Assembly: GCF_007994225.1 (NCBI RefSeq)
Contig: NZ_VLLL01000005.1
Coordinates: 1,225,142-1,289,141, forward strand
Reading direction: 5' to 3'
Source: Stackebrandtia albiflava
Lineage (GTDB): Bacteria > Actinomycetota > Actinomycetes > Mycobacteriales > Micromonosporaceae
Length of the DNA: 64,000 nt
Below the pieces are notes generated by a model, which had not been told where the DNA came from, did no database searches, and worked only from the letters and a program-made list of their open reading frames with translations. A program made the translations under genes and the position numbers. Shown here piece after piece: positions 1 through 64,000 of this stretch (positions are counted from its first letter, which is position 1; every line of letters starts with the position of its first letter).

Positions 1-448
1 TTCCGCTGTGGAGTGCGTGTTGTGACCACTCCTGCCAGGCGACCGGCGGCCCGCCGAACTGCAACAGCAGGAATCCCTCCATCGCCACGTGCATGGGCAG
101 GAAACGGAACCGCACGTCGTCGAGTCGTTTGTGCATCCGGTGGTGGAGGCGGATCCTCCTTTCGGGGTCGCGGCTGCCGGGGACGCTCAGTCGGGTGCCG
201 TACGCGGCCTCCACGAACTCCTCGCCGGTGTCGACGATCATGGCGTGGGGGACGAACGAGTGGTAGAGGTTACCGCCGGAGCAGACCCCGGCCCAGGGTT
301 CGGCGAGTTCGCGATGGTACAGCCGGATCTGGGGAACGGGTTTCTCCCGCAGCAGCGGGACCATGCGGACGGTGCCCCAGGTCTGGCCGGGCGCGGCCGT
401 CAGGTCGTGTGGTCCGGGGCGGCGGTAACGCGGCCGATCGGTCGTCAT
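1..448 (-). CDS. ARPP-1-like protein, partial (3' end outside window)
   Basis: Reading the minus strand from ATG 448-446 gives an open frame that leaves the window after 149 codons. It starts MTTDRPRYRRPGPHDLTAAP and continues with a basic, beta-rich sequence containing WGTVRMVPLL and SGGNLYHSF. The GPHDLTAAPGQTWG stretch resembles the ARPP-1 family (ARG and Rhodanese-Phosphatase-superfamily-associated Protein 1), which is found beside VWA proteins in predicted actinobacterial conflict or RNA-related operons. The family call is from memory of the motif and needs a profile search. The ATG overlaps a possible TGA of the upstream VWA gene as ATGA, which indicates translational coupling. Biochemical function unknown. 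Confidence 0.6.
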   Translation of the reverse strand, partial: MTTDRPRYRRPGPHDLTAAPGQTWGTVRMVPLLREKPVPQIRLYHRELAEPWAGVCSGGNLYHSFVPHAMIVDTGEEFVEAAYGTRLSVPGSRDPERRIRLHHRMHKRLDDVRFRFLPMHVAMEGFLLLQFGGPPVAWQEWSQHALHSG

Positions 449-1847
449 GTCCCCTCCCGAGGAGTCGCGCCACTCGCAGGTCCAGGTGCGCGTGGAGTTC
501 CGCCATGCCGCGCCGTCCCTCCGCGAAACCGGCGAGTTCGACCAGCGCGGGTATGTCGGCGGCGTCGCGGATACCGATGGTGGGGACGCCGTCGGCGAGC
601 CGCCGCACGTCGTACCGGCGTGGGTCGTAGCCGGGGTTGAGGTGTACCACCGCGGTCTGTCGTGCCACGTCGATGCGCCGTCGCCATGCCCCCAGGACGG
701 CCTTCGCCAGTCCGGGCGGTGAGTTGTCCCAGCCGTCGGAGACGATGATCAGGTGGTCGGGGCGCAGTTCCAGTGCGTCGATGACGCGTCCACCGATGCC
801 GCTGGCGCCTCGGGGCGTGACCAGCAGTGGGTCGCGTGACCTCGACAGCCACAGTCCCCGGTAGTCCTCCGCCCACGCCGCCAGGATGTGGTGGGCGGCC
901 AGCGCGACCGCCAACGGACGGTTCCGGCGTTGCGGCGACCCGAGGCTGGAGTAGCTGTCGTCCAGTACCGCCACGACGGTACCGGGCAGTCGACGGCCCG
1001 CGACGATCCGCGCGGCGGCGGTCCGCAGTGCCGAGGACAGTTCCGCGCGGCGGTCGCGGCGTTGCGCCGTCGTCAGTGACAACACGTATGCGCAGATCCG
1101 TTGGAGCGGGGCCTGGGAGAGGTCGGCGTTGGACAGGCCGTGCCGCGTGCGGGTGTCGCGCAGTCGCAGCCGCTCCAGGCCGGTGAGCCGGTCCTCGATA
1201 CCGGCGAGGAACCGGTCGCGTGGGATGCCGTGCCTGGCGGCGAACCCCTCGGCGACGGTGAACGGCAGCCGGTAGATCGCCCGCTGGTCGTAGTGGGCGC
1301 GCCACCAGTCGTTCAGCAGCGGATCGGTGAAGGGGCGCCGGTGGTCACCGAACAGGAACCGGGCGAGCTCCTCGGGCAACGACAGGTGCGCGTGCCGGAC
1401 CGCCACCTTCAGGCCCGTCCGGTACTTGACGGCGTCGAGTGCCAGGGGGCGACCGGCGAGCCAGTCGCGGATGACGGCGCGGGTGCGGCGGTTGTTGACC
1501 CGGGATCCCCGCAACCGGCGGAACAGCCGGTACACCCGCGGTGGGGTCATCCGTCGCAGCGCGGCCATGATCAGGGCGGTCTCGTCGGGGTGCGCCTCGC
1601 CGTCGGGCCGGGTCGCGAGCAGGCCCGCGATCATGAGCCCGGCGTTGTGGTCGTTGACGTCCAGGGCGAGGGAGGCCGCGTAGAGGCGACGGTAGTTGAC
1701 CCGCATGTACTCGTGCAGGAAGTCTAGTGACAGGGCCCGGGTGGCGGCGTCGTCGTGGAAGTCGCGTGCGCCCGTCGCCGTGACGGCGGCGTTGGCGAAC
1801 ATCAGGATGTCGTCACACGCCACCAGGTCGCCGAGGGTGTCGGTCAT
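270..1847 (-). CDS. TROVE-like and VWA domain protein
   Basis: 525 codons from ATG 1847. The N-terminal ~260 residues are helical and contain a TROVE-like signature (RAVIRDWLAGRPLALDAVKYR, in which the tail resembles the 'xxVxKYR' strip of Ro60/Rsr proteins). Residues ~290-440 form a VWA domain: DDSYSS matches the MIDAS DxSxS motif and IIVSDGWDN supplies the later acidic residue. Ro60-type proteins bind misfolded RNAs and Y RNAs; whether this divergent member does is inference. The last ~60 residues (below position 448) are Pro/Arg-rich and are an out-of-frame reading of the next gene. Another frame has a TGA at 447-445 just where the downstream ATG starts, so the natural end may be near 445 with a frameshift around the G-run at 450-458. 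Confidence 0.75.
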   Translation of the reverse strand: MTDTLGDLVACDDILMFANAAVTATGARDFHDDAATRALSLDFLHEYMRVNYRRLYAASLALDVNDHNAGLMIAGLLATRPDGEAHPDETALIMAALRRMTPPRVYRLFRRLRGSRVNNRRTRAVIRDWLAGRPLALDAVKYRTGLKVAVRHAHLSLPEELARFLFGDHRRPFTDPLLNDWWRAHYDQRAIYRLPFTVAEGFAARHGIPRDRFLAGIEDRLTGLERLRLRDTRTRHGLSNADLSQAPLQRICAYVLSLTTAQRRDRRAELSSALRTAAARIVAGRRLPGTVVAVLDDSYSSLGSPQRRNRPLAVALAAHHILAAWAEDYRGLWLSRSRDPLLVTPRGASGIGGRVIDALELRPDHLIIVSDGWDNSPPGLAKAVLGAWRRRIDVARQTAVVHLNPGYDPRRYDVRRLADGVPTIGIRDAADIPALVELAGFAEGRRGMAELHAHLDLRVARLLGRGHDDRSAALPPPRTTRPDGRARPDLGHRPHGPAAAGETRSPDPAVPSRTRRTLGRGLLRR

Positions 1848-2117
1848 GGTGTGTGCTCACGTTCGGTGGTGGTCGGGGGCCGGCCGGGGAATGGGGGCAC
1901 GAGCAGCGAAGGTGCTGTTTCAAGACAGGTTCCGGGAGTCGTACCGAAGTCCCGCGGCCGGCTCCGGGGACGATACGGCACGCGGTCAAGTACCGCCACA
2001 CCGAAACTATCGTCCACAGTGGTTTCTTTCGGTGCGGGGTCGCCGAAAAGCCCGCGACGGCGCCACCGGCCTGCGGATACGCTGTCGGCTTCGTCACCTC
2101 ACAATGGAAGAGGCACA

Positions 2118-3863
2118 GTGGAGCACTCGCCTGTCGCAGACCTCGCACACGACGTCGAGACCGCCGCGCTCGCGGCGATACGGGGCGTCGCCCCCGACGT
2201 GGAGCGTCCGGCGGTCCCGGTGCGACGAGGCGAACGTGCCGACTTCCAGATAGACGCCGCGTTCGGTCTGGCGTCGGCGTTGTCGGCGCCACCGCGGGTG
2301 ATCGCCGAGCGGATCGTGGCGGCCTTGCCGCTCCCGCTTCGGGACGGCGCGGACGTGTCGGGGCCGGGTTTCGTGAACGTGCGGGTGCCTGCGGAGTCGC
2401 TGTGGCGGCGGGTCGACCGGTTCCTGGCCGTGGACTCCGTGGTGGCACCGGACCGGGTGCCGGGGACCGTCACCGTCGTGGACTACGCCGGCCCCAACGT
2501 CGCCAAACGGCTGCACGTGGGCCACCTGCGCGCGACCCTGCTGGGTGACGCGTTGGCCCGGCTGCTGGCCGACCGCGGTGACGTGGTGATCCGCCAGAAC
2601 CACCTGGGGGACTGGGGAACCCAGTTCGGGATGCTCGTGCAGTACCACGCCGAGCACCCGGAGTCGGCCCCGTTGCCGCCGGGGCCGGGCGCGCTCGACG
2701 CCCTGGAGGACCGGTACCGGCGGGCGCGAGCGGCGTTCGACGCCGACCCGGGATTCGCCGAGCGGTGCCGCGGCCGCGTCGTGGCGTTGCAGTCGGGCGA
2801 CCGCGAGAGCCTGGAGGTGTGGCGCCGGATCGTGTCGGTGTCGGTGGCCGGTTTCCAGGCGGAGTTCCACCGGCTCGGCGTGGACCTGACCCCGGAGGAC
2901 GTGGCGGGGGAGTCCGGTTACAACGCCGTACTTCCGGGCCTGGTCGACGAACTCGTGGACGCCGGTGTGGCGGTGGAGTCCCGGGGCGCGTGGTGCGTGT
3001 TCGACGACGACTTCACCGATCCCGAGGGCACGCCGGTGCCGCTGATCGTCCGCAAACGCGACGGCGGTTTCGGTTACGCCGCGACCGATCTCGCGGCGTT
3101 GCGACACCGGGTGGCGGTGCTGGGGGCACACCGGCTGCTGTACGTGGTGGACCAGCGGCAGTCGCGGCACTTCGCGCAGGTGTTCGCCGCGGCGCGCCGC
3201 GCGGGTTGGCTGCCCGACGACGTCGAGGCGGTGCACATCCCGTTCGGGACGGTGTTCGACCACGCGGGCAGGCCTTTCAAGACCCGGTCGGGCGACACCG
3301 TGCCGTTGCACGACCTGTTGGACACCGCGGTGGCGCGCGCCCGGCAGGTGCTCGCGGAGCGTCCCGCCCCGCCCGAGGGTGACCTGGACGCGGTCGCCGA
3401 GGCGGTGGGCGTCTCGGCGGTCAAGTACGCCGACCTCGCCACGTCCCGGACCAGGGACTACCGGTTCGACGTCGACCGCATGGTGTCGTTCCAGGGCGAC
3501 ACCGGCGTGTACATCCAGTACGCCTACGCCCGCATCGCGGCACTGTCACGGCGCGCCGGCGGGGTTCCGGCGGCCGACTGCGACCCCCGGGGGCCGGTGG
3601 CCGACGCCGAACGGGCGTTGATCCTGCACCTGGACGGCTACCGCGCCGTCCTGGCCGAGAGCGCGCGACGGTACGAGCCGCACAGGTTGTGCGGGTACCT
3701 GTACGGGCTGGCCCGGTCGTTCACCACCTTCTACGAGGAGTGTCCGGTGACGACGGCCGAACCCGTCGTGCGGAACCGGCGGTTGCGGCTGGTGGAGGCG
3801 ACCCGCCGGGTGTTGTCGCACGGTATGCGCATCATCGGCCTCACCCGGCTGGAACGCATGTGA
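2118..3863 (+). CDS. argS: Arginyl-tRNA synthetase
   Basis: Class I aminoacyl-tRNA synthetase that charges tRNA-Arg with arginine using ATP. GTG 2118 is chosen because GAAGAGG lies 5 nt upstream and the protein then begins with the family's N-terminal tRNA-binding domain; the frame is open further upstream but that part is not ArgRS-like. The signature GPNVAKRLHVGHLR (HIGH motif as HVGH, ~residues 132-136) is present. As in the E. coli-type enzymes, KMSKS is replaced by GRPFKTRSGDT (~residue 386). The C-terminal ~120 residues match the DALR anticodon-binding domain (YIQYAYARI onwards). 581 residues, normal length. It is divergent from the VWA gene across ~270 bp. Confidence 0.93.
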   Translation: MEHSPVADLAHDVETAALAAIRGVAPDVERPAVPVRRGERADFQIDAAFGLASALSAPPRVIAERIVAALPLPLRDGADVSGPGFVNVRVPAESLWRRVDRFLAVDSVVAPDRVPGTVTVVDYAGPNVAKRLHVGHLRATLLGDALARLLADRGDVVIRQNHLGDWGTQFGMLVQYHAEHPESAPLPPGPGALDALEDRYRRARAAFDADPGFAERCRGRVVALQSGDRESLEVWRRIVSVSVAGFQAEFHRLGVDLTPEDVAGESGYNAVLPGLVDELVDAGVAVESRGAWCVFDDDFTDPEGTPVPLIVRKRDGGFGYAATDLAALRHRVAVLGAHRLLYVVDQRQSRHFAQVFAAARRAGWLPDDVEAVHIPFGTVFDHAGRPFKTRSGDTVPLHDLLDTAVARARQVLAERPAPPEGDLDAVAEAVGVSAVKYADLATSRTRDYRFDVDRMVSFQGDTGVYIQYAYARIAALSRRAGGVPAADCDPRGPVADAERALILHLDGYRAVLAESARRYEPHRLCGYLYGLARSFTTFYEECPVTTAEPVVRNRRLRLVEATRRVLSHGMRIIGLTRLERM

Positions 3864-4056
3864 CGCCGGACGGCGGTATCGGATATCGGACACAACAGTG
3901 TCGGGATGGATACCGAGCCGCCGCCACCACCGTCCTAACGTGATACCGGACCGAAGGGCGGTGCCGGTGGGCGACGCCGCGGGACGACGTCAGGCACGGC
4001 GGGGCGAGGGCGTCCGGACACACCGGATTCCGGCCGCCGATTCCGGAGTGGTGGCC

Positions 4057-4530
4057 ATGGATTACCAGATCAACTTCGACAGTCGCACCTCGGCGGCCGC
4101 GCTGGCCGAGGTACTCGCCACCCGGTACCGGGTCGAGCCGTCGCGGATCTACATCGGCGGATCGGCCGGGCTCGGTGACTACGGGGGGCCGGCGCCGACG
4201 GTGTTGTTGTCGCCGGCCCCGGCGCCGGACCCCCGGTTCGGTTGCCTGTTGCGGGCCGGTCCCGCGTTGTCGAGGCACATCGGCGGGTTGAGCGGTGTCG
4301 GGTTGGCCGAGGAGCTGTGCCGGGAGTTGGGAACCCACGCGCTTGTCGCCGGAGGCGCCACCGGGTGGACCCTCGTCACCTCCGACGGGCGCACCTGTGA
4401 GGCGGTCATCGACGACGACCTGTTCGCCGAGGAGGGGTTCGTCCTGGTGGCGGTGTTGAGTCCGATGCCGAGGCTGCCCGAGGTGCCGGTGCGGTCGTCC
4501 CACTGGCGGACCGGCCGGTTCGCGCGGTGA
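4057..4530 (+). CDS. Hypothetical protein, 157 aa
   Basis: Starts MDYQINFDSR at ATG 4057; GTG 4051 is an in-frame alternative and the GGAG at 4044-4047 serves either poorly. The protein is acidic and mixed alpha/beta, with a low-complexity APTVLLSPAPAPDP stretch near residue 50. No signal peptide or membrane segment and no recognised family motif. It lies between argS and moaA and ends four bases before the moaA stop on the other strand, so the two genes converge tightly. Function not assigned. Confidence 0.6.
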   Translation: MDYQINFDSRTSAAALAEVLATRYRVEPSRIYIGGSAGLGDYGGPAPTVLLSPAPAPDPRFGCLLRAGPALSRHIGGLSGVGLAEELCRELGTHALVAGGATGWTLVTSDGRTCEAVIDDDLFAEEGFVLVAVLSPMPRLPEVPVRSSHWRTGRFAR

Positions 4531-4533
4531 GCG

Positions 4534-5571
4534 TCAGCCGCCGCGGGTGTGCATCTCCAGGTGCGGGTCGCGTCGCAGGCTCTCCACGCCGATGAACACC
4601 CGCCGCCCGTCGGTGCGCAACCGGTCCACCGCGCCCTGGTCGTCTCGCCGCCGCCACACCGTGGCCAGGAGGGACGCCAGGTCGTCCGCGGTGGCGCCGT
4701 CGCGCAGCGGCCCGCGCAGGTCGGTGCCGGTGTGGGCGTAGAGGCAGCGCAGCCACATGCCGTCGGCGGTCAGGCGGCTGCGGTCGCAGGCGCCGCAGAA
4801 GGGTTGGGTCGTGGACGAGATGACGCCGAACACCGTCCCATCGGGGAGCCTGAACCGGTCGGCCGGTGCCGAGTCGGGGCCGCCCTCCGGGACGATCGGT
4901 CCGTAGTGGGCGGACAGGTCCGAGAGGATGTTCCGCCGGGAGTACACCTGGTCGGGGGTCCACGCGGTGGCGCCGCCGACGTCCATGTACTCGATGAACC
5001 TGACCTCGGCGGAGCGGTCGCGGCCGAACTCGATCATGTCGACCAGTTCGTCCGAGTTGAACCCGTTCATGACCACGGTGTCGAGTTTCAACGTCCCGAA
5101 CTCGGCGGCGGCGGCGTCGACGCCGGTGAGGACGGCGAGGTGGGATCCGCGGCGGGACAGTCGCCGGAACCGTGCCGGGCGGAGCGTGTCGAGGCTGACG
5201 GTGACGCGGTGCAACCCGGCCGCCCGCAGTGCGGCGGCGTGCCCGGTCAACAGGACGCCGTTGGTGGTCATCGCCAGGTCGTCGACGCCGGGCAGCGCGG
5301 CCAGCCCCGACACCAGTTCGGTGAGCCCGGGGCGCAGCAGCGGCTCACCGCCGGTCAGCCTGACCCGGTCGACACCCACCCGCGTGAACGCGTCGGTGAG
5401 GCGGGTCAGTTCGTCGAAGGTGAGGATGTCGGCCTTGGGGAGCCAGGCGTACTCCTCCTCGGGCATGCAGTACCGGCAGCGCAGGTTGCACCGGTCGGTG
5501 ACGGAGATCCGCAGGGACCGCATGGGGCGTCCGCGTGTGTCCCGTGGGGCCGGGACGGCGGGCTCGGTCAT
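4534..5571 (-). CDS. moaA: GTP 3',8-cyclase (molybdenum cofactor biosynthesis)
   Basis: Radical SAM enzyme that, with MoaC, converts GTP to cyclic pyranopterin monophosphate in Mo-cofactor synthesis. The radical-SAM cluster motif CX3CX2C is CNLRCRYC at residues 28-35, followed by LTGGEPLL for SAM binding. The second C-terminal cluster motif is visible as CGACDRSRLTADGMWLRC. The protein ends in Gly-Gly (HTRGG), a feature needed for MoaA activity. Start ATG 5571 is preceded by AGGAG. 345 residues, normal. No other moa genes are visible nearby. Confidence 0.95.
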   Translation of the reverse strand: MTEPAVPAPRDTRGRPMRSLRISVTDRCNLRCRYCMPEEEYAWLPKADILTFDELTRLTDAFTRVGVDRVRLTGGEPLLRPGLTELVSGLAALPGVDDLAMTTNGVLLTGHAAALRAAGLHRVTVSLDTLRPARFRRLSRRGSHLAVLTGVDAAAAEFGTLKLDTVVMNGFNSDELVDMIEFGRDRSAEVRFIEYMDVGGATAWTPDQVYSRRNILSDLSAHYGPIVPEGGPDSAPADRFRLPDGTVFGVISSTTQPFCGACDRSRLTADGMWLRCLYAHTGTDLRGPLRDGATADDLASLLATVWRRRDDQGAVDRLRTDGRRVFIGVESLRRDPHLEMHTRGG

Positions 5572-5684
5572 GGGTGCTCCTGTACGACGGCGGCGGTCGG
5601 CCCCGGAATGACCGTTTCGCCGGACTGGACCGAGATCGAGGCTAACAGAGGGCACCGACGTTCCCGTCCGGCCGCGGCGGGGTC

Positions 5685-6215
5685 TCAGGGCCAGGTCAGG
5701 TCGATCCCGTGGTCGCGGGCGAGCCATTCCTCCAGCCGGTAGCCGTGGCGGGCGATGCCGTCGGCGGCGTCGAAAGCCACGGACAGCGCCCACTCGGCGG
5801 TCTCCTGGTCGACGAGTCCCGCGGCGACGGCCTGCAGGAACTCGTCCTGGTCGATCACCTCGGCCCGTCGACCGGTGTACACCCGGATGTCGAGGTAGTA
5901 GTCCGTCATCTCGTACCGGTCGCCCACGACGCGGGTGCGCGCGATGTCGATGTAGTAGTCCTCCAGTCCGACCACCCCCGGGCGCGCGATCCAGGAGATG
6001 ACCCGCAGTCCCAGTCCCGGCAGCAGCCAGGCACGCTGTCCGACCGCGCGCGACGCCGGTCGCCGGAAGGTCCGGCGGCCGTACATGCCGAACGGGGTGA
6101 CCCGGTACGTCTCCAGGTCACGCCGGTCACCGTCGCGGTTGAGGATGGTCCCGGTGTCGGCATGCCACACCTCGCGGTGTGGCGGGTGGATGCGTGGTCG
6201 GCTGGTCAACTGCAT
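5685..6215 (-). CDS. DUF402 family protein
   Basis: 176 residues from ATG 6215 (GAAGAG upstream). The core YYIDIARTRVVGDRYEMTDYYLDIRVY followed by VIDQDEF matches the DUF402/FAU-1-like fold, whose characterised members are nucleoside di- and triphosphatases or RNA-binding proteins. The conserved acidic and Tyr residues of that family are visible; specific substrate unknown. Same strand as moaA, 113 bp upstream of it; a functional link is not evident. Confidence 0.8.
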   Translation of the reverse strand: MQLTSRPRIHPPHREVWHADTGTILNRDGDRRDLETYRVTPFGMYGRRTFRRPASRAVGQRAWLLPGLGLRVISWIARPGVVGLEDYYIDIARTRVVGDRYEMTDYYLDIRVYTGRRAEVIDQDEFLQAVAAGLVDQETAEWALSVAFDAADGIARHGYRLEEWLARDHGIDLTWP

Positions 6216-6454
6216 ACTGCTCTTCGAGTCCTTTCGGCCGGGCGGGCCGTCGGTGGGACCGCACGGCGTGGTCGGGGGTGATGCGGCGTCCCGTCCCGCC
6301 GGGTGCGGTGTGCGTCGTCCCGGGGGGCCGCGGCGGCCGGGAGGGCATACGGGGTGGCGTGCCGGCCTGGACTCGATGGTAGCGACACCGGTGCGCCGGG
6401 TCGCGGTTCCGTGTAGACGGACCGGTGACACGTCTGTGAAGTCCGGGCGAACGG

Positions 6455-6808
6455 TCAGGCCGTCTCCGGGAAGGTGTGGGTCACCCGGATGGTGCCGACG
6501 ATGTGCCGGTTGAACTCGGGAAGCTCCTCGGCGGGGACCCAGAGTTCCAGTATGTCGCGGCCGCCGGCCTGCTGAACCGGGTAGCGGGACACGAAGTCGG
6601 TGTCGACGTCGAACTCGGTGACGAATCCGGCGCCGGAGTGAGGGACGTTCCAGTCGCGGGCGATCTTGATCGCGTAGTCGACGTTGAGAACCGGGTAGAA
6701 GATCGGCTGTTCGGGGAGCCGGGGTGGCCACTCCCGCCATCCGGAGGCGGCGACGAGGTCGAGTTCGGCCGGTCCGGTGGGACGCCACAGGGTGGTGGTG
6801 CCGGGCAT
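6455..6808 (-). CDS. Conserved hypothetical protein ('crystallin J1-like' in some actinomycete annotations)
   Basis: 117 residues from ATG 6808, with GGAGA upstream. The sequence reads LWRPTGPAELDLVAASGWR..., YAIKIARDWN and LELWVPAEELPEFNRHIVG, a small conserved actinomycete family. Databases often call it ADP-ribosylation/crystallin J1, a name with little functional support. No catalytic motif is obvious and it is predicted to be cytoplasmic. Divergent from the DUF4291 gene across 68 bp. Confidence 0.72.
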   Translation of the reverse strand: MPGTTTLWRPTGPAELDLVAASGWREWPPRLPEQPIFYPVLNVDYAIKIARDWNVPHSGAGFVTEFDVDTDFVSRYPVQQAGGRDILELWVPAEELPEFNRHIVGTIRVTHTFPETA

Positions 6809-6876
6809 GGTTCTCCGTTCGGTGGTGCCGCGAAAAGGAGGTGACGGCGGGGGCTTTCGGCTTCCACAATGGTGCC

Positions 6877-7473
6877 ATGACATTCCGACGCCGGATTCGC
6901 GCGGTGTTCGACACCGAGACGGTGCGCGTCTACCAGGCGTACGCACCCGAGATCGCCCGACCCGCCACCGCCGCGGGCCGATTCGTGCCGCCGTTCTCCC
7001 GGACGCGCATGACGTGGATAAAACCGTCGTTCCTGTGGATGGCGTACCGGTGCGGTTGGGCCACCAAACCCGGCCAGGAACGTGTGTTGGCGGTCGACGT
7101 CTCACGCGGCGGCTTCGAATGGGCGTTGCGGCATTCCGCGCTCAGCCACTTCGACCGCGCCGGCTACCCGGACGCGCCGTCGTGGCGGGCGGCGGTGAAG
7201 GCCAACCCGGTGCGCGTCCAGTGGGATCCGGAACGCGACGTGCGGTTGCGTCCGTTGCCGCACCGGGCCATCCAGATCGGTATCGGCGGAGCGGCCGTCG
7301 CCCGTTACGTCGACGAGTGGACGGTCCGGATCACCGACGTCACCGACCTGATGACCGAGGTGGGACGGTTGGCCTCGATCGGTGCCGTGGACGAGGCGGT
7401 GAGGCTGGCGCCGGCGGAGCGCCCGTACCCGTTGCCGGAGGACATGCCGGCCCACGTGCTGCCCGCCGGCTGA
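6877..7473 (+). CDS. DUF4291 family protein
   Basis: 198 residues from ATG 6877. The run FDTETVRVYQAYAPEIARPA, then FVPPFSRTRMTWIKPSFLWM, is the signature of DUF4291, a family of unknown function widespread in actinobacteria and fungi. No signal peptide. A nearly ideal Shine-Dalgarno (AAAAGGAGGTGA, 6833-6844) lies 32 nt upstream of this ATG with no start codon at normal spacing. GTG 6841 is in frame but sits inside the Shine-Dalgarno, so the true start is less certain than usual. Confidence 0.82.
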   Translation: MTFRRRIRAVFDTETVRVYQAYAPEIARPATAAGRFVPPFSRTRMTWIKPSFLWMAYRCGWATKPGQERVLAVDVSRGGFEWALRHSALSHFDRAGYPDAPSWRAAVKANPVRVQWDPERDVRLRPLPHRAIQIGIGGAAVARYVDEWTVRITDVTDLMTEVGRLASIGAVDEAVRLAPAERPYPLPEDMPAHVLPAG

Positions 7474-7514
7474 CCGCGCTCACCGGCGTGACCGGCGAGC
7501 GCGAGGGCATGATT

Positions 7515-7579
7515 TTGCTCAACCGAGCAACACGCGTGTTATGGTTTGCTCATGCGAGCAAGAAACAGCTCAACTGAGC
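7515..7579 (+). promoter_or_regulatory. TetR operators and likely leaderless promoter
   Basis: Two perfect inverted repeats with the same arms, TTGCTC-N4-GAGCAA, lie at 7515-7530 and 7546-7561, 31 bp centre to centre (about three helical turns). A third, shorter copy GCTC-N4-GAGC is at 7568-7579. The first repeat's TTGCTC can act as a -35, with TTATGG at 7539-7544 as -10 (18-bp spacer), which places the transcript start at about the A of ATG 7552. The second operator contains that ATG in its spacer. Binding by the adjacent TetR protein (autorepression) is inferred. Confidence 0.75.
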
Positions 7580-8163
7580 GGAGCGTCACCGAGCTCGCCC
7601 GGCGGGCGCAGATCGTCGCGGCGGCGATCGAGGTCATCGCCGAGGAGGGCTACACCAAGGCGTCCTTCGGCCGGATCGCGGCGCGGGCGGGCCTGAGCAG
7701 CACCGGCCTGATCTCCTACCACTTCGCGGGCAAGCAGGACCTCATGGACGCGGTCTGCGAGGCGATCCTGCGTGAGTTCGCCGATTTCGTGCGGGAACGA
7801 CCCGACGACGGCACACCCGCGGGGCAACTGCGGACGTTCCTGATCGCCAACGCCGACTACATGGCGGCGCACCGAGGGCAGATGGTGACGCTGCTGCGGA
7901 TCCGGCGGGCGCAGGTGCGGCCCGACGCGGTGAACGCCCGGGGCCGCACCGACCGGCGCGACCTGGCGGCCCTGCTCGCGGAGGGCAGGCGCACCGGTGA
8001 CTTCGGCGAATTCACGCCCGACCTCATGGCGGGCTTCATCCTGTCGCTTCGTGACGGGCTCATCGAACGGCTCGCCGAGGAACCCGGGTTCGACGTGGAG
8101 GCGGCGGCCTCGGAACTCGTCGCCGCGGTGGCGGCGATGACCGACAACGGAGGGAAGACATGA
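7552..8163 (+). CDS. TetR family transcriptional regulator
   Basis: 203 residues from ATG 7552; TTG 7546 is an in-frame alternative. The N-terminal helix-turn-helix is clear: ARRAQIVAAAIEVIAEEGYTKASFGRIA followed by GLSSTGLISYHFAGKQDLMD. The ~140 C-terminal residues form the usual divergent ligand-binding domain. It overlaps the esterase start by ATGA (8160-8163), so the two are one translationally coupled operon. The operators over its start codon suggest ligand-relieved autorepression controlling the esterase. Confidence 0.9.
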   Translation: MRARNSSTERSVTELARRAQIVAAAIEVIAEEGYTKASFGRIAARAGLSSTGLISYHFAGKQDLMDAVCEAILREFADFVRERPDDGTPAGQLRTFLIANADYMAAHRGQMVTLLRIRRAQVRPDAVNARGRTDRRDLAALLAEGRRTGDFGEFTPDLMAGFILSLRDGLIERLAEEPGFDVEAAASELVAAVAAMTDNGGKT

Positions 8164-9767
8164 GACGTGGGAGGACGACCGCCCTGGTCGTGACGGCGGT
8201 AGTGGCACTGCTGGCGGCGGGGACGGCGCTGGCCGAGAGACCGGAGGAGAACCGGATGGCGCGCAGTACGGTGCACACCGACGCCGGGGTGCTGCGGGGC
8301 ACGGTGGCCGACGACCACCGCAGCTTCGAGGGCATCCCCTATGCGGCGGCCCCGAAGGGGGAACTGCGCTGGCGGCCGCCGCAGCCGGTGAAGCCGTGGC
8401 GCGGGGTACGTGACGCCACCTCACCCGGCAGCCCGTGCCCGCAGACCGGGACACCGTACGGCGGTGAGGAGGTGCTGGAGGAGGACTGCCTGTACCTGAA
8501 CGTGACCACTCCGGTGAGCGGCCCGAGGGACAAGCCGGTCGTGGTGTGGATCCACGGCAACGGGACCATCGGGTCCGGTGACGTCTTCGACGCGCGGCGC
8601 CTCGCCACACGGGGCGACGTGGTGGTGGTGACGATCAACTACCGCATGGGGGTGTTCGGGGCGTTCGGCCACCCGGAGCTGCCCGAGTCGGGCGTCCTGG
8701 GGTTGCGGGACCAGCGCGCCGCGTTGCAGTGGGTGCAGCGCAACGCCGAGGCGTTCGGGGGTGACCCGTCCAACGTCACGTTGTTCGGGGTCTCGTTCGG
8801 TGCTACGGCGATCTCCGGTCACATGATGTCGCCGGAGTCGCACGGCCTGTTCCACCGGGCCATCCTGCACAGTGGATTCACCGTGATGGACGCCCCCTCG
8901 GGGGCGATCTACCCGTTCCTGGAGGAACTGCCGCGCTACGGCTGGACGACCGACGCCCAGGTGAGGGAGACCGGCGCGGCCGTGGCGGCCGAGCTGGGCT
9001 GTGGCGAGGCGTCCGACGTGATGGCGTGCCTGCGGGCGAAGCCGGTGAAGGAGCTCCTCGCGTACCCGTCCGTCATGAACATCTTCCAGTCGTACGCGCT
9101 CGGTTCGGCCGAACTGCCGGGCGACCCGGCGACCGCCTTGGCGGCGGGGGAGTTCGCCCGGGTGCCGGTGCTCGCGGGCAGCACACTGGACGAACACCGC
9201 ACCATGGTGGCCATCCGGGTCCTGTCCGGTTACCCCATAGAGGACGCCACGCAGTACACCGCGGCGTTGCGGCAGGCGTTCGGGGAGGACGCCGAGGCGG
9301 TGGAACGGGAGTACCCGTTCGCCGACTACCGCAACGGCAACGAGGCGTTCGCGCAGGTCATGACCGACCGGATGTGGGCGAGGGCGACGCTGCGGCAGCA
9401 CACCGCGCTCGCCGGGCACACCGAGGTGTACGCGTACGAGTTCGCCGACCGGAATCCGCCGCAGGAGTTCCCGTTCCCGCCGGAGGTGGAGCCGGGCGCC
9501 TACCACAACGCCGACATCAGTTACCTGTTCAGGGACCCGGAGTTCGAGGCCGAGTTGAGCCCGGCGCAACTGCGGCTGTCGGACACGATGATCGACTACT
9601 GGACGGCGTTCGCCCGCAACGGTGACCCCCGCACTCCCGGGGCACCCGAGTGGGAGCGGTTCGACACCACCGGAACGGTACTGGGACTGGCGCCCGGCGA
9701 TGGTGGCATCGCCCCGGTCGACTTCGCGGCGGAGCACCGGTTGGAGTTCTGGGAGCGGATGCCGTGA
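8160..9767 (+). CDS. Secreted type B carboxylesterase
   Basis: 535 residues. An N-terminal signal peptide (RRGRTTALVVTAVVALLAAGTALA) predicts export. The carboxylesterase/lipase type B fold is shown by FEGIPYAAAP, EDCLYLNV (disulphide region), the oxyanion-hole strand VVWIHGN, and the nucleophile elbow GVSFGA with Ser at about residue 212 (family consensus GESAGA). NADISYLF near the C-terminus carries the catalytic-His region's upstream context. It hydrolyses carboxylic esters; substrate unknown. Coupled to the preceding TetR gene, which probably senses the substrate or product. Confidence 0.9.
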   Translation: MRRGRTTALVVTAVVALLAAGTALAERPEENRMARSTVHTDAGVLRGTVADDHRSFEGIPYAAAPKGELRWRPPQPVKPWRGVRDATSPGSPCPQTGTPYGGEEVLEEDCLYLNVTTPVSGPRDKPVVVWIHGNGTIGSGDVFDARRLATRGDVVVVTINYRMGVFGAFGHPELPESGVLGLRDQRAALQWVQRNAEAFGGDPSNVTLFGVSFGATAISGHMMSPESHGLFHRAILHSGFTVMDAPSGAIYPFLEELPRYGWTTDAQVRETGAAVAAELGCGEASDVMACLRAKPVKELLAYPSVMNIFQSYALGSAELPGDPATALAAGEFARVPVLAGSTLDEHRTMVAIRVLSGYPIEDATQYTAALRQAFGEDAEAVEREYPFADYRNGNEAFAQVMTDRMWARATLRQHTALAGHTEVYAYEFADRNPPQEFPFPPEVEPGAYHNADISYLFRDPEFEAELSPAQLRLSDTMIDYWTAFARNGDPRTPGAPEWERFDTTGTVLGLAPGDGGIAPVDFAAEHRLEFWERMP

Positions 9768-9770
9768 CAC

Positions 9771-10130
9771 CTACGGGGCCGGGGTGCGGTGGGCAGGGCT
9801 CACCGCACCCCGGCCCCGGTGAGCCGACAGGACGACGGCCACGACGCAGGCGATCACGCCGAGCAGGCTCGCGATTCCGAATTCTCCTCGTACCGCGTAG
9901 GAGGAGACCGACGTGAGCAGGACTCCGGCCGCCAGGGAGAGGCCGGCGATCAACCAGGGCGTCGCCACGCGCGAGGGCAACGCCGCCACCACGGCGAGCA
10001 CCGCGCACAGGAGGAGATCGGGTATCAGGAAGAGGTTGTCCGCGTGCCAGGAGTCGTGGAGGAACAGGAAGACGAAGGTGGCCGTCGACACGACGGCGGC
10101 GGTGATGCGTGACCAGGTCTGGGCGGACAC
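9771..10130 (-). CDS. Small integral membrane protein
   Basis: 119 residues from GTG 10130, with GGGAG upstream. Four hydrophobic segments are visible (ITAAVVSTATFVFLFL, IPDLLLCAVLAVVAALP, WLIAGLSLAAGVLLTSV, LGVIACVVAVVLS), so it is a four-TM protein with no recognised family. It diverges from the MarR gene, whose candidate operator lies in the shared 103-bp intergenic region, so it may be a MarR target. Its last codons lie inside a 17-bp hairpin (9775-9817). Confidence 0.65.
   Translation of the reverse strand: MSAQTWSRITAAVVSTATFVFLFLHDSWHADNLFLIPDLLLCAVLAVVAALPSRVATPWLIAGLSLAAGVLLTSVSSYAVRGEFGIASLLGVIACVVAVVLSAHRGRGAVSPAHRTPAP
9775..9817. terminator. 17-bp perfect hairpin, bidirectional terminator inside a gene end
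   Basis: A 17-nt arm GGGGCCGGGGTGCGGTG (9775-9791) and its exact complement (9801-9817) flank a 9-nt loop. It follows the esterase stop by 7 nt and overlaps the last codons of the convergent membrane-protein gene. There is no U-tract, as is usual for high-GC actinobacteria. Confidence 0.75.
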
Positions 10131-10149
10131 GACGCACTCCCCATTATAG

Positions 10150-10170
10150 TCAGTAATACTGATGATCAGT
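10150..10170. promoter_or_regulatory. Candidate MarR operator
   Basis: Alternating 5-bp arms read TCAGT-AAT-ACTGA-TGA-TCAGT, so two overlapping inverted repeats share the central ACTGA. The site is AT-rich compared with its surroundings and sits between the divergent membrane-protein start (10130) and the MarR start (10234). Control of both genes by MarR is inferred. Confidence 0.6.
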
Positions 10171-10233
10171 CTAGTTGATCTACTGCGGGGCGGCGCGCAC
10201 CCCGCGGGGCGCCGACGGCCGTAGGATCGGCGG

Positions 10234-10686
10234 GTGGCGACCTCCTCTATCGACCCCTTGGCGGGGATGACCGGATTCCTGTTGGTGAAGGTGGGGATCG
10301 CCGCATCGGCGGCCATCGAGGAGACCCTGCGCCCACTCGGACTGCGGGGAAGGGAGTTCCGGCTGCTGAGTTTCCTGGCCGCGGAGCCGCACTCACAGCG
10401 GGAACTGTGCGCGCTGACCGGACTGGACCGTACGACGATGGTCTCGGTGGTCGACGGACTCGAATCCACCGGACTGGTCGTGCGTGAACGCAGCACGACC
10501 GACCGCCGGGTACACCTGGTCACCATGACCGACGCGGGCCACGAGACCCGTCGGGAGGCGCTCCGGCGATTGCGGCTGGCGCAGGAGGAGTTCCTCGCCC
10601 CGCTGTCGGAGACCGAACGGGACCGTCTCCACCACGCCGCCGAGCGGCTCTACACGGTGCACTCCGACGGATGCGCCGCCGAGTGA
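10234..10686 (+). CDS. MarR family transcriptional regulator
   Basis: 150 residues from GTG 10234. Winged-helix MarR domain: EFRLLSFLAAEPHSQRELCALTGLDRTTMVSVVDGLESTGLVVRERSTTDRRVHLVTMTDAG contains the recognition helix and the DxRxxxV wing. Flanking helices give the usual dimerisation domain. Ligand unknown. Divergent from the four-TM protein; the 10150-10170 repeats are the probable operator. Confidence 0.9.
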   Translation: MATSSIDPLAGMTGFLLVKVGIAASAAIEETLRPLGLRGREFRLLSFLAAEPHSQRELCALTGLDRTTMVSVVDGLESTGLVVRERSTTDRRVHLVTMTDAGHETRREALRRLRLAQEEFLAPLSETERDRLHHAAERLYTVHSDGCAAE

Positions 10687-10716
10687 CCCGGCCGGCGACG
10701 CCACGCACCGGCCGGG
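10687..10716. terminator. Terminator hairpin between convergent genes
   Basis: CCCGGCCGG (10687-10695) and CCGGCCGGG (10708-10716) form a 9-bp perfect stem with a 12-nt loop, directly after the MarR stop and before the convergent hydrolase stop at 10729. Confidence 0.65.
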
Positions 10717-10728
10717 GACGACACGTCG

Positions 10729-11478
10729 TCAGTCCGCGGCGAACCCGGCGATCAGGCCGGTGATCTCGTCCGGGCGCTCCAGGCTCGGCAGGTGCCCCGC
10801 CCAGTCGAGCTCCCGGTACTCCGCCCCCGGGATCACCTCGGGGATCCCCGCGGCGGCGGCCCTGAGGTCCGGCAGGTCGAACCGTCCACCGATCGCCAGC
10901 GTGCGGGCGGTGATGCGGGACGGATCGCCGGGTACCTCTCTCCCGGAGACCTCCGGTGCGGCGAGCTGCACCTCGAACGCGTGCCGTTGCATCTCGATCA
11001 CCGCCACGCGGGCCGCTTCCCCGGCCTCGGGACCCAGCCAGGTGTCGGCGTTCAGCACGGCCGCCTCCTGGACCCGCCCCTCGGCGAGCAGGTTCTCCTC
11101 GGCCGTTTCGAACGCGGCCATCTCTGCGGACTGTTCGCCCCACTCCAGCGGTGCGGGACACAGCAACAGGAGCCGCTCCACCCGTTCGGGCCAGGCCCCG
11201 GCGACCTGCTGCGCGACCCGGCCGCCGAACGAGGAGCCGACCAGCGTCACCCGGTCGAGGTCGAGATGGTCGAGCAGTGAACGCACGTCCTCGGCGTCGG
11301 CGTAGTCCTCGGCGGGGACCGGCGTGTCGCCGTGGCCGCGGAAGTCCGGGCACACGACACGGTGACCCGCCGCCGACAACCGGGTCACCTGCGCGTCCCA
11401 CATCCGCCGATCGCAGACCGAGGAGTGGAGCAGGACGATGGGAGGGCCGTCTCCGGCCACGTCATGAAAGAGAATCAT
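10729..11478 (-). CDS. Alpha/beta hydrolase
   Basis: 249 residues from ATG 11478 (MILFHDVAGDGPPIVLLHSS). Alpha/beta-hydrolase features in order: oxyanion HSS, DFRGHGDT, nucleophile elbow GSSFGG, acid GGRFDLPD, and catalytic His in WAGHLPSLERP. Similar to 3-oxoadipate enol-lactonase-like hydrolases, but no neighbours support that pathway; substrate unknown. Cytoplasmic. Divergent from the next hydrolase gene. Confidence 0.85.
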   Translation of the reverse strand: MILFHDVAGDGPPIVLLHSSVCDRRMWDAQVTRLSAAGHRVVCPDFRGHGDTPVPAEDYADAEDVRSLLDHLDLDRVTLVGSSFGGRVAQQVAGAWPERVERLLLLCPAPLEWGEQSAEMAAFETAEENLLAEGRVQEAAVLNADTWLGPEAGEAARVAVIEMQRHAFEVQLAAPEVSGREVPGDPSRITARTLAIGGRFDLPDLRAAAAGIPEVIPGAEYRELDWAGHLPSLERPDEITGLIAGFAAD

Positions 11479-11531
11479 CGCGGCGAATGTAGCCGGGGCC
11501 GGGCGGCCTGTCACCCGAATTCGCCCGGAGG

Positions 11532-12371
11532 ATGCCATACGCCATCGGTCCCGACGGCAACCGGCTGTGGACGACCCGATCTCAGGCTCCGGCGGGGCCG
11601 CCGGTCGTGCTGTGCCACGGCGGACCGGGGTTGTGGGACTACCTCGATCCGCTGGTGACCCTGTTGCCCGCCGACCGGCAGCTGATCCGGTTCGACCAAC
11701 GCAACTGTGGACGCTCGGCGGGACCGGCCGACTACCGGCTCGGCACCGCCCTCGACGACCTGGAGACGGTACGACGGCACTGGGACGTGGAACGGTGGAT
11801 CGTGGTCGGGCACTCCTACGGCGCCTCGCTCGCCCTGGCCTACGCGTGGCGGCATCCCGAGCGGGTCGCCGGGCTCGGATACCTCAGTGGGACCGGGCCG
11901 GGCACCGACTGGCGGCCCCGGTACCGGGCCGAACGCGCCCGCCGGCTCGGGCCGGAACGGGAACGACGGCTCCGCCGGTTGCAGGCGGTGGAGACGCGAA
12001 CCCCGGCTGAGGAGCGGGAACTGCGGACCCTCGCCTGGTTCACCGACCACGCCGAACCCGAGACGGGAGAACGCTGGGCGGCCGAGGACGCCGCCGCACC
12101 GTGGCCCGTCAACGAGGCGGCGAACCGGGAACTCGGTGCCGCCGTCGAGTGGCGGGCGGCGGACGCCCTCAAGCACACCGCCCGGTCGAGGGTTCCGGCG
12201 CTCTTCGTCCACGGTGACGCCGACCCGCGCCCCTGGGAGGGCGCCCGCCGGCTCGCCGGGGCGCTGCCCGGTGCCGTGTGGCGGCTCCTACCCGGCACCG
12301 GACACCACCCGTGGCGCGAGTCGCCACGTGAACTGGCGGTCGCGCTGACGGAACTCCTCGGCCGGGTCTAG
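11532..12371 (+). CDS. Prolyl-iminopeptidase-like alpha/beta hydrolase
   Basis: 279 residues. HGGPG, FDQRNCGRS and the nucleophile elbow GHSYGA match the S33 prolyl aminopeptidase subgroup; GDADPR and GTGHHPW supply the acid and His of the triad. The Shine-Dalgarno-like GGAGG abuts ATG 11532 without spacer, so initiation may be leaderless or start elsewhere. The TAG stop shares CTAG (12368-12371) with the stop of the convergent DJ-1 gene. Peptidase specificity is inferred only from motif similarity. Confidence 0.82.
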   Translation: MPYAIGPDGNRLWTTRSQAPAGPPVVLCHGGPGLWDYLDPLVTLLPADRQLIRFDQRNCGRSAGPADYRLGTALDDLETVRRHWDVERWIVVGHSYGASLALAYAWRHPERVAGLGYLSGTGPGTDWRPRYRAERARRLGPERERRLRRLQAVETRTPAEERELRTLAWFTDHAEPETGERWAAEDAAAPWPVNEAANRELGAAVEWRAADALKHTARSRVPALFVHGDADPRPWEGARRLAGALPGAVWRLLPGTGHHPWRESPRELAVALTELLGRV

Positions 12372-12931
12372 CCCGTGACGGTGCGGGGACCGGCGGCGAA
12401 CTGTTCGACCATGTGCTCGCAGAAGACCGGCAGGTCGTCGGGCTTGCGGCTGGTCACCAGCCCGGCCTCGACCACGACCTCGCTGTCCTCCCACTCCGCG
12501 CCCGCATTGCGCAGGTCGGTCTGAAGACTGGGCCACGAGGTCATGCGGCGACCACGGACGACGTCGGCCTCGATGAGCGTCCACGGGGCGTGGCAGATCG
12601 CCGCCACCGGTTTGCCCACCGTGAAGAACTCGGCGACGAACCGCACCGCCTCCCCGTTGGTGCGAAGGAAGTCGGGATTGGCCACTCCCCCCGGAAGTAC
12701 CAGGGCGTCGTAGTCGGTCGAGGTTACGTCGGTGACCACCTTGTCGACGGGGAAGCGGTCGGCGCGGTCGAGATGGTGGAACGCCTGGACCTCGCCCTGT
12801 TCGGTGGATACCAGTTCGGGGCGGCCGCCCGCCTTCTCCACCGCCTTCCACGGTTCGGTCAACTCCACCTGTTCGGTGCCCTCAGGAGCCACCAGGAACG
12901 CGACTCGCAGGCCATCCAGTGATTCGGCCAT
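12368..12931 (-). CDS. DJ-1/PfpI family protein (class I glutamine amidotransferase-like)
   Basis: 187 residues. The PfpI-type core is visible: DYDALVLPGG, then PVAAICHAPW with the nucleophilic Cys at about residue 113 followed by His, and GLVTSRKPDDLPVF near the C-terminus. Members are reported as intracellular proteases, deglycases or general stress proteins (YhbO/PfpI-like). Specific activity cannot be told from sequence. ATG 12931 has GGGAGAG upstream. Confidence 0.88.
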   Translation of the reverse strand: MAESLDGLRVAFLVAPEGTEQVELTEPWKAVEKAGGRPELVSTEQGEVQAFHHLDRADRFPVDKVVTDVTSTDYDALVLPGGVANPDFLRTNGEAVRFVAEFFTVGKPVAAICHAPWTLIEADVVRGRRMTSWPSLQTDLRNAGAEWEDSEVVVEAGLVTSRKPDDLPVFCEHMVEQFAAGPRTVTG

Positions 12932-13146
12932 GGATATCTCTCCCTCTCCCCATTCGTCGTTCGATCGTCACTCCAGCCGTTACCCGGCGCCCGCGCCCTT
13001 CAAAACGCACGGCGGGGCGTCTGCGCAGGTGACGGCCGCGGCGTGCCGTGACGGGGGTGGGGGAGGTGCGACGCCGACGACCCGGAGCGGTCGACGACCG
13101 GTGAACGGTGCCGCAGTCGTCGGAGGTCATCCGACGACCGCTCTGG

Positions 13147-13470
13147 TCAGCCGTCCAGCGAGCCGCCGGTCATCGCGGCCGCCAACCGCATGTGGCCGGT
13201 GGCCTCCTCGGGGCGGCTCAGCCGCTGGAGGGTCCGGCCCAGCATGAGGTGCGCGTAGGGCTCGGCCGGGTTCTGGTCGAGGACGTGCCGAAGCTGCTCC
13301 TCGGCGCGGCCGAGCTGGGCGGAGTGGTAGTACGCCCGGGCCAGGAGCAGTCGCGCGGCGAGGTGCGTCGGGGCGGCCTCGACGACCTCGACCAGCCACT
13401 TGGCGGCCGTGATGTAGTCACCGGCTTCGAAGAACTGCACTCCTCGCTGGTACCGCATCGCCATGTCCAC
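13147..13470 (-). CDS. Tetratricopeptide repeat protein
   Basis: 107 residues from GTG 13470 (AAGGGGG upstream; ATG 13464 possible). Two to three TPR-like helical pairs are seen: YQRGVQFFEAGDYITAAKWLVEVVEAAPTHLAARLLLARAYYHSAQLGRAEEQLRHVLDQNP and PYAHLMLGRTLQRL. It is probably a small protein-protein interaction module. No enzymatic domain. It lies upstream of the glycosyltransferase gene on the same strand; the link is unknown. Confidence 0.82.
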   Translation of the reverse strand: MDMAMRYQRGVQFFEAGDYITAAKWLVEVVEAAPTHLAARLLLARAYYHSAQLGRAEEQLRHVLDQNPAEPYAHLMLGRTLQRLSRPEEATGHMRLAAAMTGGSLDG

Positions 13471-13555
13471 GGCTGACCCCCTTCCGGCTCGTCGTTCGGT
13501 CGCTGTGGAAACGACGGCGCCGTCCGGTTCATTCCCGGAAGCCGGCCCGTCGGAC

Positions 13556-14794
13556 TCAGCCTACGACCGCGCGGGGACGTCGTGCCACCGGAATCGTCGG
13601 CGAGGTCCAGTGGGCGGCGCGTGGCAGCAGCGCGATCAACAGGATCGTCGCGAGGACGAACCCGTTGTCGGTCAGCAGTCGCACCGCACCGTCACCCCAG
13701 CGTCCCAGCCCGGGGAGCGCGGGCCACCAGATGGGCGAGATCGCGAACCACAGCCACAGTGCCGCCGTCACGATCCGGCGGTTGACCGGCCGGTCCAGCA
13801 TGCGGCGCTGTCGCAGCGGTGGCGGCGACACGAACGCCCAGCGGGTCAACACCGCCATCGCGGGGATGACCCACACGAGCTGGTGGGACCAGCTGATCGG
13901 GCTCACCAGTACCCCCGTGAGTCCCACCGTCGCGATCGCCGCGGCCTCGTCGCCGTGGAAGTAGGTGTCGCGCGCGTGCGCGAGCCCCCAGACGGCGGCG
14001 AACAGCGCGAAACCCAGCCAGGTGACGGCGGGAGCGGAGTCGCTCTCGTACAGCCGCGCGATCAGGCCCGAGAGCGCCTGATTCCCGAACGAGCTGAAGT
14101 GGCCGGTGCGGTCCGGTTCGAACAGCACGTGGGACAGGTACTCACCCATCGTCTGCGGCATGGCGAGGAACGCCGCGACCCAGGTCGTGACCACGGTCGC
14201 GATCGCGGTGAGCCCGGCGCGCCATCGACGGGTCGCCAGCAGGTACACGCCGAACAACCCGAAACCGAACTGCACGGCGGTCGCCAGTCCGATTCCGATT
14301 CCCGCCGCCGGGTGGCCGCGACGGGCCAGCGCCAGGTCGGCGAGTACCAGGGCGAGCAGTACCAGACTGAGCTGCCCCAGGCCGAGTGTCTGACGCACCG
14401 GCTCCAACGCCAGTGCGGCCACGGCGGCCGCCGCGTACCACCACCGGCCGGGCCGTCCCGCCTCCACGGCGATGCGCCGGAACGTGTGGCGCACGCAGTA
14501 CAACAACGCGGTGAGGCTGAGACCGGTGCTGATCGCCACGGCCACCGGCACCGGCCAGATCAGGACGGGCGTCAGCGCGACGGCGGCCAGAGGCGGCAGG
14601 TTGAAGCCCTGCCCGGGCGCGTGCTGTGCGTACAGTGGACCGCCGGACCACCAGTCGACGATGGCGGCGTGGTACTGCCGCAGGTCGCCGAAGTCGTACC
14701 AGAACCTGGCCACCATGACCGCGAGCAACCAACCGATCGCCAGTCCCGTCGTCATCCCGAGGTGTCGTGGGCGCACGGCGGCCGGAGCGGACAT
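13556..14794 (-). CDS. GT87-like polyprenyl-phosphate-sugar glycosyltransferase (DUF2029)
   Basis: 412 residues with about 9-10 hydrophobic segments. Near the N-terminus FWYDFGDLRQYHAAIVDWWSGGPLYAQ contains the D-x-x-x-Y luminal loop typical of GT-C mannosyltransferases. QGFNLPPLAAVALTPV is the conserved NxPP motif of the DUF2029/GT87 family. Actinobacterial relatives are alpha-(1->2) mannosyltransferases that build lipoglycans on the outer membrane face. The ATG lies inside the C-terminal tail of the upstream ECF41 gene (43-bp overlap). Confidence 0.8.
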   Translation of the reverse strand: MSAPAAVRPRHLGMTTGLAIGWLLAVMVARFWYDFGDLRQYHAAIVDWWSGGPLYAQHAPGQGFNLPPLAAVALTPVLIWPVPVAVAISTGLSLTALLYCVRHTFRRIAVEAGRPGRWWYAAAAVAALALEPVRQTLGLGQLSLVLLALVLADLALARRGHPAAGIGIGLATAVQFGFGLFGVYLLATRRWRAGLTAIATVVTTWVAAFLAMPQTMGEYLSHVLFEPDRTGHFSSFGNQALSGLIARLYESDSAPAVTWLGFALFAAVWGLAHARDTYFHGDEAAAIATVGLTGVLVSPISWSHQLVWVIPAMAVLTRWAFVSPPPLRQRRMLDRPVNRRIVTAALWLWFAISPIWWPALPGLGRWGDGAVRLLTDNGFVLATILLIALLPRAAHWTSPTIPVARRPRAVVG

Positions 14795-15948
14795 CGATTC
14801 TCCTTTGAGGCTGTCGTCGAACCTGCTGTTCTACTGCGCGACGACCGGTCGGCGCCTCGCGGCATTGTCGGGTACCCCGCGTACAACACCGGTACGCGAA
14901 GTCTCCTCCGCCTTGCGAATGCACTCGACCGGACCGCCGCTCGCCACGAACGAGGTTCGAAGACGGCCTCTGAGCGGCCCGAGACCCCCGGCGCCTGGAA
15001 CGGTTGCGGCAGGCCGGATCCTAACAGACCGGTGACCGTCCCCTTCGGTGGTCCGGTGCCCGGGTGCGCTTCCGCTGAAAGGACTCCGTTCAGTTTCTCC
15101 GGGTTCATCACCGCGTTGACCTCCGTTATCCGGCCGTCCTCCACTTCGAGCGACACCGCGGCCACCGGCCGGTCCCCGTGTCGCATCACCAGTCCCGGCA
15201 TCGCGTTCACGTCCATGACGGACGTCGTGATCGCCTCGGAGTTCACACCGGACCAGACCGGTTCGGACATCACGGCCAGAATGAACCGCGACACCTTGTC
15301 CGCACCGTGGATCCCGCGCAACGCCGCACGCACCCGGCCACCCCCGTCGGTGCGCAGGACGACGTCCGGCGCCAGGACGTCCAAGAGCGCGGCGAGGTCA
15401 CCGCCCCGGGCGGCGGAGTGGAAGCGTTCGGCCGCCGCCCGGTGTGCCGCCCGGTCGGCCGCGAAGCGGGGACGGCGCGCGTGGACGTGGGAACGCGCCC
15501 GGTGCGACAGTTGCCGGACCGACTCGGGCGTCCGGTGCAGGGCGGCGGCGATCTCCCGGTACGAGAAACCGAACGCCTCCCGCAACACGAACACCGCCCG
15601 CTCGTCCGGTGTCAGCGTCTCCAGCACGATCATCATGGCCATCGATATGGAGTCCGCGGCTTCGGCGGCGGCGTCGGCCGGATCGGTCAACACCGGCTCC
15701 GGCAGCCACGGTCCCGGGTAGCTCTCCCGGCGGGCCTTCACGGCGCGCAACCGGTTGAGCGCGGCGTTGGCGACCAGTCGGACCAGGTAGGCGCGTGGTT
15801 CCCGCACGGTCTCGGGATCGACCCCGGACCAGCGGATCCAGCCGTCCTGGACGGCGTCCTCAGCGTCACCGACACTGCCGAGGATCCGATAGGCCACCGA
15901 CACCAGTAGCCGCCGGTGCTGCTGGAACGTCTCGTCCGCCGGGCGCAT
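14752..15948 (-). CDS. ECF41-group RNA polymerase sigma factor with unusual C-terminal tail
   Basis: Starts MRPADETFQQHRRLL. Sigma region 2 (AYRILGSVGDAEDAVQDGWIRW) and region 4 (ERAVFVLREAFGFSYREIAAAL) are followed by a SnoaL-like domain carrying ECF41 hallmarks: WLPEP in the linker, DGGG, and a final NPEKL. That domain regulates activity in cis. Family members normally end soon after NPEKL, but this frame continues for ~108 low-complexity residues and overlaps the glycosyltransferase gene by 43 bp, so a lost stop or frameshift near 15080 is likely. The start shares one base with the stop of the AhpD-like gene (TGATG). Confidence 0.88.
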   Translation of the reverse strand: MRPADETFQQHRRLLVSVAYRILGSVGDAEDAVQDGWIRWSGVDPETVREPRAYLVRLVANAALNRLRAVKARRESYPGPWLPEPVLTDPADAAAEAADSISMAMMIVLETLTPDERAVFVLREAFGFSYREIAAALHRTPESVRQLSHRARSHVHARRPRFAADRAAHRAAAERFHSAARGGDLAALLDVLAPDVVLRTDGGGRVRAALRGIHGADKVSRFILAVMSEPVWSGVNSEAITTSVMDVNAMPGLVMRHGDRPVAAVSLEVEDGRITEVNAVMNPEKLNGVLSAEAHPGTGPPKGTVTGLLGSGLPQPFQAPGVSGRSEAVFEPRSWRAAVRSSAFARRRRLRVPVLYAGYPTMPRGADRSSRSRTAGSTTASKENRCPLRPPCAHDTSG

Positions 15949-16514
15949 CACCGCTCCGACGGGGGAGAGGCCGGCAGCGCGCAGGCGGCGTCGAAGCCCT
16001 GCGAGGTGATGCCCAAGGCGTGGTTGGTGCGTGCCCGCATGTTCTCCACGGCGATCAACGTGGTCAGTTCGACCAGCTGCGCGTCGGTGAACACCCGCCG
16101 CAGCCCGGCGACCATCTCGTCGGTGACTGTCACGGGCGTGTCCGTCATCGCCTCGGCGTAGGCCAGGACGAGACGCTCGGTGTCGTCGAAGTGGTCGCTG
16201 TCGCGCCAGCGGGGAACCGCGGCGATCTTCTCCGGCGGCACCCCCTTGCCCCGCGCGGACCAGGAGCCGAAGTCGACGCACCAGTCGCAGCCCAACCGCA
16301 CGGCGGTGGCCATGACCGCCAGCAGCTGGATCGACGGGGTCAGGCGTCGCCAGCGTCCGACGCCCAGTTCGAAGAACGAACCGGTGATGAGGACACCGCG
16401 GTGGTGTCCGGCCGCGCGTACCGGGTCCAGGTGGCCGCCGAAACGGCGCCGGACCGCCCATTCGATCGTCCGGGCCAGCGGGCCGCGCGGTGAGTCCAGG
16501 GGTATTCGTGCCAT
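15948..16514 (-). CDS. Carboxymuconolactone decarboxylase/AhpD-like partner of ECF41
   Basis: 188 residues from ATG 16514 with a strong GAGGAGG ribosome site. The AhpD-type redox motif is CDWC at residues 76-79, followed by VDFGSW. The C-terminal half has the family helices (DTERLVLAYAEAMTDTPVTVTDEMVAGLRRVFTDAQLVELT). ECF41 sigma factors are genetically linked to such COE proteins, which are often their main target. Translationally coupled to the sigma gene. The physiological signal and substrate are unknown. Confidence 0.88.
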   Translation of the reverse strand: MARIPLDSPRGPLARTIEWAVRRRFGGHLDPVRAAGHHRGVLITGSFFELGVGRWRRLTPSIQLLAVMATAVRLGCDWCVDFGSWSARGKGVPPEKIAAVPRWRDSDHFDDTERLVLAYAEAMTDTPVTVTDEMVAGLRRVFTDAQLVELTTLIAVENMRARTNHALGITSQGFDAACALPASPPSER

Positions 16515-16550
16515 GACCGCCTCCTCGTTCGCGTCGTGGTCGGTGATGGG

Positions 16551-16577
16551 ACCCGTCGGACTGCCCGAAACGTGACA
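16551..16577 (-). promoter_or_regulatory. Candidate ECF41 autoregulated promoter
   Basis: On the minus strand TGTCACG (16577-16571) matches 6 of 7 bases of the ECF41 -35 consensus TGTCACA. It is followed by a GTC-containing -10 region (CCGACGGGT, 16559-16551). It lies upstream of the AhpD-like gene as expected for the group. The -10 match to CGTC is imperfect. Confidence 0.5.
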
Positions 16578-16630
16578 TCCGGTGGCCCGGACCACTCGGC
16601 GGGTCGGCCGGAACGGCGGCGGGGTGGGGG

Positions 16631-17086
16631 TCAGGCGTCGCGGATGAGGCAGGTGATCCGGCCGGTGCAGATCCGCCGGTCCCCGTCGTCGGTGACGGCG
16701 ATCTCGTAACTGGCGGTGCTGCGTCCCAGGTGCAGCGGCGTGGCGACCCCCGTGATCAGGCCGGATCGGGCGCCGCGGTGGTGAGTGACGTTGAGGTCCA
16801 CGCCCACGGCGATGCGGCGGGGGCCGCCGTGCAGCATCGCCCCGATGGAGCCCAGCGTCTCGGCCAGCACCGCGGAGGCGCCGCCGTGCAACAGACCGTA
16901 CGGCTGGGTGTTGCCCTCCACCGGCATGGTCCCCACCACGCGTTCTGGTTCGGCGCGCAGGATCTCGATCCCCATCCTGGTGCCGAGCCGTCCGGCGGAG
17001 AACAGCGCGACCAGGTCGATCCCGACGCCGGCGAACTCCTCGACGATGCGGGCGGGGAAGACCTCGTGGGCCGACTTCTCGGTCAT
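16631..17086 (-). CDS. PaaI-type hotdog-fold thioesterase
   Basis: 151 residues. GNTQPYGLLHGGASAVLAETLGS is the signature of the PaaI/YbgC-like acyl-CoA thioesterases: the HGG loop with catalytic acidic residue in AET. VGVDLNVTHHRGARSG continues the hotdog fold. Likely hydrolyses an aromatic or short acyl-CoA; no pathway genes nearby indicate which. Divergent from the PadR regulator. Confidence 0.88.
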   Translation of the reverse strand: MTEKSAHEVFPARIVEEFAGVGIDLVALFSAGRLGTRMGIEILRAEPERVVGTMPVEGNTQPYGLLHGGASAVLAETLGSIGAMLHGGPRRIAVGVDLNVTHHRGARSGLITGVATPLHLGRSTASYEIAVTDDGDRRICTGRITCLIRDA

Positions 17087-17212
17087 GACACTCCTGCATG
17101 TCGCGGTGGCGGTGGGCAGTCATTCCTACCAGCCGCCGGCAGTGGCGAGCAAGCCAACCGGCCGGTAACCGGACTGACCTGGTACTTTGGCTTCTGGGCA
17201 TGCTACTCGCGA

Positions 17213-17233
17213 GGTGTATACACCGCGTGTATA
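17213..17233. promoter_or_regulatory. PadR operator
   Basis: A perfect 12-bp palindrome GGTGTATACACC (17213-17224) overlaps a perfect inverted repeat TATACAC-CGC-GTGTATA (17217-17233). GTGTAT half-sites of this kind fit PadR-type operators. It ends 8 bp before the PadR start codon, and TATAGT at 17230-17235 could be a -10 giving a leaderless PadR transcript. Autorepression of the PadR-ABC operon is inferred. Confidence 0.75.
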
Positions 17234-17241
17234 GTCGTCGC

Positions 17242-17766
17242 ATGGCTATCGGACAGACATTCCTGGGACTGCTGGAGGCGAAACCCCGCCACGGCTACGA
17301 CCTCAAACGCGCCTACGACGAACGCTTCGGCGCCGACCGGCCGCTGCACTACGGGCAGGTGTACGCCACGTTGTCGCGGCTGCTGAAGAACGGCCTCGTG
17401 GAGGTCGACGGAGTCGAACCCGGCGAAGGCCCCGAACGGAAGCGGTACGCCATCACCGAGGCGGGCATCACCGACGTCGCCGGCTGGCTCGCCACGCCGG
17501 AGAAACCCGAGCCCTACCTCCAGAACACCCTCTACGCCAAGGTCGTGCTGGCGCTGCTGACCGGCCGGTCGGCCGCCGAGGTCCTCGACACCCAGCGCGC
17601 CGAGCACCTGCGGTTCATGCGCGACCTCACCCACCGCAAGACCCACGGCGACCTCGCCGACCAACTCATCTGCGACTTCGCACTGTTCCACCTGGAGGCG
17701 GACCTGCGATGGCTGGAACTGACCGCCGCACGTCTCGACCAGCTCCGCGCGGAGGTGACCCCGTGA
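17242..17766 (+). CDS. PadR family transcriptional regulator
   Basis: 174 residues from ATG 17242. N-terminal PadR winged helix: GLLEAKPRHGYDLKRAYDERFGADRPLHYGQVYATLSRLLKNGLVEVDGVEPGEGPERKRYAITEAG contains the HGY and YPxL-like motifs. The C-terminal helical dimerisation domain follows. It overlaps the ABC ATPase start by GTGA. PadR genes next to ABC exporters usually repress them until an antibiotic or other ligand binds. Confidence 0.93.
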   Translation: MAIGQTFLGLLEAKPRHGYDLKRAYDERFGADRPLHYGQVYATLSRLLKNGLVEVDGVEPGEGPERKRYAITEAGITDVAGWLATPEKPEPYLQNTLYAKVVLALLTGRSAAEVLDTQRAEHLRFMRDLTHRKTHGDLADQLICDFALFHLEADLRWLELTAARLDQLRAEVTP

Positions 17767-18446
17767 CCACCCCGCTGCTGACCGCGACCGCGCTGCACAA
17801 GCGCTACGGCGAGACCGACGCACTCGCCGGCGCCGACCTGACCGTGACCGCCGGGGAGGTCCTGGCCATCATGGGACCGTCCGGTTCGGGCAAGTCGACA
17901 CTGCTCCACTGCATCGCCGGAATCGTCACACCCGACTCCGGCAGGATCGAATACGACGGGGTGGACATGACCGCCATGTCGGACTCCCGGCGCAGCGCCC
18001 TGCGCCGTACCGAGTTCGGCTTCGTCTTCCAGTTCGGCCAACTGGTTCCCGAACTGACCTGCCTGGAGAACGTGGCGTTGCCGCTGCGGATGAATGGCGT
18101 CGCCCGCAAGGCCGCCGAACAGCGGGCCGCCGACTGGCTCGCGAAACTGGAGGTCTCCGACGTCGCCCGCAAGCGCCCCGGACAGGTGTCCGGCGGCCAG
18201 GGACAACGGGTCGCCGTGGCCAGGGCACTGGTGGCCGAACCACGGCTGCTGTTCGCCGACGAACCCACCGGCGCACTCGACTCCCTCAACGGCGAGGCGG
18301 TGATGCGTCACCTCACCAGCGCCGCCGCCGAACTGGGCACCGCCGTCGTCCTGGTCACCCACGAGGCGAGGGTCGCGGCGTACTCGCATCGCGAGATCGT
18401 GGTGCGGGACGGCCGCACCCGCACGGTCGTGGCGGCCGCGTCGTGA
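17763..18446 (+). CDS. ABC transporter ATP-binding protein (MacB/LolD type)
   Basis: 227 residues from GTG 17763. Walker A GPSGSGKST, Q-loop FVFQFGQLVPELT, signature VSGGQGQRVAVARAL, Walker B LLFADEPTGALDS and H-loop VTHE are all intact, so it should be an active ATPase. The family pairs with FtsX-type permeases. Overlaps PadR upstream and the permease downstream by 4 bp each. Confidence 0.95.
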   Translation: MTTPLLTATALHKRYGETDALAGADLTVTAGEVLAIMGPSGSGKSTLLHCIAGIVTPDSGRIEYDGVDMTAMSDSRRSALRRTEFGFVFQFGQLVPELTCLENVALPLRMNGVARKAAEQRAADWLAKLEVSDVARKRPGQVSGGQGQRVAVARALVAEPRLLFADEPTGALDSLNGEAVMRHLTSAAAELGTAVVLVTHEARVAAYSHREIVVRDGRTRTVVAAAS

Positions 18447-20761
18447 CCCGCGGGAACCCCACCGGGATGCGCAGGTGGGCCATCGACTTCGCGACCGGGC
18501 TGCGGCTGGCGTCGGCCGGTGGCGCCGGCGGCCTCGTCCGGACCACCCTGACCGCCGTCGCCGTGGGCCTCGCGGTCGGCCTGCTGCTGGTCGCGGCGTC
18601 ACTGCCGCACATCTTCGTGGAACGCGAGGCGCGCGCGCAGGCCGTGGACGTCCCGTTCCCCACCGAGGGGCTGGAGGCGGGGCCGCACACGGTCCTGGTC
18701 CAGCAACGTGACACCCGGTTCGGTGAGATCACCATCATCGGGCACCTGGTGAAGGCCGAGGGCGACACGCCCGCCGTGCCCGCCGGGCTGGAGAGGTTGC
18801 CCGGCCCCGGCGAACTCATGGTGTCCCCGGCCCTGGCGGAACTGCTGGAGACGTCGGAGGGCTCACTGCTGGCGCCACGCCTCGACGGCGAACCGGACGG
18901 GCTCATATCCCAGGACGGCCTGGTCGGACCGGGAGACTACCGCTACTACCTCGGCTCGGACGCACTCGACCTCGAGAACTCCCACCGGGTCGCGCAGTTC
19001 GGGGTCGAAGAACCCGGCGAGCCGTTCCCCATGATGCTCGTCCTGTTGGCGCTCATCTCGTTCACCGTCCTACTGCTGCCGGTGGCGATGTTCATGGGTG
19101 TCGCGGCACGGTTCGGAGGCGACAGCCGTGACCGGCGGCTGGCAGCCCTGCGACTGCTCGGGACCGACAGGGCCATGACCCGGCGCGTCGCGGCGGGGGA
19201 GGCGCTGCTGGGCGCGTTCGCCGGCCTCGTCGCCGGGACGGTGTTCTTCCTCATCGGACGCCGGTTCGTCGAGGGGATCGTCCTCTGGGACGTCAGTGTC
19301 TTCGTGTCCGACGTGGTCCCCGATCCGGTGCTCACCCTGCTGATCGTCGTCGCCGTGCCCGTCATCACCGTCGGTGTGAGTTGGCTGGCCATGCGCCGCC
19401 TGATCATCGAACCACTCGGTGTGTTCCGGCAGGCCGCCGTCGGCCGACGCCGACTGTGGTGGCGGTTGCTGCTGCCGGTGGCGGGACTCGCCTCCCTGGT
19501 CCTGTTCGCCCGCGACGGCGCCTTCACCGGGGGAAACCTCGAACAGGTCGGGGTGGCGGCCGGAGTGATGCTGGTCCTGATCGGTGCCGCCACGCTGCTG
19601 CCCTGGGTACTGGACGCGGTCGTACACCGGATCGAGGGCGGACCGGTGCCGTGGCAGTTGGCGATCCGGCGGCTCCAACTGGGGGGTGACGCCGCCGCGC
19701 GAGCGGTCAGCGGCATCGCGGTGGCCGCCGCGGGCGCGGTGGCGCTCCAGATGCTCTTCTTCGGGGTGCAGGGCCAGTACGTCACCGACACCGGCGTCAC
19801 CGACGGCCACTCGGAGGCGGTGCTGCAGTCATACACCGCGGACGTCGACCCGGACGCGGTCGTGCGCGCCGTCGACGAGATCGACGGGGCCGAGACCTCC
19901 CACCGGTTCTGGAGCCTGGTGGCGTACTGGGATATCGAGGGTGAGGAGTGGCCGACCGCCTTCCCCGCCATGGTGGGGGAGTGCGCGGACCTGGCGGCCC
20001 TCGCGGACGTCACCGGCTGCGCCGACGGCGACGCCTTCTTCACCGATCCCGGCGGATACCCGGCCCCACCGGAGTCGACGACCCTCACCTGGGGCGATCC
20101 CGCCCTGTCCGAAGGCCTGGAGTGGACGGTGCCCGCAGATCTGCGACAGGTCGAGGCGCGGTACGACCCGATCAACGGGCAGTTCGGTGGGCTGCTGCTC
20201 ACACCCGGCGCCGTGGAGCCGGAGGCACTGGCCACGGGCTACGCGCAGCTGCAGGTCCTGGTGTCCGACGATCGGCCCCTGGCGATCGAACACATCCGCA
20301 ACCTCGTGGAGCCGACCGGGTCCTGGCAACCGGTCACGGTCATCGGCAACGAGGTCAGCGAGCCGAAGTTCGACGGGATCCGGCGGGGCCTGCTCATCGG
20401 CGTCACCGGTGTGATGACGCTCGTCGGCTTCAGCCTGCTCATCGGGATGCTGGAGCAGCTGCAGGAACGGCGCAGGCTGTTGTCGGTGCTGTCGGCGTTC
20501 GGCACCCGTCGGCGGGTACTGGGCTGGTCGGTGCTGTGGCAGGTGGCGTTGCCGGTGGCGTTCGGACTGGTGCTGTCGTTGGCGACGGGCACTGTCGTCG
20601 GCGGTGCGCTGTTGACCATGGTGGACCTCCCGTTCGCGGTCGACTGGTGGAACCTGGCCATGGTGGCCGGCATCGGGGCCGGGGTGGTCCTGCTGGTGAC
20701 CGTGATCAGCCTCCCGGTGCTGTGGCGGCTGATGCGCGCAGACGGAATCCGCACCGAGTGA
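18443..20761 (+). CDS. FtsX-type ABC transporter permease
   Basis: 772 residues from GTG 18443. One N-terminal TM segment, a large extracytoplasmic domain, then groups of TM helices (~residues 195-320 and 340-370) with an FtsX-like LAALRLLGTDRAMTRRVAAGEALLGAFAG cytoplasmic loop. A second extracytoplasmic region and three C-terminal TM segments follow (QERRRLLSVLSAFGTRRRVLGWSVLWQ). It forms a MacB-like exporter with the preceding ATPase; substrate unknown, drug or envelope stress efflux plausible given the PadR control. Confidence 0.88.
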   Translation: MTRGNPTGMRRWAIDFATGLRLASAGGAGGLVRTTLTAVAVGLAVGLLLVAASLPHIFVEREARAQAVDVPFPTEGLEAGPHTVLVQQRDTRFGEITIIGHLVKAEGDTPAVPAGLERLPGPGELMVSPALAELLETSEGSLLAPRLDGEPDGLISQDGLVGPGDYRYYLGSDALDLENSHRVAQFGVEEPGEPFPMMLVLLALISFTVLLLPVAMFMGVAARFGGDSRDRRLAALRLLGTDRAMTRRVAAGEALLGAFAGLVAGTVFFLIGRRFVEGIVLWDVSVFVSDVVPDPVLTLLIVVAVPVITVGVSWLAMRRLIIEPLGVFRQAAVGRRRLWWRLLLPVAGLASLVLFARDGAFTGGNLEQVGVAAGVMLVLIGAATLLPWVLDAVVHRIEGGPVPWQLAIRRLQLGGDAAARAVSGIAVAAAGAVALQMLFFGVQGQYVTDTGVTDGHSEAVLQSYTADVDPDAVVRAVDEIDGAETSHRFWSLVAYWDIEGEEWPTAFPAMVGECADLAALADVTGCADGDAFFTDPGGYPAPPESTTLTWGDPALSEGLEWTVPADLRQVEARYDPINGQFGGLLLTPGAVEPEALATGYAQLQVLVSDDRPLAIEHIRNLVEPTGSWQPVTVIGNEVSEPKFDGIRRGLLIGVTGVMTLVGFSLLIGMLEQLQERRRLLSVLSAFGTRRRVLGWSVLWQVALPVAFGLVLSLATGTVVGGALLTMVDLPFAVDWWNLAMVAGIGAGVVLLVTVISLPVLWRLMRADGIRTE

Positions 20762-20766
20762 GACGG

Positions 20767-20803
20767 GCCGCCGGGCGTGACCTCTCCGGTCGCGCCCGGC
20801 GGC
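20767..20803. terminator. Terminator between convergent genes
   Basis: 16-nt arms (20767-20782 and 20788-20803) pair with a single G-U wobble around a TCTCC loop. It is 6 nt after the permease stop and 30 nt from the convergent CapA-like stop. Confidence 0.7.
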
Positions 20804-20832
20804 GCGTCCGGGGCGGCGTCGGCGGCCTCGGA

Positions 20833-21924
20833 TCAGTCCGATGTGGGGGACTCGGTCAGCCCGGCGCAGTCACGCAGCCGGGCGATCTCACCGGAGATCC
20901 GTTCCGCCTGCGCGCCGACTGCGGGGATCGGCTGGCCGGTGGTGCGGTCGATGTGCGCCGGTACAACCTCCGCGCCCACCAGTCGGCCGTCCTCGAGCGT
21001 CAGGGACGCCACCCCGGTGTCGTTCGAGTCGGCGTCGTTCCACCACCAGAGAAAGTTACCGAGACCGTATGCCACGTAGGTGTTCCCGAGGTAACCGTCG
21101 CCCTGCAGGCGGTGGGCGTGGGTGCCGATGATCGCGTCGGCGCCGGCGTCGGCCAGGCGGTGTGCCCAGTCCCGCTGCTCGGCGTTCGGACAGGACTCGC
21201 CCTCGGTGCCCCAGTGGGGCAGCACGACCACGACGTCGGCGGCCTCGCCGGCGGCCCGCACCGCCGCCGTCACCAGATCGCCGTGCGCCACGTGCGCCAC
21301 TCCGGAGCGGTCCGGTGTGGCCATCCAGGTGTCCCACAGCTCCCACACCTGCGAGAACGCCAGGTAGGCCACCCGCGTCCCGTCGAGCGTGACGAAGTGC
21401 GCCGACAGCGCGGCGGTCCGGTCCGGCCCGGCGCCCACGACCGGTATCCCGGCGGACGCCGCCGCCTCCAGGGTGTCCGCGAGTCCGGTGCGACCGTAGT
21501 CGAGGGCGTGGTTGTTGCCGAGACTCACCAGGTCGATGCCGGCGGCGCGGATCGCCTGGAACGCCGCCGGAGGCGCCCGGAACAGCCACTCCTTGGGCTC
21601 GGCCGTGCCACGTTCGGTCACCGGCGTCTCCAGGTTCACCACCGCGTGGTCGGCGGCGGTGAACAGCTCCGCCACCGGTCCGAACGCGGTGTCCGGCTCG
21701 GCGAGCAGGTCCAGGGTGCGTTCGGCGAAGTGGACGTCGCCGGCCACGGCGAGCGTGGCGATCCCGTCCGGTGCGGGCTGCTCGGGAGCGGTCTCCGTCT
21801 GGGAGGGGGCGTCGGCCGGGGCGTCATCGGAGGGGCCCGCCGGATCACCGCCACACCCGGCGAGCAGTGTGAGAATGACCCCCACGACGGCGAACCGTGA
21901 CCTCGATGACATGGCGATTCCCAT
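20833..21924 (-). CDS. CapA/PgsA family metallophosphatase-like lipoprotein
   Basis: 363 residues from ATG 21924; ATG 21912 (MSSRSR) is equally plausible and gives a better lipoprotein signal, with lipobox LLAGC and Cys at residue 20. The mature part has the CapA motifs: AVAGDVHFAER, VVNLETPVT, SLGNNHALDYG, and GTHAHRLQG. CapA-type proteins are calcineurin-fold enzymes linked to poly-gamma-glutamate or envelope polymers. Membrane-anchored, extracytoplasmic. No capBC genes nearby. Confidence 0.88.
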   Translation of the reverse strand: MGIAMSSRSRFAVVGVILTLLAGCGGDPAGPSDDAPADAPSQTETAPEQPAPDGIATLAVAGDVHFAERTLDLLAEPDTAFGPVAELFTAADHAVVNLETPVTERGTAEPKEWLFRAPPAAFQAIRAAGIDLVSLGNNHALDYGRTGLADTLEAAASAGIPVVGAGPDRTAALSAHFVTLDGTRVAYLAFSQVWELWDTWMATPDRSGVAHVAHGDLVTAAVRAAGEAADVVVVLPHWGTEGESCPNAEQRDWAHRLADAGADAIIGTHAHRLQGDGYLGNTYVAYGLGNFLWWWNDADSNDTGVASLTLEDGRLVGAEVVPAHIDRTTGQPIPAVGAQAERISGEIARLRDCAGLTESPTSD

Positions 21925-22138
21925 ACTGTGTCCGACGGCGCCGTGCGGTGTCTGAGACGATACGCCGCCCCCGGTGCCGGTGGGGCCGGTGAGGCACGGC
22001 GACACGTGCCCCGCGACCGGTTCCGGTGATCTTCTACGGTTTGTGGCGGTTGACACCATGGACAGGCATTGTGGGAACCGGTCGGGATACGCGACAGTAA
22101 CCTAGGAAACTTGACTCGAAAGCGACGAGGAGGTCGCA

Positions 22139-23275
22139 ATGACCACTTTGGTGGATGTGCCCCGTGGACTTGCCGGGGTTGTGGTCACCGATACCGAGAT
22201 CGGTGACGTCCGCGGTGATGAGGGCTTCTACCACTACCGCCAGTATTCGGCGGTGGAGTTGGCCGAGAAGTGCGGCTTCGAAGACGTCTGGCACCTGATG
22301 TTCCACGGCACGCTGCCCACGCCCGCCGAACGTGACGCGTTCGTCGCCCGAGTGCGCCCCCTGCGCCATCTGAGCCCGCAGTTGTCGGCGTTGTTGCCGT
22401 CGTTGGCGGGCGCGAAGCCGCTGGACGGCCTGCGGACCGCGTTGTCCTTCGCGGCGGCGGATCGCGGCATGCGGCCCCTGCTCGACACCGACGAGGCCGA
22501 GCGTGCGGACGACGTGCTGTTCGCGTGCGCGATCGTGCCGACCATCCTGACCGCGCTGTACCGGTTGCGTTCGGGGCAGGAGCCGGTGGCCCCGCGAGAC
22601 GACCTGGGTTACGCGGCGAACTACCTGTACATGCTGACCGGTGCGGAGCCGACGCCCCGGCACGCCGCGGCGATCGAGAAGTACCTGATCTCGACGGTCG
22701 ACCACGGTTTCAACAACTCGACCTTCACCGCGCGCGTCATCGCCTCCACCGGCGCCGACGTCGGCGCGTGCCTGGTCGGCGCGATCGGTTCCCTGTCGGG
22801 CCCGTTGCACGGCGGCGCCCCGAGCCGGGCGTTGGCGGCCCTGGAGGAGATCGGCACGCCCGACAAGATCGACTCCTGGGTGCGTGGGCGCGTCGAGGGC
22901 GGTGAGCGGATCATGGGATTCGGCCACGCGGTCTACCGCACCGACGACCCGCGCTCGCTCATGCTGCGCGACGTCGCGACCGAGCTGGGCGGTGACCTCG
23001 TCGATTTCGCCAAGCAGGTGGAGCGCAAGGTCGTGGACATCCTGGCCGAGTTGAAGCCGGGCCGCAAGTTGTACACCAACGTGGAGTTCTACGCCGGTGT
23101 CGTGATGGAGCAGTGCGGCGTGCCGCGCGACATGTTCACCCCGACCTTTGCGGCCAGCCGCATGGTCGGATGGAGCGCCAACGTGCTGGAGCAGGCCCGC
23201 GACTCCAAGATCATCCGCCCGCGTGCCCGCTACACCGGCCCGGAGGCGCCGCAGCCCGTCGTCCTCCCCGAGTGA
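22139..23275 (+). CDS. Citrate synthase (short actinobacterial type)
   Basis: 378 residues; condenses acetyl-CoA (or propionyl-CoA) with oxaloacetate. Conserved His motifs DHGFNNSTFTAR (~189) and GFGHAVYR (~263) are present. The third catalytic position, usually Asp in N-V-D-F-Y, is Glu here (NVEFYAG, ~316), which as I recall is shared by related actinomycete citrate synthases. ATG 22139 is preceded by GAGGAGGTC. Methylcitrate synthase activity cannot be excluded. Monocistronic, followed by a terminator. Confidence 0.9.
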   Translation: MTTLVDVPRGLAGVVVTDTEIGDVRGDEGFYHYRQYSAVELAEKCGFEDVWHLMFHGTLPTPAERDAFVARVRPLRHLSPQLSALLPSLAGAKPLDGLRTALSFAAADRGMRPLLDTDEAERADDVLFACAIVPTILTALYRLRSGQEPVAPRDDLGYAANYLYMLTGAEPTPRHAAAIEKYLISTVDHGFNNSTFTARVIASTGADVGACLVGAIGSLSGPLHGGAPSRALAALEEIGTPDKIDSWVRGRVEGGERIMGFGHAVYRTDDPRSLMLRDVATELGGDLVDFAKQVERKVVDILAELKPGRKLYTNVEFYAGVVMEQCGVPRDMFTPTFAASRMVGWSANVLEQARDSKIIRPRARYTGPEAPQPVVLPE

Positions 23276-23281
23276 CACCGT

Positions 23282-23304
23282 GGGGGCGGCGCCCGGCCGC
23301 CCCC
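23282..23304 (+). terminator. Terminator after citrate synthase
   Basis: GGGGGCGG (23282-23289) and CCGCCCCC (23297-23304) form an 8-bp perfect stem with a 7-nt loop, 6 nt after the stop codon. Confidence 0.65.
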
Positions 23305-23447
23305 GTCCGCTTCCCGCCCACCCCTTCTGCCGCATCGGGTGGCGCGCCGACGTGCCTCGAACACGCTCTTCCGTCCGTTTTCCGCCGGACCTCCCACCAC
23401 CCAAGGCGGGTTGTCGGTGGCGGCTGAACGGGGGTTAGGGTCGGCCT

Positions 23448-25688
23448 ATGCGTGATCTTCAGTTGACGGGCGACGGCTTCAGCATCGAAGACGTCGCCGA
23501 CGTGGCTCACCGTCGAGCCCGCGTGTCCCTGGCCGCCGGGCTCGCCGAACGGATGGCTCCCGCCCGTGGTGTCGTCACCGAGGCGGTCCGGCGGAAGGAC
23601 GTCGTCTACGGGGTCACGACGGGCTTCGGCGCCCTCGCCGACACCACCATCGGCGCCGACGACCTGGCCAGGCTCCAGGTCGGCATCCTGCGCAGCCACG
23701 CCGCCGCCACCGGTGACCCGCTGCCACCCGAGGTGGTGCGGGCGCTCCTGCTGCTGCGGGCACGGACGTTGTCCGCCGGGTACTCCGGGGTCCGCATCGA
23801 CCTGCCGGCCATGTTGCTGTCGCTGCTGGAACACGACCTGCTGCCCGTGATCCCGTCGAAGGGGTCGGTGGGGGCGTCGGGAGACCTGGCGCAGCTCGCC
23901 CACCTGGCCCTTCCGCTCATCGGTGAGGGGCGGTTGCGTGCGCCCGGAGACGGTCCGCAGGGCCGCCCCGCCGCCGAGGTCCTCGCCGAGTACGGCCTCA
24001 CCCCCCTGGAGCTGGAGCCGAAGGAGGGGTTGTCGCTCATCAACGGGACCGAGCCCATGCAGGCCGTCCTCGCGTTGGCGATCGTGGCCGCCGAGGAGTT
24101 GTGCCGGGTCGCGGACATCGCGTGCGCGGTGAGCGTGGAGGCGTTGTTCGGCACCGACCGGGCCTACGACGCCCGGGTCCAGGTGATCCGGCCGCACCCC
24201 GGCCAGCTCGACTCGGCGTCGAACCTCCGGGAGCTGCTGGCGGGAAGCCCGTTGCTGGCGAGCCACCGGTTCTCCGACCACGCGGTGCAGGACTCCTACG
24301 CGCTGCGCTGCGCGCCTCAGGTGCACGGTTCGGCGCGGGACCTGATCGCGCACTGCCGCCGCGTGCTGAGCGTCGAGCTGTCCTCCATCGTGGACAACCC
24401 GGTCGTGGTGCGCGACGAGACCGGTGACGGCTTCGAGGTCATGAGTACCGGGAACTTCCACGGGCAGCCGATCGCGTTCGCCGCCGACGCGCTGGCCATG
24501 GCGGTGGCGGAGCTGGCCAGCATCGCCGAGCGCCGCGTCTACCGGATGCTGGACCCGGCCACCTCCCGGGGCCTTCCGCCGTTCCTGGCGCCCGACGCGG
24601 GAACCAACTCCGGTTTCATGCTGGCGCAGTACACCGCGGCGAGCCTGGTCAGCGAGAACAAGGTGTTGTGCCATCCGGCCAGTGTGGACACGATTCCGAC
24701 GTCCGGCAACCAGGAGGACCACGTGTCGATGGGATGGCACGCGGTACGCAAGGCGCACGAGGTCATCGACAACACCCGGGCGGTGTTGGCGATCGAGTTG
24801 CTGTGTGGTGCGCAGGGCCTCGACCTTCGGTCGGACGTCGCCGCGCCCGGGGAGGCGACCGGCGCGGTACGTGACCGGATCAGGTCGGAGGTTCCTTCGA
24901 TGATGGTGGACCGGGAACTGGCCCCGCAGATCGAGGCGGTGAAGGGGATGCTGCCGGAACTGGTGGCGGTGTCGGGGGTCGCGCGGTTATCCCCGGATCG
25001 GCGTGGGCGTGCCCGGTCGTCCGGACACGCCCGGCCCCGGTCAGCGTTCGGCGAGGAGTCTGGCCACCGCCGAGTCGACGTTGAGGGTCTCGGGCTCCTT
25101 CCCCTTGGGTACGAGTGCGTAGCTGCGTCTGAGGAAGCGCGACACCAGGCTGCGAGAGATCTCGAACAGCGCGTTGCCGTCGGGAGACGACAGCGCCAGC
25201 GCGATCGCGTCGCCGCGGGGTGTGGACCACGGCCACACCCGCACGTCGCCGATACCGGCCGGTTCGACGAGTCCGGTCGCGAGCAGTTCGCGGGCGAACG
25301 ACCAGCTCACCTGCTCGGCGTCGATGTTGCTCGGGTGGAACACGACGTGGACGGCGTACGGGTCGCCCTGGTCGTAACGCATGCTGGCTCGCACGTTGAT
25401 GGTGGTGAAGTCTGGCGCGACGAAACGCATCGTGGTTTCTACTTCCACCGTCGCCGGACGTGTAGTCGCCATGGTGTGCCCCCCCTGGCCATCAGGGCGA
25501 GCCCCCCGGGACTCGCCATAGTCATATCTGAGGTTTACCACCTCGAAAGCGGGTTTACCTGCCGATCCACGACAGTGGTGACTGCGCGTTTCGGTGATAT
25601 CACCGCAGATCATCCCAAACGGGTGCTGTCGGGAATCCGTCTTTTCGGAAGCCCGGGTTCGCGTGTGGGGAGGGCGTTCTTCTGGTAG
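23448..25688 (+). CDS. hutH: Histidine ammonia-lyase with apparent stop-codon loss
   Basis: Converts histidine to urocanate, the first step of histidine degradation. The MIO cofactor precursor Ala-Ser-Gly is at residues ~143-145 in GSVGASGDLAQLAHL; GTNSGFMLAQYTAAS, SGNQEDHVSMG and the C-terminal DRELAPQIEAV are all conserved. The family should end near codon 515 (about position 24995). Instead the frame stays open for ~230 more residues, reading the complement of the SsgA-family gene. A hairpin at 25005-25032 marks the likely real transcript end. No stop occurs in any plus-strand frame between the conserved end and that hairpin. Other hut genes are not in the window. Confidence 0.88.
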   Translation: MRDLQLTGDGFSIEDVADVAHRRARVSLAAGLAERMAPARGVVTEAVRRKDVVYGVTTGFGALADTTIGADDLARLQVGILRSHAAATGDPLPPEVVRALLLLRARTLSAGYSGVRIDLPAMLLSLLEHDLLPVIPSKGSVGASGDLAQLAHLALPLIGEGRLRAPGDGPQGRPAAEVLAEYGLTPLELEPKEGLSLINGTEPMQAVLALAIVAAEELCRVADIACAVSVEALFGTDRAYDARVQVIRPHPGQLDSASNLRELLAGSPLLASHRFSDHAVQDSYALRCAPQVHGSARDLIAHCRRVLSVELSSIVDNPVVVRDETGDGFEVMSTGNFHGQPIAFAADALAMAVAELASIAERRVYRMLDPATSRGLPPFLAPDAGTNSGFMLAQYTAASLVSENKVLCHPASVDTIPTSGNQEDHVSMGWHAVRKAHEVIDNTRAVLAIELLCGAQGLDLRSDVAAPGEATGAVRDRIRSEVPSMMVDRELAPQIEAVKGMLPELVAVSGVARLSPDRRGRARSSGHARPRSAFGEESGHRRVDVEGLGLLPLGYECVAASEEARHQAARDLEQRVAVGRRQRQRDRVAAGCGPRPHPHVADTGRFDESGREQFAGERPAHLLGVDVARVEHDVDGVRVALVVTHAGSHVDGGEVWRDETHRGFYFHRRRTCSRHGVPPLAIRASPPGLAIVISEVYHLESGFTCRSTTVVTARFGDITADHPKRVLSGIRLFGSPGSRVGRAFFW
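25005..25032. terminator. Hairpin between hutH core and SsgA-family gene
   Basis: 12-nt arms 25005-25016 and 25021-25032 pair with one mismatch around TCGT. Its position 9 bp beyond the SsgA-family stop and just after the conserved end of hutH suits a bidirectional terminator. Confidence 0.6.
25041..25472 (-). CDS. SsgA-like sporulation/cell-division regulator (SALP family)
   Basis: 143 residues from ATG 25472 with a GGGGGG-rich ribosome site. Family features: RYDQGDPYAVHVVFHP, WSFARELLATGL, GDVRVWPW and IALSSPDGNALFE, matching SsgB/SsgA proteins that help position FtsZ in sporulating actinomycetes. Closest in look to SsgB, the most widespread member. It suggests a morphologically complex host. 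The whole gene is covered on the opposite strand by the hutH read-through tail. Confidence 0.92.
   Translation of the reverse strand: MATTRPATVEVETTMRFVAPDFTTINVRASMRYDQGDPYAVHVVFHPSNIDAEQVSWSFARELLATGLVEPAGIGDVRVWPWSTPRGDAIALALSSPDGNALFEISRSLVSRFLRRSYALVPKGKEPETLNVDSAVARLLAER
25592..25605. promoter_or_regulatory. 14-bp perfect palindrome
   Basis: CGGTGATATCACCG lies in the 219-bp gap upstream of the SsgA-family gene and downstream of the nucleotidyltransferase gene. It could be an operator for the SsgA-family promoter; the binding protein is unknown. Confidence 0.4.
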
Positions 25689-25691
25689 GCG

Positions 25692-26363
25692 TCACAGCCG
25701 GATGCGGCGGACCTCGATCAGCAGTCGCTCGGCGGCGGCCCGGTCGGGGCGTGCCGGCAGCCGGGTGGCCGACCGCGCCGCCTCGGCGGCGGCGGCCAGC
25801 TCGTCACGCCATCGCTGCACGGTGGCCCAGGGCACCTCGCCGTGCCGGACGGCGAGCAGCTTGTCGCGGTACGCGGCCACGTTCACCAGCGGTTCCCCGG
25901 TGGCGAGGAAGTGCCGGGCGCTGATGAGCAGGCGCAGCATGTGCATGGTCTGTTTCCAGTCGCGTGCCGTCATGGCGGTGCTGAGCCGGTCGACCTGTGA
26001 GTTGGCGTAGCCGAGGAAGGTGCGGTACACCTCGCGTGACACGAGTCTCCCCCGGAGCGCGCGCAGCTCCTCGCCGATCGTGTCGCAGTGTTCGACGATC
26101 GGTGACCACAGGCACTCCAGTACCGTGGGGTTGGCGGCGAGCGCCAGTCCGAGGAAGCGTTCGAGTTCCCAGGAGAACCGTTCCGGATCCGGTCCGTCCA
26201 CATGGGTGGGCGGTTTGTCGAAACCCCACCAGCTGCTCGTCGGGGCCGCGTACACCCCCCGCCGGTCGAAGTCGCTGTCGGAGTCGGCCAGTCCGTACGC
26301 GCGTGAGCCGACGACCACCGACAGGACCGTGTGGTCGGTGACGAGCTGGTGCGGCGGGATCAC
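25692..26363 (-). CDS. Nucleotidyltransferase-fold protein (YcgL-like)
   Basis: 223 residues. The MNT/pol-beta-like motif VVGSRAYGLADSDSDFDRRGVY has the GS and DxD metal ligands. Helices following (LVSREVYRTFLGYANSQVDRL, HMLRLLISARHFLATGEP) match the DNA polymerase beta-superfamily 'predicted nucleotidyltransferase' group. Target of nucleotidyl transfer is unknown. Not accompanied by a HEPN partner, so no toxin-antitoxin pair is evident. Confidence 0.85.
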   Translation of the reverse strand: MIPPHQLVTDHTVLSVVVGSRAYGLADSDSDFDRRGVYAAPTSSWWGFDKPPTHVDGPDPERFSWELERFLGLALAANPTVLECLWSPIVEHCDTIGEELRALRGRLVSREVYRTFLGYANSQVDRLSTAMTARDWKQTMHMLRLLISARHFLATGEPLVNVAAYRDKLLAVRHGEVPWATVQRWRDELAAAAEAARSATRLPARPDRAAAERLLIEVRRIRL

Positions 26364-26462
26364 ATCGACGAGACTACGCCCGGTCCGCGGTGGATGGTGA
26401 TGCCGGATCCGATGTGGCCGTGAGGTTATGGGGCTTTCACGACGGTTGTGGGGGAATGACCG

Positions 26463-26975
26463 TCATGGTGCGGGCGGAGTGGGCAGGTCCAATGCGGTCT
26501 GTATCTCGGCGACGATCTGCTGGGGGGTGGTGGCGACGTCGACGGTGACGACGGGTTCGTCGGGGCCGGGTTCCTCCAGGTCGGCGATCTGTCCCTCCAG
26601 CATGTGCGCCTTCATGTAGTGGCCGTGCCGCTGTGCGAGCCGGGTGGCGATCACCTGCCGACTGCCGTGCAGGTACACCAGCCGCACCTGCGGCCGGCCG
26701 GCGCGCAACCGCTCACGGTACTTGCGTTTGAGACCCGAACACGCCAGGACGAGTGAGACGTCCTCGGAGTGCCGGGCGTCGAGCCAGTCGCCGATGGCGT
26801 CGAGCCAGGGGTCGCGGTCCTCGTCGGTGAGCGGGTGTCCGTGGCTGAGCTTGGCGATGTTCTCGGGGGAGTGGAAGTCGTCGGCGTCGCCGAAGCGCCA
26901 CCCCATCCGGGCGGCGAGCAGCTTGCCGATGGTGGTCTTGCCGCTGCCGGAGACGCCGGTGACGATCACTGCCAT
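26463..26975 (-). CDS. gntK: Gluconokinase
   Basis: 170 residues from ATG 26975. P-loop GVSGSGKTT at residues 7-15, then DADDFHSPENIAKLSHGHPLTDEDRDPWL, the gluconokinase substrate motif, and ACSGLKRKYRERLR. Phosphorylates gluconate to 6-phosphogluconate, feeding the pentose phosphate pathway. Length is standard for the GntK/IdnK family. No gluconate transporter nearby. Divergent from the chitinase gene. Confidence 0.92.
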   Translation of the reverse strand: MAVIVTGVSGSGKTTIGKLLAARMGWRFGDADDFHSPENIAKLSHGHPLTDEDRDPWLDAIGDWLDARHSEDVSLVLACSGLKRKYRERLRAGRPQVRLVYLHGSRQVIATRLAQRHGHYMKAHMLEGQIADLEEPGPDEPVVTVDVATTPQQIVAEIQTALDLPTPPAP

Positions 26976-27138
26976 GTCATCCACGGCTTCACCGTAATCG
27001 ATCGGCGGGCGGGCGAGGAGCGGGGCGAGCACTCACACGGAACAAGAGCCACTTGCATATGTCGATTCCATGTGGTTCGCTGACTGCAAATAATCCTTAC
27101 TTTTGGTGTCATCCGGCACCGATGCCAAAGGAGGAGAC

Positions 27139-28089
27139 ATGCTCCGCCACGCCCTGGCCGTGCTGGCCGCCGCGACCGTACTCACGCCCGTCGCCGCCGT
27201 CGCCGAACCCGCCCCCACGGCCTCCGACATCACCTACGCCCCCTACATCGACATCACCATGTCCGAACCCCGCCTGACCGAGGTCGCCGCCGCGACCGGC
27301 GTCACCCACTTCACGCTCGCATTCGTCCTGGGCTCCCACTCCGGTTGCGACCCGAAGTGGGGCGGCACCATCGACCTGGACGATCCACGGATCATCGGGG
27401 AGATCGACGCGCTCCGTGCCATGGGCGGTGACGTGGTCATCGCGTCCGGTGGCGCGCTCGGCCCGTACCTGGAACACGTGTGCGGCAGCGCCGACGCCCT
27501 GTACGAGGCGTACAGCGCCGTCCTGGACGCCACCGGCGCCCGGCATCTCGACATCGACGTCGAGGCGCCCATCCCGCACGCGATGGTCAACACCGCCCTC
27601 AAGCGGCTGGTCGACGAACGCGGCACCTCCGTCGGCTACACCATGCGCGTACAGGGCCAGGACTACGGCATGGACCCGTACTCGGTGCAGGTCCTCCAGG
27701 ACGCCGCCGCGAAGGGACTCGAACCCCTGGTCAACCCCATGCTGATGAACTTCGGCTACTCCGGCGACTGGGGAGCGGCCATGATCGACGCCGCCGAGGC
27801 GACCCGTGGACAACTCGGCGCCATCTGGCCCGGCAAGTCCACCGCCGAACTCAACGCCATGCTCGGTGTCACACCCATGATCGGCCGCAACGACACCGGC
27901 ATGACCACCACACAGGCCCACGCGCGCGCCCTGCTGAACTGGGCACAGGCCAACCGGATCGGCTTCATCGGATTCTGGTCGGTGGGACGCGACAACGGCG
28001 ACTGCCCCGGGGGCGGGGTCAGCCCGGTGTGCAGTGGCATCGCGCAGTCCGAGTACGAGTTCACGAAGATCTTCGCCCCGTTCGGCTGA
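27139..28089 (+). CDS. Secreted GH18 chitinase-like protein
   Basis: 316 residues from ATG 27139, with a very strong AAAGGAGGAG site. Signal peptide of ~26 residues (MLRHALAVLAAATVLTPVAA then AEP). The catalytic DxDxE of GH18 is HLDIDVEAP at residues ~138-142, and GFIGFWSVGRDNGDCPGG near the C-terminus forms the substrate floor. No chitin-binding module is attached. Belongs to the small bacterial chitinase group; probably hydrolyses extracellular chitin oligomers. The AT-rich 160 bp upstream carry no recognisable DasR site. Confidence 0.87.
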   Translation: MLRHALAVLAAATVLTPVAAVAEPAPTASDITYAPYIDITMSEPRLTEVAAATGVTHFTLAFVLGSHSGCDPKWGGTIDLDDPRIIGEIDALRAMGGDVVIASGGALGPYLEHVCGSADALYEAYSAVLDATGARHLDIDVEAPIPHAMVNTALKRLVDERGTSVGYTMRVQGQDYGMDPYSVQVLQDAAAKGLEPLVNPMLMNFGYSGDWGAAMIDAAEATRGQLGAIWPGKSTAELNAMLGVTPMIGRNDTGMTTTQAHARALLNWAQANRIGFIGFWSVGRDNGDCPGGGVSPVCSGIAQSEYEFTKIFAPFG

Positions 28090-28093
28090 CGCC

Positions 28094-28120
28094 TGTCGAA
28101 GGACGTCGCCCGGTTCCGAC
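28094..28120 (+). promoter_or_regulatory. ECF42 autoregulated promoter
   Basis: TGTCGA (28094-28099), a 17-bp spacer and CGAC (28117-28120) match the published ECF42 promoter pattern (TGTCGA at -35, CGA/TC at -10). It lies upstream of the YCII-sigma gene pair and only a few bases after the chitinase stop. Confidence 0.75.
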
Positions 28121-28171
28121 GTCTCGGTGGAGGCGGCCACCCCCGGCCGCCTCCACGATCGAGGAGGAACC

Positions 28172-28498
28172 GTGAGATTCGCGCTGTTGGCGTACGCCGA
28201 GGCCGCGCCGGAACTGACCGACCGGATCCGTGACCGGCTCACCGCCTCCGGGGAACTGGTACATCTCGTCGAGCTGGCCGACGGTGGCCACACCCGCACG
28301 TTGAGCACCGGCGCGGCGGGCGTTCTCGCCCGCGACGGGGAACTCGACGAACCCGGACGACGCCTGGTAGCTTTCGGCATTGTGGACTGTGAATCCTACG
28401 ACCGGGCCACCCACCTGGCGGCGCGGCTCGTCAGTGGGCTGCCCGGCGCCGTGGCGGTCAGGCCGGTCATGACGACCACCGGCAGCCTGGACGTGTGA
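28172..28498 (+). CDS. YCII/DGPF-type partner of ECF42
   Basis: 108 residues from GTG 28172 with GAGGAGGA upstream. It aligns in layout with the DGPF (YCII-fold) proteins that are always encoded beside ECF42 sigma factors: MRFALLAYAE start, an internal ferredoxin-like fold and RPVM near the end. The signature Asp-Gly-Pro-Phe is replaced by DGEL, so this is a divergent member. The stop shares a base with the sigma ATG (TGATG). Role in sigma control unproven in the group. Confidence 0.78.
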   Translation: MRFALLAYAEAAPELTDRIRDRLTASGELVHLVELADGGHTRTLSTGAAGVLARDGELDEPGRRLVAFGIVDCESYDRATHLAARLVSGLPGAVAVRPVMTTTGSLDV

Positions 28499-29751
28499 TG
28501 GAATCCGCCTCGGACGCCGTCGTCGAGCGGCTCCTCCGCGAACACACCCCGCACGTGCTCGGTGCGTTGACCCGCCGGTTCGGCCACTTCGGCACCGCCG
28601 AGGACGCCGTCCAGGAGGCACTGCTGGCCGCCTCCCGGCAGTGGCCGTCCGAGGGGATCCCCGACTCGCCGCGCGGCTGGCTCATCACCGTCGCCTCCCG
28701 TCGGATGACCGACCTGCTGCGTAGCGAGCAGGCGCGCCGGCGCAGGGAGGACACCGTCGCCGCCCAGGTGTTGCCCGAGGAGTTCCTGTCGCCGGGAGCC
28801 GATGCGCCGGCCGGCGGCGACGACACGCTGATCCTGCTGTACATGTGCTGCCACCCGGCGCTCACCGTGGACGCCCAGGTCGCGCTGACGCTGCGCGCGG
28901 TGGGTGGCCTCACCACCGGCGAGGTCGCCAGGGCGTTCCTGGTGCCCGAATCCACGATGGGACAACGGATCAGCCGCGCCAAGCAACGGATCAGGAGATC
29001 GGGGCAGCCGTTCCGGATGCCGCCCGAGGCCGACCGCCCGGCACGGCTGGCCGCCGTACTCCACGTCCTGTACCTGGTGTTCAACGAGGGCCACACCGCC
29101 ACCAGCGGCGACGCGCTCACCCGGACCGACCTGTCCGGGGAGGCGATCCGGCTGACCCGGATGCTGCGCGGGCTGCTCCCGGGCGACGGCGAGGTGACCG
29201 GGCTGCTGGCACTCATGCTGCTGACCGACGCGCGCCGCGGGGCGCGGGTGGACGCCCGAGGCGACCTCGTCCCACTCGGCGAACAGGACAGGACACTCTG
29301 GAACAGGGGACTGATCGACGAGGGGACCGGCCTCGTGACCGAGGCGTTCGCCGCCGGACCACCGGGACCCTACTCGCTGCAGGCCGCCGTGGCGGCGTTG
29401 CACGACGAGGCCGACTCGGCCGAGACCACCGACTGGGAACAGATCGCGGCACTCTACGGGGTCCTCGAAGGATTGCAGGACAACCCGATGGTCACCCTCA
29501 ACCGGGCGATCGCCGTGGCGATGGCGCACGGGCCCGCGGCGGGCCTGGCCCTGCTCGCGCCACTGGCCGACGACCCCCGGATGGCCCGGGGCCACCGCCT
29601 CCACGCGGTACGCGCCCACCTGTGGGAGATGGCAGGGGACACCGACGCGGCAGTCGAGTCGTACCGGTCGGCGGCCCGGATGACCACCAGCATCCCGGAA
29701 CGCCGATACCTCGACCGGAAGGCCGACATCCTCGCCGGTCGCGCGCGATGA
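28498..29751 (+). CDS. ECF42-group RNA polymerase sigma factor with TPR C-terminus
   Basis: 417 residues. Sigma2 region: LTRRFGHFGTAEDAVQEALLAASRQWPSEGIPDSPRGWLITVASRRMTDLLR. Sigma4: LRAVGGLTTGEVARAFLVPESTMGQRISRAKQRIR. The long C-terminal extension contains the ECF42 hallmarks LYLVFNEGHTA, ALMLLTDARR and TPR-like helices (RGHRLHAVRAHLWEMAGDTDAAVESYRSAARMT). No anti-sigma gene is present, as is normal for this group. It should read the promoter at 28094-28120. Confidence 0.93.
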   Translation: MESASDAVVERLLREHTPHVLGALTRRFGHFGTAEDAVQEALLAASRQWPSEGIPDSPRGWLITVASRRMTDLLRSEQARRRREDTVAAQVLPEEFLSPGADAPAGGDDTLILLYMCCHPALTVDAQVALTLRAVGGLTTGEVARAFLVPESTMGQRISRAKQRIRRSGQPFRMPPEADRPARLAAVLHVLYLVFNEGHTATSGDALTRTDLSGEAIRLTRMLRGLLPGDGEVTGLLALMLLTDARRGARVDARGDLVPLGEQDRTLWNRGLIDEGTGLVTEAFAAGPPGPYSLQAAVAALHDEADSAETTDWEQIAALYGVLEGLQDNPMVTLNRAIAVAMAHGPAAGLALLAPLADDPRMARGHRLHAVRAHLWEMAGDTDAAVESYRSAARMTTSIPERRYLDRKADILAGRAR

Positions 29752-29821
29752 CGTGTCGCCTCCGGCGATTCGCGCGGTCCGCGTGCCGGCGTGTCGCGGG
29801 GCCTCGCCCGCCGGTGACGCC

Positions 29822-30577
29822 TCACTCCGGTGTGGCGACACCGAAACCGGCCCCTGCGGGGTCGGTCAGGAACGCGATCCGGCCGATGCCGGGCACCTGC
29901 GCGGGCCCGTAGTCGAGGGACGCGCCGAGCCGTTCGGCGGCCGCCGCCACGGCGTCCACGTCGCCCACCAGGAAGTCGTGGACCCAGCGGATCGGGACGT
30001 CGTACGGCACCGCCTCACCCAGCACGTGCAGCTTCCCGAAGGACTCACCGGACTTGGCCGCGGTCAGCAGCAGGTCTGCGGACCGGGCGCGCAACGGTTC
30101 GCTGCGCCAGTCGAACACCGCCCGGTAGAAGTCGAGCTGCCCCGGGTCCCGGCTCAACAACGTGAAGTGGCTGGGTGCCCCGTCGGAGTGCCAACAGCGG
30201 GCACCGCCGTGCTCACCCGCGCGCGTCACCCCGAAACGCGCACCCGCCGGGTCGCGGAACAACGCCATGACCGGCATTCCGGGCGCGTGGTCCGGCCCGA
30301 ACTCGGTCGCGCCGCCGGCGGCCGTCACCGCGACGATCGTGGCGCCCACGTCGGCGACCTTGAAGAACGGCAGCCACTCGGGTACGTTTCCGGCCAGTCG
30401 CGAGGTGATGCCGCCGAACTCGTCCCCGTCGACACTGATCGCCCGGTAGTGCCCGGTGCGGTCGGTGACCGGTTCGGTCCGCCAGCCGAAGAGATCCGTG
30501 TAGAACGCGGCGGCGGCGTCGGTGTCGTTGGCGTACAACTCCACCCAGCACGGTTCACCGTCGTAGAAGCGGGGCAT
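29822..30577 (-). CDS. Double glyoxalase/VOC domain protein
   Basis: 251 residues made of two VOC repeats: CWVELYANDTDAAAAFYTDLFGWRTE in the first and HFTLLSRDPGQLDFYRAVFDWRSE in the second, each closed by a FRDPAGARFGV or LTDPAGAGFGV strand. Such proteins are glyoxalase/dioxygenase/bleomycin-resistance-like; activity unknown. Its ATG shares a base with the Ku stop (TGATG), so it is cotranslated with the NHEJ gene, though a repair role is not established. Confidence 0.87.
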   Translation of the reverse strand: MPRFYDGEPCWVELYANDTDAAAAFYTDLFGWRTEPVTDRTGHYRAISVDGDEFGGITSRLAGNVPEWLPFFKVADVGATIVAVTAAGGATEFGPDHAPGMPVMALFRDPAGARFGVTRAGEHGGARCWHSDGAPSHFTLLSRDPGQLDFYRAVFDWRSEPLRARSADLLLTAAKSGESFGKLHVLGEAVPYDVPIRWVHDFLVGDVDAVAAAAERLGASLDYGPAQVPGIGRIAFLTDPAGAGFGVATPE

Positions 30578-31497
30578 CAGCCGGCCTTTCGCCGTGGCCG
30601 TTCGTCGCCCTTGGTCCCCGACTTGGCGGACTTCTTCGCCGCCTTCTTCGCGGTCTTCTTCGTCGACTTCCTCGCGGTCTTCTTCTTCGTGCGGCCGGTG
30701 GACTCGTCCTCGTCGGGTTCGCCCCTGGTGGCCTTGGCGCGTTTCACACTCGCCTGCAGGGCCGACATCAGGTCGATCACCTCGGCCTTGGGCGCCGCCT
30801 CGGGGACCTCCAGGGACTCGTCGCCCTCGATCTTGGCGTCGATGAGCCGGTTCAGGGCCTCCCGGTAGTCGTCGTGGTACTGCGAGTCGTCGAACTCCTC
30901 GGAGGTCATCTGGTCGATCAGCGACTTGGCCATGTCGAGCTCGCGATCGGACACCTCGATGTCCTGTTCCAGCGCCTCGAACTTCGGCTGCCGGACCTCG
31001 TCGGGCCACATCATCGTGTTCAACACCAGCACGTCCTGATAGCGCCGCAGCGTCGCCAACTGCTCGCGTTGCCGCAGGGCCACCTTGACCACGGCCACGA
31101 CGCCGGAGTCGGTCAGGGCGTCACGCAGCAGCACGTAGGGCTTGGCGGCGGCGCTGGGCTCCAGGTAGTACGACTTGGCGTAGCGCACCGAGTCGATCGC
31201 CTCCTCGGGCACGAACTCCAGGACCTCGATGACGTGGGTCGTCGGCAGTGGCAGCTTCTCGAAGTCCTCCGGCTCCAGGATGATCGTCTCGCCGTTCTTC
31301 AGGGAGTAGCCCTTGGCGATGTCGCCGTACTCGACCTCCTGACCGTCGAGTTCGCAGACCCGCCGGTACCGGACCCTGCCGCCGTCGGTGCGGTGCACCT
31401 GGTGGAACCGCACGTCCTTGTCCTCGGTCGCGGAATACGCCTTCACCGCGATCGAGACGAGTCCGAACGACACAGCGCCGTTCCAGATGGCGCGCAT
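30577..31497 (-). CDS. ku: Non-homologous end-joining protein Ku
   Basis: 306 residues from ATG 31497 (MRAIWNGAVSFGLV, the canonical Ku start; GTG 31518 adds seven residues). The Ku core follows: CELDGQEVEYGDIAKGYSL, DFEKLPLPTTHVIEVLEFV, DVLVLNTMMWPDEVR. Homodimer that binds DNA ends and recruits the ligase. The C-terminus is a long Lys-rich tail (TKKKTARKSTKKTAKKAA...), as in actinobacterial Ku proteins that bind DNA internally. Divergent from the ATP-dependent ligase gene. Confidence 0.95.
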   Translation of the reverse strand: MRAIWNGAVSFGLVSIAVKAYSATEDKDVRFHQVHRTDGGRVRYRRVCELDGQEVEYGDIAKGYSLKNGETIILEPEDFEKLPLPTTHVIEVLEFVPEEAIDSVRYAKSYYLEPSAAAKPYVLLRDALTDSGVVAVVKVALRQREQLATLRRYQDVLVLNTMMWPDEVRQPKFEALEQDIEVSDRELDMAKSLIDQMTSEEFDDSQYHDDYREALNRLIDAKIEGDESLEVPEAAPKAEVIDLMSALQASVKRAKATRGEPDEDESTGRTKKKTARKSTKKTAKKAAKKSAKSGTKGDERPRRKAG

Positions 31498-31584
31498 ATC
31501 GAAATGGTGCACCGACACGGCCTCCGAAGTGCGAGAAGTCGTGATCTCGGGGTGGCGTCACGCCTGGATTCGTAGCATCTGCCC

Positions 31585-32532
31585 GTGCCCGTCGACAGCT
31601 TCGCGCCCATGCTCGCGGTCTCCGGTGAGTTGCCGGTGGGACCGGCGTGGGCCTATGAGTACAAGTGGGACGGCATCCGGGCCGTCGGCCGCTCCGCGTC
31701 CGGACGGTGGCGGTTGGCCAGCCGTACCGGGCGCGAGATCACCACGGCGTTCCCGGAACTGGACGGGTTGGCCCGGGAGGTGCCCGACGCGGTCCTCGAC
31801 GGAGAGCTGATCAGCCTCGACGACGCCGGACGGGTCTCCTTCGGCCGGATCATCGAGCGCATGCACACCGGTGACCCGGCCCAGGTCGCCCGCCTGGTCA
31901 CGGCGGTCCCCGCCACCTACATCGTGTTCGACCTACTGTGGCTCGACGGGAACGACCTGCGGGGCCTGCCCTACACGGCCCGGCGCGAACTCCTGGAGGA
32001 CCTGGAACTGTCCGGTCCGGCCTGGCAGACGCCCGGCTATCTGACCGACGGCCCGACCGCCCTCGATGCGGCCATGGACAACGCGTTGGAGGGAGTGGTC
32101 GCCAAACGCCGGGACTCGCCGTACCGGCCGGGCGTCAGGAGCCGCGACTGGATCAAGGTGAAACCCGTGAAGACGGTCGACCTGGTGGTGGGCGGCTGGC
32201 GGCGGCGGAAACGGGAACTGGGCGCCCTGCTGGTGGGAGAGCAGCGCGCGGACGGGCGGCTGCGGTTCCGGGGACGCGTCGGTGGCGGTATCGGAGTCGC
32301 CGACGAGACCCGGCTGCTGGCCGCGCTGCGGCCGCTGGTGGCCGACGACCCGCCGTTCGCCACCGGACTGTCCTCCGAGGACCGGCGAGGGGCGACATGG
32401 GTGCGGCCCGACGTCGTCGTGGAGCTCGACTACGGCACGGTCACCGACGACGGCAGGCTCCGCTTCCCTAGGTTCCGGCGGATGCGGCCCGACAAGACCC
32501 CGGAGCAGACCCGGAACGCCTTCACCGCCTGA
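31585..32532 (+). CDS. ATP-dependent DNA ligase (LigD ligase-domain type)
   Basis: 315 residues from GTG 31585. Motif I EYKWDGIRA has the adenylated Lys at residue 27; DGELISLD (motif III region), FDLLWLDG, EGVVAKRRDSPY (motif IV) and WIKVKP (motif V) are intact, followed by an OB-fold. It corresponds to the ligase module of LigD without polymerase or nuclease domains. Seals breaks with the divergently encoded Ku. Standard length for stand-alone NHEJ ligases. Confidence 0.93.
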   Translation: MPVDSFAPMLAVSGELPVGPAWAYEYKWDGIRAVGRSASGRWRLASRTGREITTAFPELDGLAREVPDAVLDGELISLDDAGRVSFGRIIERMHTGDPAQVARLVTAVPATYIVFDLLWLDGNDLRGLPYTARRELLEDLELSGPAWQTPGYLTDGPTALDAAMDNALEGVVAKRRDSPYRPGVRSRDWIKVKPVKTVDLVVGGWRRRKRELGALLVGEQRADGRLRFRGRVGGGIGVADETRLLAALRPLVADDPPFATGLSSEDRRGATWVRPDVVVELDYGTVTDDGRLRFPRFRRMRPDKTPEQTRNAFTA

Positions 32533-32569
32533 CCCCCCGCTCCGCCCATCCGATTCGGCGCTCTGACCC

Positions 32570-32711
32570 CTTGGTCCCCGCCCGGTCGCTCCCCGGCCCC
32601 CTTGGTCCCCGCCCGGTTGGCGAACCGGCCACTATGGCGCCCGTTTTGCGCTCTATTCGACTGTTTGTCCGAATCCTGCGGGGACCAAGCGCGATCCGGC
32701 GGGGACCAAGC
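32570..32711. repeat. Nested inverted and direct repeat cluster
   Basis: In the 182-bp gap between the convergent ligase and ptsI genes, CTTGGTCCCCGC occurs at 32570 and 32601, and its complement GCGGGGACCAAG at 32678 and 32699. The pairs nest (first with fourth, second with third). Inside lie CCGGTT-GGCG-AACCGG (32613-32628) and ATTCG/CGAAT arms (32655-32675). It could terminate transcription from both sides or be a repeated extragenic palindrome of this genome. Confidence 0.7.
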
Positions 32712-32714
32712 GGT

Positions 32715-34322
32715 TCAGGGGGGTGGGGCGCCGTGGAGTGCCGCCTCCGCCAGTTCCCGGCACCGCGCCAGCGTGTGACCGGCCAGCGCCGCCCGCACCG
32801 GTGCCAGCGCGGCCGCCGACATCGACAGGCTCGTGACGCCGAGGCCGACCAGCACGGGAGCCAGCCGGGGGTCGGCCGCCGCCTCACCGCACACGCCCAC
32901 CGGCTTCCCGGCGGCGGTACCGGCCCGGGCACACATCGCGATCAGTTCCAGCAGCGCCGGCTGCCACGGATCGAGCAGGTCGGCCAGTTCACCCGCCATC
33001 CGGTCGGCGGCGAAGGTGTACTGGCTGAGGTCGTTGGTGCCGATGCTGAGGAAGTCCACGACCTCCAGCAGCCGGGCGGCCTGCAAGGCGGCGGCGGGAA
33101 CCTCCACCATCACCCCGACCTCGGTGACACCCGCGGCGCGGGCCGCCTCGGCGAACTCGACGGCCTCCGCCACGGTCGACACCATGGGCGCCATGACCTT
33201 CACACGGGCGGAGGCCGTGTGTGCCGCCGCCGCCACGGCGTGGAGCTGGTCGGTGAGCAGTTGCGGCGCCCGGCGTGCGGTCCGCAGCCCCCGCACCCCC
33301 AGCGCCGGGTTCGGTTCTCCCGGCTGCGTCAGGAACGGCAGCGGCTTGTCGGCCCCGGCGTCCAGGGTCCTCACCACCACGGGCATGTCGGGCCAGGCCG
33401 CGAACACCTCGCCGTAACCGGACACCTGTTCGTCGAACGACGGGGCCGTGGCCCGATCGAGGAACATCAGCTCGGTGCGGAACAGGCCGACCCCCTCGGC
33501 GTCGCCGGTGGCGTCGCCGGCCGCACCGATGTTGGCCAGCAGCGCCACCCGGTGGCCGCAGGCGGTCCGGCCCGGTCCGGTGACCGTCGAGAGCGCTGCG
33601 CGGCGCGTGACCTCGGCCTCCCGGGCCGACGCCACCGCCTCGGCCGTCACGTCGACCTCCACCGCGCCGTTCCCACCGTCCACGGTGATCCGGGTGCCGT
33701 CGGCCACGCCCGTCACGCCCGCGCAACGCACCACGGCCGGAATGCCCGCCGCCCGCGCGAGGATCGCGGTGTGACTGGTGGGGCCGCCCTGCTCGGTCAC
33801 CAGCGCCAGCACCCTCGCCGGATCGAGTCCGGCGGTGTCGGCGGGCGACAGGTCGACCGCGGCCAGCACGAACGGCTCCCCGGGGTCCGGAACGCCCGGC
33901 GGTGGCACGCCCAGGCACGCGGCCACGGCGCGCGCCCGCAGGTCGTCCAGGTCGGCGACCCGTTCGGCCAGCACACCACCGGCGGCCGCGAACGCGGCCC
34001 GATGCCCCTCGAAGACCTCGTCGATGGCGTGTGGCGCGTCGGTTCCCGCCTCCACCCGTGCCGCGACGTCGGACGACAGCATCGGGTCGGCGGCCATCAT
34101 CGCCTGCGCCCGCAGCACGTCACCCGCGGCGCCGTCGGCGGCCTCCGCGCGGCGGGTCAGGTCGTCGGCGACCAGGGTCAGGGCCGCCGTCGCCCGTTTC
34201 CGCTCGGCGGCCACGTCGGAGACCGGTGCGGCGGCGGGAAGCGTCACCGGATCCGGCATCCGGTAGACCGGGCCACCCGCCAGGCCGGGGCTCACACCGA
34301 TTCCGGTGAGTCGGTCAGGCAT
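32715..34322 (-). CDS. ptsI: PTS enzyme I (phosphoenolpyruvate-protein phosphotransferase)
   Basis: 535 residues. Takes phosphate from PEP and passes it to HPr. The phosphorylated His is in GGPTSHTAILAR (~residue 184). The C-terminal PEP-binding TIM barrel shows GLFRTELMFLDR, RTLDAGADKPL, MVEVPAA and IGTNDLSQYTFAADR, plus the late Cys in VGVCGEAA. Its ATG overlaps the ptsH stop by 8 bp. Having EI and HPr in the same operon as a sugar-specific system suggests a self-contained PTS. Confidence 0.95.
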   Translation of the reverse strand: MPDRLTGIGVSPGLAGGPVYRMPDPVTLPAAAPVSDVAAERKRATAALTLVADDLTRRAEAADGAAGDVLRAQAMMAADPMLSSDVAARVEAGTDAPHAIDEVFEGHRAAFAAAGGVLAERVADLDDLRARAVAACLGVPPPGVPDPGEPFVLAAVDLSPADTAGLDPARVLALVTEQGGPTSHTAILARAAGIPAVVRCAGVTGVADGTRITVDGGNGAVEVDVTAEAVASAREAEVTRRAALSTVTGPGRTACGHRVALLANIGAAGDATGDAEGVGLFRTELMFLDRATAPSFDEQVSGYGEVFAAWPDMPVVVRTLDAGADKPLPFLTQPGEPNPALGVRGLRTARRAPQLLTDQLHAVAAAAHTASARVKVMAPMVSTVAEAVEFAEAARAAGVTEVGVMVEVPAAALQAARLLEVVDFLSIGTNDLSQYTFAADRMAGELADLLDPWQPALLELIAMCARAGTAAGKPVGVCGEAAADPRLAPVLVGLGVTSLSMSAAALAPVRAALAGHTLARCRELAEAALHGAPPP

Positions 34323-34596
34323 CGGTGGTCTCGGCTTCCAGGTCACCGGCGACGAGCGCGGCCAGGTCGTCCACCACCGCCTCGGCCTCCGGCCCGTCGG
34401 CGGCGATCGTGACCTCGGTCCCCCGGCGTGCTCCCAACGCCAGCACCGCGAGCATGCTGCGCGCGGGGACGGCGGGTTTGTCGGCGGTGCGGATGGTGAC
34501 CTCCACCGGTGCGGCGGCGGCAGCGGCCACGAACAGGGCCGCCGGGCGGGCGTGGAGTCCGCCGGGGGATCCGACCTGGACTGTCCTTTCGATCAT
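34315..34596 (-). CDS. ptsH: PTS phosphocarrier protein HPr
   Basis: 93 residues. Active-site His15 lies in GGLHARPAALFV. A Ser at residue 47 (ARSMLAVLALG) corresponds to the regulatory Ser46 of Gram-positive HPr, though no HPr kinase is visible here. Transfers phosphate from EI to EIIA. Between the dehydrogenase and ptsI. Confidence 0.95.
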   Translation of the reverse strand: MIERTVQVGSPGGLHARPAALFVAAAAAAPVEVTIRTADKPAVPARSMLAVLALGARRGTEVTIAADGPEAEAVVDDLAALVAGDLEAETTDA

Positions 34597-34627
34597 GTCT
34601 GCTCCTGATCACTTCGGGGGACGGTCG

Positions 34628-35668
34628 TCACGGTTCGATCGTGACCTTGATCGCCTCGCCCCTCGCGACGACGTCGAACGCCTCCAGGGCGCGGTCGAGG
34701 GGGAGACGGTGCGTGATGAGGTCCGCGACCGGCACCTCGCCGGAGGCGATGAGCCGGAGCGCGGCGGCGTTGTGGGCGGGGCTGGAACCGTTGGCGCCCA
34801 CGATGGTCAGTTCCCGGTAGTGCACGAGGTTGGAGTCGCAGGTGATCGTCGGGTCGTCCTTGGGGAGTCCGCCGAAGAAGCTGATCCGGCCGCTTCGCGC
34901 GGCGATGCGGAGTGCCTGTTCCTGCGCGGTGCCGGAGGCCGCGGCGGTGATCACCACGTCGGCGCCGCGGCCCTCGGTCAGTTCGGCCACGGCGGTCACG
35001 ATGTCGGTCTCGGCCCCGCAGATCGCCGCGTCGGGTTTGACGAGGTCGGCGGCGAGGTCGAGGCGGTGACGGCTGAGGTCGACCAGGAACACGCGGGCGG
35101 CGCCGCGGGCGCGGGCGAGCCGGACGTGGAGGCAACCGATCGGACCGGCGCCCATCACCACGACGTCGTCGCCCTCACCGACACCCGCCAACTCCTGTCC
35201 GTTGAGGACACAGGCGAGTGGTTCGGCCACGGACGCCTCGGCCGCCGACAGACCCTCGGGGATCCGGTTCAGGCCGTCGACGGCCAGCACCTTGGCGGGG
35301 ACGACCATGTACTCGGCGAATCCGCCGTCGTAGTGGTAGCCCATCGACTCCTGGTTCGGGCAGACCGTCATGCGGCCGCGCCGGCATTCCGCGCAGTCGC
35401 CGCAGGGGATGGCGGCGATCACCTGCACCATGTCTCCCACACCGAAGCCGGTGACCTGTTCGCCGACCTCGACGACCTCACCGGCGATCTCGTGTCCCAT
35501 GACGCGGGGCGGGACGATGTGGTGGTGGCCGAACCGGGAGATCTTCACGTCGGTGCCGCAGGTGGAACACGCGGCGACGCGGATCTTGACGTCCCCCGGA
35601 CCGGGCACCGGTTCCGGTGCGGCCTCGATCCGGATGTCACCGGGGGAGTGGAATCGCACGACCTTCAT
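34628..35668 (-). CDS. Zinc-dependent polyol (sugar-phosphate) dehydrogenase, MDR family
   Basis: 346 residues. Catalytic zinc site: CSTCGTD near residue 35 and GHEIAGEV; structural zinc loop CGDCAECRRGRMTVC. NAD(P)-binding GAGPIGCLHVRLA. Related to sorbitol, galactitol-1-phosphate and L-threonine dehydrogenases. In this operon it probably oxidises the polyol phosphate delivered by the EII complex to a ketose phosphate for the PfkB kinase. It overlaps the EIIA stop by ATGA. Confidence 0.85.
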   Translation of the reverse strand: MKVVRFHSPGDIRIEAAPEPVPGPGDVKIRVAACSTCGTDVKISRFGHHHIVPPRVMGHEIAGEVVEVGEQVTGFGVGDMVQVIAAIPCGDCAECRRGRMTVCPNQESMGYHYDGGFAEYMVVPAKVLAVDGLNRIPEGLSAAEASVAEPLACVLNGQELAGVGEGDDVVVMGAGPIGCLHVRLARARGAARVFLVDLSRHRLDLAADLVKPDAAICGAETDIVTAVAELTEGRGADVVITAAASGTAQEQALRIAARSGRISFFGGLPKDDPTITCDSNLVHYRELTIVGANGSSPAHNAAALRLIASGEVPVADLITHRLPLDRALEAFDVVARGEAIKVTIEP

Positions 35669-36117
35669 GTGGTGGTCTCCTTTCCGACCGGCTCCAGTAG
35701 CCGGATCACGTCGTCGGGGTCCTCGGCGTCACGTAGCGCCCGGGCGGCCTCGGGGTCGAGCAGGATCGCCGCCAGCGCGGACAGCAGGGCCACGTGGCCG
35801 TCGCCGCGCGCGGCGATCGGCACGCAGACCCGGACCGGTTGCCCGTCCCAGTCGACGCCGTCCGGGAACCTGACCACGGCGATCGCGTCGCCGTGGACGT
35901 CCTCCTTGGACGCCAGGGTGCCGTGGGGTATGGCCACACCCTCGCCGACGTAGGTGGAGATCGACCGTTCACGTTCCAGCATCGCGGCCGTGTAGGCCGG
36001 TGAGACGGCACCGACGTCGGCCAGCACCTCTCCGCAGATCCGGATCGCCGAGTCCCGGTCCGGGGCCGTCTCGTGCAGCCGGATCGCGTGCCGGCGCAAC
36101 ACCGCGGGGTCAGCCAT
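35665..36117 (-). CDS. PTS EIIA component (mannitol/fructose type)
   Basis: 150 residues from ATG 36117. The phosphorylated His is in GVAIPHGT (residue 65), and VCVPIAARGDGHVALLSALAAIL is typical of the fructose/mannitol EIIA fold. Accepts phosphate from HPr and hands it to EIIB. Its start lies inside the EIIB end (8-bp overlap), consistent with coordinated synthesis. Confidence 0.9.
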   Translation of the reverse strand: MADPAVLRRHAIRLHETAPDRDSAIRICGEVLADVGAVSPAYTAAMLERERSISTYVGEGVAIPHGTLASKEDVHGDAIAVVRFPDGVDWDGQPVRVCVPIAARGDGHVALLSALAAILLDPEAARALRDAEDPDDVIRLLEPVGKETTT

Positions 36118-36415
36118 CGATCGCACCGCCGCCCTTGACCGCGGCGATCAGGCGGTTGACGGCCGGGTCGCCGATGAACACCTGCACCGGGATGATGGTC
36201 TTGCCGGGGGCGCTCTTCCTCGCCCGGTCGGCCAGACCCTGGTGGCACACCACGACGTCGGCGTCGGCCGGGATCGAGTTGACCGGCGTGTGAGCGACGG
36301 TGACGTCCTGTTTGGCCAGTTGGCGCCGGAGCTGGCTCGCCAGCATCACGCTGCTGCCCATGCCCGCGTCGCACGCCACGATGATCTTCTTGACGTCGTT
36401 GCCCTGGATTGACAT
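36110..36415 (-). CDS. PTS EIIB component (mannitol type)
   Basis: 101 residues from ATG 36415. The phosphocysteine motif is IIVACDAGMGSSVMLA with Cys at residue 15. CHQGLADRAR and IPVQVFIGDP follow as in MtlA-type IIB domains. Soluble, receives phosphate from EIIA. In many bacteria it is fused to EIIC; here it is separate, 19 bp after the EIIC stop. Confidence 0.9.
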   Translation of the reverse strand: MSIQGNDVKKIIVACDAGMGSSVMLASQLRRQLAKQDVTVAHTPVNSIPADADVVVCHQGLADRARKSAPGKTIIPVQVFIGDPAVNRLIAAVKGGGAIDG

Positions 36416-36434
36416 GTCGTCCTCCTCGTCGAGG

Positions 36435-37580
36435 TCAGGAACGCGCGGGTGCGGCACCCGCGTCGTCGGTGTGGTCGGTCGCCTGTGCCGACTCGGCCTC
36501 GGCGGCGGCGGCTTCGGCCGCCTCCTCGCGCCGGGCGACCCGGCCGAATCCCATCAGGGCCGCCGCCACCAGGAACGATGCCGCGGTGGCCAGCACGATG
36601 CCCAGCAGGGTTCCCCACCAGCCGCCGGGGGTCATGACCGGAAGGTAGGCGAAGATGCTGCCGGGGGACGGTGCGGCGACCAGGCCGGCGCCGGTGATCA
36701 GGAAGGTGCCCACCCCGGTGGCGCCACCGGCGATGACGGCCAGGATCAGCCGGGGCTTCATCAGCACGTAGGGGAAGTAGATCTCGTGGATTCCGCCCAG
36801 GAAGTGGATGATCCCGGCGGCGGGGACGCTGGGGCGCAGCCGGCGGGGACCGAACATCCAGAAGGCGATCAGCAGTCCCAGCCCGGGGCCGGGGTTGCTC
36901 TCGATCATGAACATGATCGACTGCCCGGTCTCGGCGGCCTGCGCGGTACCGATCGGGGTGAACACGCCGTGGTTGATGGCGTTGTTGAGGAACAGCACCT
37001 TGGCCGGTTCCACGACCACCGACACCAGCGGCAGCAGGCCGTGCTCGATCATCCAGTTGGCGCCCGCTTCGGCGGCCGAGGCGATGGCCTGCATGACCGG
37101 GCCGATGCCCCAGTTGCCGAGCAGTGCCACACCCGCGCCGATGACGCCCGCCGACATGTTGTCGACCAGCATCTCGAAGCCGGGACGGACCCGGTCCTGG
37201 ACGAGGCCGTCGAACAGGCGCAGCACGTACGCGGCCAGCGGGCCGATGAGCATGGCGCCCAGGAACATGGGCATGTCGGCGCCCACGACGATGCCCATGG
37301 TGGCGACGGCACCGACCACGGCGCCGCGCTGACCGTGGACCAGGCGGCCGCCGGTGTATCCGATGAGGACGGGCAGCAGGACCTTCACCATCGGGTCGAC
37401 GAGGGCGCCGAACTCCTCGTTGGGGAGCCAGCCGGTGGGAATGAACAGCGCGGTGATCAGGCCCCAGGCGATGAACGCGCCGATGTTGGGCATGACCATG
37501 CCCGCGAGGTGGCCGCCGATGCGTTGCACGGTGGCCTTGAATCCGGTGCCTTGTACGGGTGGGGTGTATTCGCTCGACAT
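36435..37580 (-). CDS. PTS EIIC permease (mannitol family)
   Basis: 381 residues, ~8 hydrophobic segments. MtlA-type IIC motifs are clear: GHLAGMVMPNIGAFIAWGLITALF, FLNNAINHGVFTPIG (the NxxxxHG substrate loop) and GGIHEIYFPYVLMKP. The C-terminus is a charged Ala/Glu-rich tail. Transports and phosphorylates a hexitol, mannitol by family; with an MDR dehydrogenase in place of MtlD, another polyol (e.g. galactitol, sorbitol) is possible. Confidence 0.92.
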   Translation of the reverse strand: MSSEYTPPVQGTGFKATVQRIGGHLAGMVMPNIGAFIAWGLITALFIPTGWLPNEEFGALVDPMVKVLLPVLIGYTGGRLVHGQRGAVVGAVATMGIVVGADMPMFLGAMLIGPLAAYVLRLFDGLVQDRVRPGFEMLVDNMSAGVIGAGVALLGNWGIGPVMQAIASAAEAGANWMIEHGLLPLVSVVVEPAKVLFLNNAINHGVFTPIGTAQAAETGQSIMFMIESNPGPGLGLLIAFWMFGPRRLRPSVPAAGIIHFLGGIHEIYFPYVLMKPRLILAVIAGGATGVGTFLITGAGLVAAPSPGSIFAYLPVMTPGGWWGTLLGIVLATAASFLVAAALMGFGRVARREEAAEAAAAEAESAQATDHTDDAGAAPARS

Positions 37581-37621
37581 GGGAGTGTCTTCCTCGGGGG
37601 TGCGGCGGAGGGCCGCGAGGG

Positions 37622-38572
37622 CTAACTTCTGACTCGGTCGGGGGTGTGGGGCGCCGCGCTGCCGATGGGCGTCACCCGGACGCCGTCGCGGTGCAGGTCG
37701 GCCGGAGTGGGCATCCGGCTGCCGGGCAGTCCGGCGGCGGCCGAACCCCAGGCGAGGGCCTCGGTGAGGGCCTCGGGTCCGGCGGCGCCCGCGGCGAGGA
37801 ATCCCGCCAGCATCGCGTCACCGGCGCCCACTGTGGAACGCGCCGGAACGGGGGGAGGGGTGCCGAACCAGGCGCCGTCGGGAGCGGCGAGGACCGCTCC
37901 CCGGGAGCCCAGGCTGGCCAGGACGGTGCCGGCGCCCAGGGTACGCAGCCGTTGCGCTGCGGCGAGTACGTCGTCGGCGGTGGACAGCGGACCGCCCACC
38001 GCCTCGGACAGTTCGTGCCGGTTGGGTTTGAGCAGGGCCGCGCCGGCTTCGGCGGCGGCCAGCAGGGGTGGTCCGCTGGTGTCGACCGCGAGTGGAACAC
38101 CGGTGGCGGTCAGCCGTGCGCACAGCCGCCCGAAGTCGGCGGTGGTCATGCCCGGCGCCATCCGGCCGCAGAGCACCAGCCACCGGGCGTCCCGGCCGGC
38201 CGACAGCGCGTGGTCGATGAGGGCGTCGAGTTCGGTGGCCGACAACTCGGGTCCGGACTCGTTGATCTTGGTGACCACGCCGTCCGCCTCCACGAGGGTG
38301 ACGTTCGACCTGGTCCTCCCGCCGATCGGTACGGCACGGAGGTCCACTCCCTCCTCGGCGAGCAGTCGGACGAGTTGGTCGCCCTCGGCTCCGCCGCTGG
38401 GGATGATCGCCCGGGAGGCGATGCCGTTGCCGATCAGGGCCCGGGAGACGTTGACGCCCTTGCCGCCGGGATCCAGGTGGGTGCCGGTGGCGCGGATGAC
38501 CCGGCCGCGGTGCAGCGTCTCGATGTCCATGGCCCGGTCGAGACTGGGGTTGAGCGTGACGGTGACGATCAT
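37622..38572 (-). CDS. PfkB-family 1-phosphofructokinase/tagatose-6-phosphate kinase
   Basis: 316 residues. MIVTVTLNPSLDRAMDI and GGKGVNVSRAL are the FruK/LacC N-terminal signatures, and STVGAGDAMLAGFLAA carries the catalytic Asp (GAGD). It phosphorylates a ketose monophosphate to a bisphosphate that enters glycolysis. Whether the substrate is fructose-1-phosphate or a 6-phosphate depends on the polyol imported. Overlaps the DeoR stop by ATGA; 41 bp from EIIC. Confidence 0.88.
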   Translation of the reverse strand: MIVTVTLNPSLDRAMDIETLHRGRVIRATGTHLDPGGKGVNVSRALIGNGIASRAIIPSGGAEGDQLVRLLAEEGVDLRAVPIGGRTRSNVTLVEADGVVTKINESGPELSATELDALIDHALSAGRDARWLVLCGRMAPGMTTADFGRLCARLTATGVPLAVDTSGPPLLAAAEAGAALLKPNRHELSEAVGGPLSTADDVLAAAQRLRTLGAGTVLASLGSRGAVLAAPDGAWFGTPPPVPARSTVGAGDAMLAGFLAAGAAGPEALTEALAWGSAAAGLPGSRMPTPADLHRDGVRVTPIGSAAPHTPDRVRS

Positions 38573-39330
38573 GCCTGCACCAGCCTCACGCCGGAGGCGT
38601 CGAGTTCGGCGCCCAGCTCCGGATCGAGATCGGTGTCGGTGATCAGGACGTCCAGGTCGGACAGTCGTCCGAACCGTGCCATGTGGTCGGTCCCGATCTT
38701 GGTGTGGTCGGTCAGCAGCACCACCCGGCGCGCCGCGGCGATCATCGCCCGCTTGACGGCAGCCTCGGCCTGGTCGGGGGTGGTGAGGCCGCGCTCGGCG
38801 GTGCAGCCGTTGGTGCCCATGAACGCCACGTCGACGTACAGGTCTTCGAGGGGGCGCAGCGCCCAGTCGTCCACGGTGGCCAGTGTCTTGCCCCGGACCC
38901 TCCCGCCCAGCAGAAGGACGGTGAGGTTGCCACGGGGACCCAGCAGGGTCGCCAGGGCGGGGGAGTTGACGATGACGGTCAGTTCGCGGTCGGCCGGCAG
39001 CAGTTGCGCCAGTCGCGCGGTCGTGGTGCCGGCGTCGAGGATGATCGCCCCCGCCTCGGGTACCTCGGCGAGGGCCGCCTTGGCGATGCGCTCCTTCTCG
39101 GCGGTCAGCACCGTGTCACGGGTGGCGACCGCGCGTTCGAAGCCGATGCGTTCGATCGGTATCGCTCCGCCGTGGACGCGCCGCAGTACCCCGGCGCGTT
39201 CCAGCACGGTGAGATCCCGGCGCACGGTCTCGGCGGTGACACCCAGCTCCTCGGCCAGCGTCATGACATCGACGCGGCCGTCGGTGCGTGCCCGTCGCAG
39301 GATCTCCTGCTGCCGTTCCTCCGCGTACAT
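38569..39330 (-). CDS. DeoR family transcriptional regulator
   Basis: 253 residues. N-terminal DeoR helix-turn-helix: ERQQEILRRARTDGRVDVMTLAEELGVTAETVRRDLTVLERAGVLRRVHGGA. The C-terminal sugar-phosphate sensor has AIILDAGTTTARLAQLL and FMGTNGCTAERGLTTPD, as in FruR/GlpR-type proteins. First gene of the PTS operon; probably represses it until a phosphorylated sugar binds. The phased repeats at 39334-39363 are the likely operator. Confidence 0.93.
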   Translation of the reverse strand: MYAEERQQEILRRARTDGRVDVMTLAEELGVTAETVRRDLTVLERAGVLRRVHGGAIPIERIGFERAVATRDTVLTAEKERIAKAALAEVPEAGAIILDAGTTTARLAQLLPADRELTVIVNSPALATLLGPRGNLTVLLLGGRVRGKTLATVDDWALRPLEDLYVDVAFMGTNGCTAERGLTTPDQAEAAVKRAMIAAARRVVLLTDHTKIGTDHMARFGRLSDLDVLITDTDLDPELGAELDASGVRLVQA

Positions 39331-39333
39331 GAG

Positions 39334-39363
39334 TTGGTTTCACCGCCGTTTCCATTTGGTTTC
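39334..39363. promoter_or_regulatory. Three helically phased direct repeats, DeoR operator
   Basis: TTGGTTTC at 39334-39341 and again at 39356-39363, with GCCGTTTC at 39345-39352 between, so the shared GTTTC recurs exactly every 11 bp. It lies just upstream of the DeoR start. DeoR proteins often use direct repeats, so autoregulation of the whole PTS operon is inferred. Confidence 0.7.
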
Positions 39364-39504
39364 GTGTGAGATTACGCCCGGTTCGATCCGGTGTCAACAT
39401 CTGAATATCGGCTTTCCTCGGTTTTCGCGGGCGTACTCCCGCAGGAGTGCCCACCGTCGCCCGGTTCTGTGTTCGTGTGGGTTTCACCGGTCGGGCGTGG
39501 AACG

Positions 39505-39521
39505 CCTCGCCGCAGGCGAGG
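39505..39521. terminator. Small hairpin in the DeoR/ESX intergenic region
   Basis: CCTCGCC-GCA-GGCGAGG, a 7-bp perfect stem, 20 bp from the stronger hairpin at 39540-39574. Possibly a second part of a tandem terminator for the minus-strand cluster. Confidence 0.4.
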
Positions 39522-39539
39522 TCGTCAGGGAGACGTGAA

Positions 39540-39574
39540 CCGGGCCGGGACCGCCGACGGCGGTCCCGGCCCGG
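39540..39574 (-). terminator. Terminator of the ESX-like cluster
   Basis: A 16-bp perfect stem (39540-39555 with 39559-39574) closed by a GAC loop, 25 bp after the stop of the last minus-strand gene at 39599. Confidence 0.75.
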
Positions 39575-39598
39575 ACCGGTCGGCTCCGATGCCGGGTG

Positions 39599-40648
39599 CT
39601 ACGAGTCGCCACCGGTGTCGTGGATGGCGCCGTCCCAGTTGTCCGGCGGGTCGTCGCCGACGTAGCTGCCCCGGCCGCCGCCACCGCCGTCTTGACCGTC
39701 CTCTTCGGAGAACTGGACCAGTCCCTTGGTGTAGTCGCCCGGATCGGTGATGATCTTGGGCGGCATGAGCAGCAGCGGTGTGGCCTCCTCCATGTTCAGG
39801 CTGACCACGTCGGAGACCTCTCCCTGGGTCTTCTTCAGGGCCTCCAGCAGATGGCCCTCCTCCTCGGCGAGCCGTTCACCGATCTTGTTGAGCGCCTCCC
39901 GGACGTTGTCCATGACCTCTTCGACGGTGTCGCCGCCGAGCGGGACGGTGGGGCCCTCCTTGACGAAGGGGCCGCCGAGCACCGAACCGGCGATGATCGA
40001 GGCGTTGAAGAGCTGCGCGCTGAGCGCCGCCTGCGCCGCGCCGAGGACCGGCCCCATCAGAGTTCCCGCCGCGATCAGCACCGCGAGGAGGATCTTGAGA
40101 TCGGAACCCTTGCAGTCGGTGATCGCGTCGATGGCCTCCTGGCCCTTCTCCGCGATGTCCAATGCGTCCTGACGGCCCGACTCGTAGATGGACTTCATCA
40201 TCTGCATGTGGAGTCGCAGGTAGGACGCCAGTTTGCCGTGGTTGGCGGCGATGACCGGGAACGGCCCGAGGAAGTTCTCCCGCAGGCTGATTGCCAGCGC
40301 GCCCTCCCACTGGGCGAGGTAGTTGGCGGAGACCTCGATCATCCCGAGGTCGGGGTTGCCGAAGGAGTCGTCCTCCTCGCCGAACGCCGCCTCCACCGAC
40401 TTCATCTTCTCGATTATGGGATCGAAGTCGCGCGGGAAGGGCTTCAGGTACTTCCGGAAGGCGTCGACTATCCATTCGGCCTGTTCCTCGATGTACTCGT
40501 CGGAGGGCCCCGGGCCGCGGCCGGTCCACTGGGTCATCGAGGCGGAGGGCCGGTTGTCGTCGCGTTCGTCCTTGGCCTTCTCGATGGCCTTGCGACGGAG
40601 TTCGTGCGCCGCGTCCAGGATCGCCTCGTCGGTGATGTTGTCGACCAT
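39599..40648 (-). CDS. Hypothetical protein of ESX-like cluster, 349 aa
   Basis: ATG 40648 is preceded by AGGAGG. Helical, acidic N-terminal two thirds; a hydrophobic stretch around residues 185-230 (LKILLAVLIAAGTLMGPVLGAAQ, then FNASIIAGSVLGG) may insert into membranes. The C-terminal ~35 residues are Gly/Asp-rich. No recognised domain. Last gene of a five-gene run whose first members look like WXG100/PPE-type substrates, so a secreted or membrane-acting substrate is possible but unproven. Confidence 0.75.
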   Translation of the reverse strand: MVDNITDEAILDAAHELRRKAIEKAKDERDDNRPSASMTQWTGRGPGPSDEYIEEQAEWIVDAFRKYLKPFPRDFDPIIEKMKSVEAAFGEEDDSFGNPDLGMIEVSANYLAQWEGALAISLRENFLGPFPVIAANHGKLASYLRLHMQMMKSIYESGRQDALDIAEKGQEAIDAITDCKGSDLKILLAVLIAAGTLMGPVLGAAQAALSAQLFNASIIAGSVLGGPFVKEGPTVPLGGDTVEEVMDNVREALNKIGERLAEEEGHLLEALKKTQGEVSDVVSLNMEEATPLLLMPPKIITDPGDYTKGLVQFSEEDGQDGGGGGRGSYVGDDPPDNWDGAIHDTGGDS

Positions 40649-40657
40649 GATGACCTC

Positions 40658-41077
40658 CTAGTGATCTTCGGGAACGTCCGGGTCCGAGGGCGGGCCGGGC
40701 CGTTCGTCGCCGGTCAGATTGTCGTCCGGGTCGTGCAGGTTCGGGTCGCTCAGGATGTCGATGAGTTCCTGTCCGGCCGAGGTGATCTGGGCGGAGGTCT
40801 CACCGTCGGTGAAGGCGAACTCGCTCACGGCGAAGGTCAGGCCGACACTCGCGCTCTTCAACATCACCGCGTTGTAGGACAGTGCTATCTCCAGTGAGAG
40901 GCAGATCCTGGCCCACTCCGAATGACAACGCCCGAACTTGTCCTCGTCGGCCGACGAACACTCGTGCACCACGTTGGACTGGTCCGCGAAGACCTTCTCC
41001 ACCGTGGGCAGCGTGATGTTGGCGACCCGCCACAGTGAGTACAGGTCTCCGCCGGTGACGTCTCTGGTGACTGCCAT
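40658..41077 (-). CDS. Small WXG-like helical protein, 139 aa
   Basis: ATG 41077 with AAGGAAT upstream. Predicted two long helices joined near DEDKFGRCHSEWARI, followed by an acidic Pro-rich tail (DPDDNLTGDERPGPPSDPDVPEDH). Two Cys are present (positions ~40 and ~51). Size and layout resemble ESX substrate helices but no exact WxG motif is seen. Ten bp from the downstream gene. Confidence 0.65.
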   Translation of the reverse strand: MAVTRDVTGGDLYSLWRVANITLPTVEKVFADQSNVVHECSSADEDKFGRCHSEWARICLSLEIALSYNAVMLKSASVGLTFAVSEFAFTDGETSAQITSAGQELIDILSDPNLHDPDDNLTGDERPGPPSDPDVPEDH

Positions 41078-41099
41078 GTCGTATTCCTTCCCGTCGGCC

Positions 41100-41633
41100 T
41101 CATGCCGACCGGTGTGTGCCGGCGAAACCCGGCCCGTAGTGTTTGGCGCGGAGGCGCCGCATGTTGTCCGCGTGATCGCGCATCAGGGTGTGGAAGGCGC
41201 CGACGCACTCGGCGGCGAACTCCTCCTCCGGGACACGGGCGACAGTGCCGTCACGTACCACGACGTGCCAGTTGCGCATCCCGACGTTCTCGACGTAGAC
41301 GACGTTTCCCGGCGACATGCCCGAGGCCTTGGTCTCGGCCTGCTCCTCGCGGAACCGGCGGCGGTTGGCGTTCCAGCTCTCCCGGTCCTCCTCGACCGGA
41401 TGCCCGACCACTGCGGCGACCGCCTCGTCGTACTGTCGCTGGTAGTCGACCCACATCAGAGTGGCCAGCCGGGCGAGCTGGTACTCCAGGGTGCGTTCCT
41501 GGTAGTGCCGGTAGGCGTCGCCGGAGAAGTACAGGGTCAGTTCGTCTCGATGCCGCAGCGTCGCGCGGATCCGGCCGTCCGGTGAACGCACGTCCACCAC
41601 CATCGAACTCAGGCGGTCGGCCATGATGCCCAT
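41100..41633 (-). CDS. Hypothetical protein of ESX-like cluster, 177 aa
   Basis: ATG 41633 (MGIMADRLSSM) has GAGG at good spacing; GTG 41684 would add 17 residues. The N-terminus VVDVRSPDGRIRATLRHRDELTLYFSG resembles the YbaB/EbfC-like beta-sheet found in small proteins of actinobacterial ESX clusters; the rest is helical and Arg/Glu-rich. Weak similarity only. Function not assigned. Confidence 0.6.
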   Translation of the reverse strand: MGIMADRLSSMVVDVRSPDGRIRATLRHRDELTLYFSGDAYRHYQERTLEYQLARLATLMWVDYQRQYDEAVAAVVGHPVEEDRESWNANRRRFREEQAETKASGMSPGNVVYVENVGMRNWHVVVRDGTVARVPEEEFAAECVGAFHTLMRDHADNMRRLRAKHYGPGFAGTHRSA

Positions 41634-41705
41634 GAAAACCTCGGGATCGTCGTCACGGATTGGGACAGGTGGTGGCGGGACCACGTCGTCCCGCCACCTC
41701 GGCGG

Positions 41706-43472
41706 TCAACGCCCGCCGTGGTCACCGGGACCGCGGCGGCCGATGACCGGCCGTACCGCGTTCCCGTCGTCGAACCACTCGATGTCGGACTCGTTCGCCG
41801 GCTCCGGCGCCGTCTGGGCCGTGTCCGCCGCGGCGAACACCTCCTGACCGGCCTTGCCGCCGATCGGGACGCCGTCGGCGTCACGCCTGCGCCGCCGCCA
41901 CGAGCCGCGTCCGATCGCCCGCTCGGCGACCGCCTCGCCCCGCCACGACCGTCGTCGGGTGCGTTGGCCGGGCATCCGCTCCGACGGTGCCGGAGTCGGA
42001 GAGGCGGTGGGTCGCATGGTCACCTCGCCGGGCATCGGCCTGCCGACGACCGGACGCGCGGGTGGGGTGGGCAGCCATTGGCCGGTCGGGGTCATGAACT
42101 TCGGCGTGATGGAGATCCGGGTCGCCCGCATCACGAAGCGCGGCCCGCCCGGTTGGGTTCCCGACCGGTTGCCCGTGCCGCGGCGGTTCCCGCCACGGGC
42201 ACTCCACGGTCCGATGACCGGTGGGCGAACCGGGATCCCGCCCGGGCCGGTGGTGCCGGCGGGCACCGGCCGGGCGACCCCGGGCGGTGCGGTCTGCCCG
42301 GTGTTGACCGGTGGCGCCGGGACTCCGATGGGGCGGAATCCGCCGGGAACGTGTCCACCGGTGCCCGGACCGGGCAGTGGCGGACGTACCGCCGTCGTCG
42401 GCCAGACCCCCGGACGCGGTGGCGGAGGCTGGGTGGCGGGCGGCGCGCTCGGAGGCGGCGCGACGGGGCCGGGGCGACCGCCGATGACCGGGGGAAGCGG
42501 TTGACCGGGCCGGGGTATCGGGGCGGGCGTCGATGGCGGTGGGGTGCCCGGCCGTTGGCCGATGACCGGCGGCAGCGTGCGGCCGGGCGGTGGAACGGCG
42601 GGTGACGGCACCGGTGCGGGCGGACGGTTGCCGATCACCGGTGGCAGGACGCCGCGCGGTGGTGGCGGGGCGGTCGGGGCGCCCGGTCCGGGGAGGTTCG
42701 GTCGTGCCCCGATGACCGGAGGCACGGTGGTCGGTGGCGGCGGCGCCAGGGGCGTGCCCTGGACGGGTGGTGGTGCCGGGGCCGGCCCGGGCACGGTGGT
42801 CTGCGGGACACCACCCTGCAGGTGCGGTCCGGAGTCGGTGCCCGGCGGCGCGGCGGTGACCGGGGGAGTCGCGCCGTCGTGGCCGGGTTCGAGGATGGGT
42901 GTGGTGGGGGCGGGTGCTCCGTAGCTGCGGGTCCAGTCGCCGGTGGGCTCGTCGGGGGCGTCCTGCCTGAGTCCGGGGTAGAAGTCCGGTTGTGGCAGGC
43001 CGTCGGCCGTCTCCAGGTACCCGGTGACGGCGTCCTGGAGGATCCGTCTCGCCTCCTGGGTGTCGGCCTCGGGGGCGGGGCCGCCCTTGGCCTTGACGTG
43101 AAGCCCGTCGATGGATATGAGGGTGGTCGTCACCCGGGACGAGAAGTCGTCCATCGCGGCGGCGTTGGCCTCGAACACCTCCGGGGCCGACTCCGTCGCC
43201 GCGAACAGCCGCAACAGTTCGGTGCGCATCATCCCGGAGGACTCGCCCGTCCACACCGCCGACTCGACGTCCTCGGGTGCCTGCGGGTCCAGGGCGGAGT
43301 CGCCGAACAGTGTGGTCATGACGCCCCGCATCAGGTCCACGGAGTCCTGCAGCCGGCCGCCCATCTCCCGCAACACCCGGGCGTGCTCGGCCATGTCGCC
43401 GGCGTACTCGGCGTCGGTGCGGCTCAGATGTAGAAGGGCGTCGATGTCGAGGTGATCGAACTCGGTGGTCAT
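41706..43472 (-). CDS. Proline-rich PPE-like protein with PPVIG repeats
   Basis: 588 residues. Residues 1-~150 are helical and look like a WXG/PPE-type substrate domain (MTTEFDHLDIDALLHLSRT ...). Residues ~185-440 are a Pro-rich disordered region with five spaced PPVIG elements (PPVIGARP, PPVIGNRP, PPVIGQRP, PPVIGGRP, PPVIGPWS), then RPVVGRP and a terminal RPVIGRRG. An Arg-rich patch (RTRRRSWRGE, SWRRRRRD) and an acidic tail close the protein. Probably a surface or secreted adaptor whose repeats bind a partner. Overlaps the upstream gene by ATGA. Confidence 0.75.
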   Translation of the reverse strand: MTTEFDHLDIDALLHLSRTDAEYAGDMAEHARVLREMGGRLQDSVDLMRGVMTTLFGDSALDPQAPEDVESAVWTGESSGMMRTELLRLFAATESAPEVFEANAAAMDDFSSRVTTTLISIDGLHVKAKGGPAPEADTQEARRILQDAVTGYLETADGLPQPDFYPGLRQDAPDEPTGDWTRSYGAPAPTTPILEPGHDGATPPVTAAPPGTDSGPHLQGGVPQTTVPGPAPAPPPVQGTPLAPPPPTTVPPVIGARPNLPGPGAPTAPPPPRGVLPPVIGNRPPAPVPSPAVPPPGRTLPPVIGQRPGTPPPSTPAPIPRPGQPLPPVIGGRPGPVAPPPSAPPATQPPPPRPGVWPTTAVRPPLPGPGTGGHVPGGFRPIGVPAPPVNTGQTAPPGVARPVPAGTTGPGGIPVRPPVIGPWSARGGNRRGTGNRSGTQPGGPRFVMRATRISITPKFMTPTGQWLPTPPARPVVGRPMPGEVTMRPTASPTPAPSERMPGQRTRRRSWRGEAVAERAIGRGSWRRRRRDADGVPIGGKAGQEVFAAADTAQTAPEPANESDIEWFDDGNAVRPVIGRRGPGDHGGR

Positions 43473-43909
43473 GTCTGCTCCATTCCGAACCAGTCGACCG
43501 CGTCGGGGGTCCGGCCGTTCACCACGAGGACGACGCAGTGCAGGTCCTCGACGAGGGAGTTCAGTTCGTCGGCGGTGAGCCGGTCGTCGTCCTCCAGCGC
43601 CGCGGCCATCTTCGCCATGACGGTGCCGAGCGCGCGGAGGCCGTCCTCCACCGCCCGATAACCGTCCCCACAGGACTTGAGCCGGTCGGCGACGAGCTCG
43701 CCCGCGCGGCTTCCGGAGTGTTGGTAGGGGGCGGCGCCGAGGGTCACCTTGATGTCGTTCCGGGACTTGATGACCGGGCGCTCACCGGCGCCGATCGCCA
43801 GTCGGCTCAGTAGTGCGGGTCGGTCGGCCTTGAGCCGGGCCGCCGCGTCGGACAACCGGGCGGCGTATCGGCGTACCTCTGCCACGTCGACCTTCATGTG
43901 TTCCGCCAT
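43469..43909 (-). CDS. WXG100-like small protein, first gene of ESX-like cluster
   Basis: 146 residues from ATG 43909, with AAGGAG ~14 nt upstream; ATG 43897 is possible. Mostly helical (VDVAEVRRYAARLSDAAARLKAD; YRAVEDGLRALGTVMAKMAAALEDDDRLTADELNSLVEDL), like the EsxA/ESX-associated helical hairpins, with no TM segment. Overlaps the proline-rich gene by 4 bp. No EccC or EccD machinery is in the window, so it would depend on a secretion system elsewhere. Confidence 0.65.
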   Translation of the reverse strand: MAEHMKVDVAEVRRYAARLSDAAARLKADRPALLSRLAIGAGERPVIKSRNDIKVTLGAAPYQHSGSRAGELVADRLKSCGDGYRAVEDGLRALGTVMAKMAAALEDDDRLTADELNSLVEDLHCVVLVVNGRTPDAVDWFGMEQT

Positions 43910-44224
43910 CGTCTCGCTGTGCTCCTTGCCTGCGAGGTGCGTTCCACGTCCGGGATGTCGCGGGTCGCGGACTGCGATGTGGACTTCGTTGCCCGACTGT
44001 TTCCGAATCTGCCCGAACGTGTCTGTTATTGCCAGTATTTAACATGATCGATGCCGAAATGGCAACCCCGCCGACACCGCCGGTTCCGGACCGCCGCCTC
44101 GCCGGGCGTGCCGAGGCGCCGGACGGCATGAGGAACGCCCGCCGTCCGGTGGACGACGGGCGTGTCGGATGTGGACGCTCACGACGGGCGTGGTCGGCCC
44201 GTGCGGCGACGGTTCACGGGTGGG
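43910..44224. other. Intergenic region, ESX-cluster promoter side and AAA terminator
   Basis: 315 bp without a gene. An AT-rich patch around 44020-44050 is a likely promoter area for the minus-strand cluster. The 44135-44163 hairpin serves the AAA gene. Nothing else recognised. Confidence 0.5.
44135..44163 (-). terminator. Terminator of the AAA ATPase gene
   Basis: 12-nt arms (44135-44146 and 44152-44163) pair with one mismatch around CGGTG, 61 bp beyond the stop at 44225. Confidence 0.6.
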
Positions 44225-45388
44225 TCAGAGGTACTGTCCGAAGGCCGGTTCGGCGACCCGCGCGATGTCGGGTGAGGTCCCGTTACGGGTGGCGTACAAC
44301 TCCGCCAGCGTCATCTCACCGTGGACCGGATGGTCCGGACCCAGCCAGCGGGACGCCTCCACCGACGACAGCGGACCCACCTCGATCTGCGCCAGGCAAC
44401 GCCCGGGCCGCACCACCGCCGGGTGGAGCTGGTCCAACCGTTCGTTGGTCGTGATGGCGACCAGCACGTCGCGGCCCTGGCCGAGCAGGCCGTCCGTCAG
44501 GTTGAGCAGGCGCGACAACGCCTGACCGCTCGACTGCTTCGCCTGCGCGCGGATGAGTTCGTCGCAGTCCTCCAGGACCAGCAACCGCCACCGGCGGCGC
44601 GGCTCGTCCTCGTCGGTGACCTGCGGCCCGTCGTTGCCCATGACGACCTCCATGAGGTATGCCGGGCTGTTGAAGAACGCCTCCGGGTCCAGGACGCAGT
44701 CCATGTTGGCCCAGGTGCGCCAGCAGCGCGCCAGACTGCGCAGCGCCGTCGTCTTACCGGTGCCGGGAGGGCCGTGCAGCAACACCAGCCGGCCGGAGAC
44801 CTCGTCCCCGCTGAACCGCATCAGCCGGTCGAGTGACCGCACCGCCTCACCGGAGTAGTTCTGCTTGATCTCGTCCCACGCGGGCGTGGCGATCGTCCGT
44901 TCCCTGCGGTAAGGCCCGTGACCGCCCTGGTACCAGAACCCGATGTCGACGGCGTTCTCGTCCTTGGTCTCGGGCTGTTCGGCCCCGTCGGTCGCCTCGG
45001 CGAGGACCCTACCCGCCAGTTCCTCGCTGACGGCGGTCACCGCGACGAAGCCGGAACCGTTGGTCCACCGGACCGAACGGGACGTCCAGTCGGGCCCGCA
45101 CGCGAGCACCGCGACGGTGCCGTTGTCGTCGGCCGAACGCAGGATCGTCGCCTCCGGAGGAACCAGCGTGGCGTCCTTCGCGACCCGGTTGATCCGTTTG
45201 GTGACCGCCCACGGCTGGCTGCCGTCGACGAACGCCGCCAACGCCAGCACGTCGACGACGTCGGCGGGCGTGTTGGCGTCGTTGAGGCTGGAGATCACCG
45301 GCAGACGCGTCAGTGGGTCGACGGCCGTGCCGGTCGGTGGAGTCACCTGGTCGGGGGCCGTTCTGCGGGTCTGCTCGATCAAAGTCAT
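44225..45388 (-). CDS. AAA ATPase with DUF5925-like N-terminal domain
   Basis: 387 residues. The N-terminal half (DANTPADVVDVLALAAFVDGSQPWAVTKRI ...) matches the layout of the actinobacterial DUF5925 proteins. The AAA core has Walker A GPPGTGKTT at residues 206-214, Walker B RLLVLEDCDELI, sensor 1 ITTNERLDQLHPAVVRPGRC and a C-terminal lid. Probably a remodelling ATPase of unknown target. Adjacent to the ESX-like cluster on the same strand, but separated by 315 bp with a terminator. Confidence 0.85.
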   Translation of the reverse strand: MTLIEQTRRTAPDQVTPPTGTAVDPLTRLPVISSLNDANTPADVVDVLALAAFVDGSQPWAVTKRINRVAKDATLVPPEATILRSADDNGTVAVLACGPDWTSRSVRWTNGSGFVAVTAVSEELAGRVLAEATDGAEQPETKDENAVDIGFWYQGGHGPYRRERTIATPAWDEIKQNYSGEAVRSLDRLMRFSGDEVSGRLVLLHGPPGTGKTTALRSLARCWRTWANMDCVLDPEAFFNSPAYLMEVVMGNDGPQVTDEDEPRRRWRLLVLEDCDELIRAQAKQSSGQALSRLLNLTDGLLGQGRDVLVAITTNERLDQLHPAVVRPGRCLAQIEVGPLSSVEASRWLGPDHPVHGEMTLAELYATRNGTSPDIARVAEPAFGQYL

Positions 45389-45524
45389 CTACTCCAGGAT
45401 GGCGACGGGGGCACGCAACTGTACAGCGGTTTTCCGGCCGGACCGGTCGGTGAGACCGCCGGGCCGACGCGCGGTCCATCTTAGGAGACGGCGACCACGC
45501 CGGGGCGTCCCCGCGACGGGCGCG

Positions 45525-45824
45525 TCAGGCCGGAAGGTGCCACGGGCCGGGCTGGAACCGTTCGACCGTGACCTCCCGCCACACGTCACCGGTGACGTAG
45601 GGCTCCTCCGCCAGCCACGCGTCGAGGGCGGCGCGATCGGGCAGGTCGAGCAGCAGCATCGAGCCGGTCATGCGGCCGTCGTCGTCGACGAGCGCCCCGC
45701 CATGTACGAGTACCCCCTCTTCGGCTAGCCGGGACCCGGCGGCCAGGTGCGCCTGCCGGGCGGCGGCCCTGCGGTCGGGGGCCTCGGGGTCGGTGCCGTC
45801 GCGGCCGATCACCAGGAACCTCAT
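45525..45824 (-). CDS. YCII-related family protein
   Basis: 99 residues from ATG 45824. YciI fold with MRFLVIGRDG start, GRLVHGGALVDDDGRMTGSMLLLDLPDRAALDAWLAEEPYV and final PWHL, all typical of the family; the catalytic His-Asp pair of characterised YciI-like lyases is partly retained. Enzyme function unknown. Stand-alone, unlike the YCII partner of the ECF42 sigma. Confidence 0.82.
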   Translation of the reverse strand: MRFLVIGRDGTDPEAPDRRAAARQAHLAAGSRLAEEGVLVHGGALVDDDGRMTGSMLLLDLPDRAALDAWLAEEPYVTGDVWREVTVERFQPGPWHLPA

Positions 45825-45887
45825 CACTCGCCTCTCGTCGTGGCGGACCGTGTCGCGGTCAGGATAGGCGGCTCCCGAGTCGCGCCG

Positions 45888-46082
45888 TCAGTCGCGCCAC
45901 CGCGGGGGTGCGGCGTGCCGCCGGACGTCCGGACCCGCTCCGGGTCGCGACTCGCGGCCCGGGCCGGTCACCGGCATCTCGCGTCGTTCCCGGTGCCGTG
46001 CCAGGACGACGACGGTGACGGCGAGGCCGCCCCACATGACGAGGATCGATATCACCAGCATGGTGACTCCGCCGATGGACAT
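45888..46082 (-). CDS. metS: MetS-type small subunit of NSS transporter
   Basis: 64 residues: one TM helix (MSIGGVTMLVISILVMWGGLAVTVVVL) followed by a basic cytoplasmic tail. It fits the MetS family (methionine and alanine importer small subunit), a short single-TM partner required by MetP-type NSS transporters in corynebacteria. Its ATG is one base after the transporter stop, confirming the pair. Such small genes are often missed. Confidence 0.82.
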   Translation of the reverse strand: MSIGGVTMLVISILVMWGGLAVTVVVLARHRERREMPVTGPGRESRPGAGPDVRRHAAPPRWRD

Positions 46083-46083
46083 C

Positions 46084-47598
46084 TCACCCCTCCCTCCGGT
46101 AGTCGATGAAGGCCGTCTCCCGCTCCCGCCACGGGACCAGTGACACCAGCACCCCGAGGGCGAGCGCGGTGCCGGCGACGCCCCAGCCCAGGGCCGCGAC
46201 GAAGCCGGCCGGGTAGCCGCCGTACGGCTCGGTCAGTTCGGTGATGACGGATTCGACGCTGAGCCACCCCAGTACGACCGGTGTGACGACCGCCAGCAGG
46301 ATCGTCCACGCCCTGCCGACCCGCAACGCCGAGGTCAGGTTGGCGTGATCGCGCAGTGTGGACAGCCGCCGCAGCAGCCACGCCACCACCACGATGGACG
46401 CCAGCGAGGCGGCGGCGACCCCGTACTGGTTGATGAAGTGGTCCATCACGTCGAGGTAGTACAGCCCCTGATCGGTCGGGAACAACAGGACCGACACGGT
46501 GGCGATGACGCCGCCGACCGTCAGCACCGCCGGGACGCGGCGCATGTCGGTGCGGTCCTGGACGGCCGCGACGACCACCTGCACGATGCTGATCAGTGAG
46601 GTGAGGCCCGCCAACACCAGCGAGACGAAGAAGGCCGCCCCGAACAGGTGCGCGCCCGCGGGCAGTGTGGAGATGATCTTGGGAAACGCCACGAACGTCA
46701 GGCCGATGCCCTGGTCCGCCGCGTATCGCACCGGTACTCCGGAGCTGACCGCGATGAACCCCAACGCGGCGAAGACGCCGATGCCCGCCAGGATCTCGAA
46801 CGCGCTGTTGCTGAACGCCGCGACGAGCGCCGACCCCGTCATGTCGGCGCGGCGGCGCAGGTACGACGCGTAGGTGATCATGATCCCGAATCCCACCGAC
46901 AGTGAGAAGAACACCTGGACGTAGGCCGCCAGCCACACGTCGGCGCGCAGGATGGCACTCCAGTCCGGCCGGAACAGCGCCTCCAGGCCGGTCCAGGCGC
47001 CCTCCAGGAACAGGGCGCGCACCACCAGGATGCTGAACAGCACGATCAGTGTGGGGACGAAGATCTTGTTGGCGGCCTCGATGCCCCGGCGGACACCGAG
47101 GGCCAGGATGGCGAGGGTGATCACCCACACCCCGATCAGCGGCCACATCACCCCGGTGTTGGTCTCCGAGATTCCTCCGGGGGTCTCGGCGACGTTCAGG
47201 AACTCGTCGAACAGGAAGGTCTCGGGGTCGCCGCCCCACTGCAGGCTGATGGAGAAGCCGAGGTAGCGCACGGCCCAGGCGATGATGACGGCGTAGTAGA
47301 TCGCGATGACGAAGCAGACGGCGACCTGCCACCAGCCGATCGGTGTGGCGGCGCGGTGCAGTGACCGGAACGCGGCGGGTGCGGAGCCGCGGCTTCGGTG
47401 GCCGAGCGAGAACTCCATGATGAGCAGCGGGATTCCGGCGGTGAGCAGGGCCACCAGGTACGGGATGAGGAAGGCGCCGCCGCCGTGGGCGTACGCCTCG
47501 TAGGGGAAACGCCAGATGTCTCCTAGGCCGATCATGGAGCCCACGGCGGCCAGGATGAAGCCGGCCCGGGTTCCCCAGTGCTCTCTGGGTTGCGACAA
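46084..47598 (-). CDS. Sodium-dependent (NSS family) amino acid transporter, MetP-like
   Basis: 504 residues from TTG 47598, with GAGGTGGGA upstream. NSS signature in TM1: WGTRAGFILAAVGSMIGLGDIWRFPYEAY, with the unwound segment lining the Na+ and substrate sites. Twelve hydrophobic segments fit the LeuT fold. Imports methionine and/or alanine by analogy with MetPS. Coupled to the MetS gene (gap 1 bp). Confidence 0.92.
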   Translation of the reverse strand: MSQPREHWGTRAGFILAAVGSMIGLGDIWRFPYEAYAHGGGAFLIPYLVALLTAGIPLLIMEFSLGHRSRGSAPAAFRSLHRAATPIGWWQVAVCFVIAIYYAVIIAWAVRYLGFSISLQWGGDPETFLFDEFLNVAETPGGISETNTGVMWPLIGVWVITLAILALGVRRGIEAANKIFVPTLIVLFSILVVRALFLEGAWTGLEALFRPDWSAILRADVWLAAYVQVFFSLSVGFGIMITYASYLRRRADMTGSALVAAFSNSAFEILAGIGVFAALGFIAVSSGVPVRYAADQGIGLTFVAFPKIISTLPAGAHLFGAAFFVSLVLAGLTSLISIVQVVVAAVQDRTDMRRVPAVLTVGGVIATVSVLLFPTDQGLYYLDVMDHFINQYGVAAASLASIVVVAWLLRRLSTLRDHANLTSALRVGRAWTILLAVVTPVVLGWLSVESVITELTEPYGGYPAGFVAALGWGVAGTALALGVLVSLVPWRERETAFIDYRREG

Positions 47599-47980
47599 CT
47601 TCCCACCTCAAGTCCATTGCGGACGCCCGCTGCCGTGTCGGTCGTACACGGGGCGTCTCGGGTGACCTCCCGCGTGTGATCTGCGACGCTAGCCGGGTTA
47701 TGGGGAAGTTGTAAACACTCTTGAATCGGAATTGTTAAGTATAGAAGTTTGGCCATGCGCAGATGCCGGAACGGGGGCGCCGCCGGTCGGTTCGGTGACC
47801 GGTCAACCGCCGAGTGGCCGGATCGGTTCAACGTTTCCGGCGTACTCCCGGTACGTACCGAGAACCCCGGCGTCCTTCCGGGACGCGCCGCCCGGGTGGG
47901 CGGGGTTCATCGTGCTCCGTGCGCCGGCGTGCCACTCTTGGGCGGAGGTGCCGAGCCGCGGCACCGCCGACTAGGAGGAC
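47599..47980. other. Divergent intergenic region of NSS transporter and quinone oxidoreductase
   Basis: 382 bp. Contains an AT-rich segment around 47700-47755 (e.g. GTTAAGTATAGAAG) likely to hold the promoters. No RNA or gene recognised; small plus-strand reading frames here look like chance. Confidence 0.5.
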
Positions 47981-48946
47981 ATGTTGAGGGCCATCGTCAT
48001 CGACACACCCGGCGGGCCGGACGCCATGCGCGTACGACAGGTCTCGCCGAGACGACCGGGGCCGGGCGAGGTCCTGGTGGACGTCTCCGCGTGCGGCGTC
48101 AACTTCATCGACGTCTACCACCGCACCGGACGGTACCCCGTGGACACTCCGTTCACCCCGGGTCTGGAGGGCGCCGGGACCGTCGCCGAGGTCGGTGAGG
48201 ACGTCACCGACCTGGCGGTGGGGGACCTGGTGGCCTGGTTCCAGGTGATGGGCAGCTACGCCGACCAGGTGGTGGCCCCCGCCGACGCCCTGATCCGGGT
48301 TCCGCAGGGCGTGACCGCCCGGTTGGCCGCCGCGGTCCTACTCCAGGGTGTCACCGCCCACTACCTGAGCCATTCCACCCACGAGGTCCGGCCCGGCGAC
48401 CGGGTTCTCATCCACGCCGCGGCGGGCGGCGTCGGCCTCCTGTTGACCCAGCTGGTGAAGCATCGCGGGGGCTGGGTCGCCGCCACGGTGTCCACTCCCG
48501 AGAAGGCGGAACTGGCGCGCGACGCGGGAGCCGACGAGGTGCTGGAGTACGCGGGCTTTGCCGAACGGGTACGCGACCTGACCGACGGCCGGGGTGTCGA
48601 CGTGGTGTACGACGGTGTGGGTGCCGACACCTACGAGGGCAGCTTGGCGGCGTTGTCCCGCCGTGGTCTGCTGGCGCTGTTCGGGCAGTCGAGTGGGCCG
48701 GTGCCGCCGATCGACCCGCAGGTCCTGGCCCGGCACGGTTCGCTGTTCCTGACCCGTCCGACCAGCGGTGACTACGTCGCCACCACCGAGGAGTTCCGTT
48801 CCCGCAGCGGCGAACTGTTCGCGCTGGTGGCGGACGGGACGTTGTCGGTGCGGATCGGCGCGGAGTACGAACTGCCGGACGCGGCTCGGGCGCACCGGGA
48901 CCTGGAGGAACGCCGGACGACCGGCAAGCTGCTCTTGCTGCCCTGA
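47981..48946 (+). CDS. NADPH:quinone oxidoreductase (zinc-less MDR family)
   Basis: 321 residues; ATG 47981 with AGGAGG. GVNFIDVYHRTGRYPVDTPFTPGLEGAGTV is the QOR substrate/NADPH strip, and AAAGGVGLLLTQLVK the Rossmann glycine motif. No zinc ligands. Reduces quinones or enones with NADPH; physiological role often in redox stress. Standard length. Followed by a small hairpin. Confidence 0.92.
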   Translation: MLRAIVIDTPGGPDAMRVRQVSPRRPGPGEVLVDVSACGVNFIDVYHRTGRYPVDTPFTPGLEGAGTVAEVGEDVTDLAVGDLVAWFQVMGSYADQVVAPADALIRVPQGVTARLAAAVLLQGVTAHYLSHSTHEVRPGDRVLIHAAAGGVGLLLTQLVKHRGGWVAATVSTPEKAELARDAGADEVLEYAGFAERVRDLTDGRGVDVVYDGVGADTYEGSLAALSRRGLLALFGQSSGPVPPIDPQVLARHGSLFLTRPTSGDYVATTEEFRSRSGELFALVADGTLSVRIGAEYELPDAARAHRDLEERRTTGKLLLLP

Positions 48947-49260
48947 GCCGGTGTGGCACGACTGAATGAATACTTGAAACGCACACCTTGTGCGTCGTGG
49001 GAGTCCGTCCTTGTGGATAGGTTGTGGCCGTGCAGCTTCCTCACGGCCCCGGCGGGTCCGCCGGTCCGGCACCACGGCGGCGTTCCGGGACCGCCCGGCG
49101 GCACGGCGCACCGACACCCCGCCTGGCGATTCCGGACCACCATGCCGCCCGCCCGCCGTCGGCCGAGGACCCGAACAATTCGAGCTGAGTGTGCGCGCGG
49201 GCCTGTGGCTCCGGATCGACCTGGTGCGACGTCCGGGCCGGCGCAGTCAGGAGCACGGCG
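48947..49260. other. Intergenic region with a 7-bp hairpin
   Basis: 314 bp. ACGCACA-CCT-TGTGCGT (48979-48995) may terminate the oxidoreductase transcript. The rest shows no recognised gene or signal apart from GGAG before the next start. Confidence 0.5.
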
Positions 49261-50067
49261 ATGTCGTACAACGAGGAGCACTGGACCAGGCTGATGGACT
49301 GGGACCACACCGGATGGTGCCGGTTCCTCCCCTGGGAGGGCGCACTGCTGTGGCGGATGTTCTGTGAGGCCACCGCGAACGACGTGACCGGTGACCTCGA
49401 CACCCTGGTGGACTGGTACTCCGAGGTCGATCCGGTGGCGTTCGGTCCGGAGTTCTTCTCCGGTCTGGACGCGCGCATCGAACACCGCCGCAGTTGGTCG
49501 GACCGCCGTCGGTTGGCGCGGTTGTTCGACAAGGCGACGCTGGTGTACCCGCAGACCGCCCGGCAGACGGCCTGGGCGGGGAGGGACCTCGGGCTGTACC
49601 GCTTCGACCCCGATCCGCCGCGGTGGCGCGTGCCGATGGCGTTGCCGCTGCCGACCGAGGTGCTTCCGATGACGCCGAGGCAGCGGCAGGTGGAGGACGC
49701 CCGGCGGCAGCACCTGTTGTGGTCCGAACCGGCCGCGGTGATCGTGGAGGTGCTGCGGGACGTCGGATGCCCGGAGCGGGTGCGTACGAGCGTCGACGAG
49801 TTGGCCGATCTGATCTGCGAGCCGCCCGAGACGGTGAGGCACAGCCTGGCGTTCCTGAACGACACGCGGTTCGGCGGGCACCTGGGGCGACCCATGATGC
49901 GGGTGATGACCTCCTTTCCGCAGGGCGCCGACCGCACCGCCGATCCCGAGCGGCTGGAGGGGCCGGAGGAGTTCCAGCTCGTCCCGAACTGGCAAGCGCT
50001 TGCTGCTACCTATGGCACCGTCTGGGAACTCACCCACCCCGGAGAGGACTGGCTCGACCGGGCGTGA
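49261..50067 (+). CDS. Hypothetical protein, possibly DUF6042-like
   Basis: 268 residues from ATG 49261. WDHTGWCRFLPWEGALLWRMFCEATANDVTGDLDTLVDWY at the N-terminus resembles an uncharacterised actinomycete family that I recall as DUF6042; the match is uncertain. A helix-turn-helix-like stretch is seen at SVDELADLICEPPETVRHSLAFL. No signal peptide or TM. Function unknown. Confidence 0.65.
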   Translation: MSYNEEHWTRLMDWDHTGWCRFLPWEGALLWRMFCEATANDVTGDLDTLVDWYSEVDPVAFGPEFFSGLDARIEHRRSWSDRRRLARLFDKATLVYPQTARQTAWAGRDLGLYRFDPDPPRWRVPMALPLPTEVLPMTPRQRQVEDARRQHLLWSEPAAVIVEVLRDVGCPERVRTSVDELADLICEPPETVRHSLAFLNDTRFGGHLGRPMMRVMTSFPQGADRTADPERLEGPEEFQLVPNWQALAATYGTVWELTHPGEDWLDRA

Positions 50068-50124
50068 CCTGCCGGTTTCGGACGTCCCGGGGCGGGGTAA
50101 ACCGCTGTCGGAGGTGAGTAACTG

Positions 50125-50328
50125 ATGTCGGAGAAACAGGACAAACTGATCGGCAAGGCCAAGGAGATGGCGGGCAAGCTCACCGGCAACGAGAAGCTTG
50201 AGGCCGAGGGCAAGACCCAGAACGCCAAGGGGACCGTCAAGGACAAGGCCGACGAGGTCAAGCGCAGCGTGGAGGGGACCGTCAAGGGACTGCGCGACGA
50301 CAAGCGCGACAACCCGATGGACCGCTGA
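50125..50328 (+). CDS. CsbD family stress protein
   Basis: 67 residues, Lys/Glu-rich: KLIGKAKEMAGKLTGNEKLEAEGKTQNAKGTVKDKADEVK is the CsbD consensus. Small hydrophilic protein typically controlled by general stress sigma factors; molecular function unknown. GGAGG precedes ATG 50125 by 10 nt. Confidence 0.92.
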   Translation: MSEKQDKLIGKAKEMAGKLTGNEKLEAEGKTQNAKGTVKDKADEVKRSVEGTVKGLRDDKRDNPMDR

Positions 50329-50346
50329 CCGGTCGATCACCACAGC

Positions 50347-50382
50347 GCGACGGCCCGCCCGGCCCAGACGCCGGGCGGGCCG
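50347..50382. terminator. Bidirectional terminator between CsbD and multicopper oxidase
   Basis: A 14-bp perfect stem (50347-50360 with 50369-50382) and an 8-nt loop between the convergent csbD stop (50328) and oxidase stop (50392). Confidence 0.8.
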
Positions 50383-50391
50383 TCATCGTGC

Positions 50392-51957
50392 TCAGACGAC
50401 GTCGAAGTTCGCCATCATCGCCATGTCCTCGTGTTCCAGGTTGTGGCAGTGCATCATGTACCGGCCGCGATGTCCGGTGAACCGCACCGCCACCTCGACG
50501 AACTCGTAGGGCCGCAGGTCTACGGTGTCCTTCCACCCGGCGTCCTCCGGCACGGGCGGTTTGCCGTTACGGGTCAGCACCCGGAAGTGCGCCAGGTGCA
50601 GGTGGACCGGGTGATGGAAGTCCGAGGTGAAGGTCCACCTCTCCACGGTGTTCAGTTCCGGGGATGCCAACGAGTCCGCCGGATCGAACGGCCGCCCGTT
50701 GATGGTCCACATCTGTCCGTGGGAGTGGTTCGTCAACGCGAACGCGAATTCCCGCTCCGCGACCGAGTCCTCGGCGCTGATCTCGACGGGGTCGGCGAGC
50801 CGGTCGGGGACCGTGTAACCGGTTCCGCCGCCGCGATCGACGTCGAAGCGAAGCAGCTCGGCCATCTCCCCGGTCCCGAGCAGGTTCCGCAGCACCACCC
50901 GGTCGCCCACCCGGTGGCCGCCGAAGTCGACCAGCACGTCGAACCGCTCGCCGGGGGACATGGTGAGGGTCTTCAGGCGTTGCGGCCGTGCCAGTAGACC
51001 CTGATCGCTGCCGATCTGCACGAAGTCGCCGCCGTCGTCGCGTTCGAGCCGGTAGCGCCGGGCGTTGGAGGCGTTCACCAGTCTCAGCCGGTAGGTCCCG
51101 GTGTCCACCGACACGACCGGCCACGGGGTGCCGTTCACCAGTGCGACGTCGCCCTCCACACCCTGGTGGAAGTCCCCGGTCACGCCCGGTTCGGCCAACA
51201 GGGAGTCGTCGACGGCCGGGTACTTGAAGTCCCCGTCGGCGTCGAACGCACGGTCGCAGATCATCATCGGGAGCTCACGCTCACCCGAGGGCAGCCCGAG
51301 CCGGTCCTCCTCCTCGTCCCGGATCAGGAACATCCCCGCCAGGCCCCGCCACACCTGCGGCGCGGTGAAGTCCATCCGGTGGTCGTGGTACCACAGGCCC
51401 GCTGCGGGCTGGTCCAGCGGATACTCGTACTCGCGGCCTCCGTCGTGGAGCCGCCACTGATCGGCGGCCACGGCCATGTGGGAGTGCGCGCCGGGTGTGA
51501 AGGCGTCCGCGTGAGCCGTCGCCACGATCAGGTCGGTGGGGTAACCGTCGGACTCCGCCGGGGTAACGCCACCGTGCAGGTGGGTCGAGGTGGGGGCGGG
51601 CAGTTCGTTGCGGACCTCCACCGCGATCGGTTCGCCCCGGCGCACGTCGAACGTCGGGCCGGGGAAGACCCCGTCGTACCCCCACACCCTCGTCCGGGTG
51701 CCGGGGACGATCTCCAGCTCGGCCTCCCGCTGGGCCATCAGGTAACGGCCGGGAGCCACCGGCGTGGCGACCGGGGGGATCCGCAACGGCGTCGTGAACC
51801 GTTCAGGGAGTGGGAGGTCGCTGCGCAACAGGCGTCCGGCCTGTTCGGGGGTGATGAGGTTGCAGCCCGCCAGCGCCCCGCCGCCCGCGACCGCCGCCAC
51901 TCCCAGCGCGCCCATCGTCAGCACGCGACGGCGGCTCCACCGGTGTCCCGTCGTCAT
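50392..51957 (-). CDS. Tat-exported multicopper oxidase (CotA/bilirubin-oxidase type)
   Basis: 521 residues from ATG 51957. A Tat signal (SRRRVLTMGALG) is followed by a lipobox-like ALAGC, Cys ~32, so it may be a lipoprotein. Copper ligands are seen in order: STHLHGG, WYHDHRMD, HPVHLHLAHF and HCHNLEHEDMAMM. The HLHGG and LEHEDMAMM context resembles CotA laccase and bilirubin oxidase. Oxidises phenolic or metal substrates with O2, outside the membrane. Overlaps the stop of a four-TM gene by 4 bp. Confidence 0.92.
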   Translation of the reverse strand: MTTGHRWSRRRVLTMGALGVAAVAGGGALAGCNLITPEQAGRLLRSDLPLPERFTTPLRIPPVATPVAPGRYLMAQREAELEIVPGTRTRVWGYDGVFPGPTFDVRRGEPIAVEVRNELPAPTSTHLHGGVTPAESDGYPTDLIVATAHADAFTPGAHSHMAVAADQWRLHDGGREYEYPLDQPAAGLWYHDHRMDFTAPQVWRGLAGMFLIRDEEEDRLGLPSGERELPMMICDRAFDADGDFKYPAVDDSLLAEPGVTGDFHQGVEGDVALVNGTPWPVVSVDTGTYRLRLVNASNARRYRLERDDGGDFVQIGSDQGLLARPQRLKTLTMSPGERFDVLVDFGGHRVGDRVVLRNLLGTGEMAELLRFDVDRGGGTGYTVPDRLADPVEISAEDSVAEREFAFALTNHSHGQMWTINGRPFDPADSLASPELNTVERWTFTSDFHHPVHLHLAHFRVLTRNGKPPVPEDAGWKDTVDLRPYEFVEVAVRFTGHRGRYMMHCHNLEHEDMAMMANFDVV

Positions 51958-52391
51958 CGGCCGGCCTCCGCTCGCCGTGCGGCGGGCGACACCGACCACC
52001 GTGCGAACGCGACGGCGGCGGCGGCGACCACGAACGCCAGCGGGAAGTGCAGTTCGAGGATCCGGAACGCGCCCAGGACGGCCTGCGCGGCGACGAGCAG
52101 GAAGAGGATCCCGGCGCGCAGCACGAGTCGGCCGGAACCGCGTCCGGGCCGCCAGTACAGGACCGCGGCGACGACGAGCGACAACGACGCCAGCGCCATG
52201 AACACGGCGACCAGTGCGTGTACAAGGAGCATGGCGACGTCACCCGTGACGAACAGGCCCGCGACGATCGGCTGGACGATCGCCGAGGCCGCCAACGGGA
52301 AGGCGAGAACGCGCAGCGTCCAGGTGATCCATCCGGGTATCGTCGGCGGGTCGCCGACCGTCTCCGGCACCGGTGTGGTGGTGGTGCTCAT
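51954..52391 (-). CDS. Four-TM membrane protein linked to multicopper oxidase
   Basis: 145 residues from ATG 52391. Four hydrophobic helices (LRVLAFPLAASAIVQPIVAGLFV; MLLVHALVAVFMALASLSLVVAAVL; LVLRAGILFLLVAAQAVLGAF; LAFVVAAAAVAFAR) and a His-containing LHFP loop give a cytochrome-b-like or DUF6220-type outline; the family is not certain. Coupled by ATGA to the oxidase, so it may supply electrons or anchor it. Confidence 0.7.
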   Translation of the reverse strand: MSTTTTPVPETVGDPPTIPGWITWTLRVLAFPLAASAIVQPIVAGLFVTGDVAMLLVHALVAVFMALASLSLVVAAVLYWRPGRGSGRLVLRAGILFLLVAAQAVLGAFRILELHFPLAFVVAAAAVAFARWSVSPAARRAEAGR

Positions 52392-52517
52392 CAATCCTCC
52401 GAATCTCCGACGGCTCGCTGAATCCTTCCCGCGCGAGGCCGGGCCGGCGTCGGTCCGCAGAAGACATTTCGCGGTACCTCCCGGGGAGTGGGTGACCACC
52501 GGTCGGAACCCGGGTCG

Positions 52518-52533
52518 TACTCCCCCGGAAGTA
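52518..52533. promoter_or_regulatory. Imperfect palindrome upstream of the two-component system
   Basis: TACTCCCCCGGAAGTA, arms TACTnCC/GGnAGTA, in the divergent region between the membrane protein (52391) and the histidine kinase (52592). It may be the operator of the NarL-type response regulator, coupling it to both operons. Confidence 0.45.
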
Positions 52534-52591
52534 GGCACCGCTCGTCCACCGGGATGGTGTGACACGGTCACGGGTGCCGTAGTTTGGCCGG

Positions 52592-53752
52592 ATGCGACGT
52601 GGTCATGAGGCGGTGAACGCCCGTTGGGATCCGCTGGTGGCGCTGGTGGTCACGGTCGTCTCGGTGGTCGGCGCCGGGGCCGCGCAGGAGAGCGAGGTCG
52701 TCGTCCGGATTCCCGCGTTGCGGGCGGCCGGACTCGTACTCCTGGTCGCCGCCTGCCTCTCACTCGTGGTCCGGCGGCGGTATCCGACCGTCGTGGCCGT
52801 GTTGGGGGCGTCGTGCGCGGGCACCTACTTCTTCCTGGTGAACGACAACATCGCGGCGTCGATCCCGGCCGCGCTCGGCCTGTACACGCTGGCGAGCCAG
52901 GGGTACCGGGCACGTGCCGTCCTGCTTACGGTGGCGTGCACGGTCTTGGCGGTCCTGACCGCCGTACTGCTCGACGACTCCCCGGTGGACTCCCTGCAAC
53001 GGACCGCCGGACGCACCGGCTGGATGGTGGCGGTGATGGTCGCGGGGGAGGTCACGCGGCACAACTGGCAGAACCTGCGGCGGGCGCGGGCGCGGGCGCG
53101 GGACGCCGAGCACGCCCGGGAGCAGACGGCCCGCCGCAGGGCCGCCGAGGAACGGCTGCGCATCGCCCGGGAGCTGCACGACTCCCTGACGCACTCCATA
53201 TCGGTCATCAACGTGCAGTCGTCCGTCGCCCTGCACATGCTGCCCGACCGGCCGGAGGCGGCGGAGGTCGCCGTGCGGCACGTCAAGGACGCCAGCCAGG
53301 ACGCGATGCGGGAACTCCGTGCCACCCTCCAGACGTTGCGGATCAGCGAGACCGACGCGAACCCCACCCTTCCGGCGCTCCCCAGACTGTTGGACGGGGT
53401 GTCGGCGGTGGGGATCGACGTCGCGCTGGTGGACGAGTCCGGTGACCGACTGCCATCCGAAGTGGACACCACGGCCTACCGGATCGTGCAGGAGGCGTTG
53501 ACGAACGTGGTGCGCCACTCCGGCGCCGCCCGGACGTGGGTGACCCTGCGGCGCGAGGCCGGGGACCTGGCGATCACCGTCGTCGACGACGGACTCGGCA
53601 CGGACGGTGTCGTGGTGGCCGGCTACGGGATCGACGGGATGCGCGAACGCGTGGCGGCATTGGGCGGTCGGTTGTCGTTCGGGAACCGGCCGGGTGGCGG
53701 TTTCGGCGTGGAGGCGTGGTTGCCGGTGGCGGGTGTGGAGGCGGCGGCGTGA
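52592..53752 (+). CDS. Sensor histidine kinase (HisKA_3/NarX-type)
   Basis: 386 residues. Four to five N-terminal TM segments without a large extracytoplasmic domain (intramembrane-sensing type). H-box RELHDSLTHSISVINVQSS near residue 196-200 and HATPase_c motifs: YRIVQEALTNVVRHSGA (N-box), VVDDGLG, GYGIDGMRERVAALGG. Phosphorylates the coupled response regulator. Divergent from the multicopper-oxidase operon, a possible target. Confidence 0.93.
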   Translation: MRRGHEAVNARWDPLVALVVTVVSVVGAGAAQESEVVVRIPALRAAGLVLLVAACLSLVVRRRYPTVVAVLGASCAGTYFFLVNDNIAASIPAALGLYTLASQGYRARAVLLTVACTVLAVLTAVLLDDSPVDSLQRTAGRTGWMVAVMVAGEVTRHNWQNLRRARARARDAEHAREQTARRRAAEERLRIARELHDSLTHSISVINVQSSVALHMLPDRPEAAEVAVRHVKDASQDAMRELRATLQTLRISETDANPTLPALPRLLDGVSAVGIDVALVDESGDRLPSEVDTTAYRIVQEALTNVVRHSGAARTWVTLRREAGDLAITVVDDGLGTDGVVVAGYGIDGMRERVAALGGRLSFGNRPGGGFGVEAWLPVAGVEAAA

Positions 53753-54411
53753 TCCGGGTGCTGTTGGCGGACGATCAGGCGCTGATCCGGGCCGGCTTCC
53801 GGGTGCTGCTGGAGGCCGAGAGTGACGTCGTGGTCGTCGCCGAGGCGAGCGACGGGGAGCAGGCGGCCGACCTGGCGCGGCGGTATCGACCGGACGTGGC
53901 GCTGGTGGACGTGCAGATGCCCGGCCACGACGGGATCCACGCGACCCGCCGGATCTGCGCCGACCCGGAGACGGCGGGGGTCAAGGTGGTGATCCTGACG
54001 AACTTCGCGCTGAAGGAGTATCTGTTCGACGCGCTGCACGCCGGGGCGAGCGGCTTCCTGGTGAAGGACTCCGAGCCCGAGGACCTCATCCGGGCGGTGC
54101 GCCTGATCGCCGGTGGCGAGGCGTTGTTGGCGCCGTCGATGACCCGGCAGTTGATCGCCGAGTACGTGGCCTCGCCGAGGCGGGCGGCGACGGTTCCCGA
54201 ACTGGACGTGTTGACGCCCCGTGAGAGGGAGGTGCTGACACTGGTGGGCGGTGGTCTGTCCAACCGGGAGATCGCCGAGGCGCTGTACATCAGCCACACG
54301 ACCGCCAAGACGCACGTCAGCCGGATAATGGTCAAACTGGCGGCCCGGGACCGGGCGCGGCTGGTGGTGATCGCCTACGAGGCCGGCCTCGTCGTGGCGA
54401 GGGGCCGGTGA
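53749..54411 (+). CDS. NarL/FixJ-family response regulator
   Basis: 220 residues from GTG 53749, overlapping the kinase stop by GTGA. Receiver domain RVLLADDQALIRAGFRVLL, phospho-Asp in ALVDVQMPGHDG, Lys in FLVKDS; C-terminal LuxR helix-turn-helix LTPREREVLTLVGGGLSNREIAEALYISHTTAKTHVSRIMVKL. Standard partner of the preceding kinase. Confidence 0.95.
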   Translation: MIRVLLADDQALIRAGFRVLLEAESDVVVVAEASDGEQAADLARRYRPDVALVDVQMPGHDGIHATRRICADPETAGVKVVILTNFALKEYLFDALHAGASGFLVKDSEPEDLIRAVRLIAGGEALLAPSMTRQLIAEYVASPRRAATVPELDVLTPREREVLTLVGGGLSNREIAEALYISHTTAKTHVSRIMVKLAARDRARLVVIAYEAGLVVARGR

Positions 54412-54438
54412 AGATCGAGACGTGTAGATATCGCGTTC

Positions 54439-54468
54439 TTGACGGGATGTTAACAGAACTACTATCGT
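54439..54468 (+). promoter_or_regulatory. Promoter of the lipoprotein gene, probably leaderless
   Basis: TTGACG (54439-54444), an 18-bp spacer and TATCGT (54463-54468). The expected start point falls on the A of ATG 54475, and no Shine-Dalgarno is present. Confidence 0.65.
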
Positions 54469-54474
54469 GCAGCC

Positions 54475-55035
54475 ATGAGATGGCTGATCGGATGCGCCGC
54501 CGCGGTCGTGCTCGTCGGTGCGGTCACGGCGTGCGGTGGCGAGGCGACTCCGCCGGTGGCGGACGAGGACGAGCATCACCACCACGGCGACGGCACCGTC
54601 GCGGAGGGCTCGGGCGAGTTCGACATCGGCCTCGGCGGGCCGGTGTCGCTGTCGGGTGACTTCGACGCGATCTCCTACGAGGTCACCTATGCGGTCACCG
54701 GTGTGACCGTGGTGGAGACCGACGACGCCGGTGAACCCGCGGCCGAGAATGACGTGCTCCTGGTGGCCGAAGTGGAGATCACGGGATTCCGGGGCGACCA
54801 CGAGGCCGGACCCGGCAACACCGACTTCGTCTTCAGTCTGCTCGACGCCGAAGGCCGGGAGTATCCGCGCTCGGACCAGGTGGTGGCACCCGAGCTGGTG
54901 GGCACCGTCGAGGCCGACCAGACCCTGACCGGCAGGGTGGTGTTCGACGTACCCGAGTCCGCCGCGGAGTCGGGCAGCGTCCGCCTCGCGGCCGAGGCCA
55001 ACGGGAGCGACCTCCTCATCGACTGGGAGTACTGA
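54475..55035 (+). CDS. Secreted lipoprotein with His cluster
   Basis: 186 residues. Signal with lipobox VTAC (RWLIGCAAAVVLVGAVTAC), then an acidic EDEHHHHGDG stretch that could bind metal. The remainder is a beta-sandwich-like domain (VTYAVTGVTVVET, VLLVAEVEITGF, TDFVFSLLDAEGREY) resembling DUF4352/telokin-like lipoproteins. Membrane anchored. Located after the two-component genes but with its own promoter. Confidence 0.78.
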   Translation: MRWLIGCAAAVVLVGAVTACGGEATPPVADEDEHHHHGDGTVAEGSGEFDIGLGGPVSLSGDFDAISYEVTYAVTGVTVVETDDAGEPAAENDVLLVAEVEITGFRGDHEAGPGNTDFVFSLLDAEGREYPRSDQVVAPELVGTVEADQTLTGRVVFDVPESAAESGSVRLAAEANGSDLLIDWEY

Positions 55036-55055
55036 CCTGCTCGCGGGTTTGTTCT

Positions 55056-55076
55056 GCCCCTGTACAAAATAGGGGC
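55056..55076. terminator. Possible hairpin after lipoprotein gene
   Basis: GCCCCT (55056-55061) and AGGGGC (55071-55076) around an AT-rich 9-nt loop, 20 bp after the lipoprotein stop. Weak as a terminator; it may instead be a control site for the hexosaminidase gene. Confidence 0.4.
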
Positions 55077-55097
55077 GGCCGGGTACCGTCTCTGGCC

Positions 55098-56864
55098 ATG
55101 GCAGCCACCGAACTCACCCTGGTGCCGCGCCCCCGCCGGATGGAGACCACCGGACAGGCAGGCTGCGGCATCGACACCCCCGTCCAGCGAGCGCACGACG
55201 CGAGCCTGCCCGCGCAGGGCTTCGACCTCACCGTCACCGAAGACACCGTGTCACTCCGATACGCCGACGACGCCGGCGCCCGGTACGGCCTGGCCCTGCT
55301 GGACCAGATCCGGGGACAGTCCCACGGACAGCTGCCCGCCGTCCACGTCTCCGACTGGCCGGACTTCGCCGTCCGGGGCTTCATGCTCGACATCAGCAGG
55401 GGACGGGTGCCCACGAGGGACACCCTCGACCGGCTACTCGACCTGCTCGACCTGGTCAGGATCAACCAACTCCAGCTCTACACCGAACACACCTTCGCCT
55501 ACCCCGGCCACGAGATCGTGTGGCGGGACGCCTCACCGATGACCCCCGAGGACATCGCGTGGCTCGGCGACCGCTGCGACGCGCTCGGCATCGAACTCGT
55601 CGCGAACCAGAACACCTTCGGGCACATGGAGAACTGGCTCCGCCACCCGGCGTACCGGCACCGCGCCGAGATCCCCGACGGCTTCGAACTGTTCGGCCAG
55701 CACCGCCCCGCCACGACACTCGCGCCGACCCAGGACAACGCGGACTTCGCGATCGGCCTCATCGACCAGCTCATGCCCCACTTCCGCAGCAGGCGGGTCA
55801 ACATCGGATGCGACGAGACCTGGGAACTGGGGAGGGGCGCCAGCGCCGCCGAGGCGGCCTCCGTCGGTAAGGGAAGGGTCTACGCCGACCACCTGCTGCG
55901 ATTGCTGAACCCACTGCTCGCCAAGGGCTACGACGTCCAGTTCTGGGGCGACATCATCGCCCACCATCCCGAACTGGTCCCCGAGCTCCCCACCGGCGCC
56001 ACCGCCGTCGCCTGGACGTACGAGGCACCCAAGCCACCGGTCGACTGGCCGGCCCCCGTGGTGGCCGCGTTCCGTGAGGCGGGGGTGGACCCCGAGACGT
56101 TGAGCGCCGGATTCGGGCACACCGCCTCGGCGTTCACCGACGCCGGCTACCCGTTCTGGGTGGCACCCGGCACCTCCACCTGGCGTTCCTTCCTCGGGCG
56201 CATCGACAACGCCGTCGGGAACCTGATCGACGCGGCCGAGGTCGGCATGGCCCACGGAGCGGGCGGATACCTCGTCACCGACTGGGGCGACCTGGGGCAC
56301 ATGCAGCCGCCGTCGGTGTCCTACCCGCCCATCGTGTTCGGTGCCGCCGTCGCCTGGTCGCTGGAGGCCAACCGCGACCTCGACCTGACCGCGGTGGTCG
56401 ACCGGTACGTGTTCGAGGACGCCACCGGCAGGCTCGGCGCCGCCATGGACGGGCTCGCCCGCGTCTGGGACCGCACCGGCCTCATCACGTTCAACGCCAG
56501 TCCACTGTTCGTCGCGGTCACCCAGGCACGCAGCACCGTGGCCGGCGCGGCCGACGTCGACCGGATCACCGAGGTCGTGGCCGACATCGACCGGGCCGTC
56601 GCCGAGATCGCCGCGTCCTCACCGGACAGTCGCGACGCCGACACCGTTAAGGCCGAGCTGACCGCGGCCGCGCGACTCGCTAGGCACGGCGGATACCGAC
56701 TGCTCAGCGAGGCCGGCGGCAAGGCCCCCGACGGCGAGGCGCTGGCCGCCGACCTCGACGAGGCCATCGGCCTGCACAAGGAGGCGTGGGCACTGCGCAG
56801 CCGCCCCGGCGGCATCGAACGCGGCCTGGCCGAACTCGAACGCACCGCCGCCACCTACCGGTGA
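55098..56864 (+). CDS. GH20 beta-N-acetylhexosaminidase
   Basis: 588 residues, no signal peptide, so probably cytoplasmic. N-terminal GH20b-like domain, then the catalytic barrel: FAVRGFMLDISRGRVPT, LQLYTEHTFAYPGHE, NQNTFGHMENWL, and the catalytic Asp-Glu pair in NIGCDETWELG (~239-240). Trp-rich WDRTG and YPFWVAPGTSTW line the sugar pocket. Cleaves terminal GlcNAc/GalNAc from imported chitooligosaccharides or peptidoglycan fragments. Could act downstream of the secreted chitinase, though far away. Confidence 0.9.
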   Translation: MAATELTLVPRPRRMETTGQAGCGIDTPVQRAHDASLPAQGFDLTVTEDTVSLRYADDAGARYGLALLDQIRGQSHGQLPAVHVSDWPDFAVRGFMLDISRGRVPTRDTLDRLLDLLDLVRINQLQLYTEHTFAYPGHEIVWRDASPMTPEDIAWLGDRCDALGIELVANQNTFGHMENWLRHPAYRHRAEIPDGFELFGQHRPATTLAPTQDNADFAIGLIDQLMPHFRSRRVNIGCDETWELGRGASAAEAASVGKGRVYADHLLRLLNPLLAKGYDVQFWGDIIAHHPELVPELPTGATAVAWTYEAPKPPVDWPAPVVAAFREAGVDPETLSAGFGHTASAFTDAGYPFWVAPGTSTWRSFLGRIDNAVGNLIDAAEVGMAHGAGGYLVTDWGDLGHMQPPSVSYPPIVFGAAVAWSLEANRDLDLTAVVDRYVFEDATGRLGAAMDGLARVWDRTGLITFNASPLFVAVTQARSTVAGAADVDRITEVVADIDRAVAEIAASSPDSRDADTVKAELTAAARLARHGGYRLLSEAGGKAPDGEALAADLDEAIGLHKEAWALRSRPGGIERGLAELERTAATYR

Positions 56865-56869
56865 CCCCT

Positions 56870-56898
56870 ACCGGGCCGGTGCACCGCACCGGCCCGGT
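56870..56898 (+). terminator. Terminator after GH20 gene
   Basis: A 13-bp perfect stem (56870-56882 with 56886-56898) with ACC loop, 6 nt after the stop codon. Confidence 0.75.
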
Positions 56899-56946
56899 TC
56901 ACCCCGCCGCCACCGCCGTCTGTGGGATCCTCACACCGGGGGAGTG

Positions 56947-57921
56947 ATGAGCGGGACGACCTACTGGCACGGTGACTCCGAGGGGCTGCGCAGGATCACA
57001 CCGGAGGACGCGGCGGCCGAGGCGGGGGCGGAGCCGGCCGACGACGGGTTCCTCTGGATCGACACGGCGGACCCGGAACCCGCCGAACTCCACCGGCTCG
57101 CCGAGACCGTGCGGCTGCACCCCTCGGCGCTCAGAGACGCCGCCACCGTCAACCGCCGCTCCCGGTACGACTCCTATGGCGGGATCCGCACCATCGTCCT
57201 GAAGACACTGTGGTCGAGGCACGGCGACGACGGACTCGGCCACGGCACCGTCACGATCGTCGTCTCATCCACGGTGCTCCTCACCGTCAGGCACGGCGAC
57301 CACGACCCGCTGCCGGACACACGGGAATTCCTGGACGCGCACCCCCGGCTGCTGTCCCACGGCGCGGCGGCGGCGGGTTTCGCCGTCCTCGACCGGATGC
57401 TGTCGCGGTACAGGGAACTGTGCGACGACGTGGACGAACGGGTGACCGAGGTGGAACGCCGCGTCTTCTCCGGCGGCAGGGTCGACGCGGTGGGCGACAT
57501 CTACGCCGTGCAACGCCGGGTCGTGGAGCTGCGGGAGGCGGTGACGCCCCTGCTGGCGCTCGCGGAGGACCTGCTGGAGGACGACGACGCCCGGCCCGGC
57601 CGGGCGACCGGGTTCCTGCGCGGGGTCGGCCACCACATCCGCCGGGTGGACGCGTCGGTGACGTCGAGCGAGATGGTGCTCGACAACATCCTCAACGCAC
57701 ACCTCGGCCAGATAAGCATGTGGCAGAACGAGGACATGCGCAGGATCTCCGCGTGGGGCGCGATCATCACCGTGCCCACCCTCATCGCCGGCGTCTACGG
57801 GATGAACTTCCGGCACATGCCGGAACTGCGCTGGTGGATCGGCTACCCGTTGATCCTGGCGGTGATGGCGGTGGTGTGCCTCCTGCTGTACCGGGGCTTC
57901 CGTCGCAACGGCTGGCTGTGA
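56947..57921 (+). CDS. corA: CorA-family magnesium/divalent cation channel
   Basis: 324 residues from ATG 56947. The soluble N-terminal domain is followed by a long stalk helix and two C-terminal TM helices. The selectivity motif YGMNFRHMPEL contains the canonical GMN; the cytoplasmic end is basic (RGFRRNGWL). Forms pentameric Mg2+ or Co2+ channels. Its stop is 9 bp from the convergent Clp gene's stop. Confidence 0.93.
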   Translation: MSGTTYWHGDSEGLRRITPEDAAAEAGAEPADDGFLWIDTADPEPAELHRLAETVRLHPSALRDAATVNRRSRYDSYGGIRTIVLKTLWSRHGDDGLGHGTVTIVVSSTVLLTVRHGDHDPLPDTREFLDAHPRLLSHGAAAAGFAVLDRMLSRYRELCDDVDERVTEVERRVFSGGRVDAVGDIYAVQRRVVELREAVTPLLALAEDLLEDDDARPGRATGFLRGVGHHIRRVDASVTSSEMVLDNILNAHLGQISMWQNEDMRRISAWGAIITVPTLIAGVYGMNFRHMPELRWWIGYPLILAVMAVVCLLLYRGFRRNGWL

Positions 57922-57930
57922 CCGGTGCCG

Positions 57931-60405
57931 TCAGGACGCGGCCGCGTCGCCGCCCTCGCCGCCCTCCACCGTGACGACGAGCCCGTCCTCTCCGGAGTCG
58001 ACGCGGACGGTGTCCCCCGGTCCCGCGTCGCCGCCCAGTACCAGTTGCGACACCCGGTTCTCCAACTCGCGCTGCACCGTGCGCCGGAGTGGCCTGGCAC
58101 CGTACTCCGGCTGGTGACCGGTCGCCGCCAGCCGGTCGAGGGCGGCGTCGGTGACCTCCAACCCGATCTCCTGGGCGGCCAGCCGCCGCCGGGTCCGGTC
58201 GACGAACAACGCGGTGATCTCCCGCAACTGGGTTCGGTCGAGTCCCGAGAAGACGATGATCTCGTCGATCCGGTTGAGGAACTCCGGCCGGAAACGCTCA
58301 CCCAACAGGCCCAGCAGCGTGTCGTGCAGTTCCGACACCGGCCGCCCGGCGCTCTGCGCCGCCAGGATGCGATCGGCCCCGACGTTGCTGGTCATGATGA
58401 CGATGGTGTTGCTGAAGTCGACGGTGCGGCCCTGCGCGTCGGTGACCCGGCCGTCGTCCAGCAGCTGCAGCAACGTGTGGAACACGTCCGGATGCGCCTT
58501 CTCGACCTCGTCGAACAACAGGACCCGGTACGGCCGCCGCCGCACCGCCTCGGTGAGTTGACCGGCCTCCTCGTAGCCGACGTACCCGGGAGGCGCGCCG
58601 ACCAGCCGGGAGACGGTGTGCTTCTCCTGGAACTCGCTCATGTCGAACCGGACCATGCTCGCCTCGTCGCCGAACAACGCCTCGGCGAGCGCCCTGGCCA
58701 GCTCGGTCTTGCCGACCCCGGTCGGCCCCAGGAACATGAAGGAACCGTCGGGCCGCTTCGGGTCACCCAGGCCCGCGCGTGCCCGCCGGACGGCCTCGGC
58801 CACCGCCGTGACCGCCTCGTCCTGGCCCACCACCCGCTCGTGAAGGTGCGTCTCCAGCGACAACAGCCGTTCCCGTTCGGCCTTCGTCAACTGGGACACC
58901 GGTACACCGGTGCGGCGCGAGACCACCTCGGCGATGTCGTTGACGTCCACCTCGGGGACCGGCCCGCCGTCACTGCGGGCCTCGGAGAGCCGTGCCTCGG
59001 CGGCGTCGATGTCGGCCTTGATCTCGGAGGCGCGCGCGTAGTCCTCGGTGTCGACGGCGGCGTCCTTGTCGTTGCGCAGCCGGGTGATCCGGTCCTCCAG
59101 CTGCCGCGTGTCGGGTGCCGGGGTGCGGGCGAGCAGCCGTACCCGGGCGCCCGCCTGGTCGATCAGGTCTATCGCCTTGTCCGGCAGGAAGCGGTTGGTG
59201 ATGTACCGGGCGGACAGTCCGGCGGCGGCGTCCAACGCCGCGTCGGTGAACCGGACCTGGTGATGCGCCTCGTAGTGGTCGCGCAGGCCGCGAAGGATCT
59301 CGACGGTCTCGTCGACGCTCGGCTCGGGGATCAGCACCGGCTGGAACCGGCGCTCCAGTGCCGAGTCCTTCTCGATGTGCTTGCGGTACTCGTCGAGGGT
59401 GGTGGCGCCCACCACGTGGAGTTCGCCCCTGGCCAGCGCCGGCTTCAACATGTTGGAGGCGTCCATCGCGCCGTCGCCACCGCCGCCGGCACCCACGACG
59501 GTGTGCATCTCGTCGATGAACAGGACCAGGCCGCCCTCCGCCGCGGCGCCCTCCTCGATGACCTTCTTGAGCCGTTCCTCGAACTCGCCGCGGTACTTGC
59601 TGCCCGCGACCATCCCGGCGAGGTCGAGGGCGACGACCCGCCTACCCGCCAGCACGTCGGGCACGTCGTTGTTGACGATGCGTTGCGCCAGGCCCTCCAC
59701 GATCGCCGTCTTGCCGACGCCGGGTTCCCCGATCAGGACGGGGTTGTTCTTGGTGCGGCGCGACAGGATCTCGATGGTGTCCTGGATCTCCTCCTCGCGT
59801 CCCACCACCGGGTCGAGGGCGCCCGCCTCGGCCTCGGCGGTCAGATCCCTGCCGTACTCGTCGATGGTGGGGGTCCGGCCGCGGCCTTCCCCGCCGCCGC
59901 GCGGTGGACGGGTGGGGGACGTGCCGTCCCCGCCGCTCACCAGCGCCCGCAGCGCGCGTCCGGCGGCCGTCTCGGGGTTGGCGGCCAGGCCGAGCAGGAT
60001 GTGGTCGGGTCCGATGTAGGACACGCCGGCCTCCCGCGCCTGGGTGTGCGCGTCACGCAGGGCGCGTTTCGCGGCCGGCGTCAGTGGCGGTACCCGGTCG
60101 GTGGCCTGTCCCCGTTCCGCCAGGGCGTCCATCTCCTCGGCGAGCGCGTCGGGGTCGGCGCCGCTCTCCGACAGCATCCGCCGGGCCGGGTCCTGCCGGG
60201 CCGCAGCCCACAGGATCTGGTTCACGTCGACGTCCACGCCCTGTTCCCGGGCGTGCCGCACGGCGGCGGCCAGCAGCGAACGCGACTGGTCCGACAACAC
60301 CCGGTCGAGGTCGATCCGCTGCACCGGCCGGGCGGCGAACGGGTCACCCCCGAAGAAGCGGTTGATCAGGTCGTCGAACGCGCCGGTGCCGGCGTACGAA
60401 TCCAT
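57931..60405 (-). CDS. ClpC-like AAA+ unfoldase without ClpP-binding loop
   Basis: 824 residues. N-terminal Clp_N repeats, D1 Walker [10 protein letters not shown] and Walker B VLFIDEMH, a middle domain with UVR-like [25 protein letters not shown], then D2 with [25 protein letters not shown] and [11 protein letters not shown]. The ClpP-docking [LIV]-G-[FL] loop expected after the D2 sensor is missing ([17 protein letters not shown] instead), so it may act as a protease-independent disaggregase/unfoldase. ATG 60405 has GGGAGGG. Followed on the same strand by other genes is not seen; it converges with corA. Confidence 0.9.
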
Positions 60406-60469
60406 GGACGTGCCCTCCCCCTCGTCACTGTCGTCGCCGCGGCCCGCGGGCCGCGCTCACGCCTCGGGA

Positions 60470-61033
60470 TCAGCCGAACGCCGTCGCACCGAGGCCGCCC
60501 TCCCGCCGCGAGACACCCCGCATACGCAGTCCCAGGACGATGCTGAGCACCCCCCACACGATCGCGAACACCCCGATCGTCACGACCAGGGCGACCGCTC
60601 CGGCGGCCGGTTGGAACAGCAGGACCACGCCCAGACCGATGGAGGCGACACCGGTCAGGCCCAACAGCCACTCGTTGTCGATCTCCCTGCGCAGCCGCCA
60701 CGCCGCGACCAGGTACATGACACCGGTCAGCACCGCCCAGAACGCGATGACCCACAACAGCACCAGCGCCGTCACACCCGGCCAGACGAACGCGATCAGT
60801 CCGGCCAGGACGCCGACGAGCCCCATGGCCACGAGCACCCACCGTTCTCCACCGCGCCCCGAGAACCCCATCACGATCGCCATGACGCCGTCGACGATCG
60901 CGTACGCGCCGAACAGGACGACCAGCGCCAACAACGTGATCTGCGGCCACAACAGGGCCAGCGCCCCGAATATCACCCCGATGACGCCCCGGAACACGAC
61001 GAGCCCCCAGGTGCGTCCGAGAAGTTCCCGCAT
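60470..61033 (-). CDS. HdeD/DUF308 family membrane protein
   Basis: 187 residues with six TM helices arranged as three DUF308 hairpins (TWGLVVFRGVIGVIFGALALLWP, ALVVLFGAYAIVDGVMAIVMG, ...). HdeD-type proteins are linked to acid resistance in enterobacteria; the role in actinobacteria is unknown. Lies upstream of the Clp gene on the same strand (64-bp gap), so a stress-related operon is possible. Confidence 0.9.
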   Translation of the reverse strand: MRELLGRTWGLVVFRGVIGVIFGALALLWPQITLLALVVLFGAYAIVDGVMAIVMGFSGRGGERWVLVAMGLVGVLAGLIAFVWPGVTALVLLWVIAFWAVLTGVMYLVAAWRLRREIDNEWLLGLTGVASIGLGVVLLFQPAAGAVALVVTIGVFAIVWGVLSIVLGLRMRGVSRREGGLGATAFG

Positions 61034-61129
61034 CGCCGCCGCCTCTCCCCGCCGGATGGACCACTGTCAATCGCATCCTCACCCGGCGCGGGGCGTTTCG
61101 TGGCCGATTCGCGGTATTCCGGCCCGTGC

Positions 61130-61172
61130 ACGCCGAGGGGCGGACCGGGGATACCGGTCCGCCCCTCGGCGT
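61130..61172 (-). terminator. 19-bp perfect terminator hairpin of the MFS gene
   Basis: Arms 61130-61148 and 61154-61172 are exact complements with a 5-nt loop, 12 bp after the MFS stop at 61184. The strongest hairpin in the window. Confidence 0.85.
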
Positions 61173-61183
61173 GTCGTCGGCGG

Positions 61184-62440
61184 TCAGGCGGCCAGGCGTG
61201 CCACCCGCCGCGACGAGAAGGCGTACACGACCGCGGCCAGGACCGTGACACCCAGCATCACCACCGCCATGCTGTCGAGCGTGACGGTGCCGCTGCCGGT
61301 CATGGTCGCCAGCGAGGACAACCCGCCGCCCAACGCGAACTGCAGGGTGCCCATGAGGGCGGAGGCGGTGCCCGCCACCTGCGGGGACTGGCTGGCCAGT
61401 GACATGGTCGAGGCGTTGGGGAAGACGAACCCGACGCTGAACATCATCACGAAGAACACCACGGTGATCGAGACCAGGCCGGCCCCACCCGCCACGTCCA
61501 GGAGCGCGAGCGCGGCGACGGCCGTGAGCGTCCCCACCAGGCCGTAGACCAGCCGCCGGTGCATCTCGACCTTCCCGATGAGGAAGGCGTTGAGCTGCGT
61601 CCCGGCCAACAGGCCGACCGTGTTGATGCCGAACATCAGCGCGAACTGCTGCGGTGTCGCGCCGAACTCGTTCTGCGACACGAACGAGAAGTTCGCGATG
61701 TAGGTGAACATCGCGCCGAACGCCATCGACAGGGTCAGGGTCGGGCCGATGAAGCGGACGTCCCGGAGCAGGCCCTTGACCGTGCTCCACAGGGTGGCGG
61801 GCCGCAGCGGAACGCGCTGCTCCCTCGGCAGCGACTCGGGCAGGAAGAAGTAGACCAGCACCAGGCTGATCACCGACACCGCGGTCAACACCGCGAAGCC
61901 GAGCTGCCAGGGGCCGAACTCCAGGAGCTGCGCTCCCAGCACCGGCCCGAGCATCGGGGCGAGCATCGTCACCAGCATCAGGCGCGAGAAGAACCTCGCG
62001 ACGTCGTCGCCCTCGAAGTGGTCGCGGGCGATCGCCCGGGAGATGACGGCACCGGCGGCGCCGGCGAGACCCTGAACGAACCGCAGCGCGATGAACGCCT
62101 CCGCCGAGGGCACGAACATGCACAGCAACGACGTGATCGTGAATATGACGGTGCCGATGAGCAGCGGCCTACGGCGGCCCCAGGCGTCGCTCATCGGGCC
62201 GACGACGAGCTGGCCCAGCGCCATGCCGATCATGGCCGAGGTCAGGGTGAGTGCGATCTGGTTCTCGGTGGCGTTGAGGTCGTCGGCGATGACCGGGAAC
62301 GCCGGCAGGTAGAGGTCGGTCGCCAGTGGCCCGGTGGCGGCGAGGGTGCCGAGCACCAGGACGAGCGCCACGATCGAGCGACGCGGTTTCGGCGCGGTCG
62401 TGGTCGTCGTGGTCTCGGCGGGCGCGGTTGCGGTAGACAA
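61184..62440 (-). CDS. Bcr/CflA-family MFS drug exporter
   Basis: 418 residues from TTG 62440 (weak AGGAC upstream). Twelve TM helices. DHA1 Bcr/CflA features: ATDLYLPAFPVIADDLNATENQIALTLTSAMIGMALGQLVVGPMSDAWGRRRPLL with the motif-A loop, ALRFVQGLAGAAGAVISRAIARDHF (motif B/C region). Proton-driven efflux of drugs such as bicyclomycin or chloramphenicol by family; substrate unknown. Divergent from the next gene. Confidence 0.9.
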   Translation of the reverse strand: MSTATAPAETTTTTTAPKPRRSIVALVLVLGTLAATGPLATDLYLPAFPVIADDLNATENQIALTLTSAMIGMALGQLVVGPMSDAWGRRRPLLIGTVIFTITSLLCMFVPSAEAFIALRFVQGLAGAAGAVISRAIARDHFEGDDVARFFSRLMLVTMLAPMLGPVLGAQLLEFGPWQLGFAVLTAVSVISLVLVYFFLPESLPREQRVPLRPATLWSTVKGLLRDVRFIGPTLTLSMAFGAMFTYIANFSFVSQNEFGATPQQFALMFGINTVGLLAGTQLNAFLIGKVEMHRRLVYGLVGTLTAVAALALLDVAGGAGLVSITVVFFVMMFSVGFVFPNASTMSLASQSPQVAGTASALMGTLQFALGGGLSSLATMTGSGTVTLDSMAVVMLGVTVLAAVVYAFSSRRVARLAA

Positions 62441-62922
62441 CAGAAGTCCTAAGCGGGGTCGCGTGCGTGTGTTACCGGAGGAGTTCGGGGAACGGGGATC
62501 GTTGAAGACCGGTGAGTGGGTGTCCACCGGCACCGTTCGCAATGCGCGGCGATGGGCCTCGCGATTCCGGTGTGCGGGATGCGGCCCGGAGGAGGGGCGG
62601 CATTCGGGTGATCCTGTCCCCAGGAGGCCGCGCTCACACCGGTACGTACGTCGTGAAAGCGGTCTCCAGGAAGTCCGTAACAGACGATACGTCTCCTCGG
62701 CGGTTATGCACAGGCATTTGAGAGTGAGGCAACACCGGCGACTTTGCGGCGGCGACCGGTCACCCACCATCGGTGCCGGAGTACCCGGTGTCACCCGTCT
62801 CACCGAATGACCGGCCCTCCCACGACACCGGACGCGACCCACGTCCACAGCGGACCGGAATATCCCGTTGTCGCCCTTGACCGTCCCCACTACAGTTCGG
62901 CTGCGAACCGAGGAGAACGCCG
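62441..62922. other. Divergent intergenic region of MFS and conserved hypothetical gene
   Basis: 482 bp, no gene supported. The right end holds the plus-strand promoter listed at 62868-62896. The central part has scattered short inverted repeats but no RNA I can recognise. Confidence 0.5.
62868..62896 (+). promoter_or_regulatory. Promoter of the conserved hypothetical gene and possibly the tRNA-like array
   Basis: TTGTCG (62868-62873), a 17-bp spacer and TACAGT (62891-62896), followed by a GAGGAGAA ribosome site (62910-62917) and ATG 62923. Confidence 0.6.
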
Positions 62923-63654
62923 ATGACAAGACTGAACCAGCTGATCGCCGTCGAGAAGACCGTCAAGGGCAAGGCGCAGCAGAAGATCGCCGAGGTCGGC
63001 CGCGACCTGGCCAAGGCCGGCCTGCTGTCGGGCATATCGCGCACCTACCAGCCCAAGGACGAGGACGGGGAGCAACTGCCGCCGGAATCGACGCGGGTGC
63101 AGGTCCGCGCCGACGTCGTTCTCAAGGAGGTCGCCGACGGTCTCACCCGGCTGTTCGACGTGACGGCCTCCAAGGACCTCACCAACTGCACCGCCCGCGC
63201 CGACGTGGTCGTGGACGGCCAGCCCCTGCTGCGGGACGTTCCGGTCACCACACTCCTGTTCCTCGAGAAGCAGTTGGCCGAGATGCAGGCGTTCCTGCGG
63301 CGGCTGCCGGTGCTCGACGCCGCGGAGGTGTGGGGCTACAACGACGCCGCCGACTGCTGGTCGACCGAACCGGTCCGCACCATCCGGACCAGGAAGGTGC
63401 CCCGCAACCACGTGAAGGCCGAGGCCACCGAGCACCACCCGGCCCAGGTCGAGGTCTACCACGAGGACGTCCCGGTCGGATACTGGACGTCGGTCAAGTT
63501 CTCCGGAGCCATGCAGGCCAAGCGGCTCGGTGACCTGCTCGACCGCGTCGACACACTGCAGCACGCCGTGAAGTTCGCGCGCGAGGAGGCAAACGCCACC
63601 GAGGTCGTGGACAGCCGCATCGGCGACAAGGTTTTCGGTTACCTGTTCCGGTAA
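62923..63654 (+). CDS. Conserved hypothetical protein upstream of permuted tRNA-like units
   Basis: 243 residues. Starts MTRLNQLIAVEKTVKGKAQQ; mixed alpha/beta with long helices (KGKAQQKIAEVGRDLAKAGL, FLEKQLAEMQAFLRRL) and a C-terminal HAVKFAREEANATEVVDSRIGDKVFGYLF. Two conserved-looking patches are TASKDLTNCTARADVVVDG and PVGYWTSVKFSGAMQAKRLGDLL. I recall similar uncharacterised actinobacterial proteins (DUF7873-like) but cannot confirm. No signal peptide, no TM, no nuclease or ligase motif. Its stop lies 71 bp before the first tRNA-like unit on the same strand, so cotranscription with it is plausible. Confidence 0.75.
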   Translation: MTRLNQLIAVEKTVKGKAQQKIAEVGRDLAKAGLLSGISRTYQPKDEDGEQLPPESTRVQVRADVVLKEVADGLTRLFDVTASKDLTNCTARADVVVDGQPLLRDVPVTTLLFLEKQLAEMQAFLRRLPVLDAAEVWGYNDAADCWSTEPVRTIRTRKVPRNHVKAEATEHHPAQVEVYHEDVPVGYWTSVKFSGAMQAKRLGDLLDRVDTLQHAVKFAREEANATEVVDSRIGDKVFGYLFR

Positions 63655-63662
63655 CCTGGAGA

Positions 63663-63682
63663 CTTCCCCCGAGCGGGGGAAG
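63663..63682 (+). terminator. 8-bp hairpin after the conserved hypothetical gene
   Basis: CTTCCCCC-GAGC-GGGGGAAG, perfect, 9 nt after the stop at 63654. Without a U-tract it may be a terminator or a processing/stability element in front of the tRNA-like array. Confidence 0.55.
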
Positions 63683-63724
63683 AAGTGCAGGAGCACAAGC
63701 TGAAACTGAAGTCGAAACTGATTC

Positions 63725-63800
63725 GCGGTCAAGACGCGGGTTCGAATCCCGTCACCGGTACGTGCCGGTGTAGCCCAATGGTGAGGCAGCCGCGTGAGAC
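63725..63800 (+). tRNA. Permuted tRNA-like unit A (3' half before 5' half)
   Basis: Order on the DNA: anticodon-stem 3' strand GCGGT (63725-63729), variable loop of 6 nt, T-arm GCGGG-TTCGAAT-CCCGT (63736-63752), acceptor 3' strand CACCGGT (63753-63759), discriminator A, 3-nt linker CGT, then acceptor 5' strand GCCGGTG (63764-63770), TA, D-arm with GCC/GGC stem, A26 and anticodon-stem 5' strand GCCGC (63789-63793) plus loop GTGAGAC. Acceptor pairs 7/7 (one G-U); anticodon stem 5/5 (one G-U). CCA is not encoded. The anticodon depends on the unknown junction; if the loop is GTGAGAC it would read GAG. The variable loop is short. Read in normal order, the 5' half does not match the next 3' half. 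Confidence 0.6.
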
Positions 63801-63866
63801 TCAGACTATCGCTCCAGACTCAGCATTCGCCATCACGCACCGGCCGACGACGGACGGACGACGGGA

Positions 63867-63945
63867 CTTGAGGTTGCAGGTTCGACTCCTGCCCGCCGCG
63901 CCACATGCGGCGGTAGCTTCAATGGGAGAGCGCAAGGCTTGAAAC
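63867..63945 (+). tRNA. Permuted tRNA-like unit B (3' half before 5' half)
   Basis: Order: anticodon-stem 3' strand CTTG (63867-63870), variable loop AGGTT, T-arm GCAGG-TTCGACT-CCTGC (63876-63892), acceptor 3' strand CCGCCGC (63893-63899), discriminator G and encoded CCA (63901-63903), linker CAT, then acceptor 5' strand GCGGCGG (63907-63913), TA, D-arm GCTT/GAGC, G26, anticodon-stem 5' strand CAAGG (63933-63937), loop CTTGAAA and C 63945. The acceptor pairs 7/7 Watson-Crick. If the 5' half ends after C 63945 and joins CTTG, the anticodon stem is 5/5 and the loop reads UGA. Other junctions give other anticodons. An 8-bp helix between flanks (63851-63858 with 63949-63956) would close the anticodon end. 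Confidence 0.65.
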
Positions 63946-64000
63946 GGATCCGTCCGCGACGGGCCGGCAGCGGCGATCACGGTGGCATCTCCGGGGCTCG

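Follow-up and report, generated by a model that had tools for sequence, protein, structure and literature searches.

Tandem Y-like tRNA mimics beside DUF7873 genes, an apparently undescribed RNA class of actinobacteria and phages

Directly downstream of a DUF7873 gene in Stackebrandtia albiflava lies a structured RNA of roughly 330 nt composed of two tRNA-like modules, and the same pairing of gene and RNA recurs in actinobacterial relatives and in phages. We put the odds at about three in four that this RNA represents a new Y-like class with DUF7873 as its partner, a figure that leaves aside any role as a decoy. The window, that is, the whole stretch of 64,000 nt that was analyzed, spans 1225142-1289141 of contig 1 in a genome of 5.55 Mb and 13 contigs. 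A sequence-only reading had taken the arrangement for two circularly permuted tRNA genes; the observation itself is confirmed, but its interpretation as permuted tRNA genes finds no support. Literature searches on DUF7873, Y RNAs, bacterial permuted tRNAs and phage tRNA arrays yielded no description of the DUF7873-RNA pair, and tandem Y-like tRNA mimics beside DUF7873 appear to be an undescribed class.

Architecture of the RNA

All features of the locus lie on the forward strand. The DUF7873 gene (62923-63654), whose product of 243 aa is the candidate protein partner, matches Pfam PF25283 over residues 1-242 of 243 and profile positions 1-242 of 244 (E 2.7e-111; 371.5 bits against a cut-off of 27); the protein has no match in NCBIfam or PADLOC and none in PHROGs better than E 0.058. 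A G+C-rich hairpin, CTTCCCCC-GAGC-GGGGGAAG, is predicted after the stop codon (63663-63682), where a G+C-rich stretch is common in the relatives inspected, and a short predicted hairpin, GTGC-AGGA-GCAC (63685-63696), whose counterpart columns 21-25/31-35 are paired in 29-39 of 39 relatives, directly precedes module 1. This module (63699-63824) consists of a conserved basal stem, GCTGAAACTGA ... CTCAGACTATCGCTCCAGACTCAGC, that encloses unit A (63725-63793). Module 2 (63838-63969) comprises a basal helix, an anticodon stem, a T arm, an acceptor hairpin, a D arm and a closing helix, and contains unit B (63876-63936). Another G+C-rich hairpin, perhaps a terminator, starts at 63992 and runs past the last position of the window, 64000 (L031, about 9134-9163), the RNA extending about 20 nt beyond the window end into it; columns 341-353/361-373 of the relatives' alignment are its counterpart, and a simple T-run terminator scan and a sigma-70 scan gave nothing at this hairpin. 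Farther on lies an endonuclease/exonuclease/phosphatase-type gene on the opposite strand, and the sequence read past the window end contains no third tRNA-like unit after unit B.

The two units (63725-63945) share one order: T arm, acceptor 3′ strand, short loop, acceptor 5′ strand, D arm. In unit A, the anticodon-stem strands GCGGT (63725-63729) and GCCGC (63789-63793) flank a T arm (63736-63752), an acceptor hairpin formed by CACCGGT (63753-63759) and GCCGGTG (63764-63770) around the loop ACGT, and a D arm (63773-63787). In unit B, the T arm (63876-63892) is followed by CCGCCGC (63893-63899), the loop GCCACAT with its encoded CCA, GCGGCGG (63907-63913) and a D arm (63916-63931), after which CAAG (63933-63936), an anticodon-stem strand, pairs with CTTG upstream. 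The permuted order of the halves is thus borne out by the sequence and by its conservation in relatives, as is the claim that each 5′ half pairs with the 3′ half upstream of it, in both the acceptor and the anticodon-stem strands. Folded as single sequences, the two units gain only a modest margin over shuffles (z -1.90 and -2.09).

Rfam produces no match at gathering score within the window, and ARAGORN calls no tRNA there or in the 20 kb around the window end. The sole convincing matches of a permissive Rfam scan are two to YrlA (RF02553), of 36 bits at module 2 (L031:8993-9101; E 3.3e-6, or 7.0e-6 against the whole genome) and of 29 bits at module 1 (L031:8851-8953; E 3.6e-4, or 7.4e-4); both alignments are full-length (model 1-114), but neither reaches the gathering score of 69. 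Weak YrlA matches are frequent, with 75 of 121 genomes of the order having one at E 0.05 and none at the gathering score, so the YrlA score of unit A alone is not decisive; the TROVE-linked Y RNAs of these 121 genomes likewise fall below that score. The likeness lies in the fold. The Y RNA model runs from T arm through acceptor-like hairpin to D arm, and the apparent permutation is therefore the known Y RNA arrangement; module 2 shares with YrlA both this tRNA-like domain order and a basal stem that closes the 5′ and 3′ ends. The 39-sequence alignment (A3) described below shows module 2 to be a complete tRNA-like fold, with T, acceptor, D and anticodon stems, set on a basal helix; the fold is opened at the anticodon loop, which turns its acceptor end into a hairpin, as in bacterial Y RNA, and module 1 has the same layout. 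The fall-back offered by the sequence-only reading, tRNA-derived RNAs of unknown function, also finds support.

Conservation and linkage to the DUF7873 gene

Conservation of the paired strands in relatives had been set as a test of the original observation, and they are conserved. The module alignment holds 39 non-redundant sequences (38 from bacterial genomes, one from a plasmid), chosen from 58 in which both units were called after long loops and near-duplicates had been dropped. The consensus of module 2 has 33 pairs in six helices, with changes on both sides in 29 of the 33 and 93.9% of 1278 cells paired. None of 500 shuffles matches the observed value in any of five measures, and although related sequences can beat shuffles without structure, as the tool warns, sliding the alignment by 1-3 columns, a control that preserves relatedness, leaves pairing at only 36-49%. 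Every cell of the T and acceptor stems of the unit B counterparts is paired in all 39 relatives, and 11 of 12 pairs in the basal helices 1 and 2 change on both sides. In module 1, the basal-stem columns 37-46/162-171 are paired in 37-39 of the 39 and are mostly invariant, the stem being near-fixed in sequence (one conserved strand resembles CTCAGACTCTCGCTCCAG.CTCAGC), and the unit A acceptor columns 93-99/107-113 are paired in 36-39 through several pair types. The core pattern of module 1 is present at 85 of 89 bacterial loci and at 26 of 52 viral ones, with 0.04 expected per 600 nt. At one locus, L106, the tRNA-like part of module 1 has apparently been lost downstream of the gene and the conserved basal strands are kept, which suggests that the stem matters more than the mimic in this module. 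Three loci of one genus (L038:1129-1201, L039:2527-2597 and L040:1151-1223) carry an extra unit in normal order ahead of the terminal hairpin, for which ARAGORN reports tRNA-SeC(tca) twice and tRNA-??? once.

Permuted units were sought with a script that requires a T arm, a seven-pair acceptor hairpin with a loop of 3-44 nt, and a D stem. Of 144 DUF7873 loci, taken from actinobacteria, phages and viral contigs, 142 carry one or more such units less than 1 kb downstream of the gene. The sample contains some duplication (L035 equals L031, L041 equals L037, L034 and L099 probably derive from one genome, and some of the viral contigs seem close to identical). One unit was counted in 44 loci, two in 93 and three in five, with two or more in 98; upstream units occur in 13, and the two loci lacking a downstream unit are L209, where the contig ends, and L194. 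The 600 nt that follow DUF7873 hold 237 units, a density of 2.77 per kb, compared with 110 units in the remaining 2.31 Mb of these loci (0.048 per kb, both strands), which upholds the earlier contention that chance is unlikely. The idea that the units are what is left of a tandem tRNA array, or that neighboring tRNAs are being read out by chance, can be virtually dismissed. Beyond the YrlA matches at E 0.05, R2, a covariance model of module 2 trained on the 38 bacterial genome sequences and the plasmid sequence, gives some match at E 0.001 in at least 140 of 150 genomes of one genus among the matches listed, and these weak matches are probably tandem tRNAs, to judge from G506, where three copies follow one another every 78 nt. 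Such matches do not exceed 60.6 bits, as opposed to 68-135.7 bits beside DUF7873 in the same sample, and the strong compensatory change in module 2, the lack of any tRNA call at the locus and the linkage to a gene also weigh against array decay, which the sequence-only reading had itself thought unlikely. The genome has 45 tRNAs, and none of the 30 that were compared is a close normal-order parent from which the units might have been derived.

The tightest link between gene and RNA comes from these 150 genomes, evenly drawn from a single genus, taken as Streptomyces. DUF7873 is present in 69 of them, and R2 matches of at least 68 bits occur in exactly those 69 and in none of the 81 genomes that lack the gene, always on the contig and strand of DUF7873 and 146-351 nt downstream (median 209). 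The next-best match in the sample scores 60.6 bits, and matches at or below that value occur in genomes with and without DUF7873. The downstream, same-strand position in all 69 genomes would also suit an element acting in cis, to control or terminate the DUF7873 transcript, without any role as a partner. We consider this improbable, as its size and two full tRNA-like domains would be unusual for a 3′ element and as the weak R2 matches of a Microcoleus phage (32.9 and 28.7 bits) sit one gene further downstream. Among other neighbors, the 12 largest families each reach at most 21 of 141 loci and are absent from the viral loci; the largest of them is an ORF read through the RNA itself.

To our knowledge, bacterial Y RNAs have been described with Ro60-type proteins. 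It could be asked whether the RNA is a second YrlA set used by a Ro60 protein encoded elsewhere in the genome, as the YrlA-like fold would allow. The only TROVE (Ro60-like) match in this genome, on contig 9 (G000, 31946-33240), has its own Y RNA nearby (YrlA, 44.9 bits), whereas the RNA on contig 1 adjoins DUF7873; the genome thus contains one DUF7873-side locus and one TROVE-side Y RNA locus, with different basal-stem classes. The basal motif of TROVE-linked Y RNAs is a different one, GCCCGGTGCGCAGGCGACGGTTACTTC and GATCTCGGGC in the clearest cases. On nine TROVE-side Y RNA loci R2 scores 29-47 bits, in five of the nine over the tRNA-like part only, and R2 scores below about 50 bits therefore do not separate the two classes. 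In the phylum sample of 296 genomes, DUF7873 is found in six, TROVE in nine and both in five, an overlap of five in six DUF7873 genomes that would favor a Ro60 link; five of these six genomes belong to the genus of the 150-genome sample. In that genus, TROVE is present in 80 of 150 genomes (both genes in 41, DUF7873 only in 28, TROVE only in 39, neither in 42), so that 28 of 69 DUF7873 genomes have no TROVE match, and the co-occurrence is not significant (Fisher p 0.19). Four of the eight DUF7873 genomes in the order sample also have no TROVE match (DUF7873 in 8 of 121, TROVE in 12, both in four), and all eight loci have the RNA downstream, although unit 1 is not always complete. In the genus sample the RNA tracks the DUF7873 gene and not Ro60, and with the differing basal stems and the position of the RNA after DUF7873 we judge Ro60-bound Y RNAs a distinctly improbable explanation.

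Acceptor ends and processing

In the permuted tRNA genes of algae and archaea, as described in PMC3978253, PMC3218864 and PMC10085705, the 3′ half precedes the 5′ half. The RNA beside DUF7873 likewise has the 3′ half first, and its acceptor, D, T and anticodon stems are all fully paired, an arrangement that is conserved in relatives. If the units were such genes, circularization or ligation on the acceptor side and a cut at the anticodon would release working tRNAs. Compatible with this, CCA follows the discriminator in 83 of 234 units (no more than the two nearest to the gene were taken from each locus, within 700 nt, and L035 and L041 were excluded); it is absent in 151, a weak criterion alone as CCA could be added post-transcriptionally. 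An RtcB ligase gene exists (one copy, G000:C11:10720-11817), but the search for a ligase in the flank of the RNA, as the sequence-only reading had proposed, finds it on contig 11, unlinked to either the RNA or the TROVE locus, and no splicing endonuclease was found: PF01974, the tRNA-intron endonuclease, has no match in the genome, and the control for this search finds it in the four archaea. There is also no sign of anticodon joining, the anticodon-side ends enter the covarying basal helix, ordinary tRNAs already account for 45 matches in the genome, and a strict tie to one protein gene is unexpected for tRNAs. The proposal that the units are spliced or ligated into tRNAs accordingly lacks support, and we rate it as very improbable.

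Permuted two-piece tmRNA has inverted tRNA-like ends with a loop between CCA and the 5′ end, and it lacks complete D and anticodon stems. In a related scheme for the RNA studied here, the acceptor loop would be opened by RNase P and by 3′ trimming, leaving a nicked RNA whose CCA ends could be charged, much as in permuted tmRNA; this is partly compatible with a DUF7873 ribonucleoprotein. The encoded CCA ends, the variable loops and the inverted tRNA-like ends would suit it, but the D and anticodon stems are complete, there are two tRNA-like domains, and of 59 second units in bacteria no more than 16 retain CCA (42 have CT at the CCA position). Nineteen loops contain TTCG in a separate count that covers all units and includes duplicates, as expected of closed hairpins. 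The tmRNA models stay far below threshold, at 9.1 against 47 bits for the T arm of unit A and 24.5 against 84 bits for a Klebsiella phage unit. We therefore consider a two-piece RNA unlikely, if less so than the readings above. With few bacterial second units ending in CCA and with the TTCG loops, the acceptor ends are easier to reconcile with a capped mimic than with a tRNA open to charging, although lineages that keep CCA may process the RNA and CCA addition is possible too.

Phage loci and a possible role for the pair

DUF7873 is widespread. A scan of genome contigs matched at least 590 stretches and confirmed at least 544 as relatives, the best 80 of which all come from actinomycetes, and the gene occurs in 46 viral contigs, four plasmid records and 73 phage records (E 1e-3; 88 at E 10). 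Among 14 control genomes, one, that of the non-actinobacterial Deinobacterium chartae, has DUF7873, and also TROVE. Eleven phage records and one plasmid record were inspected in detail. In four of the 11 phages, Mimi, Phendrix, NiceHouse and RHph_TM30 (L211, L212, L215 and L217), DUF7873 is surrounded by tRNA genes, and about 410-530 nt of sequence after it bear no annotation. YrlA matches are found at phage loci adjoining DUF7873 as well. Several phages have been stated to carry YrlA, and a Vibrio phage is reported to encode a Ro60-related protein (PMC7765460); TROVE proteins are reported in some jumbo phages (PMC7824862).

R2, which has no phage sequence in its training set, was applied to 37 loci, including 22 of the high-ranking viral or phage DUF7873 loci. 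It scores 94-115 bits at eight viral contigs (top 114.7), 93.8 bits in Gordonia phage Phendrix, 91.5 in Arthrobacter phage Mimi and 87.8 in Rhodococcus phage NiceHouse. Lower scores are found in Keelan (58.1), Pam2 (52.3), Klebsiella phage FBKp24 (36.6), RHph_TM30 (34.6), RHph_TM16 (30.1) and L194 (17.9), and there is no match at the DUF7873 loci of Vibrio phage D517 and Lak-B3. The unit script, run on four further phage loci, reports one unit each in Vibrio phage D517 and RHph_TM16, and none at the Lak-B3 or Microcoleus phage locus. In the Lak megaphages DUF7873 is matched weakly, at 24.7-26.7% identity and E 3e-3 to 6e-3 in the five rows listed, and in Prevotella phage Lak-B3 (L226) no RNA unit was detected downstream of it.

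Several observations concern the surroundings of these phage genes. The tRNA array of Phendrix encodes a tmRNA (L212:2072-2600, 89 bits, gathering score 47), and Mimi has a near-threshold match to abiF RNA close to DUF7873 (L211:3165-3195, 33 bits, gathering score 37). In Klebsiella phage FBKp24 a tRNA with the stop anticodon tta, annotated and called by ARAGORN (L216:5013-5097), overlaps the second permuted unit in its 3′ half and is perhaps a misannotation of the RNA. As a structured RNA among phage tRNA genes, the DUF7873-linked RNA recalls phage tRNA arrays and, as far as its published descriptions go, GOLLD RNA; it differs in having DUF7873 as a gene partner, and GOLLD had no match in the seven phage loci scanned.

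How might such an RNA act? The basal stem of YrlA tethers Rsr, and its tRNA-like domain is bound by PNPase and serves as a substrate for the modifying enzymes DusA and TruB (PMC8394870); it has been suggested by the authors of PMC7790460 that this domain could inhibit an anticodon nuclease. In Salmonella, the rsr-yrlBA-rtcBA operon places two Y RNA genes together, and the partner of bacterial Y RNA in the two studies is a Ro60-type protein (PMC8394870, PMC7790460). We propose that DUF7873 and the RNA form a ribonucleoprotein complex of this kind, which we consider likely. DUF7873 may bind the sequence-conserved basal stem of module 1, leaving the exposed tRNA-like domains to be recognized by proteins that act on tRNA. 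The most likely use would be as a decoy or docking platform: given the complex, a role as decoy or tether for tRNA-directed enzymes stands at about even odds. The phage version could divert or recruit a host tRNA-acting nuclease, a modifying enzyme or PNPase, in a defensive or regulatory capacity, and bacteria might retain a domesticated copy. Taken whole, the picture of DUF7873 as the protein of a Ro60-independent Y-RNA-like RNP in actinobacteria and in large tailed phages of several host groups, in which tandem permuted tRNA mimics would lure or dock enzymes directed at tRNA, possibly allowing phages to counter tRNA-attacking nucleases of the host, is tentative and somewhat less probable than not. 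The odds we attach to the alternatives discussed above overlap, and these alternatives are not mutually exclusive.

The pairing with an RNA gives DUF7873 its first testable role, with a reach of at least 544 genome contigs and 73 phage records. If the proposed partnership holds, a second, unrelated protein family would have its own tandem tRNA-mimic RNA, and permuted tRNA mimicry would be a more general device. A new RNA class for tRNA-centered conflict between phages and their hosts would then come into view.
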